A stretch of 64,000 nt of DNA from assembly GCF_000963005.1 (NCBI RefSeq), contig NZ_JZHZ01000007.1:1331808-1395807 (forward strand). The letters run 5' to 3'. A model generated the notes under the pieces. The model saw only the letters and a list, made by a program, of their open reading frames with translations, ran no database searches and was not told the origin of the DNA. Origin of the DNA: Xanthomonas sp. GPE 39. Lineage in GTDB: Bacteria > Pseudomonadota > Gammaproteobacteria > Xanthomonadales > Xanthomonadaceae. Within the stretch, counting starts at the first letter, position 1. Each line of letters starts with the position of its first letter. Below are positions 1 to 64,000 of the stretch, piece after piece. The translations under genes and the position numbers were made by a program.

Positions 1-47
1 TTCGTCGTCTTCTCAATGCTCATGCTTGGAAATGCAACGTCTCTACT

Positions 48-194
48 TCAAAGTTCATAACACGCTCTAGGCACAACATGCCTGGCCGTTGGTTGGACTG
101 CGCTGGCGTTTACAAGTGACAAGCCTAGTGCCGATCCAACGATTGCGAAGCCGATTTTTCTACGGATCAACTGATTATTAATGCATTTTTTCAT
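48..194 (-). CDS. small putative secreted peptide (48 aa)
   Basis: Not a recognised family. The frame begins MKKCINNQLIRRK, followed by a hydrophobic stretch (about residues 14-30) and an Asn-Ala-Ser-Ala site that looks like a signal peptidase I cleavage point, leaving a mature peptide of roughly 16 residues that contains one Cys. An AGGA-like ribosome binding site lies about 8 bases before the ATG. It sits downstream of virD4 on the same strand, where virB7 would be expected in a Xanthomonas-type T4SS, but it has no lipobox and is too short for VirB7. Base composition is more AT-rich than virD4. It may be a remnant or a chance frame. Confidence 0.4.
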   Translation of the reverse strand: MKKCINNQLIRRKIGFAIVGSALGLSLVNASAVQPTARHVVPRACYEL

Positions 195-340
195 ATTTTC
201 CGTCCTCGCGATTGGAATGATTTGATAATACTAATCTACAGATCCTCTTCATAAATCACTCCGATATAGGGACAGGTCTGTAGTTGAGCGGAATTTTTGG
301 CGCATTGCGATGCCCTCGATAAATGCGTTCACTCCCCACC

Positions 341-2125
341 CTAGCTCGCCTCAGGTGGCTTATCAGGTGCCGCGCCCATCTTTGCAATCTCCACCGGCGG
401 CCGGATGCGCTGCTTGAAGAAACTATCCTTGAAGAACCAGTTCTTCTTGCAGCGGATCGGCTTGCATCCTTCGAGGAATAGCAGCGCGTCGTCGCTGGGC
501 AGTTCCTTGAGTTCCTGGGGTAGCATCAGCGCGCGTTTTTCTTCGGTGTAATTGATGTTGTAGCTGCTGCCTTGCGCGCCGCTGCCGTGAGAGCGGTGCT
601 TGCGACGGATGGTCTTGAATCCCAATTGCTCGCTGTAGGCGTTGGCGTCCGCCTGTTCGCGCGGGGTGTAGACCACGCTGCCGGCGTGGTTGGTGGTGAA
701 GTTCTGCGCATCGTGTTCGCCATAGACCGAGCGCAGTTGCGCGTTGCTCTGGATGATGCACAGGTCGCGCACCCCATAGCTGGCCGAAATCGAAATCCGT
801 TTGGCCCACACGTCCACGCGCCCCATCGCGGTGAATTCGTCCATCAGCATCAACATCTGGTACTTGAGTGACGGCTCATCGCCTAGTTGTTTGTCCAGAT
901 TGTTGCCGATCACGGTGCTGAAGAAAATGTTCAACAACTTGCCGCTCTCGTCGAGTTTCTGCGCGGGAATGACGGTGTAGATGGTGGTTTTCCGCTTGCG
1001 GATGGCGGTCACGTCGAAGTCGGTGGCATTGGTGGCCGCCGCCAGGATCGGATTCAGGAACTGCTGCAGCGGTGCCTGCATGGTGGCGACGACGCTGGAG
1101 AAGGTCTGCTCGGCCATTCCGATCAGGTTGCGCAGGGTGGTGCGGGTCTGCTCGCTGATGAAGGAGAATTGCTGCTGACCTGGCTCCGACAGCCAGTCTT
1201 CGACGATCTCCTTGACACTCTGGCTCCCCGCACCGGAAGAGAGCCGCAGGATGCGTTCTAAGCTCGGAAACCTAGGGTCTACGTTGGGATCCAGAGGGGC
1301 TTGGGGGTCGGGCTGGCCTTGTGCGTTGGTTCCTGGGTAACCCATACGTTCCATGTCTTCCCATTTTTCGAACATGAACGAGGCAAACGCGACGAAGATG
1401 GCGCGGGCTTGAGTCGCCCAGAATGGGTCCTTTCCGGCGTCGTCGGGGTAGAGGATGGCAGCGATGGTTTGCAGGTCGGCGATGTACTGGCTCGGCCTGA
1501 CAAAGGACAGCGGATTGAACCGGTGGGTTTTGCCATCGGTGGCATAGGGGGCGAACTTGTAGATGCGCTGTCCCTGCGAGGCGCGCCAACCGCTGGTTTC
1601 CTTGAACAATTCGCCCTTGATGTCGAGCACGCACATCGAGTGCTCGTAGGTCAACAGCACCGGCATGGCGATGCAGGTGGTTTTGCCGCTGCGGGTAGGC
1701 GCCACCACGATCACGTGGAGTGCGCCGTTGATGTAGAGATGGCGTCCCCGGTACTTGCCGACGATGACGCTTTCGGGTTTTTTCTCCAGCAGACCGGCGC
1801 GCTTCATATCGTGCAGGCTGGCGAAACCGGCATCGCCATGCAGGGATTCATCCCGGCGGTTCAATCGCAGCAGCATGGCGGTCAACGGCAGCCACACGAT
1901 GAAGGTCAGGCTGAAGCCCAGCATGCCACCGAGTTTGATTTTCGTCGCATACGGTTGGACTTGAGGCAGATCCAGGACGCGGACGTACTGGAGATAGGTG
2001 TTCCACGCGAGCGGGATGTTGAGCTTGAGCAGCAGTAAGGTGATGTAGCCGGACAGGTACAGGCCCGCGTATGCGGTGAGCAGGAGTAATGCCAGGGCGG
2101 TTCCGAAACGGGCCTTCATTCCCAT
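341..2125 (-). CDS. virD4: VirD4/TraG-family type IV secretion coupling ATPase
   Basis: Inner-membrane coupling protein that recruits substrates to a type IV secretion channel. The 594-aa protein has two N-terminal membrane segments (about 8-33 and 66-87), a Walker A motif APTRSGKT at 142-149 and a Walker B-like LMLMDEF in the C-terminal half, in the order usual for VirD4. The ATG at 2125 has AAAGGA about 8 bases upstream; a second ATG two codons later is possible. Length is close to family members. No other T4SS subunit lies inside the window, so the rest of the system, if present, must lie beyond the left edge or elsewhere. In Xanthomonas the chromosomal T4SS kills competing bacteria; that role here is inference. 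Confidence 0.9.
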   Translation of the reverse strand: MGMKARFGTALALLLLTAYAGLYLSGYITLLLLKLNIPLAWNTYLQYVRVLDLPQVQPYATKIKLGGMLGFSLTFIVWLPLTAMLLRLNRRDESLHGDAGFASLHDMKRAGLLEKKPESVIVGKYRGRHLYINGALHVIVVAPTRSGKTTCIAMPVLLTYEHSMCVLDIKGELFKETSGWRASQGQRIYKFAPYATDGKTHRFNPLSFVRPSQYIADLQTIAAILYPDDAGKDPFWATQARAIFVAFASFMFEKWEDMERMGYPGTNAQGQPDPQAPLDPNVDPRFPSLERILRLSSGAGSQSVKEIVEDWLSEPGQQQFSFISEQTRTTLRNLIGMAEQTFSSVVATMQAPLQQFLNPILAAATNATDFDVTAIRKRKTTIYTVIPAQKLDESGKLLNIFFSTVIGNNLDKQLGDEPSLKYQMLMLMDEFTAMGRVDVWAKRISISASYGVRDLCIIQSNAQLRSVYGEHDAQNFTTNHAGSVVYTPREQADANAYSEQLGFKTIRRKHRSHGSGAQGSSYNINYTEEKRALMLPQELKELPSDDALLFLEGCKPIRCKKNWFFKDSFFKQRIRPPVEIAKMGAAPDKPPEAS

Positions 2126-2862
2126 ATTGACGATCCTTTATTCAATCCATTGTGGCGGTTCGCACCATACGGTTTTGAGTATGGTGCACTTGATCGGACC
2201 GTAGACTCATTCTGGTCCAATCCATGGTAGTGGGGGGGCGATTAGCTTCTCAAGTGATTACCCGGGTTAGTGCACTTGCCGCTGAGCTTGAGCTGTTCCG
2301 CGTCCAGGGATGGTCAACGCCAGTGGAGGTCGCGCTGTAGGGAGCAGCGTCGGCGCTTTGGTGACATGCCATGTCCCCATGCCAGTGCGCGTGAGTTGAG
2401 GTGGCGTATGGGCCCGCTGACATGCGCGGCACGTCTGATCCTGCCTGATTCGTGATATGTCGTGTACAGATGCGTCGTGCAGTGACGACGTATGCCGCAT
2501 GCAGATGTCGTTCTACGTGGACGCTCGGCCCGCTTTGGGCTCGTCATTCCCGCCCACGCTTCGCGCCAGCGGCATCGCGCATGTGCGCAGTCTACAAATT
2601 CGTCCATATTGCGGCGCAGCAAAAGCGTGGTTGCGTCGGTGGTGCTGCCGCCACTGCCACGCATGCAAGTGCGGCATAGAACAGCCAATGTGGATATCCC
2701 ATCGATATAGCGTTAGTCGATATCCATCTACAACCATGGCATATCGCGTGTCGCGGTTGACAGCCTCTTGGCGATTCGGGAAGCGTAGGCGCCAGTCGCG
2801 CATCGCGGGGGGCGAAGTGATCGCTGTCTGGCATACGTTTGTCGTTCCTGGGAGAAAGTTGC
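2126..2862. other. gene-free stretch between virD4 and the GH3 gene
   Basis: About 740 bases separate the divergent virD4 and GH3 genes. Open frames occur on both strands but none has a convincing ribosome binding site, start or recognisable product. Apart from the inverted repeat at 2162-2187 and the promoter and leader that both genes must have, nothing is identified. Confidence 0.6.
2162..2187. repeat. perfect 9-bp inverted repeat upstream of virD4
   Basis: GCACCATAC at 2162-2170 and GTATGGTGC at 2179-2187 form a perfect inverted repeat with an 8-base centre. It lies 37 bases before the virD4 start on the minus strand, in the leader or promoter region. Neither side has a T-tract, so it resembles an operator or leader hairpin more than an intrinsic terminator. 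Confidence 0.6.
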
Positions 2863-5460
2863 TTGTATACACAGTTTGCTGGCGTGATCGCGCCGCTTCG
2901 TAATACGTTGACCGTCGTTGCTGGACTGGGTCTGTTGGCCTTGGCGGCTGGGGCGGCTGGACGTTCTTCGGCTGCTGCTCCGGCAGCGGCTGTGACCACC
3001 GCGACGCCGACGATCCATCCGGCACTGTGGCCGTCGCCGGCCTGGCCGTTGCCGGAAGACCAGGCGCTGGAGGCGCGCCTGACCAAGTTGATGGCGCAGA
3101 TGACGCTGGAGCAAAAGGTCGGGCAGATCGTGCAGGGCGATATCGCCAGCATGACCCCGGAGGATGTGCGCAAATATCACATCGGCTCGGTGTTGGCCGG
3201 CGGCAACTCCGATCCCGGTGGCAAATACGACGCCAGTCCGGCGCAGTGGCTGGCGTTGGCCGATGCGTATTACAGCGCATCGATGGAAAAGACCGGTTCC
3301 GGTCCGGCAATCCCGATTATCTTCGGCATCGATGCCGTGCACGGGCAGAGCAATATCGTCGGTGCCACGCTGTTCCCGCACAACATCGGTCTTGGTGCGA
3401 CCCGCGACCCGGAGCTGATGCGCAAGATCGGTGAAGTCACCGCTGCCGAGACGCGCACCACCGGGATGGAGTGGACCTTCGCGCCGACTGTGGCGGTGCC
3501 GCAGGACGACCGCTGGGGCCGCACCTACGAGGGCTATTCGGAATCGCCGGAAGTGGTAGCCAGTTTTGCCGGCAAGATGGTCGAGGGCCTGCAAGGCGTG
3601 CCCGGTCAGCCGGGTTTCCTCGATGGCCGGCATGTGGTTTCGTCGGTGAAGCATTTCCTTGGCGATGGCGGCACTACCGACGGCAAGGATCAGGGCGATA
3701 CCCGGGTCAGCGAGCAGCAGTTGCGCGACATCCACGGTGCTGGTTATCCGCCGGCGATTGCCGCCGGTGCGCAATCGGTGATGGCCTCGTTCAATAGTTT
3801 CAACGGGGTCAAGATGCACGGCAACAAGGTCATGTTGACCGACGTGCTGAAGGGGCAGATGCATTTCGGTGGTTTCGTGGTCGGTGACTGGAACGGCCAT
3901 GCCCAGGTTCCCGGTTGCCGCAAGGACGATTGTCCGGCGGCGTTCAACGCCGGCGTGGACATGTTGATGGCACCTGATAGTTGGAAGGGCTACTACGACA
4001 GTGCGCTGAAGGCGGTGAAGTCCGGCGAGATTCCGATGGCGCGGCTGGACGACGCGGTGCGGCGGATCTTGCGTGTGAAGCTGCGGCTGGGTCTATTCGA
4101 GGCCGGCAAGCCGTCGCAGCGTCCGCTCGGTGGCAAGTTCGAACTGCTCGGGGCGCCTGAGCACCGTGCGGTGGCGCGTCAGGCGGTGCGCGAGTCGCTG
4201 GTGTTGTTGAAGAACCATAACCATCTGTTGCCGCTCAAGCCGCAGACGCGGCTGTTGGTCGCTGGCGACGGTGCCGACGACATGGGCAAGCAATGCGGCG
4301 GTTGGACCCTGAATTGGCAGGGCACCGGCACCAAACGTGCCGATTATCCGCATGCTGCGACCATCTGGGAGGGATTGCGGGAGCAGGTCCAGGCTGCCGG
4401 TGGCAGCGCCGAATTGGCAGTCGACGGCAAGTACAAAGATAAGCCCGACGTCGCGGTGGTGGTATTTGGCGAAAATCCCTACGCCGAGTTCCAGGGCGAC
4501 ATCGCCACGCTGTTGTACAAGCCCGGTGACGACAGCGATCTGCAATTGATCAAGAAGCTCAAGGCCGATGGGATCCCGGTCGTGGCGGTGTTCCTGAGTG
4601 GACGTCCGTTGTGGGTGAATCGCGAGATCAACGCCGCCGATGCGTTCGTCGCTGCCTGGTTGCCAGGATCGGAAGGCGGCGGTATTGCCGATGTGTTGCT
4701 GCGCAAACCCGATGGGCAGGTGCAGAACGATTTCCACGGCAAGCTCAGCTATTCCTGGCCGCGTTCGGCGGTGCAGTACGCCAATAATGTCGGGCAGAAA
4801 AACTATAATCCCCAGTTCGCATTCGGCGCTGGTTTGACCTATGCCGACAAGGGCGATCTGAATCGTCTGTCCGAGGTCTCCGGCGTGTCCGGCGCGCAGG
4901 CGGTTGGCGGGGTGTACTTGGAACGCGGCAAGCCGGCGGCGGGCATTAACCTGATTCTGCAGGGCGCCACGCAGGCCAATCTGCCGGCGGCGACAATGCC
5001 GGCGGCGCTGGCCGATGGCACGCTGAAGGTCACCGCGATCGACTACAAAGCGCAGGAAGACGCACGTCGTTTCGTGTGGTCGGGTAAGGGCAAGGCGGCG
5101 TTGGCGCTGGTGCTGCCCAAGACGTTGGATGTCTCGCGCGAGAGCAATGGCGATCTGCAATTGATTTTGACCATGAAGGTGGATGCGCTGCCGGCGGGTG
5201 CATCGGGCATCGGGGTCAATTGCGGGCATGGCTGCGCGGCGCAGGTGCCATGGAACAAGGCGTTGGCCGCGTGGCCCAAAGGCGAATGGCACACGCTGGG
5301 AGTGCCGCTGAAGTGCTTCGCGGTCGCCGGTGCGGACCTGACCAAACTCGAACGCTTGCCTGTGATCGAGAGCGATGCTGCGTTGGATCTTTCGGTCTCG
5401 CGGATCGCGCTGGGTTCCAGCAACGACGCACAACGCGTGCTTGATTGTCCGCTGCATTGA
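2863..5460 (+). CDS. periplasmic GH3 beta-glucosidase / 1,4-beta-D-glucan glucohydrolase
   Basis: Hydrolyses beta-linked gluco-oligosaccharides from the non-reducing end. The roughly 865-aa product has an N-terminal signal peptide, a GH3 TIM-barrel domain (LTKLMAQMTLEQKVGQ onwards) with the conserved SSVKHFLGDGG segment, the nucleophile Asp in VVGDWNGH, a second GH3 domain, and a C-terminal extension of about 200 residues like that of CelD/ExoP exo-glucanases. The start was set at TTG 2863 because GGGAGA lies 7 bases upstream; the frame is open back to TTG 2839, and GTG 2884 is an alternative. A sugar symporter follows, suggesting cleavage in the periplasm and uptake of the released sugar. 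Confidence 0.9.
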   Translation: MYTQFAGVIAPLRNTLTVVAGLGLLALAAGAAGRSSAAAPAAAVTTATPTIHPALWPSPAWPLPEDQALEARLTKLMAQMTLEQKVGQIVQGDIASMTPEDVRKYHIGSVLAGGNSDPGGKYDASPAQWLALADAYYSASMEKTGSGPAIPIIFGIDAVHGQSNIVGATLFPHNIGLGATRDPELMRKIGEVTAAETRTTGMEWTFAPTVAVPQDDRWGRTYEGYSESPEVVASFAGKMVEGLQGVPGQPGFLDGRHVVSSVKHFLGDGGTTDGKDQGDTRVSEQQLRDIHGAGYPPAIAAGAQSVMASFNSFNGVKMHGNKVMLTDVLKGQMHFGGFVVGDWNGHAQVPGCRKDDCPAAFNAGVDMLMAPDSWKGYYDSALKAVKSGEIPMARLDDAVRRILRVKLRLGLFEAGKPSQRPLGGKFELLGAPEHRAVARQAVRESLVLLKNHNHLLPLKPQTRLLVAGDGADDMGKQCGGWTLNWQGTGTKRADYPHAATIWEGLREQVQAAGGSAELAVDGKYKDKPDVAVVVFGENPYAEFQGDIATLLYKPGDDSDLQLIKKLKADGIPVVAVFLSGRPLWVNREINAADAFVAAWLPGSEGGGIADVLLRKPDGQVQNDFHGKLSYSWPRSAVQYANNVGQKNYNPQFAFGAGLTYADKGDLNRLSEVSGVSGAQAVGGVYLERGKPAAGINLILQGATQANLPAATMPAALADGTLKVTAIDYKAQEDARRFVWSGKGKAALALVLPKTLDVSRESNGDLQLILTMKVDALPAGASGIGVNCGHGCAAQVPWNKALAAWPKGEWHTLGVPLKCFAVAGADLTKLERLPVIESDAALDLSVSRIALGSSNDAQRVLDCPLH

Positions 5461-5506
5461 GTGGCGTATCTGTGGTGCTGGCATGCGCGCGCAGCCAGGC
5501 CGGACA

Positions 5507-5536
5507 CGAACATCGTCGCATTTCCGACGATGTTCG
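5507..5536. repeat. 12-bp perfect hairpin between GH3 and symporter genes
   Basis: CGAACATCGTCG (5507-5518) and CGACGATGTTCG (5525-5536) form a perfect 12-bp stem with a 6-base loop. It lies 46 bases after the GH3 stop and 103 before the symporter start. No T-run follows, so it is not a standard intrinsic terminator; it could stabilise the upstream message or partly uncouple the two genes. Confidence 0.7.
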
Positions 5537-5639
5537 CTGCGTGCGATGCGGCCGGGCAAGGTGAGATAAAGGTGCGCTGCCCGAGCGGGTGGCGTCGTAT
5601 TCAACGATGCGACAGGGCCGAGGCTCGTAGGAGAACGCC

Positions 5640-7202
5640 ATGGGTTTGGCGAAGTTGGATGTAGCGATCGTGGTGGTGTACCTGGTGAGTATCTTCGCCC
5701 TGGCACAGTGGGTGTCGCGGGAGAAAGGCGGTCATAAAAAGAGCGCTGAGGATTATTTTCTGGCCGGTAAGACCTTGCCATGGTGGGCGATTGGCGCCTC
5801 GTTGATTGCCGCCAACATTTCCGCCGAGCAGATCATCGGCATGGCCGGCTCAGGTTATGCGATTGGTCTGGCAATCGCTTCCTACGAATGGATGGCGGCG
5901 CTGACCTTGTTGATCGTCGGCAAGTTCTTCCTGCCGGTGTTTCTACGCAATGGCATCTACACCATGCCGCAGTTTTTGGAACAACGCTACGGCAAGTGGG
6001 TCCGCACGCTGATGGCGGTGTTCTGGTTGTTGCTGTACGTGTTCGTCAACCTGACCTCGATTTTGTGGTTGGGGTCGATTGCGGTGAGCCAGATCACGGG
6101 CATGGATCAGACTCTGGCGCTGGTCATGATCGGTATGTTCGCTCTGGTCTATCAGTTGTACGGTGGCCTCAAGGCGGTGGCGTTGACCGACATTGTGCAG
6201 GTCACCTTGCTGGTACTGGGTGGTTTGCTGGTCGCTGGGCTGACCTTGTCGCGTATCGGCGATGGTGCCGGCGTGCTGGCCGGCTTCAAGCATCTATGGA
6301 GCGCGCATCCGGAGCACTTCCACATGATCCTGTCCAGGGACAATCCCTTCTACAAGGATCTGCCAGGCTTGAGCGTGCTGTTCGGCGGAATGTGGGTGAT
6401 GAACATCAGCTACTGGGGTTTCAATCAGTACATCATCCAGCGCGCATTGGCGGCGCAGAACATCGGCGAAGCGCAAAAAGGCATCGTGTTCGCCGCTTTT
6501 CTGAAGTTGCTGATGCCGCTGGTGGTGGTGGTGCCGGGCATTGCGGCGGTGATGCTCGCGCCGACGCTGGGCAAACCCGACCAGGCTTATCCGACCATGA
6601 TGCAACTATTGCCCAGTGGCATGCTCGGCTTGGTGTTCGCCGCGTTGGTGGCAGCGATCGTGGCCTCGTTGGCATCGAAGATCAATTCGGTGGCGACCAT
6701 CTTCACCCTGGATTTCTACGCCAAGTTCCGCCCGCAGGCCCAGCAGAAACGTTTGGTGCGCGTTGGTCGCGTTGCCGCCGTGTCGTCAGTGTTGATCGGC
6801 ATTCTCGCCGCGCGCCCGCTATTGGGTAATTTCGACCAGGGTTTCCAGTTTATCCAGGAATTTACTGGCTTTTTCACCCCGGGCGTGGTGGTGATCTTCA
6901 TGCTCGGCTTGTTCTGGAAGCGCGCCAACGAAGCCGGTGCGCTGAGCGCGGCGGTCGGTTCGGTCCTGTTGTCGGTCGTGTTGAAAAAGCTGTGGCCGGA
7001 ACTGCCGTTCATGGACCGCATCGGGCTGGTGTTCGTGCTGTCGCTGCTGTCGGCGGTGCTGGTGTCGCTGCTGACTCCCCAGGCGCCGGCGCGCGACCTG
7101 ATCCGTACCGACGACGTGCGCTACGCCACCGCGCTCGGCTTCAAGCTCGGCGCCACGGTGGTCATCGCGATTCTGATTGCGCTCTACGCGGTGTTCTGGT
7201 GA
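5640..7202 (+). CDS. sodium:solute symporter family (SSS) sugar transporter
   Basis: Predicted inner-membrane Na+-coupled symporter of the SSS/SglT type (520 aa), with about 13-14 hydrophobic segments and the N-terminal pattern DYFLAGKTLPWWAIGASLIAA... typical of the family. Family signatures are also visible in GLVFAALVAAIVASLASKINS. AGGAG lies about 6 bases before the ATG. Position after a GH3 glucosidase on the same strand suggests the substrate is glucose or a related sugar, which is inference; SSS proteins also carry myo-inositol, galactose and others. Confidence 0.87.
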   Translation: MGLAKLDVAIVVVYLVSIFALAQWVSREKGGHKKSAEDYFLAGKTLPWWAIGASLIAANISAEQIIGMAGSGYAIGLAIASYEWMAALTLLIVGKFFLPVFLRNGIYTMPQFLEQRYGKWVRTLMAVFWLLLYVFVNLTSILWLGSIAVSQITGMDQTLALVMIGMFALVYQLYGGLKAVALTDIVQVTLLVLGGLLVAGLTLSRIGDGAGVLAGFKHLWSAHPEHFHMILSRDNPFYKDLPGLSVLFGGMWVMNISYWGFNQYIIQRALAAQNIGEAQKGIVFAAFLKLLMPLVVVVPGIAAVMLAPTLGKPDQAYPTMMQLLPSGMLGLVFAALVAAIVASLASKINSVATIFTLDFYAKFRPQAQQKRLVRVGRVAAVSSVLIGILAARPLLGNFDQGFQFIQEFTGFFTPGVVVIFMLGLFWKRANEAGALSAAVGSVLLSVVLKKLWPELPFMDRIGLVFVLSLLSAVLVSLLTPQAPARDLIRTDDVRYATALGFKLGATVVIAILIALYAVFW

Positions 7203-7236
7203 TTGCTGCCGGGCGAGGGGCGGTGGCGCGGCGCGT

Positions 7237-9024
7237 TCACGCGCCGTGCCAGGGTGTTTCCAGCCACACGTCCAGCGCGGCGGCCGGCATTGGTTTTGCG
7301 ATCCAGTAACCCTGGCCTTCGTCGCAGCCCCAGTCGCGTAGCATCTGGTACACGGTTTCGCTTTCGATGCCCTCGGCCACGACCTGCTGGCCGAAGTCGT
7401 GGCCGAGACGGATCATCGCGGGCACCAGGACGCTGTCGCTGCGGCTCGCGGGCAGTGTGCGGATGAACGATTGGTCGATCTTCAGGGCGTCGGCGGGGAT
7501 GCTTTTGAGGTAACCGAGGTTGCTGTAGCCAGTGCCGAAGTCGTCGATGGCGATTTTCACCCCGAGTGCGCTGATCTGTTGCAGTTGTTCGGCGACCCGT
7601 TGCGGATCGCGGATCATCGCGCTTTCGGTGAACTCGATTTCGATGGCGCCCGGTGCAATTGCATGTTGTGCCAGCAGGCTGCGCAGGTTGGCGATGAAAT
7701 CCGCTTGCTCCAGATCCACCGCCGAGATGTTCAACGACACGGCGAAGCGATATCCACGCTGTTGCCACAGCGCAGCCTGGGCGATACCGGTTTGCAGCAC
7801 CCAGGCGGTGATTTGCGGCATCAACGCGGTCTTTTCTGCCAGTGGAATGAAGTTGTTGGGTGCGACCGCTCCCAACAGTGGATGCTCCCAACGCAGTAGC
7901 GCTTCCACTCCGATGCAGGCACCGGTGTGCATGCTCACTCGCGGTTGGTAGTGCAGGCTCAGTTGGCCTTGTGCGCTCAGTGCTTCCGGGAGCGCGGCCA
8001 GAATTCGGAATGCGCTGCGCTGGCTGGCGTCATGGCTGAGTTCGTACAGGCTCCAGCGCAAGCCGCGCTGGCGTGCCATATCCACGGCGGTCGTCAGCGA
8101 GCGCAGGGTATGGTTGGCGCTCAATCCGCCGTCCAGGTATACCGCGCCGAGCGAAGGAGTCGCCACGTGCGGGATGCCCTGGTGGTCGATCGCCAAGGTG
8201 AAGGCGTCGCAGACGTGATCGCACCATTGCGCCAGTTTGTCCTCGTCGCTGCCTTCGATCACGAACACGAACGTGGTGGTGTCGATACGATAGAGCGGTA
8301 TCCCATTCAGTGCCTGCACCAGCCGGTCGCGTGAGGACAGCAGGTAGCCCTCGGCGTATTCCCATCCCAGCGCCTTGACCATCTCGCGGAAATACTTGGT
8401 TCCGCACACGTCCACGGCCACTGCGGTGTTGTGCTGCTGCGTGCCCTGTAGCGAAAGCCACATGGTCAGGTCTTCGTTGAAGCGCAGACGGTTGGGCAGT
8501 TCGGTGAGCGGGTCGATGAATCCGGCGTTGCGCAGGGCGTCGATGCGGATCATCAGGATGTCGCGCAGGTTTTCCATGGTCTTGCGCGATGTCTCGTCGA
8601 AGTCCTGGCGCGGTTCGGTGTCGACCACGCACAACGCGCCCAGGTTGGCGCCGTCTTTCATCAGCAGCGGCGCGCCGGCATAAAAACGCACGAATGGTGG
8701 GCCGGTCACCAGTGCGCTGTCGCGAAAGCGCGGATCTTCCCGCGCATCGAGCACCACCAGCAGTTCCGTACTCTGGATCGTATATGCGCAAAACGCCTGG
8801 CTGCGCGGGGTTTCTGTGGTGTCCACACCGATCTTGGACTTGAACCATTGGCGCTGCTCGTCGACCAGCGACACCATCGCGATTGGCACATTCAGGTGAC
8901 GTGCGGCCAATTGCGTGATCAGATCGAAGACGAGGTCCGCCGGGGTGTCCAGCAGGCAGAGTTGCTGCAGGACATTCAGTCTTGTAGGTTCGTCCAGCAG
9001 TGTGGGGGGAGTCAGTGTTGACAT
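7237..9024 (-). CDS. GAF - degenerate GGDEF - EAL protein, probable c-di-GMP phosphodiesterase
   Basis: Predicted cytoplasmic signalling enzyme of 595 aa. Residues about 20-160 form a GAF sensor domain, about 165-330 a GGDEF-like domain whose signature is replaced by IDTTTF, and about 340-590 an EAL domain. The EAL catalytic set looks intact: EALLRW, NISAVDL, EFTES, DDFGTGYS, KIDQSF, EGIES and QGYW. It is therefore expected to hydrolyse c-di-GMP but not make it. It is encoded beside, but not overlapping, the two-component pair that lies to its right on the same strand; a shared signal is possible but not shown. Confidence 0.88.
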   Translation of the reverse strand: MSTLTPPTLLDEPTRLNVLQQLCLLDTPADLVFDLITQLAARHLNVPIAMVSLVDEQRQWFKSKIGVDTTETPRSQAFCAYTIQSTELLVVLDAREDPRFRDSALVTGPPFVRFYAGAPLLMKDGANLGALCVVDTEPRQDFDETSRKTMENLRDILMIRIDALRNAGFIDPLTELPNRLRFNEDLTMWLSLQGTQQHNTAVAVDVCGTKYFREMVKALGWEYAEGYLLSSRDRLVQALNGIPLYRIDTTTFVFVIEGSDEDKLAQWCDHVCDAFTLAIDHQGIPHVATPSLGAVYLDGGLSANHTLRSLTTAVDMARQRGLRWSLYELSHDASQRSAFRILAALPEALSAQGQLSLHYQPRVSMHTGACIGVEALLRWEHPLLGAVAPNNFIPLAEKTALMPQITAWVLQTGIAQAALWQQRGYRFAVSLNISAVDLEQADFIANLRSLLAQHAIAPGAIEIEFTESAMIRDPQRVAEQLQQISALGVKIAIDDFGTGYSNLGYLKSIPADALKIDQSFIRTLPASRSDSVLVPAMIRLGHDFGQQVVAEGIESETVYQMLRDWGCDEGQGYWIAKPMPAAALDVWLETPWHGA

Positions 9025-9130
9025 GCTGAGTTAGCGGCCTTGGGGGAGGGTGCTTGAGCAGTGATGGAGGGGGATGGGGAGCAGCATTCATGTCAGGCGC
9101 TGGAGCGCCGACGCGGTGGAGCGCATGCTT

Positions 9131-9691
9131 TTAGTGTGGCGGATCACGTTTGGGGCTGGGGCGCTTGGCGAGTTTGCGTTGCAAGGAGCGGCGGTGCATG
9201 CCAAGCAGGCGTGCGGCGGCGGAGACGTTACCGCCGGTTTCGTGCATGGCCTGCTGTATGTGTTCCCACTGCAGGCGGCTCAGCGGGGTCATGGCATCAG
9301 GCACATCGTCGCTGTCCTCGCTGTCATCGGCTTCCAGGCCGAGCGCGCGCAGGATCATCGGCACGGTTGCCGGTTTGGGTAGATAGTCGTCGGCGCCGAG
9401 TTTGATCGCTTCCACCGCAGTGGCGATGCTGGCGTAACCGGTGACCAGCAGGATCAGCATATCGGCGCGTATCGCGCGTAACGGCTGAATGAGCTCCAGG
9501 CCGGATTCGTCGCCGAGCTTGAGGTCGATCAGCGCGTAATCCGGCTGGTTGGCCGTGGCCAGCGTCAATGCCGTGACCGTGCTGTCGGCGGTGTGGGTTT
9601 CCAGGCCTCGGCGGGCCAGGGTGCGTTGCAGAGTGCGCAGATACAACGGATCGTCGTCGACCAGCAGGCCCAGTGGGGTGTCGGTGGTCAT
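9131..9691 (-). CDS. RegA/PrrA/ActR-type response regulator
   Basis: 186-aa DNA-binding response regulator. The receiver domain shows the acidic pocket (LLVDDDP), the phospho-acceptor Asp in ALIDLKLGD, Thr in LLVTGYAS and Lys in YLPKP. A short linker leads to a Fis-type helix-turn-helix with GGNVSAAARLLGMHRRSLQRKLAKR, the hallmark of the RegA/PrrA family. The ATG at 9691 overlaps the kinase stop as ATGA, so the pair is translationally coupled; a longer frame upstream was not used. In other proteobacteria this family controls redox-responsive energy genes. Confidence 0.88.
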   Translation of the reverse strand: MTTDTPLGLLVDDDPLYLRTLQRTLARRGLETHTADSTVTALTLATANQPDYALIDLKLGDESGLELIQPLRAIRADMLILLVTGYASIATAVEAIKLGADDYLPKPATVPMILRALGLEADDSEDSDDVPDAMTPLSRLQWEHIQQAMHETGGNVSAAARLLGMHRRSLQRKLAKRPSPKRDPPH

Positions 9692-10911
9692 GCGGAGGTC
9701 TCCAGAGTCAGCAGTGGCAGGCGAAATCCGACCCGTGTGCCGTGACCGGAAGCGGGCTGTGTCCACAGTTCGCCGCCCAGACGCTCGATGGTCGCATGAG
9801 ACAGTGCCAAGCCTACGCCCATGCTGTCGGGTTTGCCGCTACGAAATAGAGTGGCCGGCAGTCCGACCTGGTTGGCGTCGAAGCCGCCACCATAGTCGCG
9901 TACCTCGCCGATCAATTCGCTGCCGGTGACGTGTACGTTCAGGTCCACGCGTGGCTGACCGGCGCGTTCGCCGGCGTCGGCGGCGTTGTTCAGTAGTACC
10001 TGCAACAAGTGGCCGATTGCGCTTTCCATGCGCAGTTGTAAAGGCGCATCGTCGTTGCGGTGCAGTTGCACGGTCGGTCGCACCAGTTGCCATTGATGCA
10101 GGACGTGCGCCAGGGAGATCATACCTGCGCCCGCGCGCTGTGCCGGCGCCGCCAGTGCCAGCACCCGTTCTCGGCACTGCACCAGCAGTTGCCGCAGCGT
10201 GTCCAAATCCTCGCGCAACTCTGGCTGCGTGCTCTGCTCGGCGATATCGTCGGTGAGCAGGGTCATGGTCGCCAGCGGCGTGTTCAATTCGTGCGCGACC
10301 GACGCGGCATGGGTGGCCAAGGCGACGATGCCCTCGTTGCGGGTAAAGCGCTCTCGCAACAGGGCCAGTTCGCGTTCGCGCGCGCGCATGGCCATCGCCA
10401 GACGGGTGGAAAACACCAGCACCACGACGGTAGACAACAGGAAGTTGGCGGCCATTCCCCAGCGTTGCAGGTCCAACGCCTGATACGGACCGCGCGGCAG
10501 TGGCAGCCCGAACAGCGCGCTGACCGCGTAGCCGCTCATGCAGGCCACTGCCACCGCCAAGGCCCAGCGCAGTGGCAGGGCCAGGGCCGCCAGTGCGATC
10601 AACACCAGGAACAGGGAGCCGAAGGCGTTGCCGATCCCTCCGCTCCAGCCGACCATCCAGGTCAGTACGGTGACGTCCACCAGAATATGACCGAACGCGG
10701 TGGCTGGGGTGGCCGCGGCGGTATGGCGCAGGCGTAACTGTGCATACAGGTTGAACAGCGCCAGCACGGCGACGCCGGCCCACAGCGGCGCCTGCGGCAA
10801 CAGCAAGCGCATTGGCCAGGTTGCCAGGAGGATCGTCGCGGCCTGCCCGGCAGTGGCAAGCCAGCGTAGGCTGCACAGGGTGCGCAGGAAGGAAGCGTCG
10901 GTGGAGTCCAT
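9688..10911 (-). CDS. RegB/PrrB-type redox sensor histidine kinase
   Basis: 407-aa membrane histidine kinase. About six N-terminal membrane helices precede the H-box HELNTPLATM, a near match to the RegB consensus, then an N-box (LLNNAADAGE) and G-boxes (YGGGFD, GVGLALSHATIERLGG). The redox Cys of RegB appears conserved in QCRERVL. The quinone-binding heptapeptide GGxxNPF is present as GGIGNAF, so Pro is replaced by Ala. Partner of the overlapping regulator gene downstream. Redox sensing is inferred from family and motifs. Confidence 0.87.
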   Translation of the reverse strand: MDSTDASFLRTLCSLRWLATAGQAATILLATWPMRLLLPQAPLWAGVAVLALFNLYAQLRLRHTAAATPATAFGHILVDVTVLTWMVGWSGGIGNAFGSLFLVLIALAALALPLRWALAVAVACMSGYAVSALFGLPLPRGPYQALDLQRWGMAANFLLSTVVVLVFSTRLAMAMRARERELALLRERFTRNEGIVALATHAASVAHELNTPLATMTLLTDDIAEQSTQPELREDLDTLRQLLVQCRERVLALAAPAQRAGAGMISLAHVLHQWQLVRPTVQLHRNDDAPLQLRMESAIGHLLQVLLNNAADAGERAGQPRVDLNVHVTGSELIGEVRDYGGGFDANQVGLPATLFRSGKPDSMGVGLALSHATIERLGGELWTQPASGHGTRVGFRLPLLTLETSA

Positions 10912-11037
10912 GCCCCGTATCGTATGCGTCCGGAGCGGGGCGGCTTGTGATTACCGGTTCCGGTGCGTGCCGTTTGGCTGAATCGCCGACATCTTGGCAA
11001 TGGGGCGCCACGCGGCCTTGCAGGCTAAAATGTGGCA

Positions 11038-12303
11038 ATGTCCGACACTGCCAGCCGTTCCGCCCCTCTCGCCGACGCCGCGCCCGGCCCGCGTCGTCTC
11101 ACCCAGCCGGTGCGTATCGGCGGCGTCACCATGGGCGCTGGCGCGCCGGTCGTGGTGCAGTCGATGACCAATACCGACACTGCCGATGTGGCCGCTTCGG
11201 TCAAACAGGTGGCGGAGTTGTGGCGTGCCGGCTCGGAGCTGGTGCGGTTGACGGTCAACAATCCCGAGTCGGCTGCAGCGATTCCGCGTATTGTCGATAA
11301 GCTGCGGATGATGGGTGTCGAGGTGCCGTTGATCGGCGACTTCCACTACAACGGTCACCAGTTGCTGGCCGCAGAGCCGGCCTGCGCGCAGGCTCTGGCC
11401 AAGTACCGGATCAACCCCGGCAATGTCGGCTTCGGCAAGAAGAAGGACACTCAATTCGCCCAATTGATCGAATTTGCACTGAAATACGATAAGCCGGTGC
11501 GGATCGGCGCCAATTGGGGCTCGCTCGATCAGGCGCTGGCGGCGCAATTGATGGACGAGAACTCGCACCGCGCGGTGCCTTGGGATGCCGCGCGGGTGCT
11601 GCGCGAGGCGTTGATCCGTTCGGCGCTGGATTCGGCCGAGCGCGCGGTTGAGCTAGGGATGGGCCGCGACCGCATCGTGCTCAGTTGCAAGGTCAGCGGG
11701 GTGCAGGAATTGATCGCGGTATACCGCGATCTGGCGCAGCGTTCGGATTTCGCTCTGCACCTGGGCCTGACCGAGGCCGGCATCGGCAGCAAGGGCATCG
11801 TGGCCTCCAGCGCGGCATTGGCGGTCCTGCTGCAGGAAGGTATCGGCGACACCATTCGTATCTCGTTGACTCCGGAGCCGGGGCAGTCGCGCACGCAGGA
11901 GGTGATCGTCGCCCAGGAACTGCTGCAAACCACCGGTCAGCGCGCTTTCACGCCGCTGGTCACCGCCTGCCCGGGCTGTGGTCGCACCACCTCCGAGTTC
12001 TTCCAGGAACTGGCCAAAGTGGTGCAGAACCATGTGCGCGCGAAAATGCCGGAATGGAAGATCCAGCATCCTGGCGCTGAGAACATGACCCTGGCGGTGA
12101 TGGGCTGCGTGGTCAACGGGCCGGGCGAATCGCGCCATGCCAACATCGGTATCTCCTTGCCCGGTACCGGTGAGGCGCCAGCGGCACCGGTTTTCATCGA
12201 CGGAGAAAAAACCGTCACCTTGCGTGGCGAGAACATCGCCCAAGAGTTCGTTGCGTTGATCGACGATTATGTCGAGCGCACTTATCTGCGTCGGGCTGTG
12301 TGA
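11038..12303 (+). CDS. ispG: 4-hydroxy-3-methylbut-2-en-1-yl diphosphate synthase
   Basis: Converts MEcPP to HMBPP in the non-mevalonate isoprenoid pathway; a cytoplasmic [4Fe-4S] enzyme. The N-terminal [24 protein letters not shown] pattern, the cluster cysteines in TACPGCGRT and in [11 protein letters not shown], and a length of 421 aa fit IspG/GcpE. The ATG at 11038 was chosen; GTG at 11032 is in frame. No Shine-Dalgarno sequence is visible, and TAAAAT (11026-11031) sits exactly 6 bases before the ATG, so the message may be leaderless. Divergent from regB. Confidence 0.95.
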
Positions 12304-12319
12304 ATCCTTTGCTGGGAAC

Positions 12320-12344
12320 GCCGCCAGTGGGTGTCATTGGCGGC
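12320..12344. terminator. hairpin just after ispG, possible terminator
   Basis: GCCGCCAGTG (12320-12329) pairs with CATTGGCGGC (12335-12344) over 10 bp, with one G-T wobble and a 5-base loop, starting 17 bases after the ispG stop. There is no T-run, so any termination would be weak or factor-assisted. The remaining bases to 12550 show nothing else. Confidence 0.45.
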
Positions 12345-12550
12345 GCAAGTTGCTCGGCGTGCACGCGGCACATCGCATTTGTTAGCGCACTTTTTTGCTC
12401 GATGTCGTCTGTCTAAGCGGGCGCTTTTCATCGCGTTGATAGGCGGTGATCGGTTGACTATCCGCGCTGCAAGTCGCCTTGGCCTGTGCGCGGTTGGAGT
12501 CGCCAACAAAATGTCGGCGATGTCTGTTGCGATCTGTGCCGCGAAGTGGG

Positions 12551-13459
12551 CTAGGCGTCGAGCGTGTCCGTTGCGCTCTTTTGCTGATTTGCCGCGCGCC
12601 GCGCCAGCAGCGCTTCGCGATGGGCGATATACGCGTTGGCCGCGAGGATGATCGCCGCGCCGAGCACCGTCCAGCGATCCGGCGACTCGCCGAACAGCCA
12701 CCAGCCGAACAGCGTTACCAGCGGCAACTGGATGAAGCTGATCGGGATCAGGGCCGAAACCTCACCCAAGCGTAGCGCGCGTGTCCATAGCAGTTGCCCT
12801 AAGGTGCCGAACAGGCCGGTTGCCAGTAGCCACAACCAGGCGATGCCATGCGGCCACTGCCAGGCGAACAGCGCAGGCAGCAGCGACATTGGCAGCCAGA
12901 ACGCGTAGGTGTAGAACACGACAGTGTTGGCGCTATCGACCCGCGTCAGTTGCTTGATCTGGATAGCGACCAACGCACTCATCAGCGCGGCCAACACCGC
13001 GACCAGGGTGCCTGCGCTGAAACTGGTGGCGCCGGGGCGAACGATCATCAGCACCCCGATGAAGCCGCACAGCACCGCCAGCCAGCGACGCAGGCGCACG
13101 ATCTCGCCCAGCCACAGCGCCGCGGCCAGGGTGACGAACAACGGGCTGGAATAGGAGAGGGCGATCGCCTGCGATAACGGGAGGTGACCAATCGCCCAGA
13201 AACCGGCCAGCATCGATACCAGCCCGATCGCCGTGCGCAACAGGTAGCGTGGCAACTGCGTCGTGCGCGGCAGCGGCTGGCCTGGACGCACTAGCATCGG
13301 CAGCAGAAACAGCAGGCCGAACAGGTTGCGGAAGAAGGCGATTTCCACTGTTGCTAGCTGCGCCGATGCTAACCGGATGGCAACCACCATCAGCCCGAAG
13401 TTCATCGTGCTGAGCAGCATCAAGACGGCCGCGCGCAGCGGTGTGGGCACGCTTACCAC
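12551..13459 (-). CDS. EamA (DMT superfamily) transporter
   Basis: 302-aa inner-membrane protein with two EamA repeats, about ten membrane helices in all (first repeat about 10-140, second about 150-285). The family exports or imports metabolites and amino acids; the substrate cannot be read from sequence. The GTG at 13459 overlaps the murB stop by 7 bases, so it is probably the last gene of a pyrD-murB-eamA unit. A later GTG at 13450 is an alternative start. Confidence 0.85.
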
Positions 13460-14493
13460 TGTGCGCCGACGATGCGCGGTTCCGGTTCCAGGATGACCCC
13501 GAAACGTTCGCGTACTGAAGCGGAGATACGCCGCGCCAGCGCCAGCAATTCCGTCCCGCTGGCGTGTCCATGGTTGACCAGCACCAGCGCATGCGCGGCG
13601 GACACCGCGGCATCGCCGTCGCGATGGCCTTTCCAGCCGCAGGCTTCGATCAACCAGGCGGCCGAGAGCTTGCGCTGCATCGGGTCGTCGCTGGGGAATA
13701 CCGGAAGCTCCGGATGCGCGTGCTGCAGCGCCTGTACCTGCTCCAGCGGCAGCAGCGGATTCTTGAAGAAGCTACCGGCGTTGCCGAGGACGTCTGGGTC
13801 GGGCAGCTTGCGCCGACGCAGGTTGATGACCGCTTGGGCCACGTCGGGCGCGCTCGGCGTGGTAATGCCCAGCGCCTCCAGTTCCTCGGCGATGCCGGCG
13901 TAGTCCATGCGCAGCGCATGCAGGCGCGGTAGTCTGAATTCCACCGCGACGATCAAATAACGGTCGGGCTGGCGCTTGAACAGACTGTCGCGGTAGCCGA
14001 ATTCGCATGCCGCCGCGTCCAGTCGCACGAACTGTGCATCGGCACGGTCGTAGGCTTCCACGACGTGGATGAACTCTTCGACCTGTGCGCCGTAAGCACC
14101 GATATTCTGGATGGGGGCGGCACCGACCGTGCCGGGGATCAAGGCGAGATTTTCCAGGCCGGACAGACCTTGTGCCAGCGACCACACCACCAACTCGTGC
14201 CAGCCCATGCCAGCGCCGACGCGGACGATGGCGTAATCCACGCGATGTTCCAGTGTGTCGATGTTGCGGTTGCAGAACGACAACACCACGCCGGGTGCAT
14301 CGCCAGCGAACAGCACGTTGCTGCCGCTGCCTAGCGGCAACAGCGTCGCGCCGGACAGTTGCGGTGCCAGCAGCGCTTCCGGCAACGCCTCGGGAGCGAA
14401 GATCTGCAGCAGCCATGGAGCCTGCGCGGTCACGTGGAAGGTGTTGAGCGCCTGCAACGGCGCGTTGGCGGTGAGCGACCAGGTTTTGCTCAT
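13453..14493 (-). CDS. murB: UDP-N-acetylenolpyruvoylglucosamine reductase
   Basis: FAD enzyme that reduces UDP-GlcNAc-enolpyruvate with NADPH to UDP-MurNAc in peptidoglycan synthesis. The 346-aa protein shows [10 protein letters not shown] and [17 protein letters not shown] (FAD domain), FGYRDSLFK, and the catalytic Ser region [10 protein letters not shown]. Presence of the YRxS-type loop and length fit type I MurB. The ATG at 14493 overlaps the pyrD stop as ATGA; the frame extends 20 codons upstream into pyrD, which was not used. Confidence 0.95.
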
Positions 14494-15545
14494 GGCGTGG
14501 TCACCGATCCAGGGCTGGGTGCTTCGCGGCGTCGGCGTATCGCCTCGACGCATTCGCCTATCAATTCCGGTCCGCGGAATACGAGCCCGCTATAGCACTG
14601 CACCAGTGCCGCGCCGGCAGCCATCTTGGCCGCGGCGTCGGCTCCGCAGAGGATCCCGCCGACCCCGATCAGCGGGATCGCCTCGGGCAGGCGAGCGCGC
14701 AGCCGGCGCTGCACCAGTGTCGATTGTTCCATCAGCGGCGCTCCGGACAGGCCGCCGCTTTCGCCGCCGAGCGGGGCGTGTTCCAGGCCAGGCCGGGTGA
14801 TAGTGGTGTTGGTGGCGATCACTCCGTCCACCTGCAGATCCGACAAGACGCGCGCTGCCGCATCGATATCTCGGTCGCTCAAATCCGGGGCGACCTTCAC
14901 TAGCATCGGCACGCGTCTGCCATGGCGCGCGCCCAGTGTTTCCTGTGCCTCGCGCAGCCGTGCAACCAGGTGTCGCAGCGCTTGCTCTTCCTGCAATTCG
15001 CGTAAGCCGGCAGTGTTGGGCGAGGAGATGTTGATCGTGACGTAGTCGGCTAACGCATAGACCTTTTCCAGGCAATGCAGGTAGTCGTTCACGGCCTCCT
15101 CGTTGGGTGTGTCCTTGTTCTTGCCGATGTTGATCCCGAGCAGGCCGCGCTGGCGGCGCGCGCGCGCGACGTTGCGCACCAAAGCGTCCACGCCGAGGTT
15201 GTTGAAGCCCAGGCGATTGATGACCGCCTGCTGCTGCGGTAGGCGGAACATGCGCGGTTTGGGATTGCCAGCCTGCGGCCGTGGGGTGATGGTGCCGACC
15301 TCGACGAAACCAAAGCCCAGCGCCAGCAGCGCATCGATGTGCTCGCCGTTTTTGTCCAGGCCCGCGGCCAACCCAACCGGATTGGGAAACGTCAGGCCGA
15401 AGGCCTGCGTGGGCATCGGCGTGATCGCTGGCGCCAACAGGGGGTTGATGCCGGTGCGATAGGCCAGTTCGAGCGCGCGTAAGCCGAGGGAATGGGCGCG
15501 CTCGGCATCGAGGGCGAATAGAAACGGTCGAGCAAGGGAATACAT
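14490..15545 (-). CDS. pyrD: class 2 dihydroorotate dehydrogenase (quinone)
   Basis: Membrane-associated FMN enzyme that oxidises dihydroorotate to orotate with quinone, in pyrimidine synthesis. 351 aa, with the N-terminal quinone-tunnel helices characteristic of class 2, [16 protein letters not shown] for FMN/substrate binding, catalytic Ser in [14 protein letters not shown], and NTTITRP. Starts ATG 15545, 10 bases downstream of the methyltransferase stop on the same strand, and overlaps murB. Confidence 0.95.
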
Positions 15546-15555
15546 GGTGATGTGG

Positions 15556-16329
15556 TCAGTTCAGCGTTCCGGCAAAAGCGCGGGTGTGGTAATGAATGTC
15601 GACCGTGCCGTCTGCCTGATGCTGGTCGAACAGCGCGCGCAGCGCTTCCAGCATCGGCGCATGGCGCGGGTGTCCGGGAAGTGGCGCATACGAGGACGAC
15701 AGCAGCCGCCCGCGTAGGAAGTCGAAATCCAGACGTTGCAGGTTGGGGAACTGCGCACTGTCGCGCAAGCCGGCACCGAACCAACGGTGCATTGTCGCAT
15801 CGTCCGGGTGGCGTTCTGAGACCGCGCTGTAGTCGGTGCCGTAGTCGAGCAACAGTTGTTCGTAGCCTTGTAGAAACGGCGTGGCGTCGAGCAGGCGGGT
15901 GTTCCAATACACCAGTGTCAGCCCGCCTGGACGCAGCACCCGTGCCCATTCGCGGCGCACGGCCACTGGGTCGAACCAGTGGAACGCCTGCGCGGCGCTG
16001 ATCAGATCGACGCTGGCGTCGGCCAGGGTGGTGGCTTCGGCGCTGCCGTCGATGGCGCGAAACCCTGGGGTGTCGTGCAGCATCGTCTCGGCGGCGCGAC
16101 GCATCGCCACGTTCGGCTCCACGGCGAGGGTGGGGTGCCCAGCGCGTAGAAACATGCGGGTGGAGATGCCAGTGCCTGCGCCGATATCGGCCACCAGCGC
16201 CGTCGGTGCCACGCCTAGCGCGCCGTGCACCCAGGCCATCAACGCCGGTGGGTAATCCGGACGATAGCGCACGTAGTCATCGACGCGGTTGCTGAAGCGG
16301 TGTTGTGGGTCGGCGGCGTCGATGCTCAT
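15556..16329 (-). CDS. class I SAM-dependent methyltransferase
   Basis: 257-aa methyltransferase with motif [17 protein letters not shown] near residue 45, an acidic loop (VEPNVAM), and a motif IV-like [13 protein letters not shown], the pattern of the Methyltransf_11/UbiE-like group. Substrate unknown. The start was set at ATG 16329, which overlaps the preceding DUF4190 stop as ATGA. The position 10 bases before pyrD suggests co-transcription. Confidence 0.82.
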
Positions 16330-16616
16330 ACATGTGTGCTCGCGAACCAGGCTAACCCGCCGAAGAACAGCACGAATGCCAGCATGGCCAGCAGCGCGAT
16401 GACCCCCAGTGCCACCACCGTCCATCCCAGCACCAGTCCACCCACTGCCAGGCCGTCACCCTCAAAACGCTGCGGATCGCGGCGGATTTCCGCGCGCGCC
16501 ATGTGTCCGGTGATGATCGCGCCCAGGCTGCCGAGCAGCGGTAAGAAGGTCAAGCCGAGGATGCCGGCGACCAGACTGACGACAGCGAGTGAATTGGTTT
16601 CGCGTATCTGACTCAT
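16326..16616 (-). CDS. DUF4190 small membrane protein
   Basis: 96-aa protein with two hydrophobic helices (about 9-35 and 58-92) separated by a short polar loop containing GHMARAEIRRDPQRFEGDGLAV; the GH-x-AxxxIRR segment is typical of DUF4190. Function unknown. AAGGAG 7 bases upstream supports ATG 16616. Overlaps the methyltransferase gene by 4 bases. Confidence 0.8.
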   Translation of the reverse strand: MSQIRETNSLAVVSLVAGILGLTFLPLLGSLGAIITGHMARAEIRRDPQRFEGDGLAVGGLVLGWTVVALGVIALLAMLAFVLFFGGLAWFASTHV

Positions 16617-16687
16617 CGGTGTTGCTCCTTGCATGTGTGGATGGGATGGGAGGGTGTTCGTGAACTACGAGAGCGAGGTTCGCGCGG

Positions 16688-18220
16688 TCACAGGTCGAAT
16701 TTGATGCCCTGTGCCAGTGGCAGTGAATCGGAATAATTGATGGTGTTGGTCTGCCGGCGCATGTACACCTTCCAGGCGTCCGAGCCGGACTCGCGGCCGC
16801 CGCCGGTGTCCTTTTCGCCACCGAAAGCACCGCCGATCTCGGCGCCGGAAGTGCCGATGTTGACGTTGGCGATGCCGCAGTCGCTGCCGGCCGCCGATAG
16901 AAAGGTCTCCGCCGCTTTCAGGTTCTGGGTGAAGATCGAGGAGGACAGCCCCTGCGGTACGCCGTTCTGCATCTCGATGGCTTCTTCGAGTGTGGTGTAT
17001 TTCATCACGTACAGGATCGGCGCGAAGGTTTCCTGCTGCACAATGGCGTCGGTGTTCTTCAGCCCGCTGACGATTGTCGGCAGCACGAAGTTGCCCGGGC
17101 GCTCCAGCGCGATGCCGCCGGTCTCGATGGTGCCACCGGCGGCCTTGGCCTTGGCGATTGACGTCAGGAATTGTTCGACCGCGCCGCGGCTGTTCAACGG
17201 CCCCATCAGATTCGCCGGGTCGGTGGGGTCGCCGATCTTGCCTTCGACCTGTTTGTACGCCTTGACCAGCGTCGCCAGGACAGCGTCGTAAATGGAAGCA
17301 TGCACGATCAATCGGCGTGTGCTGGTACAGCGCTGGCCCGCGGTGCCGACCGCGCCGAAGACGATGGCGGGGATCGCCAGCTTCAAGTCGGCGCTTTCCT
17401 CGAGAATGATCGCGTTGTTGCCGCCCAGCTCCAGCAGGCAGCGGCCTAACCGTCGCGCACACGTCTCGGCGACGCGGCGCCCGACCTGGGTGGAGCCGGT
17501 GAAGCTGATGAGGGGGATGCGGGTGTCCTCGACCAGGCGCTCGGCCAGCGCCGTGCCGGCGTCGTTGATCAGGAAGAAGATGTCCGGGAAGCCGGCATCG
17601 CGCAGCGCCGCGTTGCAGATCTTCATCGCGGCGATGGCGGTCAGCGGGGTTTTATTGGAGGGTTTCCAGATGCAGATGTCGCCGCAGATTGCCGCCAGGA
17701 ACGCATTCCAGCTCCACACCGCAACCGGGAAGTTGAACGCGCTGATGATGCCGACCAAGCCCAGCGGTTGGTACTGCTCGTACATACGGTGGCCAGGACG
17801 CTCCGAATGCAGCGTGTAGCCGTAGAGCATGCGGCTCTGCCCGACCGCGAAGTCGGCGATGTCGATCATCTCCTGCACTTCGCCGTCGCCTTCGGGCTTG
17901 CTCTTGCCCATCTCCAGCGCGACCAGCGATCCCAGCGCATCCTTGTGCGCGCGCAGCGCCTCGCCGCACAGTCGCACCGCCTCGCCACGACGCGGTGCCG
18001 GTGTGCTGCGCCACAGCTTGAATGCGGCTTGCGCGCGGGCGATCACGGTCTCGTAGTCCGCGTCCGTGGTGGCCTGAACCTCGGCGATGAGCGCATTGCT
18101 GGATGGATTCAGCGGTTGCAGTACGCTCGCGCCGGTTGCGCTGGACCACTCGCCGTTGCCCAGATAGGTGCCAGCATTGGATGCGGCCAGACCCAGCGCC
18201 TTCAGCAAATCAGCGGACAT
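16688..18220 (-). CDS. ALDH7-family aldehyde dehydrogenase (L-aminoadipate-semialdehyde dehydrogenase type)
   Basis: 510-aa NAD-dependent dehydrogenase closest to antiquitin/AmaB, which oxidises alpha-aminoadipate semialdehyde in lysine (pipecolate) breakdown. Visible features are the NAD-binding Rossmann region ([12 protein letters not shown]), [11 protein letters not shown] with the general-base Glu, and catalytic Cys in [16 protein letters not shown], all typical of ALDH7. AGGAG just before ATG 18220 fixes the start; the frame runs 60 codons further upstream without support. The exact substrate is inferred from family. Confidence 0.88.
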
Positions 18221-18443
18221 GGAATCTCCTGGAAATCGAGGCGACAGGGACGGCGACCGCAAGCGTGCGGGCACAGGGTGTGACCAATCCGTCATTTTAG
18301 CAGACTGGGCTTGCCCGCCCTGTTTTAGCTTGCCTGGCCTGTGGCACGTAAAAAAATCCCATCCGTTACAATGGGCGACAGCCGGGATTGGCGGTAGCAC
18401 AGAAATAGCACATTGCTACCGATAGATGCCCGGAAAGCCTTAT

Positions 18444-18520
18444 GGCCCCGTAGCTCAGCTGGATAGAGCGGTCCCCTCCTAAGGGACAGGTCGTGCGTTC
18501 AAATCGCGCCGGGGTCACCA
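18444..18520 (+). tRNA. tRNA-Arg (anticodon CCT)
   Basis: 77-nt cloverleaf. The acceptor stem GGCCCCG pairs with CGGGGTC (one G-T), the D arm contains AGCTCAGCTGGATAGAGC, the anticodon stem is GTCCC/GGGAC with loop CTCCTAA, giving anticodon CCT that reads AGG. The T arm contains GTTCAAATC, and CCA is encoded. A T-rich stretch follows directly. Upstream, GGTAGCA (18393-18399) and TGCTACC (18414-18420) form an inverted repeat of unknown meaning. No integrase or duplicated tRNA end was seen nearby. Confidence 0.97.
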
Positions 18521-18967
18521 TCTTTTTCCGTGTGGTTTTCCTGCTCTGTGTGGTGGGACCACGCCAATGCGGCGAGAGTTGTCGCTGTGCGCGCATGGCA
18601 TCGCATGCGCAGATGCGTGCGTGTCGTTGGCTGGGCATGCCGCAGCTAGCGCGATAACGCCAATTACACTTTGTGCAGACGCGCTCTGAGCATCGTTTTA
18701 CCTATCCTGCGCGTGTCCGCCAAGTGCAGCGCCGCAACGCATTGGCATGCGATCGCGCGTCGCTTCGATCATGGTGGACAACATGATGCGCGGGTCGACT
18801 GCCGCCACGTGTGCCGCAGACGCCTTGCCTGCACGACATGGACAGGACATGGCAAACACCGCCGATGCCTCGGTGGTCGTCGCTTCGGCGAGGAATGCGT
18901 CTGGCCATATCGGCCATTCCCGTGCGAGCCTCCAATCACGTGTACGAATGCGAAGCAGGAGTCACTC
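18521..18967. other. gene-free stretch after tRNA-Arg
   Basis: About 450 bases between the tRNA and a small exported-protein gene. A short hairpin, GTGGT/ACCAC, lies near 18550. No frame with a ribosome binding site or recognisable product was found, and no repeat of the tRNA 3' end that would mark an attachment site. Confidence 0.55.
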
Positions 18968-19246
18968 ATGAGCAGAATATTGAAAACGCTAATGATCGGT
19001 TCGATTCTGGCGGCCTCGGTCGCCTGTCACCGCGATGACGGCACGCCCGCTCCAGACCAGGGCACCGCGCCGCCGTCTGCCACCGCCGATGGCAGTCAGG
19101 CCAGCGGCAGCAGTGGAGAACCCTCGGGCAAATCCAGCGCAACCGACGCGGGTCAGGCAGCGATGCAGCAGCACAATGCGCCCCAGAGCGGTATGCAGCC
19201 CGCTGATCCGCAGCAAGCGCCGCCGACGGATCACCAGAAGCATTGA
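18968..19246 (+). CDS. small probable lipoprotein, Ser/Gln/Pro-rich
   Basis: 92-aa protein of unknown function. It has a signal sequence ending in Ala-Ala-Ser-Val-Ala-Cys, which resembles a lipobox although Ser at -3 is not ideal. The remaining 70 residues are low-complexity, rich in Ser, Gly, Gln, Ala and Pro, with no predicted fold. AGGAG about 7 bases before the ATG supports the start. Located between the tRNA and the thr leader, with no clear partner. Confidence 0.7.
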   Translation: MSRILKTLMIGSILAASVACHRDDGTPAPDQGTAPPSATADGSQASGSSGEPSGKSSATDAGQAAMQQHNAPQSGMQPADPQQAPPTDHQKH

Positions 19247-19515
19247 CGCCTCTCGCGTCATCCCGGCTGTATCACCCTCACCATGCGCGCATCCCATGTC
19301 GGGACAGCTCGGCATGGGGTGTGCGCGTGTAGACGGGCATGACCGACAGTGCGCACGCCATGCTTGCGGTGGCCGTGCGGTGTCGGCCGGGCATTCGCGT
19401 AGTCTGCGAACGATAGTCGCTTTTGCAACCGTTTCGCTCGGCTGGATGTGACGTGCAGCAGGGTAATGACGCATGGCTTGACAGCGCCCCTGCGCATGAT
19501 GTCCTCTTATCGGCA

Positions 19516-19650
19516 ATGCCTATGGTCTGCGCTCGCATCGTCGCTTTTATCCCGCGTTTGTTTCGGCACGCGGCAGGGCACGGTGCGGGTATTACCACGG
19601 GGATTACCACCCACACCATTGATTCGGTGCGGTCCGTCGTCTTCGCCTAA
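19516..19650 (+). CDS. thrL: thr operon leader peptide
   Basis: 44-aa frame whose C-terminal part reads GITTGITTHTIDSVRS: five Thr and three Ile codons within ten codons, the regulatory amino acids of thr operon attenuation. It stops 89 bases before thrA. ATG 19516 or 19522 could start it; no strong Shine-Dalgarno is visible. A TTGACA (19478-19483) lies upstream, though without a clear -10. Its role as a ribosome-stalling sensor of charged tRNA-Thr and tRNA-Ile follows from the codon run, its position and the hairpins that follow. Confidence 0.72.
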   Translation: MPMVCARIVAFIPRLFRHAAGHGAGITTGITTHTIDSVRSVVFA

Positions 19651-19721
19651 CTGTCGAACACCACGGCCCCGCACCCGGATCAGGATGCGGGGAAATTCCG
19701 CAGCCTGAGGCGAGCGGGGCC
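19582..19721 (+). promoter_or_regulatory. thr operon attenuator with competing hairpins
   Basis: CCCCGCA (19667-19673) pairs perfectly with TGCGGGG (19686-19692), giving a terminator-like stem after the leader stop. The same left arm can instead pair with GGTGCGG inside the leader gene (19626-19632, against 19669-19675), with GGTGCGGG before the Thr run (19582-19589), or, as GGCCCCGC, with GCGGGGCC just before the thrA ribosome binding site (19714-19721). Such mutually exclusive pairings are the layout of amino-acid attenuators. The terminator stem is followed by AAATTCC rather than a T-run, so the mechanism may be partly translational. Confidence 0.65.
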
Positions 19722-19739
19722 TCCACTCCGAGGTCTCCC

Positions 19740-22241
19740 ATGTCGTCCGCCGCCGTCCCGTCTGTCCCAGCACCTGCGCTCGCCGCGCATACCGTCGTCC
19801 ATAAATTCGGTGGCTCCTCGGTGGCCGATGCCGAGTGCTATCGCCATGTCGCGCAACTGTTGCTGGCGCGCGGGGAGGGCCTACAGATCACGGTGGTGTC
19901 GGCGATGAAGGGTGTCACCGATGCCCTGATCGAGCTGGCGGAACTGGCCGTGCGCGAAAACGCCGACTGGCGCGAGCGCTGGCACCAGACCCGTGCCCGG
20001 CATCGCGCCGCCGCCGTGGCGCTGCTCGGCGAACTCGCTGGCACCACGGTGGAATGGTTGGATGCGCGTTTCGAACATCTGGCGCAGATCCTCGCCGCGT
20101 TGGCGGTGATCGGCGAACTGCCGCGCGAAGTGTTGGAGCGTGTCCAGGGCTTGGGTGAGGTGTATTCGGCGCAATTGCTCGGCGAGCATCTGCGTGCGCT
20201 AGGCGAGGACTGCGCGATCCTGGATGCGCGCGAGGTGTTGGTGGTCGATCGCGGCGAACTCGGCGTGGACGTGGACTGGGACGCAAGCGCGCAGCGTCTG
20301 GCGCAGTGGCGCGCGCAGCATCCACAGCAGCGCATCGTGGTCACCGGCTTCGTCGCTCGCGACCGTGCCGGACGCATCGCCACGCTTGGCCGTAACGGGA
20401 GCGATTATTCCGGAGCGATCTTCGCTGCCCTGTTCGATGCCGACGAGCTGCACATCTGGACCGATGTCGACGGTGTGCTCTCGGCGGACCCGCGCGTGGT
20501 ACCCGAAGCAGTGCAACTGGAAACCCTCAGTTACGACGAGGCCTGTGAACTGGCTTACTTCGGTGCCAAGGTGGTGCATCCGCAGACCATGTCGCCGGCG
20601 ATCGAGCGCGGCCTGCCGATCATCATTCGCAATACCTTTCAGCCAGAACACCCCGGCACGCGGATTACCGCCAGCAGCGCCACCAGCGGACCGATCAAGG
20701 GCCTTACGCTGAGTCCGGACCTGGCCGTGCTCAATCTCGAAGGCACCGGCTTGATCGGTGTGCCCGGGACCGCCGAGCGCGTGTTCGCCGCGCTGCGCAA
20801 TGCGCGGGTGTCGGTGGTGATGATCTCGCAAGGATCCTCCGAGCATTCGATCTGCTGCGTGGTGCGGCAGCACGAGGCCGAACGCGCGCGCAGTGCCGTA
20901 CTGTCGGCCTTTGCCCATGAACTGGCGGTGGGGCAGGTGCAACGTGTGCAGCTCACGACCGGGATCAGTGTGCTGGCGGCGGTCGGCGACGGCATGACCG
21001 GGCAACCGGGTGTGGCCGCACGTCTGTTCGAATCGCTGGGCCGCGCCCAGGTCAATATCCGCGCCATCGCGCAGGGCTCGTCGGAGCGCAATATTTCCGT
21101 GGCCATCGATAGCGCACACGCGACCAAGGCGCTGCGCGCCGCGCATGCCGGCTTCTGGTTGTCGCCGCAGACGTTTTCGGTCGGTGTGATCGGCCCGGGC
21201 AATGTCGGCGCCGCGCTGCTCGATCAATTGCACGCGGCGCAGTCGCAACTGTTGGCCAAGGCCAATCTCGACTTGCGCCTGCGCGCGATTGCCGCGCGCA
21301 GCGCGATGCGGCTGGAAACGCGCGCCTTCGCCGGCGATTGGCGGCAAGCGTTGGCGGCCGGCAAGCAACCCACCGATCTGGATGTGTTCACCGCGCATCT
21401 GCTATCGGCACATCTGCCGCATGTGGTCATCATCGATTGCAGTGGCAGTGCCGATGTGGCCGATCGCTACGCCGACTGGCTGGCTGCCGGTATCCATGTC
21501 GTGACACCGAACAAGCAGGCGGGCGCCGGCCCACTGGCGCGCTTTCACGCGATCCGCGCTGCCGCCCAGAGCAGTGGCGCGCGCTTCCGCTATGAGGCCA
21601 CGGTTGGCGCCGGCTTGCCGGTCATCACCACGTTGCGCGATCTGGTCGATACCGGCGACGAAGTCACCGCGATCGAGGGCATCTTTTCCGGCACGCTGGC
21701 CTGGTTGTTCAACAAATACGATGGCAGCGTGCCGTTCTCGCAGTTGGTCAGCCAAGCGCGCGGCATGGGCTACACCGAGCCGGATCCGCGCGATGACCTA
21801 TCCGGCACCGACGTGGCGCGCAAGTTGGTGATCCTGGCGCGCGAGGCCGGGCATGCGTTGAGCCTGGAGGAGGTGGCGGTGGAGAGCCTGGTGCCCGAAG
21901 CACTGCGTCAGGCCAGTGTGGAGGATTTCATGGCCCGTTTGCACGAAGTGGATGCCGCATTCGCGCAGCGCTTGCAGGCAGCTCGGACGCGCGGCTGCGT
22001 GCTGCGCTACGTGGCGCAACTAGCGCCGGGACGCACGCCCAGCGTTGGCCTGGTGGAACTGCCGGCCGATCATGCCTTCGCCAATCTGCGCTTGACCGAC
22101 AACGTGGTCCAGTTCACGACCCGCCGCTATTGCGCCAATCCATTGGTGGTGCAGGGCCCTGGCGCCGGTCCGGAAGTTACCGCTGCGGGCGTGTTTGCCG
22201 ACCTGCTGCGGGTGGCGGCGGGCGAGGGCGCGCGTCTGTGA
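19740..22241 (+). CDS. thrA: bifunctional aspartokinase / homoserine dehydrogenase
   Basis: Catalyses the first and third steps from aspartate to threonine. 833 aa: aspartate kinase about 20-300 (KFGGSSVAD, and the region around NGSDYSGA), two ACT-type regulatory repeats about 310-470, and homoserine dehydrogenase about 480-830 ([13 protein letters not shown] Rossmann motif; [12 protein letters not shown] and the catalytic Lys/Asp region). Length matches ThrA fusions. GAGG about 6 bases before the ATG. First structural gene after the leader; overlaps thrB. Confidence 0.96.
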
Positions 22242-23206
22242 GCAACGTGAAAACCGATCAGGCGGGCGCTGCGAAGCTGGACAATATGCGGCAACAGGCA
22301 CGCGCTTTCGCCCCGGCCTCGGTGGCCAATGTGGCGGTGGGCTTCGACCTGCTGGGCTATGCGTTGGAAGGCGTCGGCGACACGGTCAGCGTGCGTCGTA
22401 TCGCTGCTCCCGAGGTGCGCATTGCTGCGATCCGTGGCACCAACGCGGTGTTGCCGCTGGAGGCCACGCGCAATACCGCCGGTGTGGCGCTGATCGCGCT
22501 GCGCGAGGCGCTGGGTTTGCCATTCGGGTTCGAGCTGGAGATCGACAAGGGCATTCCGCTCAGCTCCGGCATGGGCGGCTCGGCGGCGTCGTGCGTTGCG
22601 GCGTTGGTGGCGGCCAATGCGTTGTTGGATACGCCCTTGTCGCGGGACCAGCTCTATCAGTACGCGCTCGATGGCGAGGCCGTGGCCAGCGGTAGTCGGC
22701 ATGGCGACAATCTCGGGCCGATGTTCCTCGGTGGTTTGGTGCTGTCCACCTTGCAACGGATGGTGCCGGTACCGGTGGCGACGGGATGGTACAGCTTGTT
22801 GGTGCATCCGGATGCCGTGTTGGAGACCCGCCGCGCCCGCGCCGCGTTGGCTGGCGACTACCAACTCGGCGAATTCGTCGCGCAAAGTGCCAATCTGGCG
22901 CTGGTACTGGCAGGCTGTCATGCCGGCGACGCGGCGCTGGTACGCGCTGGCTTGCGCGATACGCTGATCGAACCGCGTCGCGCGCCGTTGATCGTCGGTT
23001 TCGATGCAGCCAAGGCTGCCGCGTTGGCCGCCGGTGCGATGGGTGCGGGCATTTCCGGCGCTGGTCCGAGCGTATTCGCCTGGTTTGCCACTCGTGCCGA
23101 GGCAGAGGCGGCGGCACCGGCAGTGCAGGCGGCATTTGCTGTGGCCGGTTTCGAGAGTCAGCATTGGGTATCGCCGTTGAATTGCCAGGGTGCCAGACTG
23201 TTGTAG
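22238..23206 (+). CDS. thrB: homoserine kinase
   Basis: GHMP-family kinase that phosphorylates homoserine in threonine synthesis. The ATP-binding glycine/serine loop [12 protein letters not shown] and N-terminal [20 protein letters not shown] are diagnostic, and [12 protein letters not shown] is the C-terminal GHMP motif. GTG 22238 overlaps the thrA stop as GTGA and gives 322 aa; ATG 22286 would give 306 aa, nearer the family norm. Translational coupling to thrA favours the GTG. Confidence 0.94.
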
Positions 23207-23813
23207 CCCGTGCGTGCCGACGGTGCCTTTACGCCTGTTCTGTGGCGGCATTGGCTGCCGAGTAAAAACAGGCCGCCTGACGTGAAGGCGGCTGCAGCGT
23301 CACCATGTGCCCGACGGCGTTGCGTTGGCAGACCAGCGCTGCTTGGCAGGTGCCGTGTCGTTGCTTGGTTTGCGCATTGAGCATGCGCCGATGGGCCGTG
23401 CGACGGATTGCGCCGGCTCGATCAGGTTGATTATGCAGTGTGGACGTACTTCAATTCATCGCATCGTATTTTGATGGCGTGGCTGGTCATTATTTCGCGA
23501 AGCCCGTGGAGATCTGCGAAAAGCACATCGCTGCATACGCTGTTTTTACATTGCGCAGCGTATAAGAGTAATGAGTAAAACGCCTGCGTCGTCGCTGGAT
23601 GAACGCAGATAGTTGTCAGAAGCCTCAGTCTCCCCTGTGCGCCGCAGTTCCTGCGCGCGGTCCCCGCCCACACGATAGCGAATCTGGGCGTTTTCTTAGT
23701 CACTCTGATTCTGTTTTTAACTTTATTGCATCAATTGCATGGCCGCTGCTGTGCAGGTGCAAGACGTCCTGATCAACGTGTCTGCTCAGGTTTATCGCGG
23801 AAAGGAGATTGTC
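23207..23813. other. gene-free stretch between thrB and the esterase
   Basis: About 600 bases. GCCGCCT (23272-23278) and AGGCGGC (23286-23292) make a 7-bp hairpin 65 bases after thrB, without a T-run; it may end thrAB transcription. The part from about 23430 to 23740 is AT-richer. A 90-aa minus-strand frame there (23431-23703, GTG start) has no good ribosome binding site and is not called. Confidence 0.5.
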
Positions 23814-25496
23814 ATGGTGCGTTTAAGATATTCACGATTGCTGCTGAGTGTTGTGGCAGGCGTTGTTGCGTTGTCGGTGGCAGCTTCTGCGTCGGCCGCA
23901 TGCTCGGATTTGCTCAGGCTGACACTGCCGTCCACGACGATCACCACCGCCGAGGATGTGCCCGCGGGTACTTTTACCGCTCCGGATGGCAGCGTGATCG
24001 ATAAGCTGCCGGCGTTCTGTCGCGTTGTTGGAGTGGCGCGGCCTGTGGAGGATTCGCAGATTGGGTTCGAGGTCTGGATGCCGTCGTCTGGCTGGAACCA
24101 AAAATACTTACAGGTCGGCACAGTCGTCTTTGCCGGGACCATTCAATATAAGTCGCTCGGTTTCGCTTTGCGGCGTGGTTATGCGACCGCAACCACCGAT
24201 GGCGGTCACACGGGATCGGTTGGCGATGCGTCGTTTGCGCTCGGTCACCCGCAGAAAATCATCGATTGGGGCTACCAGGCGCTGGCCGTCACAATCTCGA
24301 GTGGAAAGTCGGTGGTTTCAGCTTATACGCATAGCCCGCCGCGCTACTCGTACTTTTTCGGTGCTTCCAATGGCGGCCGTGATGCGCTGATTGCGGCGCA
24401 GCGCTTTCCGCAGGCCTTTGATGGTGTCATCGCCGATGCGCCGTCCAATGCTTGGATCCACAACGCGTTCTCTTGGCTATGGTCGGAAGATGCCGAATTC
24501 GCCAGTTCGGCTGCAACCCTCTCTGCTGCCAAGCTGCCGGCTATCCAGGCGGCGGCGCTCGCCCAATGCGATGCGAAAGACCACACTGCCGACGGTGTGG
24601 TCAATGATCCACGCCGATGCCATTTCGATCCTAGTGTGTTGTTGTGCTCAGGTGCCGAGACCAGCAGTTGTCTCACCGCGCCGCAGATCCAGACCCTCTC
24701 GGCGATCCTGGACGGCCCGGTCGATCCGCGGACCGGTCAACGGATTTACTATGGATTTGAGCCGTTCGCCGTCGCCACTCCGGGGTTGTGGGACACGTAT
24801 GTCACAGGCAACGCGGCTGTCCCCGGCGGTGGCCATTCGATCCTTGCCAACCAGTTCTTCGCGAACATGGTGTTTGGCAACGGTACTGCCTTCGACCATA
24901 CGCAAGTGAATTTCGGAACCGATGTCGCCCGCGCCGAAAGCACGCCGATCAACGGTCAGTCGCTTGCCAGTGTGATTGACGCTACTTCCCCCGATTTGAG
25001 CGGCTTTCGCGCGCGCAACGGTAAATTGATCCTTTACATTGGTTGGGAGGATTCGGTGATTCCGCCGCGCGGGGCGATCACCTATTATGAATCTGTCGTT
25101 GCCAGACAAAGCCTGGGCAATAGCCAGACCAAAAGCTCCGGGGACGCGCTTGCACAGACCCAGCAGTTCTTCCGTCTGTTTCTGGTTCCAGGCATGGGGC
25201 ACTTCACTGGTGGGCCTGGCACTTCTGCCTTCGGTGCGCTCTATGGGCCGCCTGGATTAGCCATTGATCCACAGCACGATGTGCTGTCCGCGCTGGAAGC
25301 ATGGGTTGAACAAGGCGTCGCGCCGGAGCGCATCGTGGCAGCCAAGTATGTCGATGACGATCCTGGCAAAGGTGTGGTCCGTACTCGGCCGCTGTGTCGC
25401 TATCCGCAATCCGCGCTCTGGATCGGTGTGGGTAGCCCCAACGATGCACAGAACTTCGTCTGTGTGGACGGGCCGCGTGGCGCGTTCGTACCTTGA
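23814..25496 (+). CDS. tannase / feruloyl esterase family protein, secreted
   Basis: 560-aa secreted esterase of the tannase/feruloyl esterase family, expected to cleave gallate or hydroxycinnamate esters of plant material. A signal peptide (to about residue 31, ending ASASAA) precedes an alpha/beta-hydrolase with the nucleophile Ser in GASNGGRD, the Asp in GWEDSVIPP, and the His in PGMGHFTGG; paired cysteines are spread through the lid. AGGAG 7 bases before ATG 23814 fixes the start. It stands between thrB and thrC, is AT-richer than both, and has about 600 gene-free bases on each side, as if inserted. Substrate unproven. Confidence 0.87.
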   Translation: MVRLRYSRLLLSVVAGVVALSVAASASAACSDLLRLTLPSTTITTAEDVPAGTFTAPDGSVIDKLPAFCRVVGVARPVEDSQIGFEVWMPSSGWNQKYLQVGTVVFAGTIQYKSLGFALRRGYATATTDGGHTGSVGDASFALGHPQKIIDWGYQALAVTISSGKSVVSAYTHSPPRYSYFFGASNGGRDALIAAQRFPQAFDGVIADAPSNAWIHNAFSWLWSEDAEFASSAATLSAAKLPAIQAAALAQCDAKDHTADGVVNDPRRCHFDPSVLLCSGAETSSCLTAPQIQTLSAILDGPVDPRTGQRIYYGFEPFAVATPGLWDTYVTGNAAVPGGGHSILANQFFANMVFGNGTAFDHTQVNFGTDVARAESTPINGQSLASVIDATSPDLSGFRARNGKLILYIGWEDSVIPPRGAITYYESVVARQSLGNSQTKSSGDALAQTQQFFRLFLVPGMGHFTGGPGTSAFGALYGPPGLAIDPQHDVLSALEAWVEQGVAPERIVAAKYVDDDPGKGVVRTRPLCRYPQSALWIGVGSPNDAQNFVCVDGPRGAFVP

Positions 25497-26070
25497 ATGC
25501 ACGGCCGCGCCTGCGTGCGTGCTGTCGCAGTGTGCGCCGCACGGCCAATACTGGTGGCGGCTTGCCTTGTGGCATTGGTTGCAGGTAGGGCGGCACACAC
25601 CTGCCGACAAGTAGGCGCTGGCCTCCCTCAAGCGCAGTGGATACGCAAAAAAGTCGGGCGCACGATGCGGTCGCCATGCCGCCGCAGTAGCCGTCCGCGG
25701 CGGCGGCACCTCCCTGCGCGAGATCGGCGCTGTCTACTGATGTCCGTTGTTTGACATGCCGCGATAAAGCCGTTTCGCGCTGGGCTAAGCGCGCGTTTGT
25801 GGCGCGTCTGGCCAGTTCAGAGTGGTCCTGGCAAAGACCGTGTCCGCGTCATCTGGTAACGTTCGCAATTGGCGAGTGTCAGTGATACATGCGCGAGGTC
25901 TTTGGGCCCGATGCTGGTTCCCAATGGCGGCGCATCTTATTCACCGTGCTGCGCAAAAATTGCTTCAAGCGCCATCGGGTCTTTCCGTTCGCCGTGCCTG
26001 CTGCGCAGAGGCAGTGCAGGGCAAAAGCGGTATAGATCGTCTTGGTCGCGTCTTTTTTTCATGGATCACA
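25497..26070. other. gene-free stretch between the esterase and thrC
   Basis: About 570 bases with no supported gene. The thrC frame is open for 83 codons upstream of its start but this looks like chance. TCTTTTTTTC lies about 10 bases before thrC without a strong stem before it. This stretch presumably carries a separate thrC promoter. Confidence 0.5.
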
Positions 26071-27375
26071 ATGAACTTCATTTCCACCCGTCATACCGCG
26101 CCACCCGTTTCGCTCAGCCAAGCCATCGCTGCCGGTCTGGCGCCCGATGGCGGCCTTTACGTCCCTGAGCGCCTGCCGCCAGCGAGGGGGTTAACGCCAG
26201 GCGCTCGCTTGGCCGAGACTGCGGCAGTGTTGCTGGCACCGTTCTTTGAATGCGATGCGTTGGCGCCAGAATTGCCGACGCTTTGCGCCGAGGCATTCGA
26301 TTTCGCTGCGCCGCTGCAAGCGCTGGCCACCCCGGGCGATCACGCCTTGGAGTTGTTCCATGGGCCGACCGCCGCGTTCAAGGACTTCGGCGCGCGCTTT
26401 CTTGCCGCCTGCCTGACGCGCTTGCGGCGCGAGGCCACGACGCCGTTGACCATTCTGGTCGCGACCTCCGGCGATACCGGCGCCGCCGTCGCGGCTGCAT
26501 TTCATCGTCAGCCTGGCTTGCGCGTGGTGGTGTTGTATCCGGATGGCCGCGTGTCGCCACGGCAGGCGCACCAGTTGGGTTGCTTCGGCGACAACATCCA
26601 GGCGCTGCGCGTGGCCGGTTCGTTCGACGATTGCCAGGCTCTGGTCAAGCAGGCCCTCAACGATGCCACGTTGCAGGCGCAGGTGCCTCTGAGTTCGGCC
26701 AACAGCATCAGCATGGGGCGGTTGTTGCCGCAGATGAGCTATTACGCACATGCGGCGCTGACCCATCACGCCGCGCATGGGCAGTCTCTGAATCTGGTGG
26801 TGCCGACCGGCAATCTGGGCAATGCGTTGGCGGCGATTCTGGCGCGTGGGTTGGGTGTGCCGCTGGGCAAGATCGTGCTGGCGACCAACGCCAATCGGGT
26901 ACTACCGGAGTATTTCGCGGGTGCGGTATATGCGGCGCAATCCAGCATCGCCACCCTCGCCAATGCGATGGATGTCGGCGCACCAAGCAATTTCGAACGG
27001 TTACGGTGGTTGTATCGCGACGACGATGCGGCGTTGCGCGCACAGTTCCGGGCATATTCGGTAGACGATGCGCAGATCCGTCAGGTGATCGGTGAGCGCT
27101 TCCGCCGCTATGGCGAGGTGCATTGTCCGCATACCGCGACGGCCCTGCACGTGCTACAGCAGTTGCGTGCCGAGGCAGCGCAGGCCGATGCCGGCGATTG
27201 GGCCGTGGTGGCGACCGCGCATCCAGCCAAATTCGAGGCGGTGGTGGAGCCATTGATTGGACAGCCGGTGCCGGTGCCAGCGGCATTGGCCGAGTTGTTG
27301 CAGCGCCCGGCCTATGCCGAGCCGATCGCGCCGGACTATGCCGCGCTACGTGCTCGCCTGCTGGCGGGCATGTGA
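26071..27375 (+). CDS. thrC: threonine synthase
   Basis: PLP enzyme converting O-phosphohomoserine to threonine. 434 aa, starting MNFISTRH with the usual APPVSLSQAIAAGLAPDGGLYVPE beginning. The PLP-binding Lys is in FHGPTAAFKDFGARF near residue 105, and the phosphate-binding loop is VATSGDTGAAVA. Length matches bacterial ThrC. The Shine-Dalgarno is weak (GGATCACA before ATG). Separated from thrAB by the esterase and long gaps, so it probably has its own promoter. Confidence 0.95.
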   Translation: MNFISTRHTAPPVSLSQAIAAGLAPDGGLYVPERLPPARGLTPGARLAETAAVLLAPFFECDALAPELPTLCAEAFDFAAPLQALATPGDHALELFHGPTAAFKDFGARFLAACLTRLRREATTPLTILVATSGDTGAAVAAAFHRQPGLRVVVLYPDGRVSPRQAHQLGCFGDNIQALRVAGSFDDCQALVKQALNDATLQAQVPLSSANSISMGRLLPQMSYYAHAALTHHAAHGQSLNLVVPTGNLGNALAAILARGLGVPLGKIVLATNANRVLPEYFAGAVYAAQSSIATLANAMDVGAPSNFERLRWLYRDDDAALRAQFRAYSVDDAQIRQVIGERFRRYGEVHCPHTATALHVLQQLRAEAAQADAGDWAVVATAHPAKFEAVVEPLIGQPVPVPAALAELLQRPAYAEPIAPDYAALRARLLAGM

Positions 27376-27731
27376 GTCAGTAAGCGCTCGCCGGTCGGCC
27401 GCGTGCGGGTGAGGTGGTGGGCGATACGCGGCATGCGCAGATGTGCGCTGCCGTCCATCGCGCGTGTCGACGCTACCATGGAGTCCGCTCGCATAGGCGC
27501 GGAGCATCAAGTCGCTGGCCGCAGATAATTCGATGTTTCGAAGCGCCCGGTGCAGTGGCCTGCTGGCAGGTCGCGACGTGTACCGCGACAAAGCGCGGTC
27601 CACGTGAGTGACCATCGTCTGTGTTGAGTCAAGCGGAGCGGCGAGGCGAGCCGGATGGTCGCCTCGCCGTCTGTTTGGCGTACCCGAGGGAACATGTATC
27701 CACGGGGCGCGAATCAGCGCTGACTCAGTGA
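27376..27731. other. gene-free stretch after thrC
   Basis: About 355 bases between thrC and the convergent small secreted-protein gene. Only short overlapping frames are present, none with a supported start. No clear terminator hairpin was recognised. Confidence 0.5.
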
Positions 27732-28136
27732 TTATCTAACAGCCGTTCTGATGTCACTGCTGCCCACAACAAGGTACACGGATGGAATGAAACGGTCGAA
27801 TACTGTTTCAGTAGAAAGTCCATTTATCGCGCTACCGGCAGCGCAGTAGGGCGAAGACATAGCATAAAATTCGCTGTGATCCGAGATGCCGACCGTCAAG
27901 AACGGGCCGCGCACACTGGTTCCAGTTCTCAAGGGGACGCAAAAAATCCCAGTTGCTGTGTAGATCAGCATTGCTTTTGCGCTTGGATTGTAATTTAGTA
28001 GGTGCGTGACAATATACGGGCCAGCCGGAATTTGTTGCGCATTGGCGGAGATCGAAGTGCCAGCAGCTAAGGCGAGCATGGTGCACAAAATAAATGCTCG
28101 TAATTTCATGTATTTAGAGTCAATTTTCATTGTCAT
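27732..28136 (-). CDS. small exported protein of unknown function
   Basis: About 134 aa, not recognised. A basic N-terminus and hydrophobic stretch (from KLRAFILCTMLALAAG) ending in SANAQQ look like a cleaved signal peptide. The mature part contains PYIVTHLLNYNPSAK and two cysteines that could form a disulfide. Two starts are possible, ATG 28136 or ATG 28109; neither has a strong ribosome binding site, only AAAGAAA upstream of the first. The gene and its upstream region are clearly AT-rich relative to neighbours, suggesting acquisition by transfer. Confidence 0.6.
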   Translation of the reverse strand: MTMKIDSKYMKLRAFILCTMLALAAGTSISANAQQIPAGPYIVTHLLNYNPSAKAMLIYTATGIFCVPLRTGTSVRGPFLTVGISDHSEFYAMSSPYCAAGSAINGLSTETVFDRFIPSVYLVVGSSDIRTAVR

Positions 28137-28897
28137 TTTCTTTGGTTTGGATGTGAAGTCGGTATTAGCGACGTGCAGAAAAATCCGCAAATGCGCGGCA
28201 TTCGCGGGCGGCTCGGTTTCGTTTACTTAACTTTATAGGACGGTGTGCAATGCGTGATTGCATTTTTCGCAATGAGCGCACGCAAATATGGATAAGGCAA
28301 TCTGATGTTTGGTTGATCTTCTCTCGGTAATGGCTGGGTGTGCGAAATAAAAAAGTGTTGGACAACTCTCTTCGTGCGCGAGTCACACTTTGAATATGAT
28401 GAATTTTTTTGCGCGGCGCGAGGATTTTTTGATAATTAAATTTATTTTTCAATTAATTATCAATTTCATTATGGTTGCTTTTGGTTTCAGTTGCAATGAT
28501 TGCGCCATGGAATTGATTGAAATGTGGCATCTCTCCGGTAATGGAGCGGATATGCAGCACATCCGCTTCGTGCGTTGGATTGATTTTCATAGCCTTGCGC
28601 TCACCCGTCTGCTCGATCATCTGCCTGCGCCGGCTTGCCCGGTGAAATTGCTCGTCGTGCTGGATGAGTGTGGCTGTCGGGAGATTGCCGTTGGCGGCAT
28701 CGTAAGGATGCGCAGCGACCATGGTCGTGTGTCTGTACAGGAGGCAATTGGCTGAACATGTCCGATTGTCAAGCCATTGCTCATGCGGGCGGCGGTAAGG
28801 GCGATCGTGTGCAGTTGAGGCGCCACTGCGGTCGTCCGCGCTCGGTGCGGCTAGAATTGGCGTCCCGCTCGTCGACCCAATTGCAGGAGTTCCGCTC
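28137..28897. other. AT-rich gene-poor stretch upstream of hisS
   Basis: About 760 bases, strongly AT-rich between 28230 and 28500. A plus-strand frame (28390-28755, 121 aa) and a minus-strand frame (28453-28989) lack ribosome binding sites and known features, and are not called. Near the right end, GCGGCTAGAAT contains a -10-like TAGAAT (28852-28857) that would start hisS transcription about 35 bases before its start codon. Confidence 0.5.
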
Positions 28898-30298
28898 GTG
28901 ATCAAGCCCCGCACGCCGCCCGGCATCATGGAATTGCTGCCGCGCGAGCAGATCGCGTTCCAGCGCATGCTGGACGTCATCCGCCGCAACTATGAGCGGT
29001 TCGGGTTCCTACCGGTGGAGACGCCGGTGTTCGAGTTGTCCGATGTGTTGCTGACCAAGTCCGGTGGCGAGACCGAGCGCCAGGTGTACTTCGTGCAGTC
29101 CACCGGTGCGCTGGCCAATGCCGCCGCCGAAGGCGCGGAGGGCGGCATGCCGGAGCTGGCGTTGCGCTTTGATTTGACCGTGCCGCTGGCGCGCTATGTG
29201 GCCGAACACGAACACGAACTGAGCTTCCCCTTCCGCCGCTATCAGATGCAGCGCGTCTACCGTGGCGAGCGCGCCCAGCGCGGACGTTTCCGCGAGTTCT
29301 ACCAGTGCGACATCGACGTGATCGGCAAGGACGCGCTGAGCATCCGCTACGACGCCGAGGTATTGGCGGTGATCCACGCGGTGTTCGCCGAGTTGGGCAT
29401 CGGCACCTTCGCGGTGCAGTTGAACAATCGCAAGCTGATGCGTGGTTTTTTCGAGAGCCTGGGGGTGGCCGAGGGCGAGCGTCAATTGGCGGTGTTGCGC
29501 GAGGTCGACAAGCTGGACAAGCGCGGTGCCGACTACGTGCGGCAGACCCTGACTGGCGAGGGGTTCGGTATTCCGGCTGCGCAGGTCGAGCAGATTCTGC
29601 AATTCGTCGCGGTGCGTTCCAATGGTCATGACGATGCGTTGGCGCGGCTGGAAGCGTTGGAGGCACTGGCCGACGCCAGCTCGACCCTGCGCGAGGGGGC
29701 GGCCGAGTTGCGCGATGTGCTGACGTTGGTCAAGGCGCTTGGCGTGCCGGAGCGCGCGTATTGCCTGAACTTCTCCATCGCCCGTGGCCTGGACTATTAC
29801 ACCGGCACCGTCTACGAGACCTTGTTGACCGACTACCCGCAGATCGGCTCGATTTGCTCGGGCGGGCGTTACGAGGATCTTGCCAGTCACTACAGCAAGT
29901 CCAAGCTACCTGGCGTGGGCATCTCCATCGGCCTGACTCGCTTGTTCTGGCAACTGCGCGAAGCCGGGTTGATCGAAGGCATCGCTTCCAGCAGCGTGCA
30001 GGCCATGGTCGCGCTGATGGATGAGGCGATGTTGGCCGATGCGTTGGATATCGCCCGACGTTTGCGCGTGGGTGGGATCAACACCGAAGTGCAGATGGAG
30101 CCGAAGAAGGTCGGCAAGCAGTTTCAGTACGCTGCCCGCGCTGGAATCCGCTTCGTGGTGCTGGCGGGCGAGGACGAATTGGCGCGAGGAGTGGTCGCGG
30201 TCAAGGACTTGCTGCGCGAGCAGCAGTTCGAGATCGCTCGCGAGGATCTGGCCAGCGCACTGTTGGTGGAGTTGGAGCAGGCCAAAGTCATGGCGTGA
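28898..30298 (+). CDS. hisS: histidyl-tRNA synthetase
   Basis: Class II synthetase that charges tRNA-His. 466 aa with motif 1 around [14 protein letters not shown], motif 2 in [16 protein letters not shown], the histidine-specific [13 protein letters not shown], and motif 3 in [13 protein letters not shown], then an anticodon-binding domain. GTG 28898 is supported by AGGAG about 9 bases upstream. Located 1.8 kb before the his operon but separated from it by an opposite-strand gene. Confidence 0.95.
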
Positions 30299-30362
30299 GC
30301 CACACGCGGGCTGTGCCGTGCGCTGTCGCCGCAGGCGCGGGGCGCGGTGTCGTGTATGCGGA

Positions 30363-31595
30363 CTAGGGGAGTAGTCCGGCGTCTTGCAGCATACGTTTGA
30401 GGGCGCGCCGTTGCGCTTGGTCGTCGGCGGGCGAGCCCTTTAATTGTGCTTGCACGCGTCCATCGCGCACCAGGAAAAAAGTCGGCATGGCCCAGGGGTG
30501 TGGCAGCAGCGGCCATTCTGCCGCTGCGTAAATCGGATGCAGTGGCATCTGTGGATGGCGCTGGTTCCAGTTGCGTACCAAGCTCATATCCTCCGTACCC
30601 GGTGGGTTGCTCAGCCATAGCGCATGGCGGTGGAAGGCCGGGCCGAGTTCGGGGTCGTCGGCGATGGCGCGTGCGGCATCGTCTGAAATGTGGCAGCCGG
30701 CGGTAATCAGAATCTGGGGTGTGCGTAGGTCGATGCGTTGCCGCCGCAGGGTCGTGCCGTCGGTATCCAGCGACCAGAGTGTCGGGCCATGTGCGCCGGG
30801 GCCCAGTCGGTCGTCGAAGTGCAGCCAGTGCGGCCAGTCGGCGCTGCCACCGTTCGCCAGCAGGCGGCGCGCGTCTTCGGTGCGATGGGCGAGCAGTAGT
30901 GCGTTGCCGGCGGCATCCAGTTGTGCTGCGTCGGCCTGGCCGCGATCGCGTAATAGTTCAAGTGTGTGCAGTTGCGCTTGCAGCCCCGCCGGTGTGGGGC
31001 GCGCGACGTAGGTCGCGACGATGGCGCGGTACAGCAGGGTGAGCGAGGCGTTGTCCAGTTGTGCCGCAGCGCGACGGTCGAACGCTTCGGGCAGGGCGGC
31101 GCGTAGCGATGGCCAGTGATCCTGGCCTTCGGCTTGGCGCTGGCGCAGGAGGTGGTTGTATCCGTTGTAGCGGCGTTCCAGGGCGCTGATTGTGGCGGTG
31201 GTGTCTGCGGCGCGTGCGTGTTTCGCCCAGTTGGTCAGGGTGTCTGCATACTGCTCGGCGCCGAACAGGGCGAGCAGTGCGTGCCCTTGTTCGCGGGTGA
31301 GTTGCGGTAGATCCTGGGGGTCGAACCCGACCAGGCCGTTGCGGCCGAACACCAGCCCGTCGATGAAGCGCTCGCGTGCGCCAGGGGTGAGTGCGTCCAG
31401 GGGTGTGGGTTCGCCCGCATGCGTGCGCAGGTAGGCATCCAGTTGCGCCTGGGAGCGGATCGGGAGCTGGTTCGTCGCCATGCCATTGGCGGTGGCGACG
31501 GCCATGGTCGCTGGCGGTGTGGCCGACGGCGTCGCATCCGCGAGTGCGTTCGTCGATAGCAGCAGTGCCAGGTGTGCAAGCAAAAGACGGTGCAT
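30363..31595 (-). CDS. exported protein with C-terminal thioredoxin-like fold
   Basis: 410-aa periplasmic protein, family not named. A signal peptide ends near residue 20 (NALADA). The central region is helical. The last 120 residues look thioredoxin-like: a strand ILITAG, then CHISDDAARAI where a CxxC redox motif would stand but only one Cys is present, and AMPTFFLVRDGRVQAQL with the cis-Pro. Thus a redox role through a normal disulfide is unlikely. It lies convergent with hisS and divergent from the his regulator. A function in disulfide or metal handling is speculation. Confidence 0.7.
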   Translation of the reverse strand: MHRLLLAHLALLLSTNALADATPSATPPATMAVATANGMATNQLPIRSQAQLDAYLRTHAGEPTPLDALTPGARERFIDGLVFGRNGLVGFDPQDLPQLTREQGHALLALFGAEQYADTLTNWAKHARAADTTATISALERRYNGYNHLLRQRQAEGQDHWPSLRAALPEAFDRRAAAQLDNASLTLLYRAIVATYVARPTPAGLQAQLHTLELLRDRGQADAAQLDAAGNALLLAHRTEDARRLLANGGSADWPHWLHFDDRLGPGAHGPTLWSLDTDGTTLRRQRIDLRTPQILITAGCHISDDAARAIADDPELGPAFHRHALWLSNPPGTEDMSLVRNWNQRHPQMPLHPIYAAAEWPLLPHPWAMPTFFLVRDGRVQAQLKGSPADDQAQRRALKRMLQDAGLLP

Positions 31596-31725
31596 GGATA
31601 TTGCCGTGGTGGCTATCTTGACGATGCTAGTGATTTCAAGATGCCGGCGCCACTGATGGCGGGGCAGTTGCCTGCCGGGAGCGCAGGTCTGCGTGATCGG
31701 CCGATGCTTGACGTTTGTGTTAGCA

Positions 31726-31741
31726 CGCTATTACATTAGCG
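31726..31741. promoter_or_regulatory. candidate operator and -10 at the his operon start
   Basis: CGCTA (31726-31730) and TAGCG (31737-31741) form an inverted repeat around TTACAT, ending 2 bases before the ATG of the TrpR-like regulator. A -10-like TACATT (31732-31737) lies inside it, and TTGACG (31708-31713) upstream can serve as -35 with an 18-base gap. A repressor bound here would block the promoter. Both functions are inference from position. Confidence 0.45.
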
Positions 31742-31743
31742 CA

Positions 31744-32070
31744 ATGAAACAGCGTCCCATCCCCGTACCAGGCCGTGACACCGACGCCGCGTTCAAGACG
31801 CTGGCGCGCACGCTTGCCCAGCTTGACAAGCCGCAGGACGTCGCCGCGTTCCTGCAGGATCTGTGCACGCCGGCCGAACTGGAGGCGATGGCAGACCGTT
31901 GGCGCGTGGTGCCGTTGCTGCTCAAGGGGCTGCCCTACCGCGAAATCCATGAGCTGACCCAAGTCAGCGTGACTACCATCGGTCGCGTTGCGCGGACCCT
32001 CGAATACGGCGCTGGCGGCTATGCCGTCGCGCTACGCCGGCAGACGCCGCGCCCTTCCGCTTCCCACTGA
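31744..32070 (+). CDS. TrpR-like (YerC/YecD) transcriptional regulator, probable his operon repressor
   Basis: 108-aa protein of the TrpR superfamily, YerC/YecD group. It has the helical LCTPAELEAMADRWRVVPLLLKGLPYREIHELTQVSVTTIGRVART core, with a helix-turn-helix in the last part. Relatives encoded beside his genes are thought to be histidine-responsive repressors. It is first in line, 9 bases before hisG, supporting autoregulation and control of the operon. ATG 31744 has no Shine-Dalgarno, so a leaderless start is possible. Confidence 0.82.
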   Translation: MKQRPIPVPGRDTDAAFKTLARTLAQLDKPQDVAAFLQDLCTPAELEAMADRWRVVPLLLKGLPYREIHELTQVSVTTIGRVARTLEYGAGGYAVALRRQTPRPSASH

Positions 32071-32079
32071 GATGCCCTG

Positions 32080-32994
32080 ATGAGTGCTTCCCTGGCAGCG
32101 CCGGCACGCGACCGGCTGCGTATTGCGATCCAGAAAAGCGGCCGCCTGGCCGAGCCGGCACGCGCGGTACTGGCCGCTTGCGGACTGAGCTGGCGCGAGA
32201 GTCGCGACAAGTTGTTCTGCTACGGCGAGTCGTTGCCGGTGGATCTGCTGCTGGTGCGCGACGACGATATTCCCGGACTGATCGCCGATGGCGTGTGCGA
32301 CTTCGGCATTGTCGGTCGCAACGAATTGGACGAGCAGGCCGGCGAACGCCGCCGCAATGGTCTGCCCGAGGCCTACCGTGCGTTGCGCGGGCTGCACTTC
32401 GGCCAATGCCGGCTGATGCTGGCGGTGCCGGAGCAGTGGGAATGGAGCGGCCCGCAGCAGGTGCAGGGCAAGCGGATCGCCACTAGCTATCCGGCGGTGC
32501 TGGCCGATTGGCTGGAGGCGCGCGGCATCGAGGCGCACGTGGTGGAACTATCCGGCTCGGTGGAGATCGCGCCGCGCCTGGGTACGGCCGATCTGATCTG
32601 CGATTTGGTGTCTAGCGGCGCAACCCTGGCCGCCAATCAGCTCAAGCCGGTGGAAACCTTGCTGGACAGCGAGGCGGTGCTGGCCGGGCCGGTGCGCGAG
32701 CCGGCCGACGCCCGTGCCGGGCTGGCGGCGATGTTGCTGCGTCGGCTCGACGGCGTCCTCAAGTTGCGCGATAGCAAATTGCTGATGTTCCGTGCCGCGC
32801 GCGACCGGGTGGCCGACCTGACCCGGCTGCTGCCGGATGCCGACCCGTTGGTGCAGTTGCCCGGCGATGTGGATGGGCCATTGCAGTTGCAGACGATGTG
32901 TCACGGCGCGATTACCTGGCAGCGTATGGAGGAATTGGAGCGTGCCGGTGCGCAGGGGTTGATGGTGTTGAAGGTGGAGCGCTCGCTGGCATGA
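32080..32994 (+). CDS. hisG: ATP phosphoribosyltransferase, long form
   Basis: First enzyme of histidine synthesis, joining ATP and PRPP. 304 aa: two periplasmic-binding-like lobes ([15 protein letters not shown], the PRPP loop in [28 protein letters not shown]) and a C-terminal regulatory domain from about 225. The length is that of the long HisG that needs no HisZ partner, and is normally feedback-inhibited by histidine. Overlaps hisD by ATGA. Confidence 0.96.
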
Positions 32995-34286
32995 ACCGAT
33001 TGGAGTGGAATGCACTCGACGCGCATGGCCGCACGCAGGCGTTGACCCGGCCGGTGCAGGCCGTCGCCGCGCAGACACGCGCGACGGTGGCGCAATTGCT
33101 CGAACAGGTACGCGCGCATGGCGATGCGGCGTTGCGGGAAATCACCGCGCGTTTGGATGGGGTGGTGTTGCATCAGTTCGAGGTCGGCGCCGACGAATTC
33201 GTCGCGGCCGAGGCGGCGGTACCCGCTGCGTTACGCGAGGCGATGCTGCAGGCGGCGACGCGCATCACCGCCTTTCACCGCGCTGGCGTAGCCCAGCCCT
33301 ATGCCGTGGAGACCGCGCCAGGGGTCGTCTGCGAGCGGGTGGTGCGGCCGATTGGTCGGGTCGGCCTGTATGTGCCGGCCGGCAGCGCGCCATTGCCGTC
33401 CACGGCGTTGATGTTGTGCGTGCCGGCGGCGTTGGCCGGTTGCCGCGAGGTGGTGCTGTGCACGCCGCCGCGCGCCGATGGCTCGGCGGATCCGGCGGTG
33501 TTGGTCGCCGCGCGCCTGAGCGGAGTGGACCGCGTGTTCAAGCTCGGCGGCGCGCAGGCCATTGCCGCGATGGGCTTCGGCACGGCGTCGGTGCCGTCGT
33601 GCGACAAGCTGTTCGGCCCCGGCAACAGCTACGTCACCGAGGCCAAGCGGCAGGTGGCGCAGGCCGGCGCGGCGGCGATCGACATGCCGGCCGGCCCGTC
33701 CGAGGTGCTGGTGATCGCCGATGCCGGTGCCGATCCGGCGTTCGTCGCCGCCGATCTGTTGTCGCAGGCCGAACACGGTGCCGATTCGCAGGTCGTGCTG
33801 TTGTCCGACAGTGCCGCGCTGATCGATGCGGTGGAGAACGAACTGGAGCGGCAATTGGCGACGCTGCCGCGCGCGGCGATTGCCCGCCAAGCGCTGGCCG
33901 CGTCGCGGCTGATCCAGGTCGATACGCTCGAAGATGCCTTCGCGATCAGCAATCGCTATGCGCCCGAGCACCTGATTCTGGCGCTGCGCACACCGCGCGA
34001 TTGGTTGGAGCGGGTCGAAGTGGCCGGCTCGGTGTTCCTTGGCGACTACACCCCCGAGGCGCTGGGCGACTACTGCAGCGGTACCAATCATGTGCTGCCG
34101 ACCAGCGGCGCGGCGCGTGCTTATAGCGGAGTCAGCGTCGCTAGTTTTCAGAATTTCGTCAGTGTGCAGAGCGCCAGTCAGGCCGGTATCGCCGCCATTG
34201 GTGACTGCGCGGTGCTGATGGCGCGTGCCGAAGGCCTGGACGCGCATGCCAATGCGGTGGCGTTACGCATGGAGAAGGCGGGATGA
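32991..34286 (+). CDS. hisD: histidinol dehydrogenase
   Basis: Zinc enzyme oxidising L-histidinol to histidine in two NAD steps. 431 aa with [20 protein letters not shown], the signature [15 protein letters not shown] and [15 protein letters not shown], and the metal/catalytic region [15 protein letters not shown] 32991 overlaps the hisG stop; the frame extends further upstream inside hisG but is not used. Confidence 0.96.
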
Positions 34287-35383
34287 GCGCTTCCACCGAT
34301 TCCGCCGCGCTGCTGACACTGGTGCGCGCAGATCTGCGTGACTTCGCGGGCTATTCCTCGGCACGCAGCAGCGCAGTGCATGGCGATGTGTGGCTCAACG
34401 CCAATGAGTCGGCCTGGGCCAACCTGGCCGACCGCGATGCCGACAACCGCCGTTATCCTGACCCGCAGCCGCCGCAGTTGCGCGCCGCGCTGGCCGCGCT
34501 GTACGGCTGTGCGCCGGAGCAATTGCTGCTCGGTCGCGGTAGCGACGAGGCGATCGACTTGCTGCTGCGTGCGCTATGCGAGCCGGGTCGCGACGCGATT
34601 GTCATCACGCCGCCCGTGTTCGGCATGTATGCGGTATGCGCCCGCATGCAGAATGCGCGGGTGGTCGAGGTGCCGCTGTGCGATACAGCGGATGGATTGT
34701 GTGTTGATCTCGATGCGGTGGTGGATGCGGCACTGAGTCAGAGAGTCAAGTTGGTGTTCTTGTGTTCGCCAGGCAATCCGGGTGGCGCGGCCATCGCGCT
34801 GGCCGACATCGCCCGTGCCGCGCAACGCTTGCAGGATCGTGCCTTACTGGTGGTTGACGAAGCCTACGGTGAGTTTTCCGATCAGCCATCGGCGACCACG
34901 TTGTTGGCGCATCAGCCGAATGTGGCGGTGTTGCGGACCTTGTCCAAGGCGCACGCGCTGGCGGCGGCGCGGATCGGCTGCGTGATCGCCGATCCAGCGC
35001 TGATCGCGGTGCTGCGGCGTTGTCAGGCGCCGTATCCGATCCCGGCGCCGTGCCTGCACCTGGCGCTGGCCGCGTTGCAGCCCGAGCCGCTGCGGCAGAC
35101 CGCGCTGCGCGTGGCCGAGGTGCGGCAGGAGCGCGCACGCATGCAGACCGCGCTAGCCGCGCTGCCGGGGGTACGTCGGGTCTATCCGTCGCAGGGGAAT
35201 TTCCTGCTGTTGCGTTTGGACGATGCAGAAGGTGCGTTTCAGGCATTGTTGGAGGCCGGCGTGGTGGTGCGCGATCAGCGCGGCGCGGTCGGGTTGGGCG
35301 ATGCCTTGCGTATTACCCTCGGCACGCCGGAACAGAATCTGCGCGTCCTCGATGCCTTGCGGGCGTGGAGGGCAGCGGCATGA
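34283..35383 (+). CDS. hisC: histidinol-phosphate aminotransferase
   Basis: PLP aminotransferase making histidinol phosphate from imidazole acetol phosphate. 366 aa, class I/II fold: LNANESAW near the start, [20 protein letters not shown], the VVDEAYGEF segment, and the PLP Lys in [16 protein letters not shown]. Overlaps hisD and hisB by 4 bases each. Confidence 0.96.
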
Positions 35384-36453
35384 CCCCGATCCTGTTCGTG
35401 GACCGCGACGGTACGCTGATCGAGGAGCCGGCCGATTTCCAGATCGACGCCTACGAGAAGCTGCGCTTCGTGCAGGGCGTGATCCCGGCGCTACTGAAGC
35501 TGCGCGACGCTGGCTATCAGTTCGTCATCGTCACCAATCAGGATGGCTTGGGCAGCGCGACATATCCGCAGGCCGCGTTCGATGGCCCGAACGACTTGAT
35601 GCTGCAGATCTTCGCCAGCCAGGGTATTGCATTTCGAGAGGTGTTGATCGACCGCAGTTGGCCGGCTGACAACGCGCCCACGCGCAAGCCCGGCATCGGC
35701 TTGATGCTGCCGTATTTGCAGGATCGCAGCATCGATTGGGCACGCTCGGCGATGGTCGGCGACCGCGTGACCGATATCCAGTTCGCGGAAAATCTGCGGA
35801 TTCGTGGCTTTCAGTTGCGCACAGCGCAATTTGGCGGCGATTGGGATTGGGCCGGCATCGCCCACGCATTGGCCGACGCGCCGCGCCGTGCCACAGTGCA
35901 GCGCGACACCAAAGAAACCCAGATCGCGGTGGCGCTGGATCTGGACTTGGTGCGCGATCCGCACTGTGCCACCGGCCTGCCGTTTTTCGACCATATGCTC
36001 GAACAGATCGGCAAGCACGGCGGCTTCGCTCTGGACGTGATTGCCAAGGGCGACCTGCACATCGACGAACACCACACCATCGAGGACACCGGTCTGGCGC
36101 TGGGGCAAGCCTTGCGCCAGGCATTGGGTGACAAGCGTGGCATCGGTCGCTATGGCTTCACTTTGCCGATGGACGAAACCTTGGCCAGCGCCGCACTGGA
36201 CTTCAGCGGGCGTCCTTATTTCGTGTTCGAAGGTGAATTCAAGCGCGAGCGGGTCGGCGACATGCCCACCGAGCTGGTGCCGCATTTCTTCCGCTCGCTG
36301 TGCGATGCGGCAGGTTTGAATCTGCATCTGAGCGTGCGTGGCGACAACGATCATCACAAGGTAGAGGCGTGCTTCAAGGCCCTGGCGCGTGCGCTGCGCC
36401 AAGCCGTGCGCCGCGATGGCGCGGCGCTGCCCTCGACCAAGGGCGTGCTGTGA
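35380..36453 (+). CDS. hisB: bifunctional histidinol-phosphatase / imidazoleglycerol-phosphate dehydratase
   Basis: 357 aa. The N-terminal HAD phosphatase (about 1-165) has the nucleophile motif [11 protein letters not shown] and the C-terminal HAD Asp in [10 protein letters not shown]. The C-terminal IGPD domain (about 170-357) has the metal-binding [13 protein letters not shown] and [14 protein letters not shown] motifs and [12 protein letters not shown]. This fusion is typical of gammaproteobacteria. Starts ATG 35380 overlapping hisC; a long upstream frame extension is not used. Confidence 0.96.
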
Positions 36454-36511
36454 GCGCGCGTGTGACGTCAGTGCGGCGCAACCCGCGCGGCACGCGGGCG
36501 AGGACAAAGCG

Positions 36512-37114
36512 ATGAGCGCGGTGGCCTTGATCGACGCGGGCGGCGCCAACCTCGGCTCGGTGCGTTATGCGTTGGAGCGGCTGGGTGTGGAGCCGCAACT
36601 GGTGCGCGATGCGGCGGGTCTGCAGGGCGCGGAGCGGGTGATCCTGCCCGGAGTCGGCGCCGCGCCGCAGGCGATGGAACGGCTACGCGCGCAGGGCTTG
36701 ATCGAACCGCTGCGCATGCTGCAGGTGCCGTTGCTCGGTATCTGTCTGGGCATGCAGTTGCTGTTCGAACATTCGGAAGAGGGCGAAGTCGATTGTCTGG
36801 GCGTACTCGCTGGCGTGGTCCGGCGCATGCCGCCGGCGCCGGGTATCCGGGTGCCGCACATGGGCTGGAACTGCTTACTGCCGCTGGGGCCATCGCCGCT
36901 GCTGGAGGGCCTTCCGGCTCGGGCCAGCGCTTATTTCGTGCATGGTTATGCGGCGCCGGTCACTGCCGACACGGTGGCCGCCTGCGACCATGGCGGCCTG
37001 TTCAGCGCGGTAGTGCAACACGGGCGTCGTTGTGGCGCGCAGTTTCATCCCGAGCGTTCTGCTGACACCGGCGCACGTATCCTGCGCAATTTTCTTGAGA
37101 CTGATTTCCCATGA
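36512..37114 (+). CDS. hisH: imidazole glycerol phosphate synthase, glutaminase subunit
   Basis: 200-aa class I glutamine amidotransferase that feeds ammonia to HisF. The catalytic Cys is in [13 protein letters not shown], the His and Glu in [12 protein letters not shown] about 8 bases before ATG 36512 supports the start. The 58-base gap after hisB is the only real gap in the operon. Overlaps hisA by ATGA. Confidence 0.95.
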
Positions 37115-37845
37115 GCTTCCTCGTCTATCCCGCGCTGGATATCCGCGATGGCCGCGTGGTGCGGCTTGCGCAGGGCGACTATGCCCGCGAGACCCACTAT
37201 GGCGATGATCCACTGCGCCGCGCCAAGGCGTATGCCGACGCTGGCGCGCAGTGGCTGCATCTGGTCGATCTGGATGCGGCGCGCGCCGGTGGTTACACCC
37301 TCGCGCCGTTATTGGAGCGCATCCGCGCCCAGACCGGGTTACAGGTGCAGACCGGCGGTGGCGTGCGCTCGCGTGCCGACGTGCAGCACATGCTCGATGC
37401 CGGCGCCACCCGCGTGGTGATCGGCTCGCTGGCGGTGCGCGACCGCGAGTCGGTGCTGGAATGGCTGGCCGAGTTCGGGCCCTCGCGCATCACCGTGGCG
37501 CTGGACACGCGGCAGGATGCAAAAAAAGTATGGCGATTGCCGGTGCTCGGCTGGACCGAGACCTCCTCGCTCACCTTAGATGCGTTGGCGAGCGAGTACG
37601 CGGCTGCTGGCTTGGCTCATCTGCTTTGCACCGACATCGCCCGCGACGGCATGCTGTCCGGGCCGAATTTGGAGCTGTATGCGCACTTGCGTCAGATCGC
37701 GCCGGACGTGGCCGTGCAGGCCTCCGGCGGCGTCCGCAATGCCGCCGATGTGCGCGCAACCCGCGAGATCGGCTGTGCCGGTGTGGTGCTGGGCAAATCG
37801 TTGCTGGAGGGGCGCTTGCGCTTGGATGAGGCGTTGGCATGCTGA
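37111..37845 (+). CDS. hisA: ProFAR isomerase
   Basis: 244-aa beta/alpha barrel that isomerises ProFAR to PRFAR. Asp-containing [16 protein letters not shown] at the start, the first phosphate loop in [15 protein letters not shown], and the second in [12 protein letters not shown] show the family half-barrel repeat. Sits between hisH and hisF with overlaps. Confidence 0.96.
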
Positions 37846-38615
37846 GCCGGCGCATCATTCCGTGCCTGGACGTGCGCGAGGGTCGTGTCGTCAAGGGGGT
37901 CAAATTTCGCGATCACGTAGACATGGGCGATATCGCAGAACTCGCATTGCGCTATCGCGACCAGGGTGCCGACGAATTGGTCTTCTATGACATCGGCGCC
38001 AGCCCGGAAGGACGCTCGGTGGATTACGCCTGGGTCGAGCGTGTGGCGCGGCTGTTGGACATTCCGTTCTGCGTCGCCGGTGGCATCCGCGATGTCGCCA
38101 CGGCGCGGGCGGTGCTGCATGCCGGCGCCGACAAGATTTCGATCAATTCGCCAGCGCTGGAACGCCCCGCGCTGATCGCCGAATTGGCCGATGCGTTTGG
38201 CGTGCAGTGCGTGGTGGTCGGCATCGATTCGATTCGCGAGGACGATGGCCAGTGGCGGGTGCGCCGTTTCACTGGCGATCCCGACAAGACCCAGGCGCTG
38301 CGCATGCGCACGCTGGACTGGGTGGTCGAAGCGCAGCGGCTGGGCGCTGGCGAGATTGTGCTCAATTGCATGGACAACGATGGCGTGCGTCGCGGCTACG
38401 ACATCGCGCAGTTGTACGAGGTGCGCGCACTGTGCAAGGTGCCGTTGGTCGCTTCCGGTGGTGCTGGGCAGATGCAGCACTTCGCCGAGGTGTTCGAGCG
38501 CGCCGACGTGGATGCCGCGCTGGCCGCCAGCGTGTTCCACAGCGGCGCCATTCCCATTCCCGAACTCAAGCGCTTCCTGCGCGAACGTCAAATCGAGGTG
38601 CGCGATGGCGCATGA
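37839..38615 (+). CDS. hisF: imidazole glycerol phosphate synthase, cyclase subunit
   Basis: 258-aa beta/alpha barrel that uses ammonia from HisH to make imidazole glycerol phosphate and [20 protein letters not shown] holds the first catalytic Asp; VVVGIDSI holds the second; [11 protein letters not shown] binds phosphate. Overlaps hisA by 7 bases and hisIE by 11. Confidence 0.96.
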
Positions 38616-39231
38616 ACATACGCAACAAACAGCCGTCGTCGACGACGCGGCGCTGGATTGGAACAAGAGCGACGGCCTGCTGCCGGTGGTGGTACAGGAC
38701 GCGGCCACCCTGCGCGTGCTGATGCTGGGCTACATGAACCAGGAGGCGCTGGCGGTGACCCGCCGCAGCGGCTTGGTCACCTTTTACAGTCGCAGCAAGC
38801 AGCGGTTGTGGACCAAGGGCGAAGGTTCCGGCCACACGCTGGAGCTGGTCGCGGTCGATACCGACTGCGATTACGACACGCTGCTGGTGCTGGCGCATCC
38901 GCGTGGGCCGACCTGTCATCTTGGCCGCACCAGTTGCTTCCCGCAGGCACCAGGGCAATTCCTGGGCGCGCTGGATCGGCTGGTCGCGCAGCGCGAGAGC
39001 GAGCGGCCGCCTGGCAGTTACACCACCACGCTGTTCGAGCAGGGCACCCGGCGCATCGCGCAGAAGGTCGGCGAGGAAGGCGTGGAGACTGCACTGGCCG
39101 GCGTGGCGCAGGGCGATGCCGAGTTACTCGGTGAATCGGCCGATCTGCTGTATCACCTGACCGTGTTGCTGCGCGCACGCGGTCTGGCGCTTGCCGACGC
39201 GGTCGCGGTGCTGGAGGCGCGGCACCGCTGA
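38605..39231 (+). CDS. hisI: bifunctional phosphoribosyl-AMP cyclohydrolase / phosphoribosyl-ATP pyrophosphatase
   Basis: 208-aa HisIE fusion. The cyclohydrolase (about 15-120) has metal-binding [11 protein letters not shown] and the Cys in [12 protein letters not shown]; the pyrophosphatase (about 120-208) has [13 protein letters not shown] and [14 protein letters not shown], a MazG-like helical pattern. Last gene of the operon. A short T-rich segment (CTTTTTAG) follows the stop at about 39244, where the convergent phoH gene also ends. Confidence 0.96.
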
Positions 39232-39279
39232 GGTAGGTCGTCGCTTTTTAGTCCCTGCCAGCCGCTTGCAAATGCCGGC

Positions 39280-40272
39280 TTATGGGGAAGCCGTGCCGTT
39301 GGCGTGATCGCCGACGTCGCGCTTTTCGTAGGCGTTGACGATGCGCGCGACCAGCGGATGCCTGACCACGTCGCGCGCCTCGAAAAAGGTGAACCCGACT
39401 CCGTCCACTTGGTCCAGCACTTCGATCGCATCGCGCAGGCCGGACTTGACGTGCTTGGGCAGGTCGATCTGGGTCAGATCGCCGGTAATCACGGCGGTGC
39501 TGCCGAAGCCAAGACGGGTCAGGAACATCTTCATCTGTTCGATGGTGGTGTTTTGCGCCTCGTCCAAAATGACGTAGGCGTCGTTGAGCGTGCGTCCGCG
39601 CATGTAGGCCAGCGGTGCGATCTCGATGACGTTCTTTTCCAGCAACTTCACGACCTTGTCCACGCCGAGCATTTCGTATAGCGCGTCGTAAAGCGGGCGC
39701 AGATACGGATCCACTTTCTGGCTCAGGTCGCCGGGTAGGAAGCCGAGCTTCTCGCCGGCCTCCACTGCCGGACGCACCAAGATCAAGCGCTGCACGCGCG
39801 ACTCGTTCAATGCTTCCACCGCGCTGGCGACGGCCAGGAAGGTCTTGCCGGTGCCGGCCGGGCCGATGCCGAAATTGATGTCGTGGGTGGCGATCTGGTG
39901 CAGGTATTTGGCCTGGTTGGCGCCACGACCGCGCACCATGCCGCGCTTGACCTTGATCGCCACGTCCTGCGGTTGATAGGCGCGCTGGGCGATCTGATCG
40001 ACGTTGGCCTGGTTCAGGCGCAGATGAATCTGCTGGTCGTCGAACATCACGCTGTCGGCCTCGGCGTAGAGTGCCTGCAGCAATTGTTCGGCGGAAGCCA
40101 CCGCCGTTTCCGGACCGCTCACCCGGTAGACGTTGCCACGGTTGGAAATCTCCACGCCCAGGCGCAGTTCGATCTGCCGCAGATGTGCATCGAAAGGCCC
40201 GGCCAGGTTGGCCAGCCGCTCGCTGTCGGCGGGGTCCAGGGTGAAGTCGCGGTATGCGGATGGTGTGGTCAT
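39280..40272 (-). CDS. phoH: PhoH-like ATPase
   Basis: 330-aa P-loop protein of the PhoH/YbeZ group, linked to RNA and ribosome metabolism. Walker A GPAGTGKT about residue 135, Walker B YVILDEAQN, and an N-terminal KH-like region. The ATG at 40272 was chosen; the frame runs 8 codons further. It follows miaB on the same strand, as in many bacteria, but the usual partner ybeY is not next: the his operon abuts instead. Confidence 0.92.
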   Translation of the reverse strand: MTTPSAYRDFTLDPADSERLANLAGPFDAHLRQIELRLGVEISNRGNVYRVSGPETAVASAEQLLQALYAEADSVMFDDQQIHLRLNQANVDQIAQRAYQPQDVAIKVKRGMVRGRGANQAKYLHQIATHDINFGIGPAGTGKTFLAVASAVEALNESRVQRLILVRPAVEAGEKLGFLPGDLSQKVDPYLRPLYDALYEMLGVDKVVKLLEKNVIEIAPLAYMRGRTLNDAYVILDEAQNTTIEQMKMFLTRLGFGSTAVITGDLTQIDLPKHVKSGLRDAIEVLDQVDGVGFTFFEARDVVRHPLVARIVNAYEKRDVGDHANGTASP

Positions 40273-40383
40273 TGCGATATTGAGGCGGCAGCGCATGCGC
40301 TGTGCGCGTTGTTCGTTGCCTGGGAGTCAAGCCTAACGCGCACGGTCATCAAGGACCAGCGCATGTGGCGGCTTTGCGAGCGT

Positions 40384-41796
40384 TCAATCGATGTCTGCGA
40401 CCACGCGTCCGCGCAGCGAGTTGCTCAGCGCTTCGGTGATCGTCACCTCGACGAATTGCCCAATCAGACGCGGATGTCCTGGAAAATTCACCGAGCGCAT
40501 GTTTTCGGTCTTGCCGGTCAGTTCGGCCGGGTTCTTTTTCGATGGGCCTTCGACCAGCACCGTCTGCACGCTGCCGATCATGCTGCGCGAAATCTGCTGC
40601 GCGTGGGCGGTGATGTGCGCCTGCAGCCGCGCCAGCCGCGCATGCTTGACTGCTTCGGGAGTGTCGTCTTGCAGGTCGGCGGCGGGTGTGCCCGGACGTC
40701 GCGAATAGATAAAGGAAAAGCTCTGGTCGAAGCCGACGTCTTCGATCAGTTTCATGGTCTTGTCGAAATCGGCGTCGGTCTCGCCGGGGAAGCCGACGAT
40801 GAAGTCCGAGCTGATGGCGATGTCCGGACGCACCTGGCGCAATTTGCGGATCTTCTGCTTGAATTCCAGTGCGGTGTAGCCGCGCTTCATCGCACTGAGG
40901 ATACGGTCGCTGCCGGCTTGCACCGGCAAGTGCAGATAGTTGGCCAGTTGCGGCACGTCGCGGTAGGCGTCCACCAGCGAGTCGCTGAACTCCAACGGGT
41001 GCGAGGTGGTGAAGCGGATGCGACCGATGCCTTCGATCTGCGCGATGCTGCGGATCAGCAGGCCAAGATCGGCGTGTTGCGGCTCTTCGCCGGCGTCGGC
41101 GTCGGCATATGGGCCGCGGTAGGCGTTGACGTTTTGGCCGAGCAGGTTGATTTCGCGCACGCCTTGCGCGGCCAGTTGCGCCACTTCCACCAGCACGTCT
41201 TCGAACGGCCGGCTGATCTCCTCGCCGCGGGTGTAGGGCACCACGCAGAACGAGCAATATTTGGAGCAGCCTTCCATGATCGACACAAATGCCGACGGCC
41301 CTTCGGCGCGCGGCTCGGGTAGCCGGTCGAACTTCTCGACCTCGGGAAAGCTGATGTCCACCTGCGATTGCCCGGAGGCGCGTCGAGCGCGGATCAGTTC
41401 GGGCAGCCGATGCAGGGTCTGCGGGCCGAACACCAGGTCCACGTAGGGCGCGCGCTTGACGATCGCTTCGCCCTCCTGCGACGCCACGCACCCACCCACA
41501 CCGATGATTACCTGTTTGCCGCCGGCCTTCAGTGCCTTCCAGCGGCCGAGCTGGCTGAACACCTTTTCCTGCGCCTTCTCGCGGATCGAGCAGGTGTTGA
41601 CCAGGACCACGTCGGCTTCTTCGGGGTTATCGGTCAGCTCTAGCCCTTCGGCGGCGGCGAGTACGTCGGCCATCTTGGCCGAGTCGTACTCGTTCATCTG
41701 GCAACCGTGGGTCTTGATGTACAGCTTGCCGCGCGCTGGCGACGGCGAGGCGGGGGTGCCGGTGGAGGGCAGGGGATGCAGGACAGTCCCGGGCAT
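40384..41796 (-). CDS. miaB: tRNA-2-methylthio-N6-dimethylallyladenosine synthase
   Basis: Radical-SAM methylthiotransferase acting on i6A37 of tRNAs. 470 aa: the UPF0004 domain with cluster cysteines in [21 protein letters not shown] and GVGGCVASQ, the radical-SAM motif CSKYCSFC, and a C-terminal TRAM domain ending near RGRVVADI. Divergent from the lytic transglycosylase; phoH follows after 111 bases. Confidence 0.95.
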
Positions 41797-42121
41797 GGCG
41801 CTGAATCCAGGCGGGTGGAAAGGTAGCCGACTAGTTTACCTGCCTCAGCGCATCTGCGCAGGCGCTCGGTGGGTTGCTCCGTGCGCCCCACGTGTCCGTG
41901 TACTGGTTGCAGTCTGCCGGATGCTTAAACGTTGCATATTCGGGCGCGGAAGTGGGGTCGAGCGGGGGGCGGCACCAAGCTCCGGCGCTCCCAGGATAAA
42001 ACCACGGCTGCGGTCTCAGGCGCTGGTGGGCGTGGCTCAGTCGGCGGGGGATGGGAGGGATCTCATCTCGGCCCAGTCGTGCGGACTTGGCAATCGGCGG
42101 GGAAGTTGGGACACTGCCGTT
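41797..42121. other. intergenic region between miaB and lytic transglycosylase
   Basis: About 325 bases between divergent genes. It must hold both promoters but no clear -35/-10 pair or operator was recognised. The transglycosylase frame is open through it, which is attributed to high GC rather than coding. Confidence 0.5.
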
Positions 42122-43069
42122 ATGAAGGGGATGCTGTGGCTTCTGGTGCTTGTCATCGCCACGCTGTCGGCTGCGCCGGCCAGTGCGGGTACCGTATACA
42201 AGTGCATCGGTGGCGACGGTGTCACCAGCTACGGTAATAAGCGCGTGTCCGGTGGCGATTGCAGTGTGATCGATCACTATATGCCCGAACGCCGTGCTGC
42301 GCATGTCGCGTCGGTCCCAGCCAAGGTGGTCGCCGAGCGCCCGCCCGCCCATCGTGTCGTCGCCTTGGCGGCTCCGTCGGTCGGCGTCCAAGCCCCCCAA
42401 GCTAACGCCTCGGTTGCCGCGCCAGCGTCAGCCACGTCCACGATGGTTCCGACGCGTGCGGCTTCGGTCGCTGGTGCTCTACCGCGTCGGCTGGTCAGCG
42501 GTCAGCTTTACTCTTACATGCAAGATGGCGTGCGCCATTACACCAGCGCGCGGCCAACCCAGCTCGCCAGTCTCGGGACGGTGCGCACGATCCACTACAG
42601 CTTCATGGAGACCTGCTACGCCTGCGCCAATGCCGGGGTGAACTTCGGCGCGGTGCGCCTGAACACGACCGCCTACCAGAGCGAGATCGCCGCTGCCGCG
42701 CGCGAATATGGCGTCGAGGAGGCGGTGGTGCGTGCCATCATTCATGCCGAATCGGCCTACAACCCCATGGCGCTCAGTCGCGCCGGCGCGCAGGGTCTGA
42801 TGCAGTTGATGCCGATGACGGCACGTCGTTTCGGGGTGGGCGATGCGTTCGATGCGGCGCAAAACATCCGTGGCGGTGTGCAATATCTGGCGTGGTTGTT
42901 GAAGCGTTTCAACGGCAACCTGAGCTTGGCCGCGGCCGGCTATAACGCCGGCGAGGGCGCGGTAGACAAACACGGCGGTGTGCCGCCGTATAGTGAGACG
43001 CAGCTCTATGTACAGCGGGTCGGCGTGCTCGCCGAACGCTACCGTGGCGCGGGTTCGCCCGCGCATTGA
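42122..43069 (+). CDS. secreted lytic transglycosylase (Slt-type)
   Basis: 315-aa exported enzyme expected to cleave peptidoglycan glycan strands. A signal peptide ends near SAAPASAG; the mature start (TVYKCIGGDGVTSYGNK) resembles DUF4124; a long Ala/Pro linker follows; the SLT domain is about 195-310 with catalytic Glu in IIHAESAYNP, then GAQGLMQLMPMTA and AAGYNAGEGAV. The Shine-Dalgarno is weak, and the ATG three codons later (42131) is an alternative. Confidence 0.88.
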   Translation: MKGMLWLLVLVIATLSAAPASAGTVYKCIGGDGVTSYGNKRVSGGDCSVIDHYMPERRAAHVASVPAKVVAERPPAHRVVALAAPSVGVQAPQANASVAAPASATSTMVPTRAASVAGALPRRLVSGQLYSYMQDGVRHYTSARPTQLASLGTVRTIHYSFMETCYACANAGVNFGAVRLNTTAYQSEIAAAAREYGVEEAVVRAIIHAESAYNPMALSRAGAQGLMQLMPMTARRFGVGDAFDAAQNIRGGVQYLAWLLKRFNGNLSLAAAGYNAGEGAVDKHGGVPPYSETQLYVQRVGVLAERYRGAGSPAH

Positions 43070-43216
43070 CCCTGTAGACACCCATGGCGGGCGGGGAGGC
43101 CGGCTGCATTGTCGGCGGATTAAGGGTTCCGCTACACTGCGGTGAATTCGATGCAACTCGATCCCCACCGAGTTGCTGGCAGCCTCACGCTACCCAATCA
43201 CAGATCGGAGTGCCGA

Positions 43217-43846
43217 ATGGCCAACGATGGGGTTAACGATTCGGTTAATACAGGGCGTCGTCGCTTCCTCACCGCCACCACCGCCGTCGTGGGCGCGTTT
43301 GGTGCGGGATGCGTCGCGGTTCCTTTCATCAAATCCTGGGAGCCGAGTGCCAAGGCCAAGCTGGCCGGGGCACCGATCACGGCCGACATCAGCGCGTTGC
43401 AGGAGGGCCAGCGGCTGATCCTGGAATGGCGCGGTCAGCCGATCTGGATCGTCAAGCGCTCCAAGGCGATGCTCGACGCGCTGCCATCCCTGGATGGCCG
43501 GCTCAAAGATCCAAAGTGCCAGAACAAGGATCAGCAGCCCGATTACGTGCTGAAAAACCCCGACTACCGCTCGATCAAACCGGATATCTCGGTATTGGTC
43601 GGCCTGTGTACCCACCTGGGCTGCTCGCCGGAGATGGTCGCCGAGATTCGCCCCGAGCCTTACGATCCAGACTGGAAGGGTGGCTATTTCTGCCCTTGCC
43701 ACAAGTCGCGTTTCGACATGTCCGGGCGCGTGTTCCAGGGTGTGCCGGCGCCGATCAACCTATTGGTGCCGCCGCACCATTACCAGGACGACAACACGCT
43801 GGTCATCGGTGTGGACCCGAGTGCGTCCGCGAAAGGAGGGGCGTAA
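43217..43846 (+). CDS. petA: cytochrome bc1 complex Rieske iron-sulfur subunit
   Basis: Electron-transfer subunit of ubiquinol-cytochrome c reductase. 209 aa: twin-arginine-type N-terminus (GRRRFLTATTAV) and one membrane anchor, then the [2Fe-2S] ligands in CTHLGC and CPCHKSRFD. GGAG 7 bases before ATG 43217. First of petABC, followed 3 bases later by petB. Confidence 0.96.
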   Translation: MANDGVNDSVNTGRRRFLTATTAVVGAFGAGCVAVPFIKSWEPSAKAKLAGAPITADISALQEGQRLILEWRGQPIWIVKRSKAMLDALPSLDGRLKDPKCQNKDQQPDYVLKNPDYRSIKPDISVLVGLCTHLGCSPEMVAEIRPEPYDPDWKGGYFCPCHKSRFDMSGRVFQGVPAPINLLVPPHHYQDDNTLVIGVDPSASAKGGA

Positions 43847-43849
43847 GTC

Positions 43850-45112
43850 ATGAGCGACAATCTCCTCACTCGCACTGCGGGCAGCGTCTTCGATTGGGTC
43901 AACGAGCGCGCCCCTGGGCTGATGCCGTTCTACCGCAAGCACATCGCCGAGTACTACGCGCCGAAAAATTTCAACCTCTGGTATTACTTCGGTTCGCTGG
44001 CGTTGGTGGTGCTGGTGAATCAGATCGTCACCGGCATTTTCCTGACGATGCACTACAAGACCAGCGCGGCCGAGGCGTTCAACTCGGTCGAGTACATCAT
44101 GCGTGACGTGGATTGGGGCTGGCTGATCCGCTACATGCACTCCACCGGTGCTTCGCTGTTCTTCATCGTGGTCTATCTGCACATGTTCCGCGGGCTGATG
44201 TACGGCAGCTACAAGAAGCCGCGCGAACTGGTCTGGATACTGGGCATGCTGATCTACCTGGTGCTGATGGCCGAAGCTTTTATGGGCTACGTGCTGCCCT
44301 GGGGGCAGATGTCGTTCTGGGGTGCCAAGGTCATCATCTCGCTGTTCGGCGCGATCCCGGTGATCGGCAACGGCTTGACCGAGTGGATCATGGGTGACTA
44401 TCTGCCGTCGGACGCCACCCTCAACCGGTTCTTCGCCCTGCACGTGATCGCGCTGCCGCTGGTGCTATTGCTGATGGTGGTGCTGCACCTGGGGGCGCTG
44501 CACGAAGTCGGCTCCAACAACCCCGATGGGGTGGAGATCAAGAAAGGGCCCAAGGGCAACCGTTGGGATCCGAACAAGCCGGCCGACGGTATCCCGTTCC
44601 ACCCGTACTACACGGTCAAGGACATGGTCGGGGTCGGTTTCCTGCTCATGATCGGCGCCTTCATCATTTTCTTCGCTCCGGCTTTTGGCGGGTTGTTCCT
44701 GGAGCACGACAACTTCACCGAGGCCAACCGCCTGGTCACGCCGGAGCACATCAAGCCGGTCTGGTACTACACCCCGTACTACGCGATGTTGCGGGTGGTG
44801 CCGAACAAGCTGGGCGGCGTGTTGGTGATGTTCTCGGCGATTGCGATCCTGTTCCTGGTGCCGTGGCTGGATCGGGCCAAGGTCAAGTCGATTCGCTACC
44901 GTGGCTGGATCTCGCGGGTGATGCTGGCGGTGCTGGCGGTGTGTTTCGTGTGGTTGGGGGTGATCGGCTCCGGTCCCGGCACCGAGATCATCGAGACCTA
45001 CATCGGCCGTGTGCTGACGCTGCTGTATTTCCTTTTCTTCCTGACCATGCCGATCTGGACCACGCTGGATCGCACCAAGCCGGTGCCGGAGCGGGTGAGC
45101 AGCCATGACTAA
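43850..45112 (+). CDS. petB: cytochrome bc1 complex cytochrome b subunit
   Basis: 420-aa membrane subunit with 8 or more helices carrying two b hemes and the quinone sites. The heme-binding histidines lie in RYMHSTGASLFFIVVYLHMFRG and in FFALHVIALPLVLL...VLHL, and the Qo-site PEW-like motif appears as KPVWYYTPYYAM (PVWY). GAGGGG just upstream. Overlaps petC. Confidence 0.96.
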   Translation: MSDNLLTRTAGSVFDWVNERAPGLMPFYRKHIAEYYAPKNFNLWYYFGSLALVVLVNQIVTGIFLTMHYKTSAAEAFNSVEYIMRDVDWGWLIRYMHSTGASLFFIVVYLHMFRGLMYGSYKKPRELVWILGMLIYLVLMAEAFMGYVLPWGQMSFWGAKVIISLFGAIPVIGNGLTEWIMGDYLPSDATLNRFFALHVIALPLVLLLMVVLHLGALHEVGSNNPDGVEIKKGPKGNRWDPNKPADGIPFHPYYTVKDMVGVGFLLMIGAFIIFFAPAFGGLFLEHDNFTEANRLVTPEHIKPVWYYTPYYAMLRVVPNKLGGVLVMFSAIAILFLVPWLDRAKVKSIRYRGWISRVMLAVLAVCFVWLGVIGSGPGTEIIETYIGRVLTLLYFLFFLTMPIWTTLDRTKPVPERVSSHD

Positions 45113-45851
45113 GCGCCTGATCGCTTTCTTCACCTGCCTCGCTTGCATGTGCGTGCTGTCCGCCTCTGCCTTGGCCGGCGAGGGGGGCGCCACCTTGCAG
45201 GCGGGTAACGATCTTGGCGACCGCGCTTCGCTGCAGCGTGGCGCCAAGATGTTCATGAACTATTGTTCCGGGTGCCACTCGCTGAAGTACCTGCGTTACT
45301 CGCGCATGGCCGAGGACCTGGGCCTGAGCGAAGATGAGGTGATGCACAATCTCAACTTCACCGGGGCCAAGGTTGGCGAACACATCGAGGCTGCGATGCC
45401 GCACGAGGGGGCGGCCAAGTGGTTCGGCAAGGCACCTCCGGATCTGAGTCTCATTGCCCGTGTGCGTGGCACCGACTGGGTCTATACCTATCTCAAGTCG
45501 TTCTACCTGGACCAGTCCCGCCCACTGGGCTGGAACAACAGCCTGTTCGCCAACGCCTCCATGCCCAATCCGCTGTGGGAGCTACAAGGCTTGCAGCAGC
45601 CGGTTTACGGCAAGGCCTCGCAGCCGGGTGTAGACAAACCGGTGGAGCGCCTGCAACTGGCGTCCCCGGGCAAACAGACCCCCGCCGAGTTCGACCAGAC
45701 CGTGCGTGACATCAGCAACTTCCTCGAATACGCTGGCGAGCCTGCAGCGCTGAAACGGCAGCGTCTGGGCGTGTGGGTGGTCCTGTTCCTGGCCTTGCTC
45801 ACCTTCCTGGCCTATTTGCTGAAGAAGGAATACTGGAAGGACGTGCATTGA
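45105..45851 (+). CDS. petC: cytochrome bc1 complex cytochrome c1 subunit
   Basis: 248-aa membrane-anchored c-type cytochrome of the bc1 complex. A cleavable signal peptide is followed by heme motif CSGCH in NYCSGCHSLKYLRY, and a C-terminal membrane anchor (VVLFLALLTFLAYLLKKEYW). The Met heme ligand is probably in ASMPNPL. Overlaps petB by 8 bases. Confidence 0.96.
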   Translation: MTKRLIAFFTCLACMCVLSASALAGEGGATLQAGNDLGDRASLQRGAKMFMNYCSGCHSLKYLRYSRMAEDLGLSEDEVMHNLNFTGAKVGEHIEAAMPHEGAAKWFGKAPPDLSLIARVRGTDWVYTYLKSFYLDQSRPLGWNNSLFANASMPNPLWELQGLQQPVYGKASQPGVDKPVERLQLASPGKQTPAEFDQTVRDISNFLEYAGEPAALKRQRLGVWVVLFLALLTFLAYLLKKEYWKDVH

Positions 45852-46021
45852 GCGCTTTCGATGCCGTCTACACGCCTGCTGCACCGTTGCTGAGTGATTT
45901 CCCTGTTCAGGCTATTGGCTTTTCTGGGCGAGGGTTGCACACTCAGGGGCCGTGGCGACCGTTCGCAAGGTGCGGACGGCGTCGATGCGGCCGGCGGATA
46001 CCGGTCGTCGGAGAGCCTTGA

Positions 46022-46657
46022 ATGGCGGTGAGTTTGCGCATGCGAAATACCTTGACCTTGTTTTCCTCCACCGATGATGTGCTGTGCCACCGTGTTCGTC
46101 TGGTGCTCGCGGCCAAAGGCGTCACCTACGATTTCGTGGCGGTTGATCCGCAAAATCCGCCGGAAGACCTGATCGATCTCAATCCCTACCACTCCGTGCC
46201 GACGCTGGTCGAGCGCGAGTTGGTGCTGTACGCCGCCTCGGTGGTCAGCGAGTATCTCGACGAGCGCTATCCGCATCCGCCGTTGATGCCGGTCGATCCG
46301 CTCTCGCGTGCGCGCTTGCGCCTGGCGATGTTGCGCATCGAACACGATTGGGTGCCGCAAGTGCAGGCGATCCAGCTTGGCAACAAAGCCCAGGCCGAAG
46401 CCGGCCGCAAGCGCCTGAAGGAGCTGTTGACCGCCTCGGTGCCACTGTTCAAGGCCAGCAAATTCTTCCTCAATCCGGAAATGAGTCTGGCCGATTGCGC
46501 GATGGCACCGATCATCTGGCGCCTGCAGGCGCTGGATATCCCGTTGCCGAAGGATGGCAAGGCGATCGAAGACTACGGCAATCGCATCTTCCGCAATCCC
46601 GGTTTCATCCGCAGCCTGACGGATCAGGAAAAGAAACTGCGCGATCTGCCAGCGTGA
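46022..46657 (+). CDS. sspA: stringent starvation protein A (GST fold)
   Basis: 211-aa RNA-polymerase-associated protein with a glutathione-S-transferase fold; relatives modulate stress transcription. An N-terminal thioredoxin-like domain (TLFSSTDDVLCHRVRLVLAAKG) and helical C-terminal domain match SspA. Starts ATG 46022; ATG 46040 (MRNTL) is an alternative. Follows petABC after 170 bases and precedes sspB, an arrangement common in this group. Confidence 0.92.
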   Translation: MAVSLRMRNTLTLFSSTDDVLCHRVRLVLAAKGVTYDFVAVDPQNPPEDLIDLNPYHSVPTLVERELVLYAASVVSEYLDERYPHPPLMPVDPLSRARLRLAMLRIEHDWVPQVQAIQLGNKAQAEAGRKRLKELLTASVPLFKASKFFLNPEMSLADCAMAPIIWRLQALDIPLPKDGKAIEDYGNRIFRNPGFIRSLTDQEKKLRDLPA

Positions 46658-46718
46658 TGCCTGTCTGCTTGGTGGGCTCGCTGTCTTTCCAGATGCGTCG
46701 GTGTGACGTGTCGGCGCG

Positions 46719-46724
46719 TAGAAT
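46719..46724 (+). promoter_or_regulatory. -10-like TAGAAT before sspB
   Basis: TAGAAT at 46719-46724 lies exactly 6 bases before ATG 46731. If used as a -10 it would start transcription at or near that ATG, giving either a leaderless message or, if ATG 46752 is the true start, a leader of about 20 bases. No good -35 was found. Confidence 0.35.
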
Positions 46725-46730
46725 TGTCGT

Positions 46731-47162
46731 ATGAGCGAAGAGACTTACCGCATGACCAGCCATCGCCCGTACCTGTTGCGGGCGCTGGTGGAGTGGATCA
46801 ACGACAATGGCATGACCCCGCACGTATTGGTGGATGCCGGCTTGCCTGGTGTGCAGGTGCCGCCGAGCGCGGTCAAGGATGGCAGGGTGGTGTTGAACAT
46901 CGCCGAGCGCGCGGTGGTGCGTCTGCAGATCGACAACGATGGGGTCAGCTTCACCGCTCGATTTGGCGGTGTCAGCTATCCAGTCCAGGTGCCGATGGCT
47001 GCGGTGTTGGCAGTCTATGCGCGCGAAACCGGGCAGGGCATGGCGCTGCCGGACGATATCCATGGTCCGGGCGAGCCGCCCGACGGCGATACGCCACCGC
47101 CACCGCGTCCTGGCAGTTCCGACGAAGCCGGTAAACGCCCGCGTTTGCGCGTGGTGAAGTAG
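46731..47162 (+). CDS. sspB: SspB, ClpXP adaptor protein
   Basis: Delivers ssrA-tagged and other substrates to ClpXP. 143 aa: substrate-binding beta domain from MTSHRPYLLRALVEWINDNGMTPHVLVDA to about 100, a Pro-rich linker, and a C-terminal ClpX-binding tail ending RLRVVK. ATG 46752 (MTSHRPYLL) aligns better with the start of E. coli SspB and has AAGAGA upstream, so 46731 may be 7 codons too early. Confidence 0.92.
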   Translation: MSEETYRMTSHRPYLLRALVEWINDNGMTPHVLVDAGLPGVQVPPSAVKDGRVVLNIAERAVVRLQIDNDGVSFTARFGGVSYPVQVPMAAVLAVYARETGQGMALPDDIHGPGEPPDGDTPPPPRPGSSDEAGKRPRLRVVK

Positions 47163-47386
47163 GACTGGCCTCCGGGCGAGCGCTTGCCGCTCGCCATCGT
47201 GCCGTTTTCTTGGGCGGGCTGTGTGCAGTCGGTCCTGCGCATGGTATCGCCAGGAGCGCACGACGATTGCTGTGCATGCCGGCCGCGTTGTCGGCTGCGT
47301 GCGCTATGGCTGCGTTCGATACGGTTGCTGCGACTCGTAGCGGGCCTGCGTCACCCGTTGCGCGCATGACCGGCTGCGTTGGATCG

Positions 47387-47731
47387 TCATTGGTGTGGTG
47401 CTCGCGCCTCATGCAGCGCGGTCACGGTGGCGACAGATGGCCCGGCGAAAGTAATCAGTCGATCCCCGAGCAGCACCAGACGGCCGCTGTGTCGGTCCAC
47501 GCCGTCGCAGGAATAGTCGAAGCGGAAGCTACGCTCGAAGCCGAGCCAGCCGTTGGGCAGTCGTCGTAGGCGTAGGCCCGTGCCGTGCACGCTTTGGTCG
47601 AGCCATTGCACGTCGGCGGCTTTGCAGGCGTTGCGGCCGAGGACTTCGGCGCGTTCGGCGGCGGCGCGCGAGGCGTTCCAGAACGCGAACACGGCCGCAC
47701 CGACGATCATCAGTAGGATCAGACTAGGCAT
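47387..47731 (-). CDS. DUF3301 domain protein
   Basis: 114-aa protein with one N-terminal membrane anchor (MPSLILLMIVGAAVFAFWNA), then a cytoplasmic or periplasmic domain containing ACKAADVQWLDQSVHGTGLRLRR and GWLGFERSFRFDYS, the DUF3301 pattern. Function unknown. The longer frame upstream was not used because the membrane anchor at MPSLIL makes a natural start. Confidence 0.8.
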   Translation of the reverse strand: MPSLILLMIVGAAVFAFWNASRAAAERAEVLGRNACKAADVQWLDQSVHGTGLRLRRLPNGWLGFERSFRFDYSCDGVDRHSGRLVLLGDRLITFAGPSVATVTALHEARAPHQ

Positions 47732-47864
47732 GCGGCCACTGTAACCAGACCACGGACAAGAGGGCAATCTTGATCGCCAGAGATCGGGATGTGGCGTTGT
47801 GATTTGTCTGTTGCGGCTGCTGCTTGTGTCAACCCGTCGCCCTGCATGCACACGAGCTAGCGCC

Positions 47865-48746
47865 TTACTGCGGGGGTGGTGGACCCAACTTGAGCGAAAG
47901 GTCCACCGCTTGCACGTGCTTGGTCAGCGCGCCGATGGAAATGCAGTCCACGCCGTCTTCGGCGATCGCCCGTGCCGTGTCCAGATCCACGCCGCCGGAG
48001 ACTTCCAGCGGGATGCCGCGCTGATGAAACTCGGTGCTGGCAATCGCCACGGCGGCGCGGCGTTGTTCCGCTGTGAAGTCGTCGAGCAAGATGCGCTCGC
48101 AACCGGCGCTGAGGGCTTCGCGCAATTCTTCCAGGGTTTCTACCTCGACCACGAGTGGCAGTTGCGGCCACTGCGCGCGCGCTGCGGCGACCGCCGCGCT
48201 CAGCGAGCCGGCGGCATGGATGTGGTTTTCTTTCAGCATCACCGTGTCGTACAGACCGATGCGGTGGTTGTCGCCGCCACCGCACCGCACCGCGTACTTC
48301 TGCGCCAGACGCAGGCCGGGCAGGGTCTTGCGCGTATCCAGGATGCGTGCGCCGGTGCCGGCGACCGCCGCCACGTAGGCGGCGGTAACGGTTGCGGTGG
48401 CGGACAGGGTCTGGAGAAAATTCAGCGAGGCACGCTCGGCGCTGACCAGGGCGCGGCTGCGCCCGTGCAACAACGCCAGGACGGTTCCTGCAGCCACGCG
48501 TTCGCCCTCGGCCACGTGCCACTGGATATTGACTTGCGGATCGAGCGCGCGGTGACAGGCGTCGAACCAGGGCCGGCCAGCGATCACCGCCTCCTGCTTG
48601 CACAGCAGATAGGCGCTGTCGGCGCGGTCGGGTAGCAAGGCGGCGGTGACGTCACCGCTGCCGAGGTCCTCGGCCAGTGCGCGTGCTACATCCGCGTCGA
48701 TCAGTTCCTGTGCTGGCGCCTGTGGCGACGCCGTATCCTGGCTCAT
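47865..48746 (-). CDS. nadC: nicotinate-nucleotide pyrophosphorylase (quinolinate phosphoribosyltransferase)
   Basis: Makes nicotinate mononucleotide from quinolinate and PRPP for NAD synthesis. 293 aa with LAEDLGSGDVTA, SAERASLNFLQTLSATAT, DTRKTLPGLRLAQKYAVRCGGGDNHR and the phosphate loop EVSGGVDLDTAR. Overlaps the Trm112-like gene upstream by 4 bases. Confidence 0.95.
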   Translation of the reverse strand: MSQDTASPQAPAQELIDADVARALAEDLGSGDVTAALLPDRADSAYLLCKQEAVIAGRPWFDACHRALDPQVNIQWHVAEGERVAAGTVLALLHGRSRALVSAERASLNFLQTLSATATVTAAYVAAVAGTGARILDTRKTLPGLRLAQKYAVRCGGGDNHRIGLYDTVMLKENHIHAAGSLSAAVAAARAQWPQLPLVVEVETLEELREALSAGCERILLDDFTAEQRRAAVAIASTEFHQRGIPLEVSGGVDLDTARAIAEDGVDCISIGALTKHVQAVDLSLKLGPPPPQ

Positions 48747-49012
48747 TTGGCCGGGAAGTCGGCGAGCTGGGCCGTGGCAATCGCCTCTTCAGACAGCAGC
48801 ACCGGGATGCCGTCCTCGACGCGGAACACCTGTTTGCGATCACGCGTGACCAGGGCTTCGCGCAGCGATTGGCTCTGTGGGCTGCCGTCGGCGCGCTTGA
48901 CCTCGCCAGCGGCGATGGCGCGATTCAGTGCTTCCAGGCCGCGCGTTTCCAGCAGTGCCAGCGGTTGGCGGGTGTCGGGCGAGCACAGCAGGTCGAGGAG
49001 TTTGCGGTCCAT
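48743..49012 (-). CDS. Trm112-like protein (UPF0434/YcaR family), divergent
   Basis: 89 aa starting MDRKLLDLLCSPDTRQPL and ending with the family tail FRVEDGIPVLLSEEA. In standard members two Cys pairs bind zinc; here the first pair is reduced to a single Cys (CSPD) and the second is absent, with about 30 extra residues between the two conserved ends. Function unknown; relatives activate methyltransferases. Overlaps nadC, divergent from purE. Confidence 0.8.
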   Translation of the reverse strand: MDRKLLDLLCSPDTRQPLALLETRGLEALNRAIAAGEVKRADGSPQSQSLREALVTRDRKQVFRVEDGIPVLLSEEAIATAQLADFPAK

Positions 49013-49040
49013 CCGGTCTTCGTCTTGCGTGGAAGGCGGC

Positions 49041-49046
49041 TAGAAT
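49041..49046 (+). promoter_or_regulatory. -10-like TAGAAT upstream of purE
   Basis: GGCGGCTAGAAT, the same GCGGCTAGAAT string seen before hisS, ends at 49046. Transcription from it would leave a short leader that includes AAGGCAGGGG before the purE ATG. No good -35 was found. Confidence 0.4.
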
Positions 49047-49070
49047 ACGTCTTTAAGGCAGGGGACGGCC

Positions 49071-49574
49071 ATGGCCTCCAGACAAACCACGCCGCTCGTC
49101 GGCATCGTGATGGGTTCCCGCTCCGATTGGGAGACTATGCAGCACGCGGCGGAAAAGCTCGATGCGTTGGGTGTACCGCATGAGGTGAAGGTCGTGTCGG
49201 CGCACCGCACGCCGGATGTGCTGTTCGCCTATGCCGAGGCGGCGGCGGCGCGTGGGTTGCGGGCGATCATTGCCGGTGCCGGCGGCGCGGCGCACCTACC
49301 GGGCATGCTCGCGGCGAAGACGGCGGTGCCGGTGCTGGGCGTGCCGGTGCAGTCCAAGGCGCTCAATGGCATGGACTCTTTGTTGTCGATCGTGCAGATG
49401 CCGGCGGGTATTCCGGTGGCTACCTTCGCCATCGGCAATGCCGGCGCGGCCAATGCCGCGCTGTTCGCCGCGGCGATGCTGGCGGCCGAGCACGGCGATG
49501 TCGCTACGGCGCTGAGCGCGTTTCGCCAGCGCCAGACAGAAGACGTGATGGCCAAGGACGATCCGCGCCAATGA
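49071..49574 (+). CDS. purE: 5-(carboxyamino)imidazole ribonucleotide mutase
   Basis: Converts N5-CAIR to CAIR in purine synthesis. 167 aa with [29 protein letters not shown] and [26 protein letters not shown], diagnostic of class I PurE. Overlaps purK by ATGA. Confidence 0.96.
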
Positions 49575-50719
49575 CGACGGTCGGTATTCTGGGAGCAGGG
49601 CAGTTGGCTCGGATGCTGGCGATTGCTGGCGCGCCACTGGGCCTGCGCTTTGCCATGCTGGATACGGTGGCCGACGCTTGCGCCGGCCAGGTTGCGCCGC
49701 TGCAGGTTGGCGATTACCGCGATGCGACGGCGCTGGCCGCTTTCGCCGCCAAGGTGGATCTGGCGACCTTCGATTTCGAAAACGTGCCGGCCAGCAGCGC
49801 CGAGTGGCTGGCGGGGCAGGTGCCGGTCTTCCCCAGTCCGGACGCGTTGGCCGTGGCGCAGGACCGCTTGGCCGAGAAGACCTTGTTCCGCGAACTGGGC
49901 ATCCCGGTGCCCGCGTTTGCTCCGGTCGATACCCGCGAGGAGCTGGATGCGGCACTGGCTCTGGTCGGCACGCCGTGCATTCTCAAGACCCGCCGTCTTG
50001 GCTACGACGGCAAAGGTCAGTTCCGCATCGCCTCCGTGGCCGATGCCGATACGGCCTGGGCGGCGTTGGGCGCGCAGGCGTCGAGCGTCGGTTTGATCGC
50101 CGAGGCGTTCGTGCCGTTCCAGCGCGAGATCAGCGTGGTGGCGGTACGTGGTCGCGATGGCGAATTCCGCACCTGGCCGCTGACCGAGAATTGGCATGTC
50201 CAAGGTGTGCTGTCGGCCAGTCTGGCCCCGGCGCAGGCCGATGCCGCGTTGGAGCAGTCCGCTGTTGCGCATGCGCGGGCTTTGGCCGAGCGCTTGCAGT
50301 ACGTCGGCGTGTTCGCGCTGGAGTTGTTCTGCCGCGATGGGGTGTTGCTCGCCAACGAGATGGCACCGCGCGTGCACAACTCCGGCCACTGGACCATCGA
50401 AGGCGCCGAGACCTCGCAATTTGAGAACCATCTGCGCGCGGTGCTGGGCTTGCCGCTTGGGTCCACGCGCATGTGCGGCCATGCCTGCATGCTCAACTGG
50501 ATTGGTGCGATGCCCGATGCCGCGCCGGTGCTGGCCCAGCCCGGTGGGCATTGGCACGACTACGGCAAGGAGTCGCGCGAGGGCCGCAAGGTCGGCCATG
50601 CCACGCTACGTGAGGAGACGGCCGAGGCGCTCGCGCAGGCGCTGCAGACGGTCGGTGTGCAATTGCAACGTCAGGCGCAGGTCGCCCCGGTGATCGCTGC
50701 ACTGCGTGGGCAGCGCTGA
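49571..50719 (+). CDS. purK: 5-(carboxyamino)imidazole ribonucleotide synthase
   Basis: ATP-grasp enzyme making N5-CAIR from AIR, bicarbonate and ATP. 382 aa: N-terminal [24 protein letters not shown]-grasp core with [31 protein letters not shown], and the metal site in [18 protein letters not shown]. Pairs with purE. Confidence 0.96.
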
Positions 50720-50766
50720 TGCAGCGGCATCGCTGTCGATGCGTGTCCCGGTGCAGTGATGCTTGT

Positions 50767-50799
50767 GCGATATCGGCGTGCCAGTACTGCCGACATCGC
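50767..50799. terminator. hairpin between convergent purK and sodB
   Basis: GCGATATCGGC (50767-50777) and GCCGACATCGC (50789-50799) pair over 11 bases with one mismatch, loop 11. It lies midway in the 90-base gap between convergent genes, suggesting a shared terminator, but no T-run is present on either side. Confidence 0.4.
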
Positions 50800-50809
50800 C
50801 GGTGCGATC

Positions 50810-51388
50810 TCAGCGCAGGTTGTTGGAGACAAATTCCCAGTTGACCAGCTTCCAAAATGCCTCCAGGTAGCGTGCGCGGTCGCCGGGGTAATCGATGACG
50901 TAGGCGTGTTCCCACATGTCGCAGGCCAGCAGCGGGACATCCTGGCCCGTCAACGGTGATACCCCATTAGCGGTGACGACCACGGCCAAGTTGTCGTCCG
51001 GGCGTTGCACCAGCCAGACCCAGCCCGAGCCGAACACGCTCAGCGCCATGCGGGTGAACTCGGCCTTGAAGCTGGCGATGTCGCCGAAGCGCTTGGTCAG
51101 CAGTTCGCCAAGCGCCCCACTGGGCTCGCCGCCGCCGCGCGGGCGCAGGCCGCGCCAGTAGAACGCATGATTCCAGACCTCGGCGGCCTCTTCGAACAGG
51201 CGACCCTGGGCGCGCCGCAGCAGATCCTCTAGCGGCAAATCCGCCAATTCGCTGCCGGCAATGCGTGCATTGAGCCGTTCCACCAGGTTGCGCTGGTGTT
51301 GGCCGTGATGATGCTCCAGTGTCGCCACCGAAAGATGCGGCGTCAGTGCGCTGTAGTCGTAGGGCAGCGGGGCGAGTTCGATGGCCAT
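50810..51388 (-). CDS. sodB: iron-type superoxide dismutase with altered second-sphere residues
   Basis: 192-aa SodB-fold protein. It aligns without gaps to E. coli FeSOD over the first 74 residues. The four metal ligands are present: His27 (LEHHHG), His74 (VWNHAFYW), and the Asp and His of CDMWEHAY. Two outer-sphere residues differ: the gateway Tyr (Tyr34 in mature E. coli numbering) is Leu35, and the Gln that hydrogen-bonds the metal-bound water (Gln69) is Glu70. Normal dismutase activity is therefore uncertain. Divergent from grxD, with which it shares a 130-base promoter region. Confidence 0.9.
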   Translation of the reverse strand: MAIELAPLPYDYSALTPHLSVATLEHHHGQHQRNLVERLNARIAGSELADLPLEDLLRRAQGRLFEEAAEVWNHAFYWRGLRPRGGGEPSGALGELLTKRFGDIASFKAEFTRMALSVFGSGWVWLVQRPDDNLAVVVTANGVSPLTGQDVPLLACDMWEHAYVIDYPGDRARYLEAFWKLVNWEFVSNNLR

Positions 51389-51517
51389 GGATCCTCGGTG
51401 GCAGGGTGCGCGTGTTTCGGTACGATCACGCGCAGGGCTTACACTATGCGGCGATGCGAAAGTCTAGTCGACCGTCGAGGTCGTTCTTTCGCCCCAGCAG
51501 CAGGAGGAGAACCCGCA

Positions 51518-51838
51518 ATGCAGGTGATGGAGCGCATCCAGGCCGATGTTGAACGGCATCCCATTGTGTTGTTCATGAAGGGGACGCCGCAGTATCCGAT
51601 GTGCGGTTTCTCCAGTCGTGCGTTGCAGGCGTTGCTGGTCGCCGGCGCCGACCGGTTGCATACGATCAACGTGCTCGATGAACCGGAAATCCGCGCCAAT
51701 CTGCCTCGGTATTCGAATTGGCCGACTTTCCCGCAGTTGTTCATCCATGGCGAATTGATTGGCGGTTGCGACATCACTCTGGAGTTGTTCGAGTCCGGTG
51801 AGTTGCAGCGCATTGTGACCGAGGCATACCTGTCGTGA
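51518..51838 (+). CDS. grxD: monothiol glutaredoxin Grx4
   Basis: 106-aa iron-sulfur cluster carrier. CGFS active site in PMCGFSSRALQ, the TPQYPMCGFS signature, and WPTFPQLFIHGELIGGCDI cover the GSH/cluster site. AGGAGG precedes ATG 51518. Overlaps the SDR gene and forms a three-gene run with marC. Confidence 0.95.
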   Translation: MQVMERIQADVERHPIVLFMKGTPQYPMCGFSSRALQALLVAGADRLHTINVLDEPEIRANLPRYSNWPTFPQLFIHGELIGGCDITLELFESGELQRIVTEAYLS

Positions 51839-52575
51839 TGCAGGCGGTGGTGCCGCAGGCCGGCGCGCTGGCCCAGCGGGTGGTATTGATTACCGGCGCG
51901 GCCGGTGGTCTGGGGAGCGCTGCGGCCCTGGCCTGCGCCCAGGCCGGGGCCGTCGTGGTCCTGCTTGGCCACAAGCCCGCACGGCTGAACCGGGTTTACG
52001 ATGCGGTTGCCGCAGTCGCCGCGGCACCGTTGCTGTATCCCTTGGACCTGCTCGGGGCCACGCCGCAGGACTATGCGACCCTGGCCGAACGCCTGCAGGC
52101 GGAGTTGGGGCGTCTGGATGGACTGCTGCATTGCGCGGCCGATTTCATCGGCCTCACGCCGTTCGAGCATGCCGATCCGGCGCACTTTGCGCGTGCCATT
52201 CACGTTGGGCTGACGGCTCCTGCCTGGTTGACCCAGGCCTGCCTGCCACTGCTGCGACAGGCACCGGATGCGGCCATCGTGTTCGCATTGGACGACCCGG
52301 CGCGTGTCGGCCAAGCCTACTGGGGCGGCTATGGCGCGGCCCAGTACGGACGTCGCGGTCTGCTGGCGAGCCTGCATGGTGAGCTGGCTGCCTCGCGCGT
52401 GCGTGTGGCTGGGTTGCAGCCTGGCCCGATGCGCACAGCGTTGCGCGCGCGCGCTTATACCCATCACGAAGACCTCGATGCGGTCGATCCGGCGCGTTAC
52501 GCTGCCGCTTGCGTGGATTTGCTGTCCCCTGCCGGTGCAGTGCACTGCGGCACCATCTGGACTCCTGCGGTATGA
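51835..52575 (+). CDS. YciK-like short-chain dehydrogenase/reductase with degenerate active site
   Basis: 246-aa Rossmann protein resembling E. coli YciK. The nucleotide-binding ITGAAGGLGSAAAL motif is intact, but catalytic positions are not: the NAG region reads CAAD, the Asn of the tetrad is His (AIHVGL), the Ser strand reads FALDD, and YxxxK reads YGAAQ, so Lys is Gln. Only Tyr remains. It may bind nucleotide without catalysis. GTG 51835 and ATG 51838 are possible starts, both overlapping the grxD stop; marC overlaps its end. Confidence 0.83.
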   Translation: MMQAVVPQAGALAQRVVLITGAAGGLGSAAALACAQAGAVVVLLGHKPARLNRVYDAVAAVAAAPLLYPLDLLGATPQDYATLAERLQAELGRLDGLLHCAADFIGLTPFEHADPAHFARAIHVGLTAPAWLTQACLPLLRQAPDAAIVFALDDPARVGQAYWGGYGAAQYGRRGLLASLHGELAASRVRVAGLQPGPMRTALRARAYTHHEDLDAVDPARYAAACVDLLSPAGAVHCGTIWTPAV

Positions 52576-53171
52576 CCATTCTCTCGGCGGCACTGCTGTT
52601 ATTTCTGATCCTTGATCCGCTGGGCAACATCCCAGTGTTCCTCAGCGTGCTCAAGCCGTTGTCGAGCAAGCGCCAGCGTGTGGTGCTGGCGCGCGAGTTG
52701 CTGATCGCCTTGATGGTGCTGATGGGGTTTCTGTGGGGTGGCAAGTACGCCCTGGAAGTGATGCATCTGCGCCGAGAGTCGGTGGCGATCGCCGGTGGCA
52801 TCGTCTTGTTTTTGATCGGCATTCGCATGGTCTTCCCGCGTCCGGAAGGGTTGCTGGGCGAGCTTCCCGATGGGGAACCTTTCATCGTGCCGTTGGCGAT
52901 TCCGTTGATCGCCGGCCCGTCGGGCATGGCGGCGGTGATGCTGATGGGCAGCAAGGAACCGACGCGCCTGGACGAATGGAGCCTGGCGTTGGTGTTGGCC
53001 TGGCTGGCGACTTCAGCGCTGCTGTTTTCCGCCACCCTGTTGTACAAGTTGCTGGGGATGCGCGTGTTGACCGCGGTCGAACGGTTGATGGGGATGTTGC
53101 TGGTGGCGATCTCGGTGCAGATGTTCCTGGATGGCATCAGTACCTATCTGAAATCGCCGCTTGTGGGTTGA
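52572..53171 (+). CDS. MarC-family integral membrane protein
   Basis: 199-aa inner-membrane protein with six predicted helices and the family start LLLFLILDPLGNIPVFLSVLKPLS, plus PLAIPLIAGPSGMAAVM. Function of MarC proteins is unknown, and an early link to antibiotic resistance was not upheld. ATG 52572 overlaps the SDR stop; a longer frame inside the SDR gene was not used. Confidence 0.87.
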   Translation: MTILSAALLLFLILDPLGNIPVFLSVLKPLSSKRQRVVLARELLIALMVLMGFLWGGKYALEVMHLRRESVAIAGGIVLFLIGIRMVFPRPEGLLGELPDGEPFIVPLAIPLIAGPSGMAAVMLMGSKEPTRLDEWSLALVLAWLATSALLFSATLLYKLLGMRVLTAVERLMGMLLVAISVQMFLDGISTYLKSPLVG

Positions 53172-53565
53172 TCTCTCTCTCCGTATCCCGCATCCCGTCT
53201 TAGCGCCGTGCGCTTGCCCGAGTGATAGGCGGCAAGAGCGTGCGTCAGGCACCCGCCACGACGGCTGCGGCGGGCCACGCGTAGAGCCGTATTGGTGTTT
53301 GGCCCATGCGCGGCCCTGTGCGGCCACCGGCGCATTGCCTACCGACGTCAGCGAATAGCCAAATAAATGGCGGATACGCCCTTTTCATGTCCGTTCGTAT
53401 GGAATTGTCGTGGTTCTGCAACACGCTTCTCGTATAATGTTAATTTAAAGTTAAACCTTGCGGGGGCAGCAAGGGATAACGCCTCTTCACTACTCCGCTT
53501 GCCGTGCGCCCGCACCAGCACGGCGTGCTATGCGCATTTCGTCAAATTCCATTGAGGCTATTGCA
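53172..53565. other. intergenic region upstream of the TonB receptor
   Basis: About 390 bases. A perfect -10 TATAAT is at 53433-53438, about 130 bases before the receptor ATG; no good -35 at 16-18 bases was found. It is followed by AT-rich TTAATTTAAAGTTAA. A GAGG Shine-Dalgarno lies 8 bases before the ATG. Nothing else coding was found. Confidence 0.6.
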
Positions 53566-56500
53566 ATGATTCAACCCCGTCTGCGGATGTCCAAGCTCAC
53601 TGTGGGCTTGGTCGCAGTTCTCTCTGCTGCGCCCGTATTCGCCCAGAGCACCTCCGCCAGTGTCGGTGGCTTGGTGACCCATGGTGGCCAGCCGGTCGCC
53701 GGTGCCGAGGTGACGATCACTCATGTCGAGTCGGGCACGGTCAGTCGGGCGGCCACCGATGCCAGCGGTCGCTACAATGCGCGTGGCCTGCGCGTTGGCG
53801 GCCCGTACACCATCACCATCACCAAGCCGGGCGAGGGCACCAAGACGGAAGATGGCCTGTACCTGGGCGTCAACCAGACCGCCAGCATCAATGCCGAGTT
53901 GACCGGCGATATGGCGGCGCCGACCACGCTGGAGACGGTCAACGCCGTCGCCGTGGCGAGTGGCTCGGAAATGTTCAGCGCCACCAAGATGGGTGCCGGG
54001 ACCAACGTCGGTCGCGAGCAGATCGAGGCGCTGCCGTCGATCAATGGCAACATCCAGGACTACATGCGTCTGGACCCGCGAGTGGCCTTCGTCGATCGCG
54101 CCTCCGGTACGATCAGTGCCGGTGGCCTGAACCCGCGCTACAACTCGATCAATATCGATGGCGTCTCGGCGAGCGACACGTTCGGCCTGGAAGGCAACAA
54201 TATGACCACCCGGCGTCAGCCGGTGTCGATGGAGGCCATCGAAGCCATCGACGTCAACGTGTCCAACTATGACGTCAGTATTGCCAGTGCGGCCGGCGCC
54301 ACCGTCAATGCGGTGACCAAGTCCGGCACCAACGAGTTCCATGGTTCGCTCTACGGCTCCATGCGCGATGGCGACTGGTTCGGTAGAAATCCCGATGGCA
54401 GCAAGTTCAATGGTTTCAATAAAGAGGCCACCTACGGTGCGACCTTCGGTGGTCCGATCGTCAAGGACAAATTGTTTTTCTTTGCCAACTACGAGAAGTT
54501 CAAACAGGACGCGCCGGGCATCGATCTGGGTAGCACCGCATTGGGCAATGCCAACGCCAATTACGGCATGGCCGATGTGACCCGCGCGCAGCAGATCGCT
54601 AGAAATTATGGCTTCGACGCCGGTAGTTTGAACAGCAACGGCAACACAGACCTGAAGGAATACGCACTCAAGCTGGACTGGAACATCAGCGACAACCATC
54701 GCGCCAGTTTCCGTTACAGCAAGCTGGACCAGAGCAAGCTGCGCATCAACGGCGCTGGTAATCTCGGTGAGGCATCGCTGAGTTCTTACTGGTACCAGCA
54801 CAACAAGAATGTCGAGAGTTACGTCGGTCAGTTGTTCAGCGATTGGTCGGAGAATTTCTCCACCGAGTTCAAGGTGTCTTACCGCGATTATTCCGCGATC
54901 CGTGTGGTCCCGACCGACGCGCCGAGCATCGCCGTGTACTTCGCTGGTTCGGTCGCCAACCCGACCGGCGACGTGCTGTATCTGGGGACAGAGACCAATT
55001 CGCAGGGCAATATCCTCACTACCAAGACCTGGAACTACTACGGTGCGGGTACGCTGACCCTGGATAACCACACCCTGAAGTTCGGCGTCGATGACAGCAC
55101 CAACGACATCTACGACCTGTACGGTCGCAATACCTGGGGCGTGTACAGCTTCTTCGGTCTGGACAATTTCGCCAGTGGCCGATGGAGTTCCTACAAGCTC
55201 AACCAGGAGCGGACACCGGGTTCGATCGCGGCCCGCTACACCAACACCAACCTCGGCCTGTTCGTGCAGGACACTTGGTACGTCAACAGCAACCTGACCC
55301 TGACCCTGGGCCTGCGTGGCGACCGTCCAAGCGTCAGCCCGGATCCGGCCTACAACGCGGGTGCACAGGCGGCATTTGGCTATGACAACAGCAAGATATT
55401 CAGCAGCAGCTTCCTGATCCAGCCGCGTGTGGGCTTCAACTACACCTTCGACACCGAGCGCCCGACCCAGCTACGTGGCGGCGCAGGCCTGTTCCAGGGC
55501 GATGCGCCGGAGGTATGGATCGCCAACAGTTATTCCAACACCGGTTTCAATTACAACGCCTACAGCTTCACCACCTACGATCCGCGCCTGCCGTTCAGCG
55601 CCAATAAGAACACCCAGCCGGTTCCCACCACGCCGGGTTCGGCCACCCAGGGCGTGAGCTTCGTCGGCAAGGACTTCAAATTGCCATCGCTGTACAAGGC
55701 CAACCTGGCGCTGGACCACGAATTGCCGTGGGAGGGCATCGTGGCGTCGGCCGAAGTGCTGGTGACCAAGGTCAAGCAGGGCCTGTACTACAAGAGCTTG
55801 AATATCGGACCCATCGCCGCCCCGGGTCAGGACCCGAGTCCGGCCTACTACGGTCCGGATGGCCGCGCGCTGTATTGGAATCCGTCGCAGACCGGCCGTC
55901 CGTGGGCCGCTGGCAATAATCGCTTCGGCCGCAACGCTGGCTACAGCGATGTGTATCTGATCGACAACACCGACAAGGGCAAGACGCAGCAGTTGACCTT
56001 GTCGCTGTCCAAGCCGTTCGGCGAAGGCGGCGATTGGTCCTGGAGCTTGGCATATACCTACACCCACGCGACTGAAGTCGGCTCGCTGACCAGCTCCACC
56101 GCCAGCTCGGGTTGGGGCAACCAGTACGCGTTCAACGCCAACTCCGAAACCGAAAACAATTCGCGTTACGCGATCAAGGACCGCATTTCCGGCTCGTTGG
56201 ACTGGAAGCATATGTTCTTCCGCGATTACGAAACGCGTGTCGGTCTGGTGTACGAAGGCCGTAGTGGCCGTCCTTACAGCTATGTGTTCAACGGCGATGC
56301 CAACGGCGACGGTCGTTCGACCAACGACCTGTTCTACGTGCCGAAGGGGCCGGGCGACGTGCTGTTTGGTACGCTCAGCAATAACGGCACGTTCACCGCC
56401 AATCCGGCGATGCAAAAACAGTTCTTCGACTGGCTGGCGCAGAACCCGCAGTTGGCTAAGTACGCTGGTAGTTACGCCCCGGCCAATGGTTTCCGTTCCG

Positions 56501-56808
56501 CCTGGATCAACACGTTCGACGTGCGTATCAGTCAGCAGTTGCCTGGCCTGTTCAAGGGCCACAAGTCCGAGCTGTGGCTGGACATCCAGAACGTGGGCAA
56601 TTTGCTGAACAAGAAGTGGGGCCGGATCTACGATTATGGCTTCTATGCCGATGCCCGAGGTGCCAACCTGCAGGGGATCTACAAAGGTAAGTACGTGTAC
56701 AACACCCTGTACACCGATCAGCCGACGGCCGCCAATGCCGACGCCGATGGGTTCAACACCGGTGTGTCGCAATGGTCGCTGCAGTTGGGTTTCCGCTATC
56801 AGTTCTGA
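53566..56808 (+). CDS. Oar-like TonB-dependent outer-membrane receptor
   Basis: 1080-aa outer-membrane protein. Signal peptide to about 28 (PVFAQS); a carboxypeptidase-regulatory-like beta domain about 30-110 (VGGLVTHGGQPVAGAEVTITH); a plug-like domain about 125-260; then a large barrel, ending in Phe (LQLGFRYQF), as expected for barrel insertion. This N-terminal Ig-like domain defines the Oar subgroup. No substrate can be assigned. ATG 53566 is favoured by GAGG; the frame extends 36 codons upstream. A strong terminator follows. Confidence 0.9.
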   Translation: MIQPRLRMSKLTVGLVAVLSAAPVFAQSTSASVGGLVTHGGQPVAGAEVTITHVESGTVSRAATDASGRYNARGLRVGGPYTITITKPGEGTKTEDGLYLGVNQTASINAELTGDMAAPTTLETVNAVAVASGSEMFSATKMGAGTNVGREQIEALPSINGNIQDYMRLDPRVAFVDRASGTISAGGLNPRYNSINIDGVSASDTFGLEGNNMTTRRQPVSMEAIEAIDVNVSNYDVSIASAAGATVNAVTKSGTNEFHGSLYGSMRDGDWFGRNPDGSKFNGFNKEATYGATFGGPIVKDKLFFFANYEKFKQDAPGIDLGSTALGNANANYGMADVTRAQQIARNYGFDAGSLNSNGNTDLKEYALKLDWNISDNHRASFRYSKLDQSKLRINGAGNLGEASLSSYWYQHNKNVESYVGQLFSDWSENFSTEFKVSYRDYSAIRVVPTDAPSIAVYFAGSVANPTGDVLYLGTETNSQGNILTTKTWNYYGAGTLTLDNHTLKFGVDDSTNDIYDLYGRNTWGVYSFFGLDNFASGRWSSYKLNQERTPGSIAARYTNTNLGLFVQDTWYVNSNLTLTLGLRGDRPSVSPDPAYNAGAQAAFGYDNSKIFSSSFLIQPRVGFNYTFDTERPTQLRGGAGLFQGDAPEVWIANSYSNTGFNYNAYSFTTYDPRLPFSANKNTQPVPTTPGSATQGVSFVGKDFKLPSLYKANLALDHELPWEGIVASAEVLVTKVKQGLYYKSLNIGPIAAPGQDPSPAYYGPDGRALYWNPSQTGRPWAAGNNRFGRNAGYSDVYLIDNTDKGKTQQLTLSLSKPFGEGGDWSWSLAYTYTHATEVGSLTSSTASSGWGNQYAFNANSETENNSRYAIKDRISGSLDWKHMFFRDYETRVGLVYEGRSGRPYSYVFNGDANGDGRSTNDLFYVPKGPGDVLFGTLSNNGTFTANPAMQKQFFDWLAQNPQLAKYAGSYAPANGFRSAWINTFDVRISQQLPGLFKGHKSELWLDIQNVGNLLNKKWGRIYDYGFYADARGANLQGIYKGKYVYNTLYTDQPTAANADADGFNTGVSQWSLQLGFRYQF

Positions 56809-56832
56809 TCGCGGCGCAAGCTGAAGCGCGGG

Positions 56833-56866
56833 AAACGGCCGGGGTGACTTGGCCGTTTTCTTTTTG
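56833..56866 (+). terminator. intrinsic terminator after the TonB receptor
   Basis: AAACGGCC (56833-56840) and GGCCGTTT (56851-56858) make an 8-bp stem with a 10-base loop, followed by TCTTTTTG. It is the one clear classical intrinsic terminator seen in the window, 25 bases after the receptor stop. Confidence 0.88.
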
Positions 56867-56918
56867 TGTGGGCTGACGTTAAAGTCGCCCGTTCACCACA
56901 AACGACACGACATCCGAT

Positions 56919-58307
56919 ATGACGACCAGCAATACGGCGGCGCATACGCTGCCGGTAGTGGATGCGCGGATCTACCCGCGCGGCGGCCTGGACATTCTCT
57001 CGCGTGTGGAAGTGGCGCGCTTGCGCGATGCTTCCAGCGGCGGCCTGCACGAACTGTTGCGGCGTTGCGCGTTGGCGGTGCTGACCAGCGGTAGCGCTTC
57101 CGACGATCCCGGTGCCGCTGGCGATCTGTATCCGGATTTCGATATCCAGGTGCTGCAACGCGACCGTGGCGTGCGTATCGACCTGTTCAACGCCCCGGCA
57201 ATGGCCTTCGTGGATGGCGAGATCATCAACGGCGTGGCCGAACTGTTGTTCGCCGTGGTTCGTGATTTGGCTTACATGTCTATCGAACTCGGTCCGGAAT
57301 CGGCGTTCGACCTGCAATCCAGTGCAGGTATCACCAACGCGGTGTTCGGGCAGTTGCGTAACGCGCGCATTCTGCAGCCTGACGACCCGAAACTGGTGGT
57401 GTGCTGGGGCGGGCATTCGATTTCGCGCGAGGAATATCTGTACACCAAGCAAGTTGGCTACGAGCTGGGCCTGCGCGGGCTGGATATCTGCACTGGTTGC
57501 GGCCCGGGTGCGATGAAGGGGCCGATGAAGGGCGCCACCATCGCCCATGCGAAGCAACGCAAGCACGACAACCGCTACATCGGCCTCACTGAGCCGGGCA
57601 TTATCGCTGCCGAATCGCCGAACCCGATCGTCAATCATCTGGTGATCCTGCCGGACATCGAGAAGCGTCTGGAGGCCTTCGTTCGCATCGGTCACGGCAT
57701 CATCGTGTTTCCCGGTGGTGTTGGCACCGCCGAGGAGATCCTGTACCTGCTCGGGATCTTGATGCGCGAGGAAAACCATGGTTTGCCATTCCCACTGATC
57801 CTGACCGGCCCGGCCATCGCAGCGCCGTACTTCGCGCAGATCGACCGGTTTCTACGTCTGACCCTGGGCGAGGCCGCCACCTCCCGCTACGAGATCGTGG
57901 TCGGTGATCCGGTGACGGTGGCGCGGAAGATGGCCGCTGGTATCCAGCAGGTCCGCGCGCACCGTAAGGAGCACAAGGACGCGTATTACTTCAACTGGTC
58001 GTTGCATATTCCACTGGAGTATCAGCGTCCGTTCGAGCCGACGCACGCGGCAATGGCGGCCCTCGATCTGCACCATGGCCGGCCGCCGCATGTGCTGGCG
58101 GCGGATTTGCGCCGCGCGTTTTCTGGCATCGTCGCCGGCAACGTCAAGCAAGACGGTGTCCGTCGCATCGAACAACATGGTCCGTTCGAAATTCATGGCG
58201 ATGCGGACATGATGCAGGCGTTGGACGCGCTGCTGCGTGCGTTCGTCGAGCAGCGCCGGATGAAGATCTCCGGGGAATACCAGCCTTGCTACCGGGTCAT
58301 GACCTGA
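56919..58307 (+). CDS. ppnN: LOG-family nucleotide 5'-monophosphate nucleosidase with DUF3412
   Basis: 462 aa, matching PpnN/YgdH, which splits purine and pyrimidine monophosphates into base and ribose 5-phosphate and responds to (p)ppGpp in E. coli. N-terminal DUF4478-like part, central LOG domain with GGHSISREEYLY, CTGCGPGAMKGPMKG and PGGVGTAEEI, C-terminal DUF3412. No strong Shine-Dalgarno. Overlaps the convergent kinase gene end by 11 bases. Confidence 0.92.
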   Translation: MTTSNTAAHTLPVVDARIYPRGGLDILSRVEVARLRDASSGGLHELLRRCALAVLTSGSASDDPGAAGDLYPDFDIQVLQRDRGVRIDLFNAPAMAFVDGEIINGVAELLFAVVRDLAYMSIELGPESAFDLQSSAGITNAVFGQLRNARILQPDDPKLVVCWGGHSISREEYLYTKQVGYELGLRGLDICTGCGPGAMKGPMKGATIAHAKQRKHDNRYIGLTEPGIIAAESPNPIVNHLVILPDIEKRLEAFVRIGHGIIVFPGGVGTAEEILYLLGILMREENHGLPFPLILTGPAIAAPYFAQIDRFLRLTLGEAATSRYEIVVGDPVTVARKMAAGIQQVRAHRKEHKDAYYFNWSLHIPLEYQRPFEPTHAAMAALDLHHGRPPHVLAADLRRAFSGIVAGNVKQDGVRRIEQHGPFEIHGDADMMQALDALLRAFVEQRRMKISGEYQPCYRVMT

Positions 58308-59334
58308 GCGCGATGTGGATCGTGGCGACGAAGCTGTCGCCATCGCTGGTGGTGCGTAGCGAGGCGCCTTGCATACTCTCTAGCCGGGTACGCAAGGCCG
58401 ATAGGCCAACGCGGTGGCCGCGCTGGAGATGCGGCGCCGCGCCGCTGGGGGGCAGGGCATTGCGGATGTTGATTTCAAGCGCGTCGCTGCGTTCGTCGAT
58501 GGCGATACCGATTTCGCCGCCCTCTGCGGTGCATTCGATGCCGTGGTGAACCGCGTTCTCCAGTAGCGGTTGCAGCGACAATCGCGGAATCCGTATCGGC
58601 GCAATGGCGTCGGGCAGGGTCCAGTGCACACGCAGGCGCGGGCCGAAACGGATGGCTTCGATATCCAGGTAACGCTTGGCTAGATCGATTTCGTCTTGCA
58701 GGTCGACCAGATCTGGGCGCGCCAGCGCGGCGCGGAACAGGTCCGACAAATCCATCAGCAGTTGTTCCACCCGTTGGGGTTGCCGATGCACCAGCATCAC
58801 CGCGGTGTTGAGTGTGTTGAACAGAAAGTGCGGCTGGACTCGCGCGGTGAGCGCGTCGATCTCGGCTTGCTTGGCGCGTTCCACCAACTGTTTGATGCGC
58901 ACATGATTGTGCAACGCGGCCATGCCGAGCAGGCCGATCAGCAGCGCGATGCCCGATAGCTGCAGCGATAGGGTCAGCCATGACCCGGTAGGCAGTTGCC
59001 AATAATCGCCCAAGGTGGACAGGACCAGGCCGCTGATGAGCCAGGTCAACACCTGCATCAGGCACAGCGTTGAGGTGGTGATCGCCAAAAATCCGCGCGT
59101 TGCCAGGATTCGGCGCAGCAGCAGCAGACTGGCCAGGGTGAGCAGCGCGATCCACTGGATGCCAAGCGACGCCAGGCCGAAATACACCCAGCGATTGCTG
59201 GCCGTGCTTGTGCCTGGGAACGGCGTCAGAGCCAGAATGGCCGCAATACACTCGCCGGCCATCACGATCCAGATCAAGGTGGACGGCTGCTTGAGGACCT
59301 GCAACTGATCGTTGGAATAGGCGGAGGCGGGCAT
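58297..59334 (-). CDS. LytS/AlgZ(FimS)-type membrane histidine kinase
   Basis: 345 aa, His_kinase (LytS) family. About four N-terminal membrane helices (18-140), then the H-box RVQPHFLFNTLNTAV near 180 and the N-box LLENAVHHGIE, and a G-box (HRVGLSALRTRLE). The LytS-type H-box and four-helix sensor fit AlgZ/FimS. GTG 59364 upstream is an alternative start. No response-regulator gene is adjacent. Divergent from the minor-pilin operon, which AlgR/FimS controls in Pseudomonas; here that link is inferred. Confidence 0.8.
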   Translation of the reverse strand: MPASAYSNDQLQVLKQPSTLIWIVMAGECIAAILALTPFPGTSTASNRWVYFGLASLGIQWIALLTLASLLLLRRILATRGFLAITTSTLCLMQVLTWLISGLVLSTLGDYWQLPTGSWLTLSLQLSGIALLIGLLGMAALHNHVRIKQLVERAKQAEIDALTARVQPHFLFNTLNTAVMLVHRQPQRVEQLLMDLSDLFRAALARPDLVDLQDEIDLAKRYLDIEAIRFGPRLRVHWTLPDAIAPIRIPRLSLQPLLENAVHHGIECTAEGGEIGIAIDERSDALEINIRNALPPSGAAPHLQRGHRVGLSALRTRLESMQGASLRTTSDGDSFVATIHIALRS

Positions 59335-59417
59335 CGTGGGGTGGCGGGATGAGAACTGAGGCACATCATGCCGACTGGCGTTGCCTGGCGCACGGGCCGT
59401 CTACCCATGGATTCCTG

Positions 59418-59426
59418 CCATTCGTC
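59418..59426 (+). promoter_or_regulatory. AlgR-box-like site upstream of the minor-pilin operon
   Basis: CCATTCGTC differs at one base from the P. aeruginosa AlgR core CCGTTCGTC. It lies 65 bases before the fimT start and 84 after the kinase start, in the shared divergent region, and its CCATT pairs with AATGG 7 bases later. A single 9-base match can occur by chance. Confidence 0.3.
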
Positions 59427-59490
59427 GGTAATGGCTGGCGGATCGGCAGCCCCACAGTTAGCGTTAGCCTGGGGAAGCAATGGGGGATCT

Positions 59491-60066
59491 ATGGCCGGTC
59501 ATGGGAAGCGCGCTCTTGTCGAGCCGGCGCGGCAGCGTGGTTTCACGGTGGTCGAATTGATGGTGACCATCGCCATCCTGGCGATCCTGGTGGCGCTGGC
59601 GGTGCCTAGCTTTACTGCGCTGATGCGCAGCAACCGCCTGACCAGTACCGCCAACGAGCTGGTGGCCGCGTTGCAGTTGACGCGTTCGGAGGCGGTTCGC
59701 CTGAACGGCGGCGTGAGCCTGTGCCGTAGCGCCGATGGCAATGCTTGCGCTAACGCAGCCGGTAACTGGGCCCAATTCTTGATCGTCACCCGTGATGGGA
59801 CGGTCCTGCGCGCGAGTACGTTGCGCGCTGGTTTGGCAGTTCGAAGCTCCGTCCTCGGGGGCTTGAAGGACAAGCTGACCTTCGGCGCCGATGGCGTCGC
59901 TCGCGACGGCACCGGCAATCCGCTGAATATGGTCATCACGGTGTGTATGCCGGTGGTCAACCCCACTAGTCCACCCGACAACATCAGGAATGTGGCGATG
60001 GTTGGTGGTAGCCGTATCCGAGTTGAGTCGGCGAGTGATAACGGCACGTGCCAAGGCAACGGCTAA
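59491..60066 (+). CDS. fimT: FimT/GspH-family minor prepilin
   Basis: 191-aa type IV minor pilin. Short basic leader, prepilin peptidase site RG|FTVVE with Glu at +5, and an N-terminal helix VELMVTIAILAILVALAVPSF, then a GspH/FimT domain with cysteine pairs. ATG 59491 has GGGGGA nearby; the frame is open 41 codons upstream. First gene of the operon. Confidence 0.87.
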   Translation: MAGHGKRALVEPARQRGFTVVELMVTIAILAILVALAVPSFTALMRSNRLTSTANELVAALQLTRSEAVRLNGGVSLCRSADGNACANAAGNWAQFLIVTRDGTVLRASTLRAGLAVRSSVLGGLKDKLTFGADGVARDGTGNPLNMVITVCMPVVNPTSPPDNIRNVAMVGGSRIRVESASDNGTCQGNG

Positions 60067-60091
60067 GCCGGTTTCGGCAAGCGGAGAGACG

Positions 60092-60592
60092 ATGAAACGG
60101 TTCGACAGCGGTAGACACATGGCAGGCGTCACCCTCATCGAGGTCATGATCTCGGTGCTGATTCTTGGCGTGGGCATGCTGGGGGTGGCGGCCATGCAGA
60201 CCACTGCACTGCGCAACAACCAGAGCGCGCTGCAGCGCAGCCAGATCGTGATGGAAACCTATACGATCCTGGACGCGATGCGTGCCAACCGCGCTGCGGC
60301 GATGGCGGGTGGCTACAACACCACCGGCATGTTGTGCAACGCGCCCAACGTCACCGATCTCATCTCCGGCGATCAGGCAATGTGGCTCAACGGCTTGAAG
60401 GCCGCGATTAGCGGCATCCCGGGTGGAGCCCCGCCGGCAGAGAACACCACCTGCGGCACCATTGCGTGCGCAGCCAATAATGGCACAGTCCAGTGCACGA
60501 TTACCGTGCAATGGGACGACAGCCGCGCCAAGAACGCGGGCGGCGTGAACGGTGACAGGGCCCAAACATTAGTGACGGTGACCGAACTGTGA
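60092..60592 (+). CDS. pilV: type IV pilus modification protein PilV
   Basis: 166-aa minor pilin. Cleavage site HMAG|VTLIEV and helix MISVLILGVGMLGVAAMQTTAL, then a small domain with Cys in LCNAPN and CGTIAC. GGAGAGA precedes ATG 60092. Overlaps the pilW start as GTGA. Confidence 0.9.
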   Translation: MKRFDSGRHMAGVTLIEVMISVLILGVGMLGVAAMQTTALRNNQSALQRSQIVMETYTILDAMRANRAAAMAGGYNTTGMLCNAPNVTDLISGDQAMWLNGLKAAISGIPGGAPPAENTTCGTIACAANNGTVQCTITVQWDDSRAKNAGGVNGDRAQTLVTVTEL

Positions 60593-61575
60593 AGCCTCTT
60601 TTTGTCTATGCGCGGCCGCGCCGCCAGTCGGGTTTCAACCTGATCGAATTGATGATTTCGATGCTGCTCGGCCTGCTGGTGGTCGGTGCGGCGATCGGTA
60701 TCTTCATTTCCAACCGTAAGACCTACTCGGCGACCGAAGGCCTCAGCCGGATTCAGGAGGCCGCACGAACCGGCTTTGAAATGATGGCGCAGGACATCCG
60801 CGAGGCCGGCGGAAATCAATGCGATTCCGGGCTGCCGGTGGTCAACGTGCTGACAGATTCCACCCAACAGTGGTTTACGAACTGGGCGCTGCCGTTGAGT
60901 GGTTACGAAAATGGCGGTCCGGCAGACCTCAAACTTACCCTCGCGCCTGCGGACAGAAGCGATGTGATCCAGATCCTCTCGGCTGGTACAGGGGGAGCCA
61001 CCGTGATCCAACACGATCCGGTGGCCAATACCCTAATGCTCAACGCGGCGGCACCCGACCTGCATGCCGGAGCGATCATGTTGCTGTGCGACCGCCAGCA
61101 GCTTGCGGTGCTGCAGGTCGCTACAGTTGCCGGCACAAACGTCACCTATGCGACGGGCGGGCTTAATGCCTGCGCGCAATTGGGGCGGGTGCCGTCCGTT
61201 TGTGCCACTACTGGCTCGAACAGCTACAAGTTCGAGATGAATTCCATCCTCTCCGAACTGCGAGCGGTGCGCTGGTACGTTGACACAGCCACCTCGAATG
61301 TTGGCAGATCGTTGTATCAGCAGGTGATCGGTCCGGGTGGGGCGCCTGTCAAGAATGAAATCGCCGAAGGCGTCACCAGCTTGAATTTCACTTATCTGCT
61401 GACCGGTGCTAACGCCTACGTCGATGCGGGTGCGGTGGGGGCGAACAATTGGGCCAATGTGGTCGCTGTGCGGATCGTCATGACCGTCAATTCCAACGAC
61501 CCGGTGGCTGCTGGCCAGCAGCCGGCGCAACGCACCTTCAGCACGACCGTGAGCATCAGGAACCGGAACCCATGA
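60589..61575 (+). CDS. pilW: type IV pilus assembly protein PilW
   Basis: 328-aa minor pilin with cleavage site RQSG|FNLIELM and the hydrophobic helix up to about 45. A large C-terminal beta-rich domain includes several Cys. GTG 60589 overlaps the pilV stop; overlaps pilX by ATGA. Confidence 0.9.
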   Translation: MKPLFVYARPRRQSGFNLIELMISMLLGLLVVGAAIGIFISNRKTYSATEGLSRIQEAARTGFEMMAQDIREAGGNQCDSGLPVVNVLTDSTQQWFTNWALPLSGYENGGPADLKLTLAPADRSDVIQILSAGTGGATVIQHDPVANTLMLNAAAPDLHAGAIMLLCDRQQLAVLQVATVAGTNVTYATGGLNACAQLGRVPSVCATTGSNSYKFEMNSILSELRAVRWYVDTATSNVGRSLYQQVIGPGGAPVKNEIAEGVTSLNFTYLLTGANAYVDAGAVGANNWANVVAVRIVMTVNSNDPVAAGQQPAQRTFSTTVSIRNRNP

Positions 61576-62150
61576 ACATCTCTCCGCCTCCAACCCGGCA
61601 AGCCGGTATTTCTCTCATCGTCGTTCTGTTATTGCTGTTGATTATGACGTTGTTGGGATTGGCGGTGCTGCGCAGTACTTTGTTGCAGGAGCGCATGTCC
61701 TCCAATATGTACGACCGTAGTCTCGGGTTCCAGGCTGCCGAGAGCGCGCTGCGCGATGCCGAGAAGTTCATCCAGGCAAACGCGGTCAACGGTCAAACCG
61801 TCGGTTTCAATTGTTCCGGTGGCGTGACCGTATGCCCTGCCGTTCCCACCAATACCTATACCGACACTGCAACTGGCGGTTGTGCGGTGGGCACGCAGGA
61901 GTGCTGGGTGAACGGGACTGTGACCCCAATGGGGCAGGCGGGCCCGTCACAGTATTACATCCAGTATCTGGGGCAGCGCACCAGCCAAGATCAATTGGGT
62001 TTGGGTGGAAGTATCAACCAGAATCAATATGGCGGTACTGGTGGTACCTCGATGGAGAGCTACTACCGCGTCATCGCCCGCAGCGTCAGCCCAGCCTTGG
62101 CCAGTGGCCGGGCCATCGTCGTGTTGCAGACCAATGTCACAGTCAAGTAA
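61572..62150 (+). CDS. pilX: type IV pilus assembly protein PilX
   Basis: 192-aa minor pilin. The N-terminus [25 protein letters not shown] lacks the usual Glu+5 (ISLIV instead of xxxxE), as is normal for PilX, then [26 protein letters not shown], a PilX hallmark. Four cysteines in the C-terminal half. ATG 61572 overlaps the pilW stop. Confidence 0.9.
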
Positions 62151-62160
62151 GGATCTCTGT

Positions 62161-64000
62161 ATGACCAGTCGAGCAAAGAACCCGCGATGCCGGGACTGGC
62201 TCCTTGCTGTGATGGCAGGCGTGTTGATCGGTGCCGCAGGCAGCGCTGGCGCGGATGTGGATGTCTCCCAGTCGCCACTGTATCTGGGGAGCGCGGTGCC
62301 GGGAAACCTGGCATTCGTGGCGTCGACCGAATACCCCACCGTTATCAGCAAGGCGAATCTGTCCGACGTGTATTCGCCCACAGTCAAGTTCGTTGGCTAT
62401 TTCGATTCCAATAAGTGCTATCAATATCATTACAGCGCCGACGAGACGGATCGTTACTTCTATCCGGTCAGTTTGCTGGGCAGCAATCCCACCAGTTATG
62501 CCTGCCCAAGTCCTAGCCCTGGACAGCAAGCGGTGCTATGGTCCGGCAACTTTTTGAACTGGGCCGCTACCCAGACCATCGATCCGTTCCGCTCCGCCTT
62601 GACCGGTGGTTACCGTTCGCGTGACACCACGACCGAAACCATTCTGGAAAAGGCGATTGCCGATCGGCAGTCACCTAGCGATTTTCCGCGTCGCACGATC
62701 AGCAATAATCCGGTGCTCATCGCCGGTGGCACGCCAGCACGCTGGCAGAACTTCAATATGCGGATTGATGGCCTCGGTAATAAAATGGACTTCGGCAACA
62801 GCAATCTGGGAACGCCGGTATCCTATAATCCAAGCATTCATAAGTTGAATGGAAGTGGTCTTTCGCCCGATGGAACGCCTTGTAGGTCGTTCTTTGGCTG
62901 CGTTTCGGATACGACCTTGACTTTCGAGGTGTCGGTTCGGGTTAAGGTCTGCGACGCCAGCAACGGAGTCAATTATTTGGAAGATAATTGCGTTGCCTAT
63001 CCGAACCGCATCTATAAGCCAGAAGGTTTGATTCAGGAGTATTCCAAGCGGGTTCGCTACAGCATTTTCGGTTACAAGAACGTTGATATTCAGCAAGGTC
63101 CAGGTGCCGATAGCGGGATTCTACGCGCCAGGCAGAAGTTTGTTGGTCCCTACACCTACAATCCTGATGAAGGGACGCTTTCCAATGCAGCCAGTGAGTG
63201 GGACCCGAGTACCGGTATCATCTACCCGAATCCCGATGCGGCCGATGCTCAAAATACAACCAATGTCATTGGTCAGAATCCCATCGTCAACAGTGGTGTC
63301 ATTAATTATCTGAACAAATTCGGTCAGCTCAACACGGGCAAGAACGTCAAAACCTTCGATGATGTCAGCGAGCTTTACTACGCGGCGATCCGCTATTTCA
63401 AGAATCAGGGCAACGTCGCGGCGTATTCGGCCTTGAGTGGTTCATCGTTGAACATGTACCAGCAGGCCGATGGGTTCCCGGTCATTACCAATTGGGATGA
63501 CCCGATTGCCTACCGTTGTCAGGTTAATGTGATTTTGGGTATCGGTGATACCAATACCCACTATGACAAGAATTTGCCGGGCAATAATACCAACCTGCAA
63601 GGTGAGCCACCCAAACCTCCGGAAGTGTCCAGCGATAACACCGTGAACGTGATGACGCGCATGACGCAAATTTGGCAGAAGGAAGGGTTCACTCAAGCCC
63701 AGGCGGCGTCCCGTACAAACAGCCCTCAATTCAACCCTGGAGGACCTGGTAATTCCGCTTACATCGCAGCGCTTGCCTACGATGCCCATACCAAGGATAT
63801 GCGGCCTGACATGACGGGTATGCAGACCCTGTCCACGTATTGGGTGGATGCTGTGGAGTATAATCAATACTACGGGCCAACCACCAATCAATACTGGTTG
63901 GCCGCTAAGTACGGTGGTTTCCAGGTGCCGCAAGGCTACGATCCGGACACCAATCTTGGCCCCTTGCCAGACTCCACATGGTGGGATGGAAGTTCCTACG
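62161..64000 (+). CDS. pilY1: PilY1-type pilus tip/assembly protein (partial, runs off the window)
   Basis: At least 613 aa, no stop before the window end. A signal peptide (to about 30, AGSAGA) precedes [21 protein letters not shown], the PilY1/PilC start, then [23 protein letters not shown]. The C-terminal calcium-binding beta-propeller expected of the family lies outside. AAGGA 8 bases before ATG 62161. The coding sequence from about 62.4 kb is noticeably AT-richer than the upstream pilin genes. Confidence 0.92.

What the first reader, a model, noticed from the sequence alone, without database searches (positions are those of the whole stretch)
50810..51388. Superoxide dismutase with natural Tyr34 to Leu and Gln69 to Glu substitutions
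An ungapped alignment to E. coli FeSOD across residues 1-74 shows all four metal ligands kept but the gateway Tyr replaced by Leu and the outer-sphere Gln replaced by Glu (codon GAG at the AAEVWNH segment). In E. coli the Gln69Glu mutation is known to raise the iron reduction potential greatly and to impair superoxide oxidation. This protein may be a reductase-like or specialised variant rather than a normal dismutase.
Basis: partly seen in the sequence, partly recalled or inferred. Interest (0 to 1): 0.75.

Follow-up and report, generated by a model that had tools for sequence, protein, structure and literature searches.

The report
Iron SOD with rewired active site
A Xanthomonas-type bacterium carries an iron superoxide dismutase whose catalytic helper residues are replaced throughout the relatives of its genus that were read, and neighbouring genera have lost theirs in other ways, so it has probably stopped being a normal dismutase but is still kept by selection.

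Summary
Window 50810-51388 (minus) is an intact 192-aa SodB with all four metal ligands, Leu at Tyr34 (CTG) and Glu at Gln69 (GAG). It is not an error: 20 of 20 genomes of its genus have both. E69 is rare elsewhere: 2 of 369 Gammaproteobacteria genomes, the window included. Tyr163 is also replaced. Flanking genes mark the ordinary sodB locus. A canonical SodM is present.

The wider finding: sodB active sites broke repeatedly and differently around Xanthomonas: C30/E34 in other Xanthomonas (published for X. citri, PMC6322740), C34 or H34, some with E69, in Pseudoxanthomonas, metal ligands lost in two groups. All 47 broken genomes read have a second Fe/Mn SOD, against 31 of 157 intact ones. Variant genes stay under purifying selection, omega about 0.1. 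E69 was never seen with Tyr34 (26 of 26).

Best reading: a metal-binding SodB that lost efficient dismutation once SodM could cover, kept for another role. One-way, reductase-like chemistry is possible but unproven; I found no activity data for this protein.

The parts
50810..51388 (-). sodB orthologue, 192 aa, variant FeSOD (SodFM2 type)
51308..51310 (-). codon for metal ligand His26 (CAT)
51296..51298 (-). codon for His30 (CAC), kept here
51284..51286 (-). codon for residue 34, Leu (CTG) where E. coli has Tyr
   Evidence: L in 20 of 20 genomes of the genus
51179..51181 (-). codon for residue 69, Glu (GAG) where E. coli has Gln
   Evidence: E in 20 of 20 genomes of the genus; also found by the pattern scans
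51167..51169 (-). codon for metal ligand His73 (CAT)
50918..50920 (-). codon for metal ligand Asp156 (GAC)
50906..50908 (-). codon for metal ligand His160 (CAC)
50897..50899 (-). codon for residue 163, Val (GTC) where E. coli has Tyr
   Evidence: not Tyr in 5 of 20 genomes of the genus
51518..51838 (+). grxD (monothiol glutaredoxin with CGFS; named by eye), divergent neighbour of sodB
49571..50719 (+). purK (named by eye), neighbour on the other side of sodB

Best explanation
The gene is the sodB of this lineage. Shown: fold, metal ligands, aromatic cage and locus are kept; second-shell residues that in ordinary FeSOD position the metal-bound solvent and pass protons (Tyr34, Gln69, and here Tyr163) are replaced; a canonical SodM is present; the gene is under purifying selection. 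Inferred: the protein still binds iron, but E69 favours protonated solvent and Fe(II), and loss of Tyr34 cuts the proton path, so the two-way dismutation cycle stalls. SodM does the cell's cytosolic dismutation. The protein is kept for a role that needs the folded, metal-loaded protein rather than fast dismutation. Once a second SOD could cover, sodB lost dismutation several times independently in the Xanthomonas/Stenotrophomonas/Pseudoxanthomonas part of the family.
For: In the genus L34, E69, the four ligands, W77, W122, W158, N72, Y76 and E159 are each 20 of 20, while Y163 is replaced in 5 of 20. Canonical SodM in 20 of 20. Genomes whose SodB lacks Y34 or Q69 or a ligand: 47 of 47 have at least two Fe/Mn SOD matches (43, 3, G070); intact ones 31 of 157 (28 of 56, 1 of 77, 2 of 24). 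Put the other way, 0 of 126 single-SOD genomes read are broken. Different breaks in other genera: E34 or D34 in 11 of 11 other Xanthomonas (one pair identical); H34, C34 and E69 in Pseudoxanthomonas; C34/T69 in g72; ligands lost in 8 of 8 of g47 and in G183. Parsimony on 30 or 31 tips gives 8 (rpoB tree) or 6 (sodB tree) intact/broken changes. Omega 0.099 for sodB and 0.042 for sodM in the genus. Literature: X. citri SodB judged unlikely to be active and sodM deletion not obtained (PMC6322740); S. maltophilia SodB called marginalized (PMC6479884).
Against: I found no activity, metal or expression data for this protein or any L34/E69 SOD. Strict conservation of L34, E69 and every ligand in the genus looks more like a tuned active site than a spare one. 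Fe(II) lock-in by E69 is carried over from recalled work on one E. coli mutant. Relaxed constraint is not tied to breakage: intact g48 copies have omega 0.073, the same as broken g17 (0.074). The second-SOD link is not corrected for relatedness (by genus 7 of 7 broken against 12 of 35 intact), and 31 intact genomes also have two SODs. In S. maltophilia the triple sod mutant was much sicker than the double sodA mutant (PMC6479884), so a SodB of this clade can still matter for superoxide.
Confidence: 0.6

Rival explanations
1. One-way, reductase-like enzyme: E69 raises the Fe(III)/Fe(II) potential so far that the protein reduces superoxide to peroxide with electrons from a cellular donor but cannot oxidise superoxide. 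E69 with loss of Tyr34 is then a recurrent adaptive conversion.
For: E69 is found in g1, g10, g37 and, outside the family, G351, each time without Tyr34 (26 of 26 sequences: 20, 4, 1 and 1), and the trees separate the three family groups. The four ligands are kept in the E69 sequences read, whereas the ligand-lost g47 and G183 copies keep Q69. No classical superoxide reductase domain (PF01880) in the genome. The E. coli Q69E structure 2nyb is among the nearest folds (TM 0.96, rank 4).
Against: No donor gene is linked: grxD and purK flank ordinary sodB as well. Neighbouring lineages broke the site in chemically unrelated ways. E69 clades also vary at residues 30 and 163. g37 sits on a long branch in the sodB tree. 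The potential shift is recalled, not tested.
Confidence: 0.15
2. Still an efficient dismutase: other residues compensate for L34 and E69.
For: All ligands and the aromatic cage are kept in 20 of 20; strong purifying selection. Tyr34 substitutions alone are mild in E. coli FeSOD (recalled).
Against: No C-terminal Gln replaces Gln69; Y163 is lost too in the window; SodM is present in 20 of 20; sodM could not be deleted in X. citri, whose SodB also has a changed active site (PMC6322740).
Confidence: 0.17
3. Metal-independent scaffold or moonlighting pseudoenzyme in all of these lineages.
For: g47 copies lost H73 and D156 in 8 of 8, yet seven of them give omega 0.111 and search tables show no stops inside.
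Against: In the window's genus the four ligands and the cage are invariant in 20 of 20, which a scaffold would not need.
Confidence: 0.07
4. Decaying gene under no selection, or a sequencing error at the two codons.
For: Omega is about twice that of sodM in the same genomes (0.099 against 0.042).
Against: Omega is about 0.1, no stops inside in 20 of 20, and the same two residues in 20 of 20 assemblies.
Confidence: 0.01

Closest known systems
Canonical gammaproteobacterial FeSOD SodB (SodFM2), E. coli 1isa
   Same: Same fold (TM 0.96), 50% identity, same four ligands, grxD nearby
   Different: Y34L, Q69E, Y163V; X_D-2 is A where most canonical family copies have T. NCBIfam SodB model 232 bits against a cut-off of 348; canonical L026 scores 348.8, Pseudomonas L102 342.8, E. 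coli 426.7
E. coli FeSOD mutant Q69E (2nyb; 2bkb has the same sequence)
   Same: Glu at 69 in the AAEVWNH context
   Different: Laboratory single mutant that keeps Tyr34 (alignment); the window protein is natural and lacks Tyr34 and Tyr163
X. citri SodB XAC2677 (PMC6322740: passages, sections 15 and 16 read)
   Same: A SodB of Xanthomonas with second-shell residues replaced; authors judged it unlikely to be catalytically active
   Different: Published changes are His to Cys (position 30) and Tyr to Glu (position 34); the window has H30, L34 and E69. The paper says Xanthomonas in general has the Cys/Glu pair; 0 of 20 genomes of the window's group do
S. maltophilia SodB (PMC6479884: abstract, results, legends and passages read)
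   Same: Neighbouring lineage in which SodA enzymes do most of the work and sodB deletion has little effect
   Different: g48 copies that I take for Stenotrophomonas keep H30/Y34/Q69 in 7 of 8; the S. maltophilia protein itself was not read here
Superoxide reductase (desulfoferrodoxin/neelaredoxin)
   Different: Unrelated fold and ligands (recalled); PF01880 not found in this genome

Membership tests
Fe/Mn superoxide dismutase family (Pfam Sod_Fe_N + Sod_Fe_C) | Both domains over the curated cut-offs | tested here: met
   68 bits (cut-off 27) and 123.8 bits (cut-off 20.9)
Fe/Mn superoxide dismutase family (Pfam Sod_Fe_N + Sod_Fe_C) | SOD fold | tested here: met
   AlphaFold2 model pLDDT 95.4, pTM 0.91; 1isa and 2nyb TM 0.96
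SodFM2 (FeSOD, SodB) | Four metal ligands, three His and one Asp | tested here: met
   H26, H73, D156, H160
SodFM2 (FeSOD, SodB) | Water-coordinating Gln in the N-terminal half (position 69) | tested here: not met
   Glu in 20 of 20 genomes of the genus. Definition from PMC10172142 passages
SodFM1 (MnSOD) | Water-coordinating Gln in the C-terminal half (position 141 here) | tested here: not met
   G in the window; A, G or V in the other 19 of the genus
Catalytically competent dismutase | Tyr34, His30 and Tyr163 in place (role of Tyr163 recalled) | tested here: not met
   L34 and V163 in the window; H30 kept
Catalytically competent dismutase | Dismutase activity with Fe or Mn | not testable with these tools
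   needs purified protein
sodB orthologue by position | grxD divergent upstream, purK downstream | tested here: met
   grxD in 42 of 43 loci examined (not in Pseudomonas L102; 1300 bases away in E. coli), purK in 36 of 43; short flanks limit the misses' meaning
SodB equivalog (NCBIfam NF007832) | Score over the cut-off of 348 | tested here: inconclusive
   232.4 bits, but a Pseudomonas SodB with an intact site also misses it, 342.8
Superoxide reductase (PF01880) | Desulfoferrodoxin domain | tested here: not met
   The window protein has only Sod_Fe domains; no PF01880 in the genome
Reductase-like one-way FeSOD | High Fe potential, donor-dependent superoxide reduction | not testable with these tools
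   needs purified protein

The most novel reading that the evidence does not exclude
Evolution has repeatedly made the Q69E-type FeSOD that I know only as a laboratory mutant. In about four lineages Gln69 became Glu, each time with Tyr34 removed and the metal ligands kept, giving a natural Fe(II)-locked protein in the SOD fold that reduces superoxide (or peroxide) one way instead of dismutating it, while SodM does the dismutation.
Probability: 0.15. Interest if true: 0.8.

Novelty: new variant of a known kind. Interest (0 to 1): 0.52.

Why it matters
Second-shell tuning of SOD is a textbook case of how one hydrogen bond sets a metal's redox potential, studied mostly (as I recall) with laboratory mutants. 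Here is a natural series in one bacterial family at one conserved locus: intact, Q69E-like, Y34E-like and ligandless SodBs, with the condition that seems to permit the loss (a second SOD) readable in each genome. It lets one ask directly what a SOD is kept for when it no longer dismutates. It also warns that sodB annotations in this clade should not be read as active FeSOD.

Tried and rejected
Sequencing error: rejected, 20 of 20 genomes share both residues. Pseudogene under no selection: rejected, omega 0.099. Compensation by a C-terminal Gln as in SodFM1: looked for, absent in 20 of 20. A linked electron donor: none seen beyond grxD and purK, which flank canonical copies too. Classical superoxide reductase in the genome: none. 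The phylum-scan hit L314 to the E69 pattern is not a SOD. A promoter scan of 50700-51560 found no sigma-70-like site. Text searches for the Q69E mutant: none, one unrelated paper, a review (PMC8633580, passages read) that says Gln69 helps set the redox potential and metal specificity but not what Q69E does; that part is recalled. The NCBIfam SodB cut-off is not decisive.

Analysis faults: one search failed on file names and was redone. One search took the wrong strand for some sodM genes and printed no omega; corrected. One search read wrong frames for some RpoB proteins; its rpoB tree was discarded and redone, its sodB tree kept. The 49 'canonical' sequences were picked for Y34, Q69 and T at X_D-2, so their agreement at those three sites means nothing. 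Residues 30 and 34 are alignment-dependent in three congeners with a one-residue deletion (residue 30 only) and in several g10 and g47 copies (G127 and G223 read H or a gap at 34).

Sampling: of the 195 genomes with a match, residues were read in 192 (164, G070), plus 11 more of the window's genus and G039 of another family: 204 in all. Not counted: G180 (cut by a contig end; Q69 and three ligands present), G228 (fragment only), G072 (only a SodM-type gene found in an 87% complete assembly). Copy numbers are matches per genome, entered by hand and not checked gene by gene outside the window's genus. Broken copies were first sought among genomes with two matches; the single-SOD genomes were read afterwards.

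Full report
What is there. Window 50810-51388 on the minus strand encodes a complete 192-residue Fe/Mn SOD. In E. coli FeSOD numbering it keeps ligands H26, H73, D156 and H160, and W77, W122, W158, N72, Y76, E159 and H30. It has Leu at 34 (CTG), Glu at 69 (GAG) and Val at 163 (GTC). The nearest solved sequence is that of 2bkb and 2nyb, the E. coli Q69E mutant. An AlphaFold2 model from 40 sequences has mean pLDDT 95.4; its best Foldseek matches include E. coli FeSOD Q69H (rank 1), wild type (rank 2) and Q69E (rank 4), each TM 0.96.

Whose it is. The genome (3.53 Mb, 8 contigs) has three Fe/Mn SOD genes and one CuZn SOD. The two other Fe/Mn genes are a canonical SodM-like enzyme (L002/L147) and one that looks exported, downstream of a Nramp-like transporter gene (L001; both judged by eye). 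A named record with the same sequence type is Xanthomonas sp. NCPPB 1128. I did not determine the species. G028 of g10 has the protein of Pseudoxanthomonas daejeonensis. g48 is taken as Stenotrophomonas because G183 shares C34 and Asp156-to-Asn with S. mori; this is inference.

Conservation. In the genus, L34, E69, all ligands and the cage residues listed are each 20 of 20. Residue 30 is H in 19 (with a one-residue deletion beside it in three) and Y in one. Y163 is kept in 15 and is V, F, C, C or W in 5. Elsewhere E69 is rare. In 369 Gammaproteobacteria genomes 185 have a Q-or-E match to the DNA pattern and 2 have E: the window and G351. In 398 phylum genomes a slightly looser pattern hit 2, the window and a non-SOD. 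In 395 family genomes it hit 25: 20 of the window's genus, 4 of g10 and 1 of g37. G351 has two adjacent SOD genes; the second carries C34 and E69 with ligands kept. All 26 E69 SODs (20, 4, 1, 1) lack Tyr34: L in g1 and g37; C in two g10 copies, H or a gap, by alignment, in the other two; C in G351. The trees keep g1, g10 and g37 apart, so about four origins, with g37 on a long branch.

The wider decay. 111 sodB proteins were aligned (99 from G genomes, 12 named). Around Xanthomonas the site is not stable: E34 (10) or D34 (1) with C30 (10) or Y30 (1) in 11 of 11 g17 or named Xanthomonas; H34, C34 and E69 in g10; L69 in g2; L34/E69 in g37; C34/T69 in g72; H73 and D156 replaced in 8 of 8 g47; H26, H73 and D156 replaced in G183, D156 in S. 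mori. Intact copies exist inside this clade: g63 3 of 3, g62 1 of 1, g48 7 of 8, one of g10. g63 is the sister of the window's genus in the sodB tree (support 96) and, weakly, in the rpoB tree (59). Outside it, the 77 further family copies and 24 of the 28 are intact; the other four are G095, G174, G223 and the truncated G180. Intact/broken changes by parsimony number 8 on the rpoB tree (30 tips) and 6 on the sodB tree (31 tips); rpoB support is low in places, so the number is rough. Flanking genes show these are positional orthologues (grxD 42 of 43 loci, purK 36 of 43).

Link to a second SOD. Broken means Y34, Q69 or a ligand lost. All 47 broken genomes read have two or more Fe/Mn SOD matches (43, 3, 1). 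Of 157 intact ones 31 do (28 of 56, 1 of 77, 2 of 24). None of the 126 single-SOD genomes read is broken. By genus, on the set only, it is 7 of 7 broken against 12 of 35 intact (Fisher P 0.002; relatedness not corrected). A second SOD looks necessary, not sufficient.

Selection. GY+F3X4 omega: window genus sodB 0.099 (20 sequences), sodM 0.042 (20); g17 0.074; ligandless g47 0.111 (7); g10 0.144; intact g48 0.073; intact g63 0.036 (3); g51 0.029 (4); canonical set 0.049 (15). Constraint on the window's group is about two to three times weaker than on sodM or most intact sodB, but far from neutral. Intact g48 is as relaxed as broken g17, so relaxation does not track breakage neatly.

Literature. 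PMC6322740 (passages, sections 15 and 16) reports that X. citri SodB has Cys and Glu at positions 31 and 35 of its numbering, argues that it is probably inactive, says Xanthomonas in general shares these, and reports that sodM could not be deleted in X. citri, as had been described for X. campestris. The window's group has a different pair. PMC6479884 (abstract, results, legends, passages) deleted sodB in S. maltophilia with little effect and called SodB marginalized; yet the double sodA mutant grew, with a defect, and the triple mutant barely did, so SodB there still helps. Side by side (my inference): where the site is probably intact, SodB can partly back up the Mn enzymes; where it is broken, sodM looks essential. 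PMC10172142 (passages) defines SodFM classes by the water-coordinating Gln; neither it nor PMC13008324 (passages) has the word Xanthomonas in the main text. That Q69E in E. coli raises the iron potential by hundreds of millivolts and spoils superoxide oxidation is recalled.

Mechanism. Shown: second-shell residues replaced, metal site kept, SodM present, gene under selection. Inferred: E69 hydrogen-bonds the metal-bound solvent and stabilises Fe(II); with Tyr34 and Tyr163 gone the proton path is cut; dismutation is lost or very weak. What the protein does instead is not known; my commitment is to a metal-loaded, non-dismutase role (0.6), with one-way reduction as the boldest form (0.15).

Limits. 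I found no activity, metal or expression data. Alignment near residues 30-34 is uncertain in g10 and g47. That the L34/E69 pair is not in print rests on searches of open-access text only, mostly on their listings.

Noticed in passing
L001:1135-1842 (own genome C1 near 1713034); L369 (G002): A third Fe/Mn SOD with what looks like a signal peptide, downstream of a Nramp-like transporter gene (by eye). G002, the other small genome of the genus, has a 92% identical copy; the other 18 genomes show only two SOD matches.
   Followed up: partly
L147 and L149 (SodM of G000 and G002): SodM looks less constrained in the two small-genome species: omega for the genus is 0.042 with them and 0.031 without, and they differ at otherwise constant places, though the catalytic residues printed look intact.
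   Followed up: partly
L128, L130, L135, L138, L140, L142, L144, L368 (genus g47): SodB orthologues that lost metal ligands H73 and D156 in 8 of 8 yet keep open frames and Q69; seven of them give omega 0.111. A likely metal-free SOD pseudoenzyme family.
   Followed up: partly
L132 (G183) and L047 (Stenotrophomonas mori): Separate loss of metal ligands (D156 to Asn in both; also H26 and H73 in G183) with C34, while 7 of 8 g48 genomes read are intact.
   Followed up: partly
L145:169-741 and L145:927-1499 (G351, another family): Two SOD genes side by side: the first has Y34 and Q69 with N72 to Ser, the second C34 and E69. It looks like a tandem pair in which one copy took the E69 state.
   Followed up: partly
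L366 (G095, genus g72): Yet another active-site state in a SodB of the family: C34 with Thr at 69 and Cys at 141, ligands kept.
   Followed up: no
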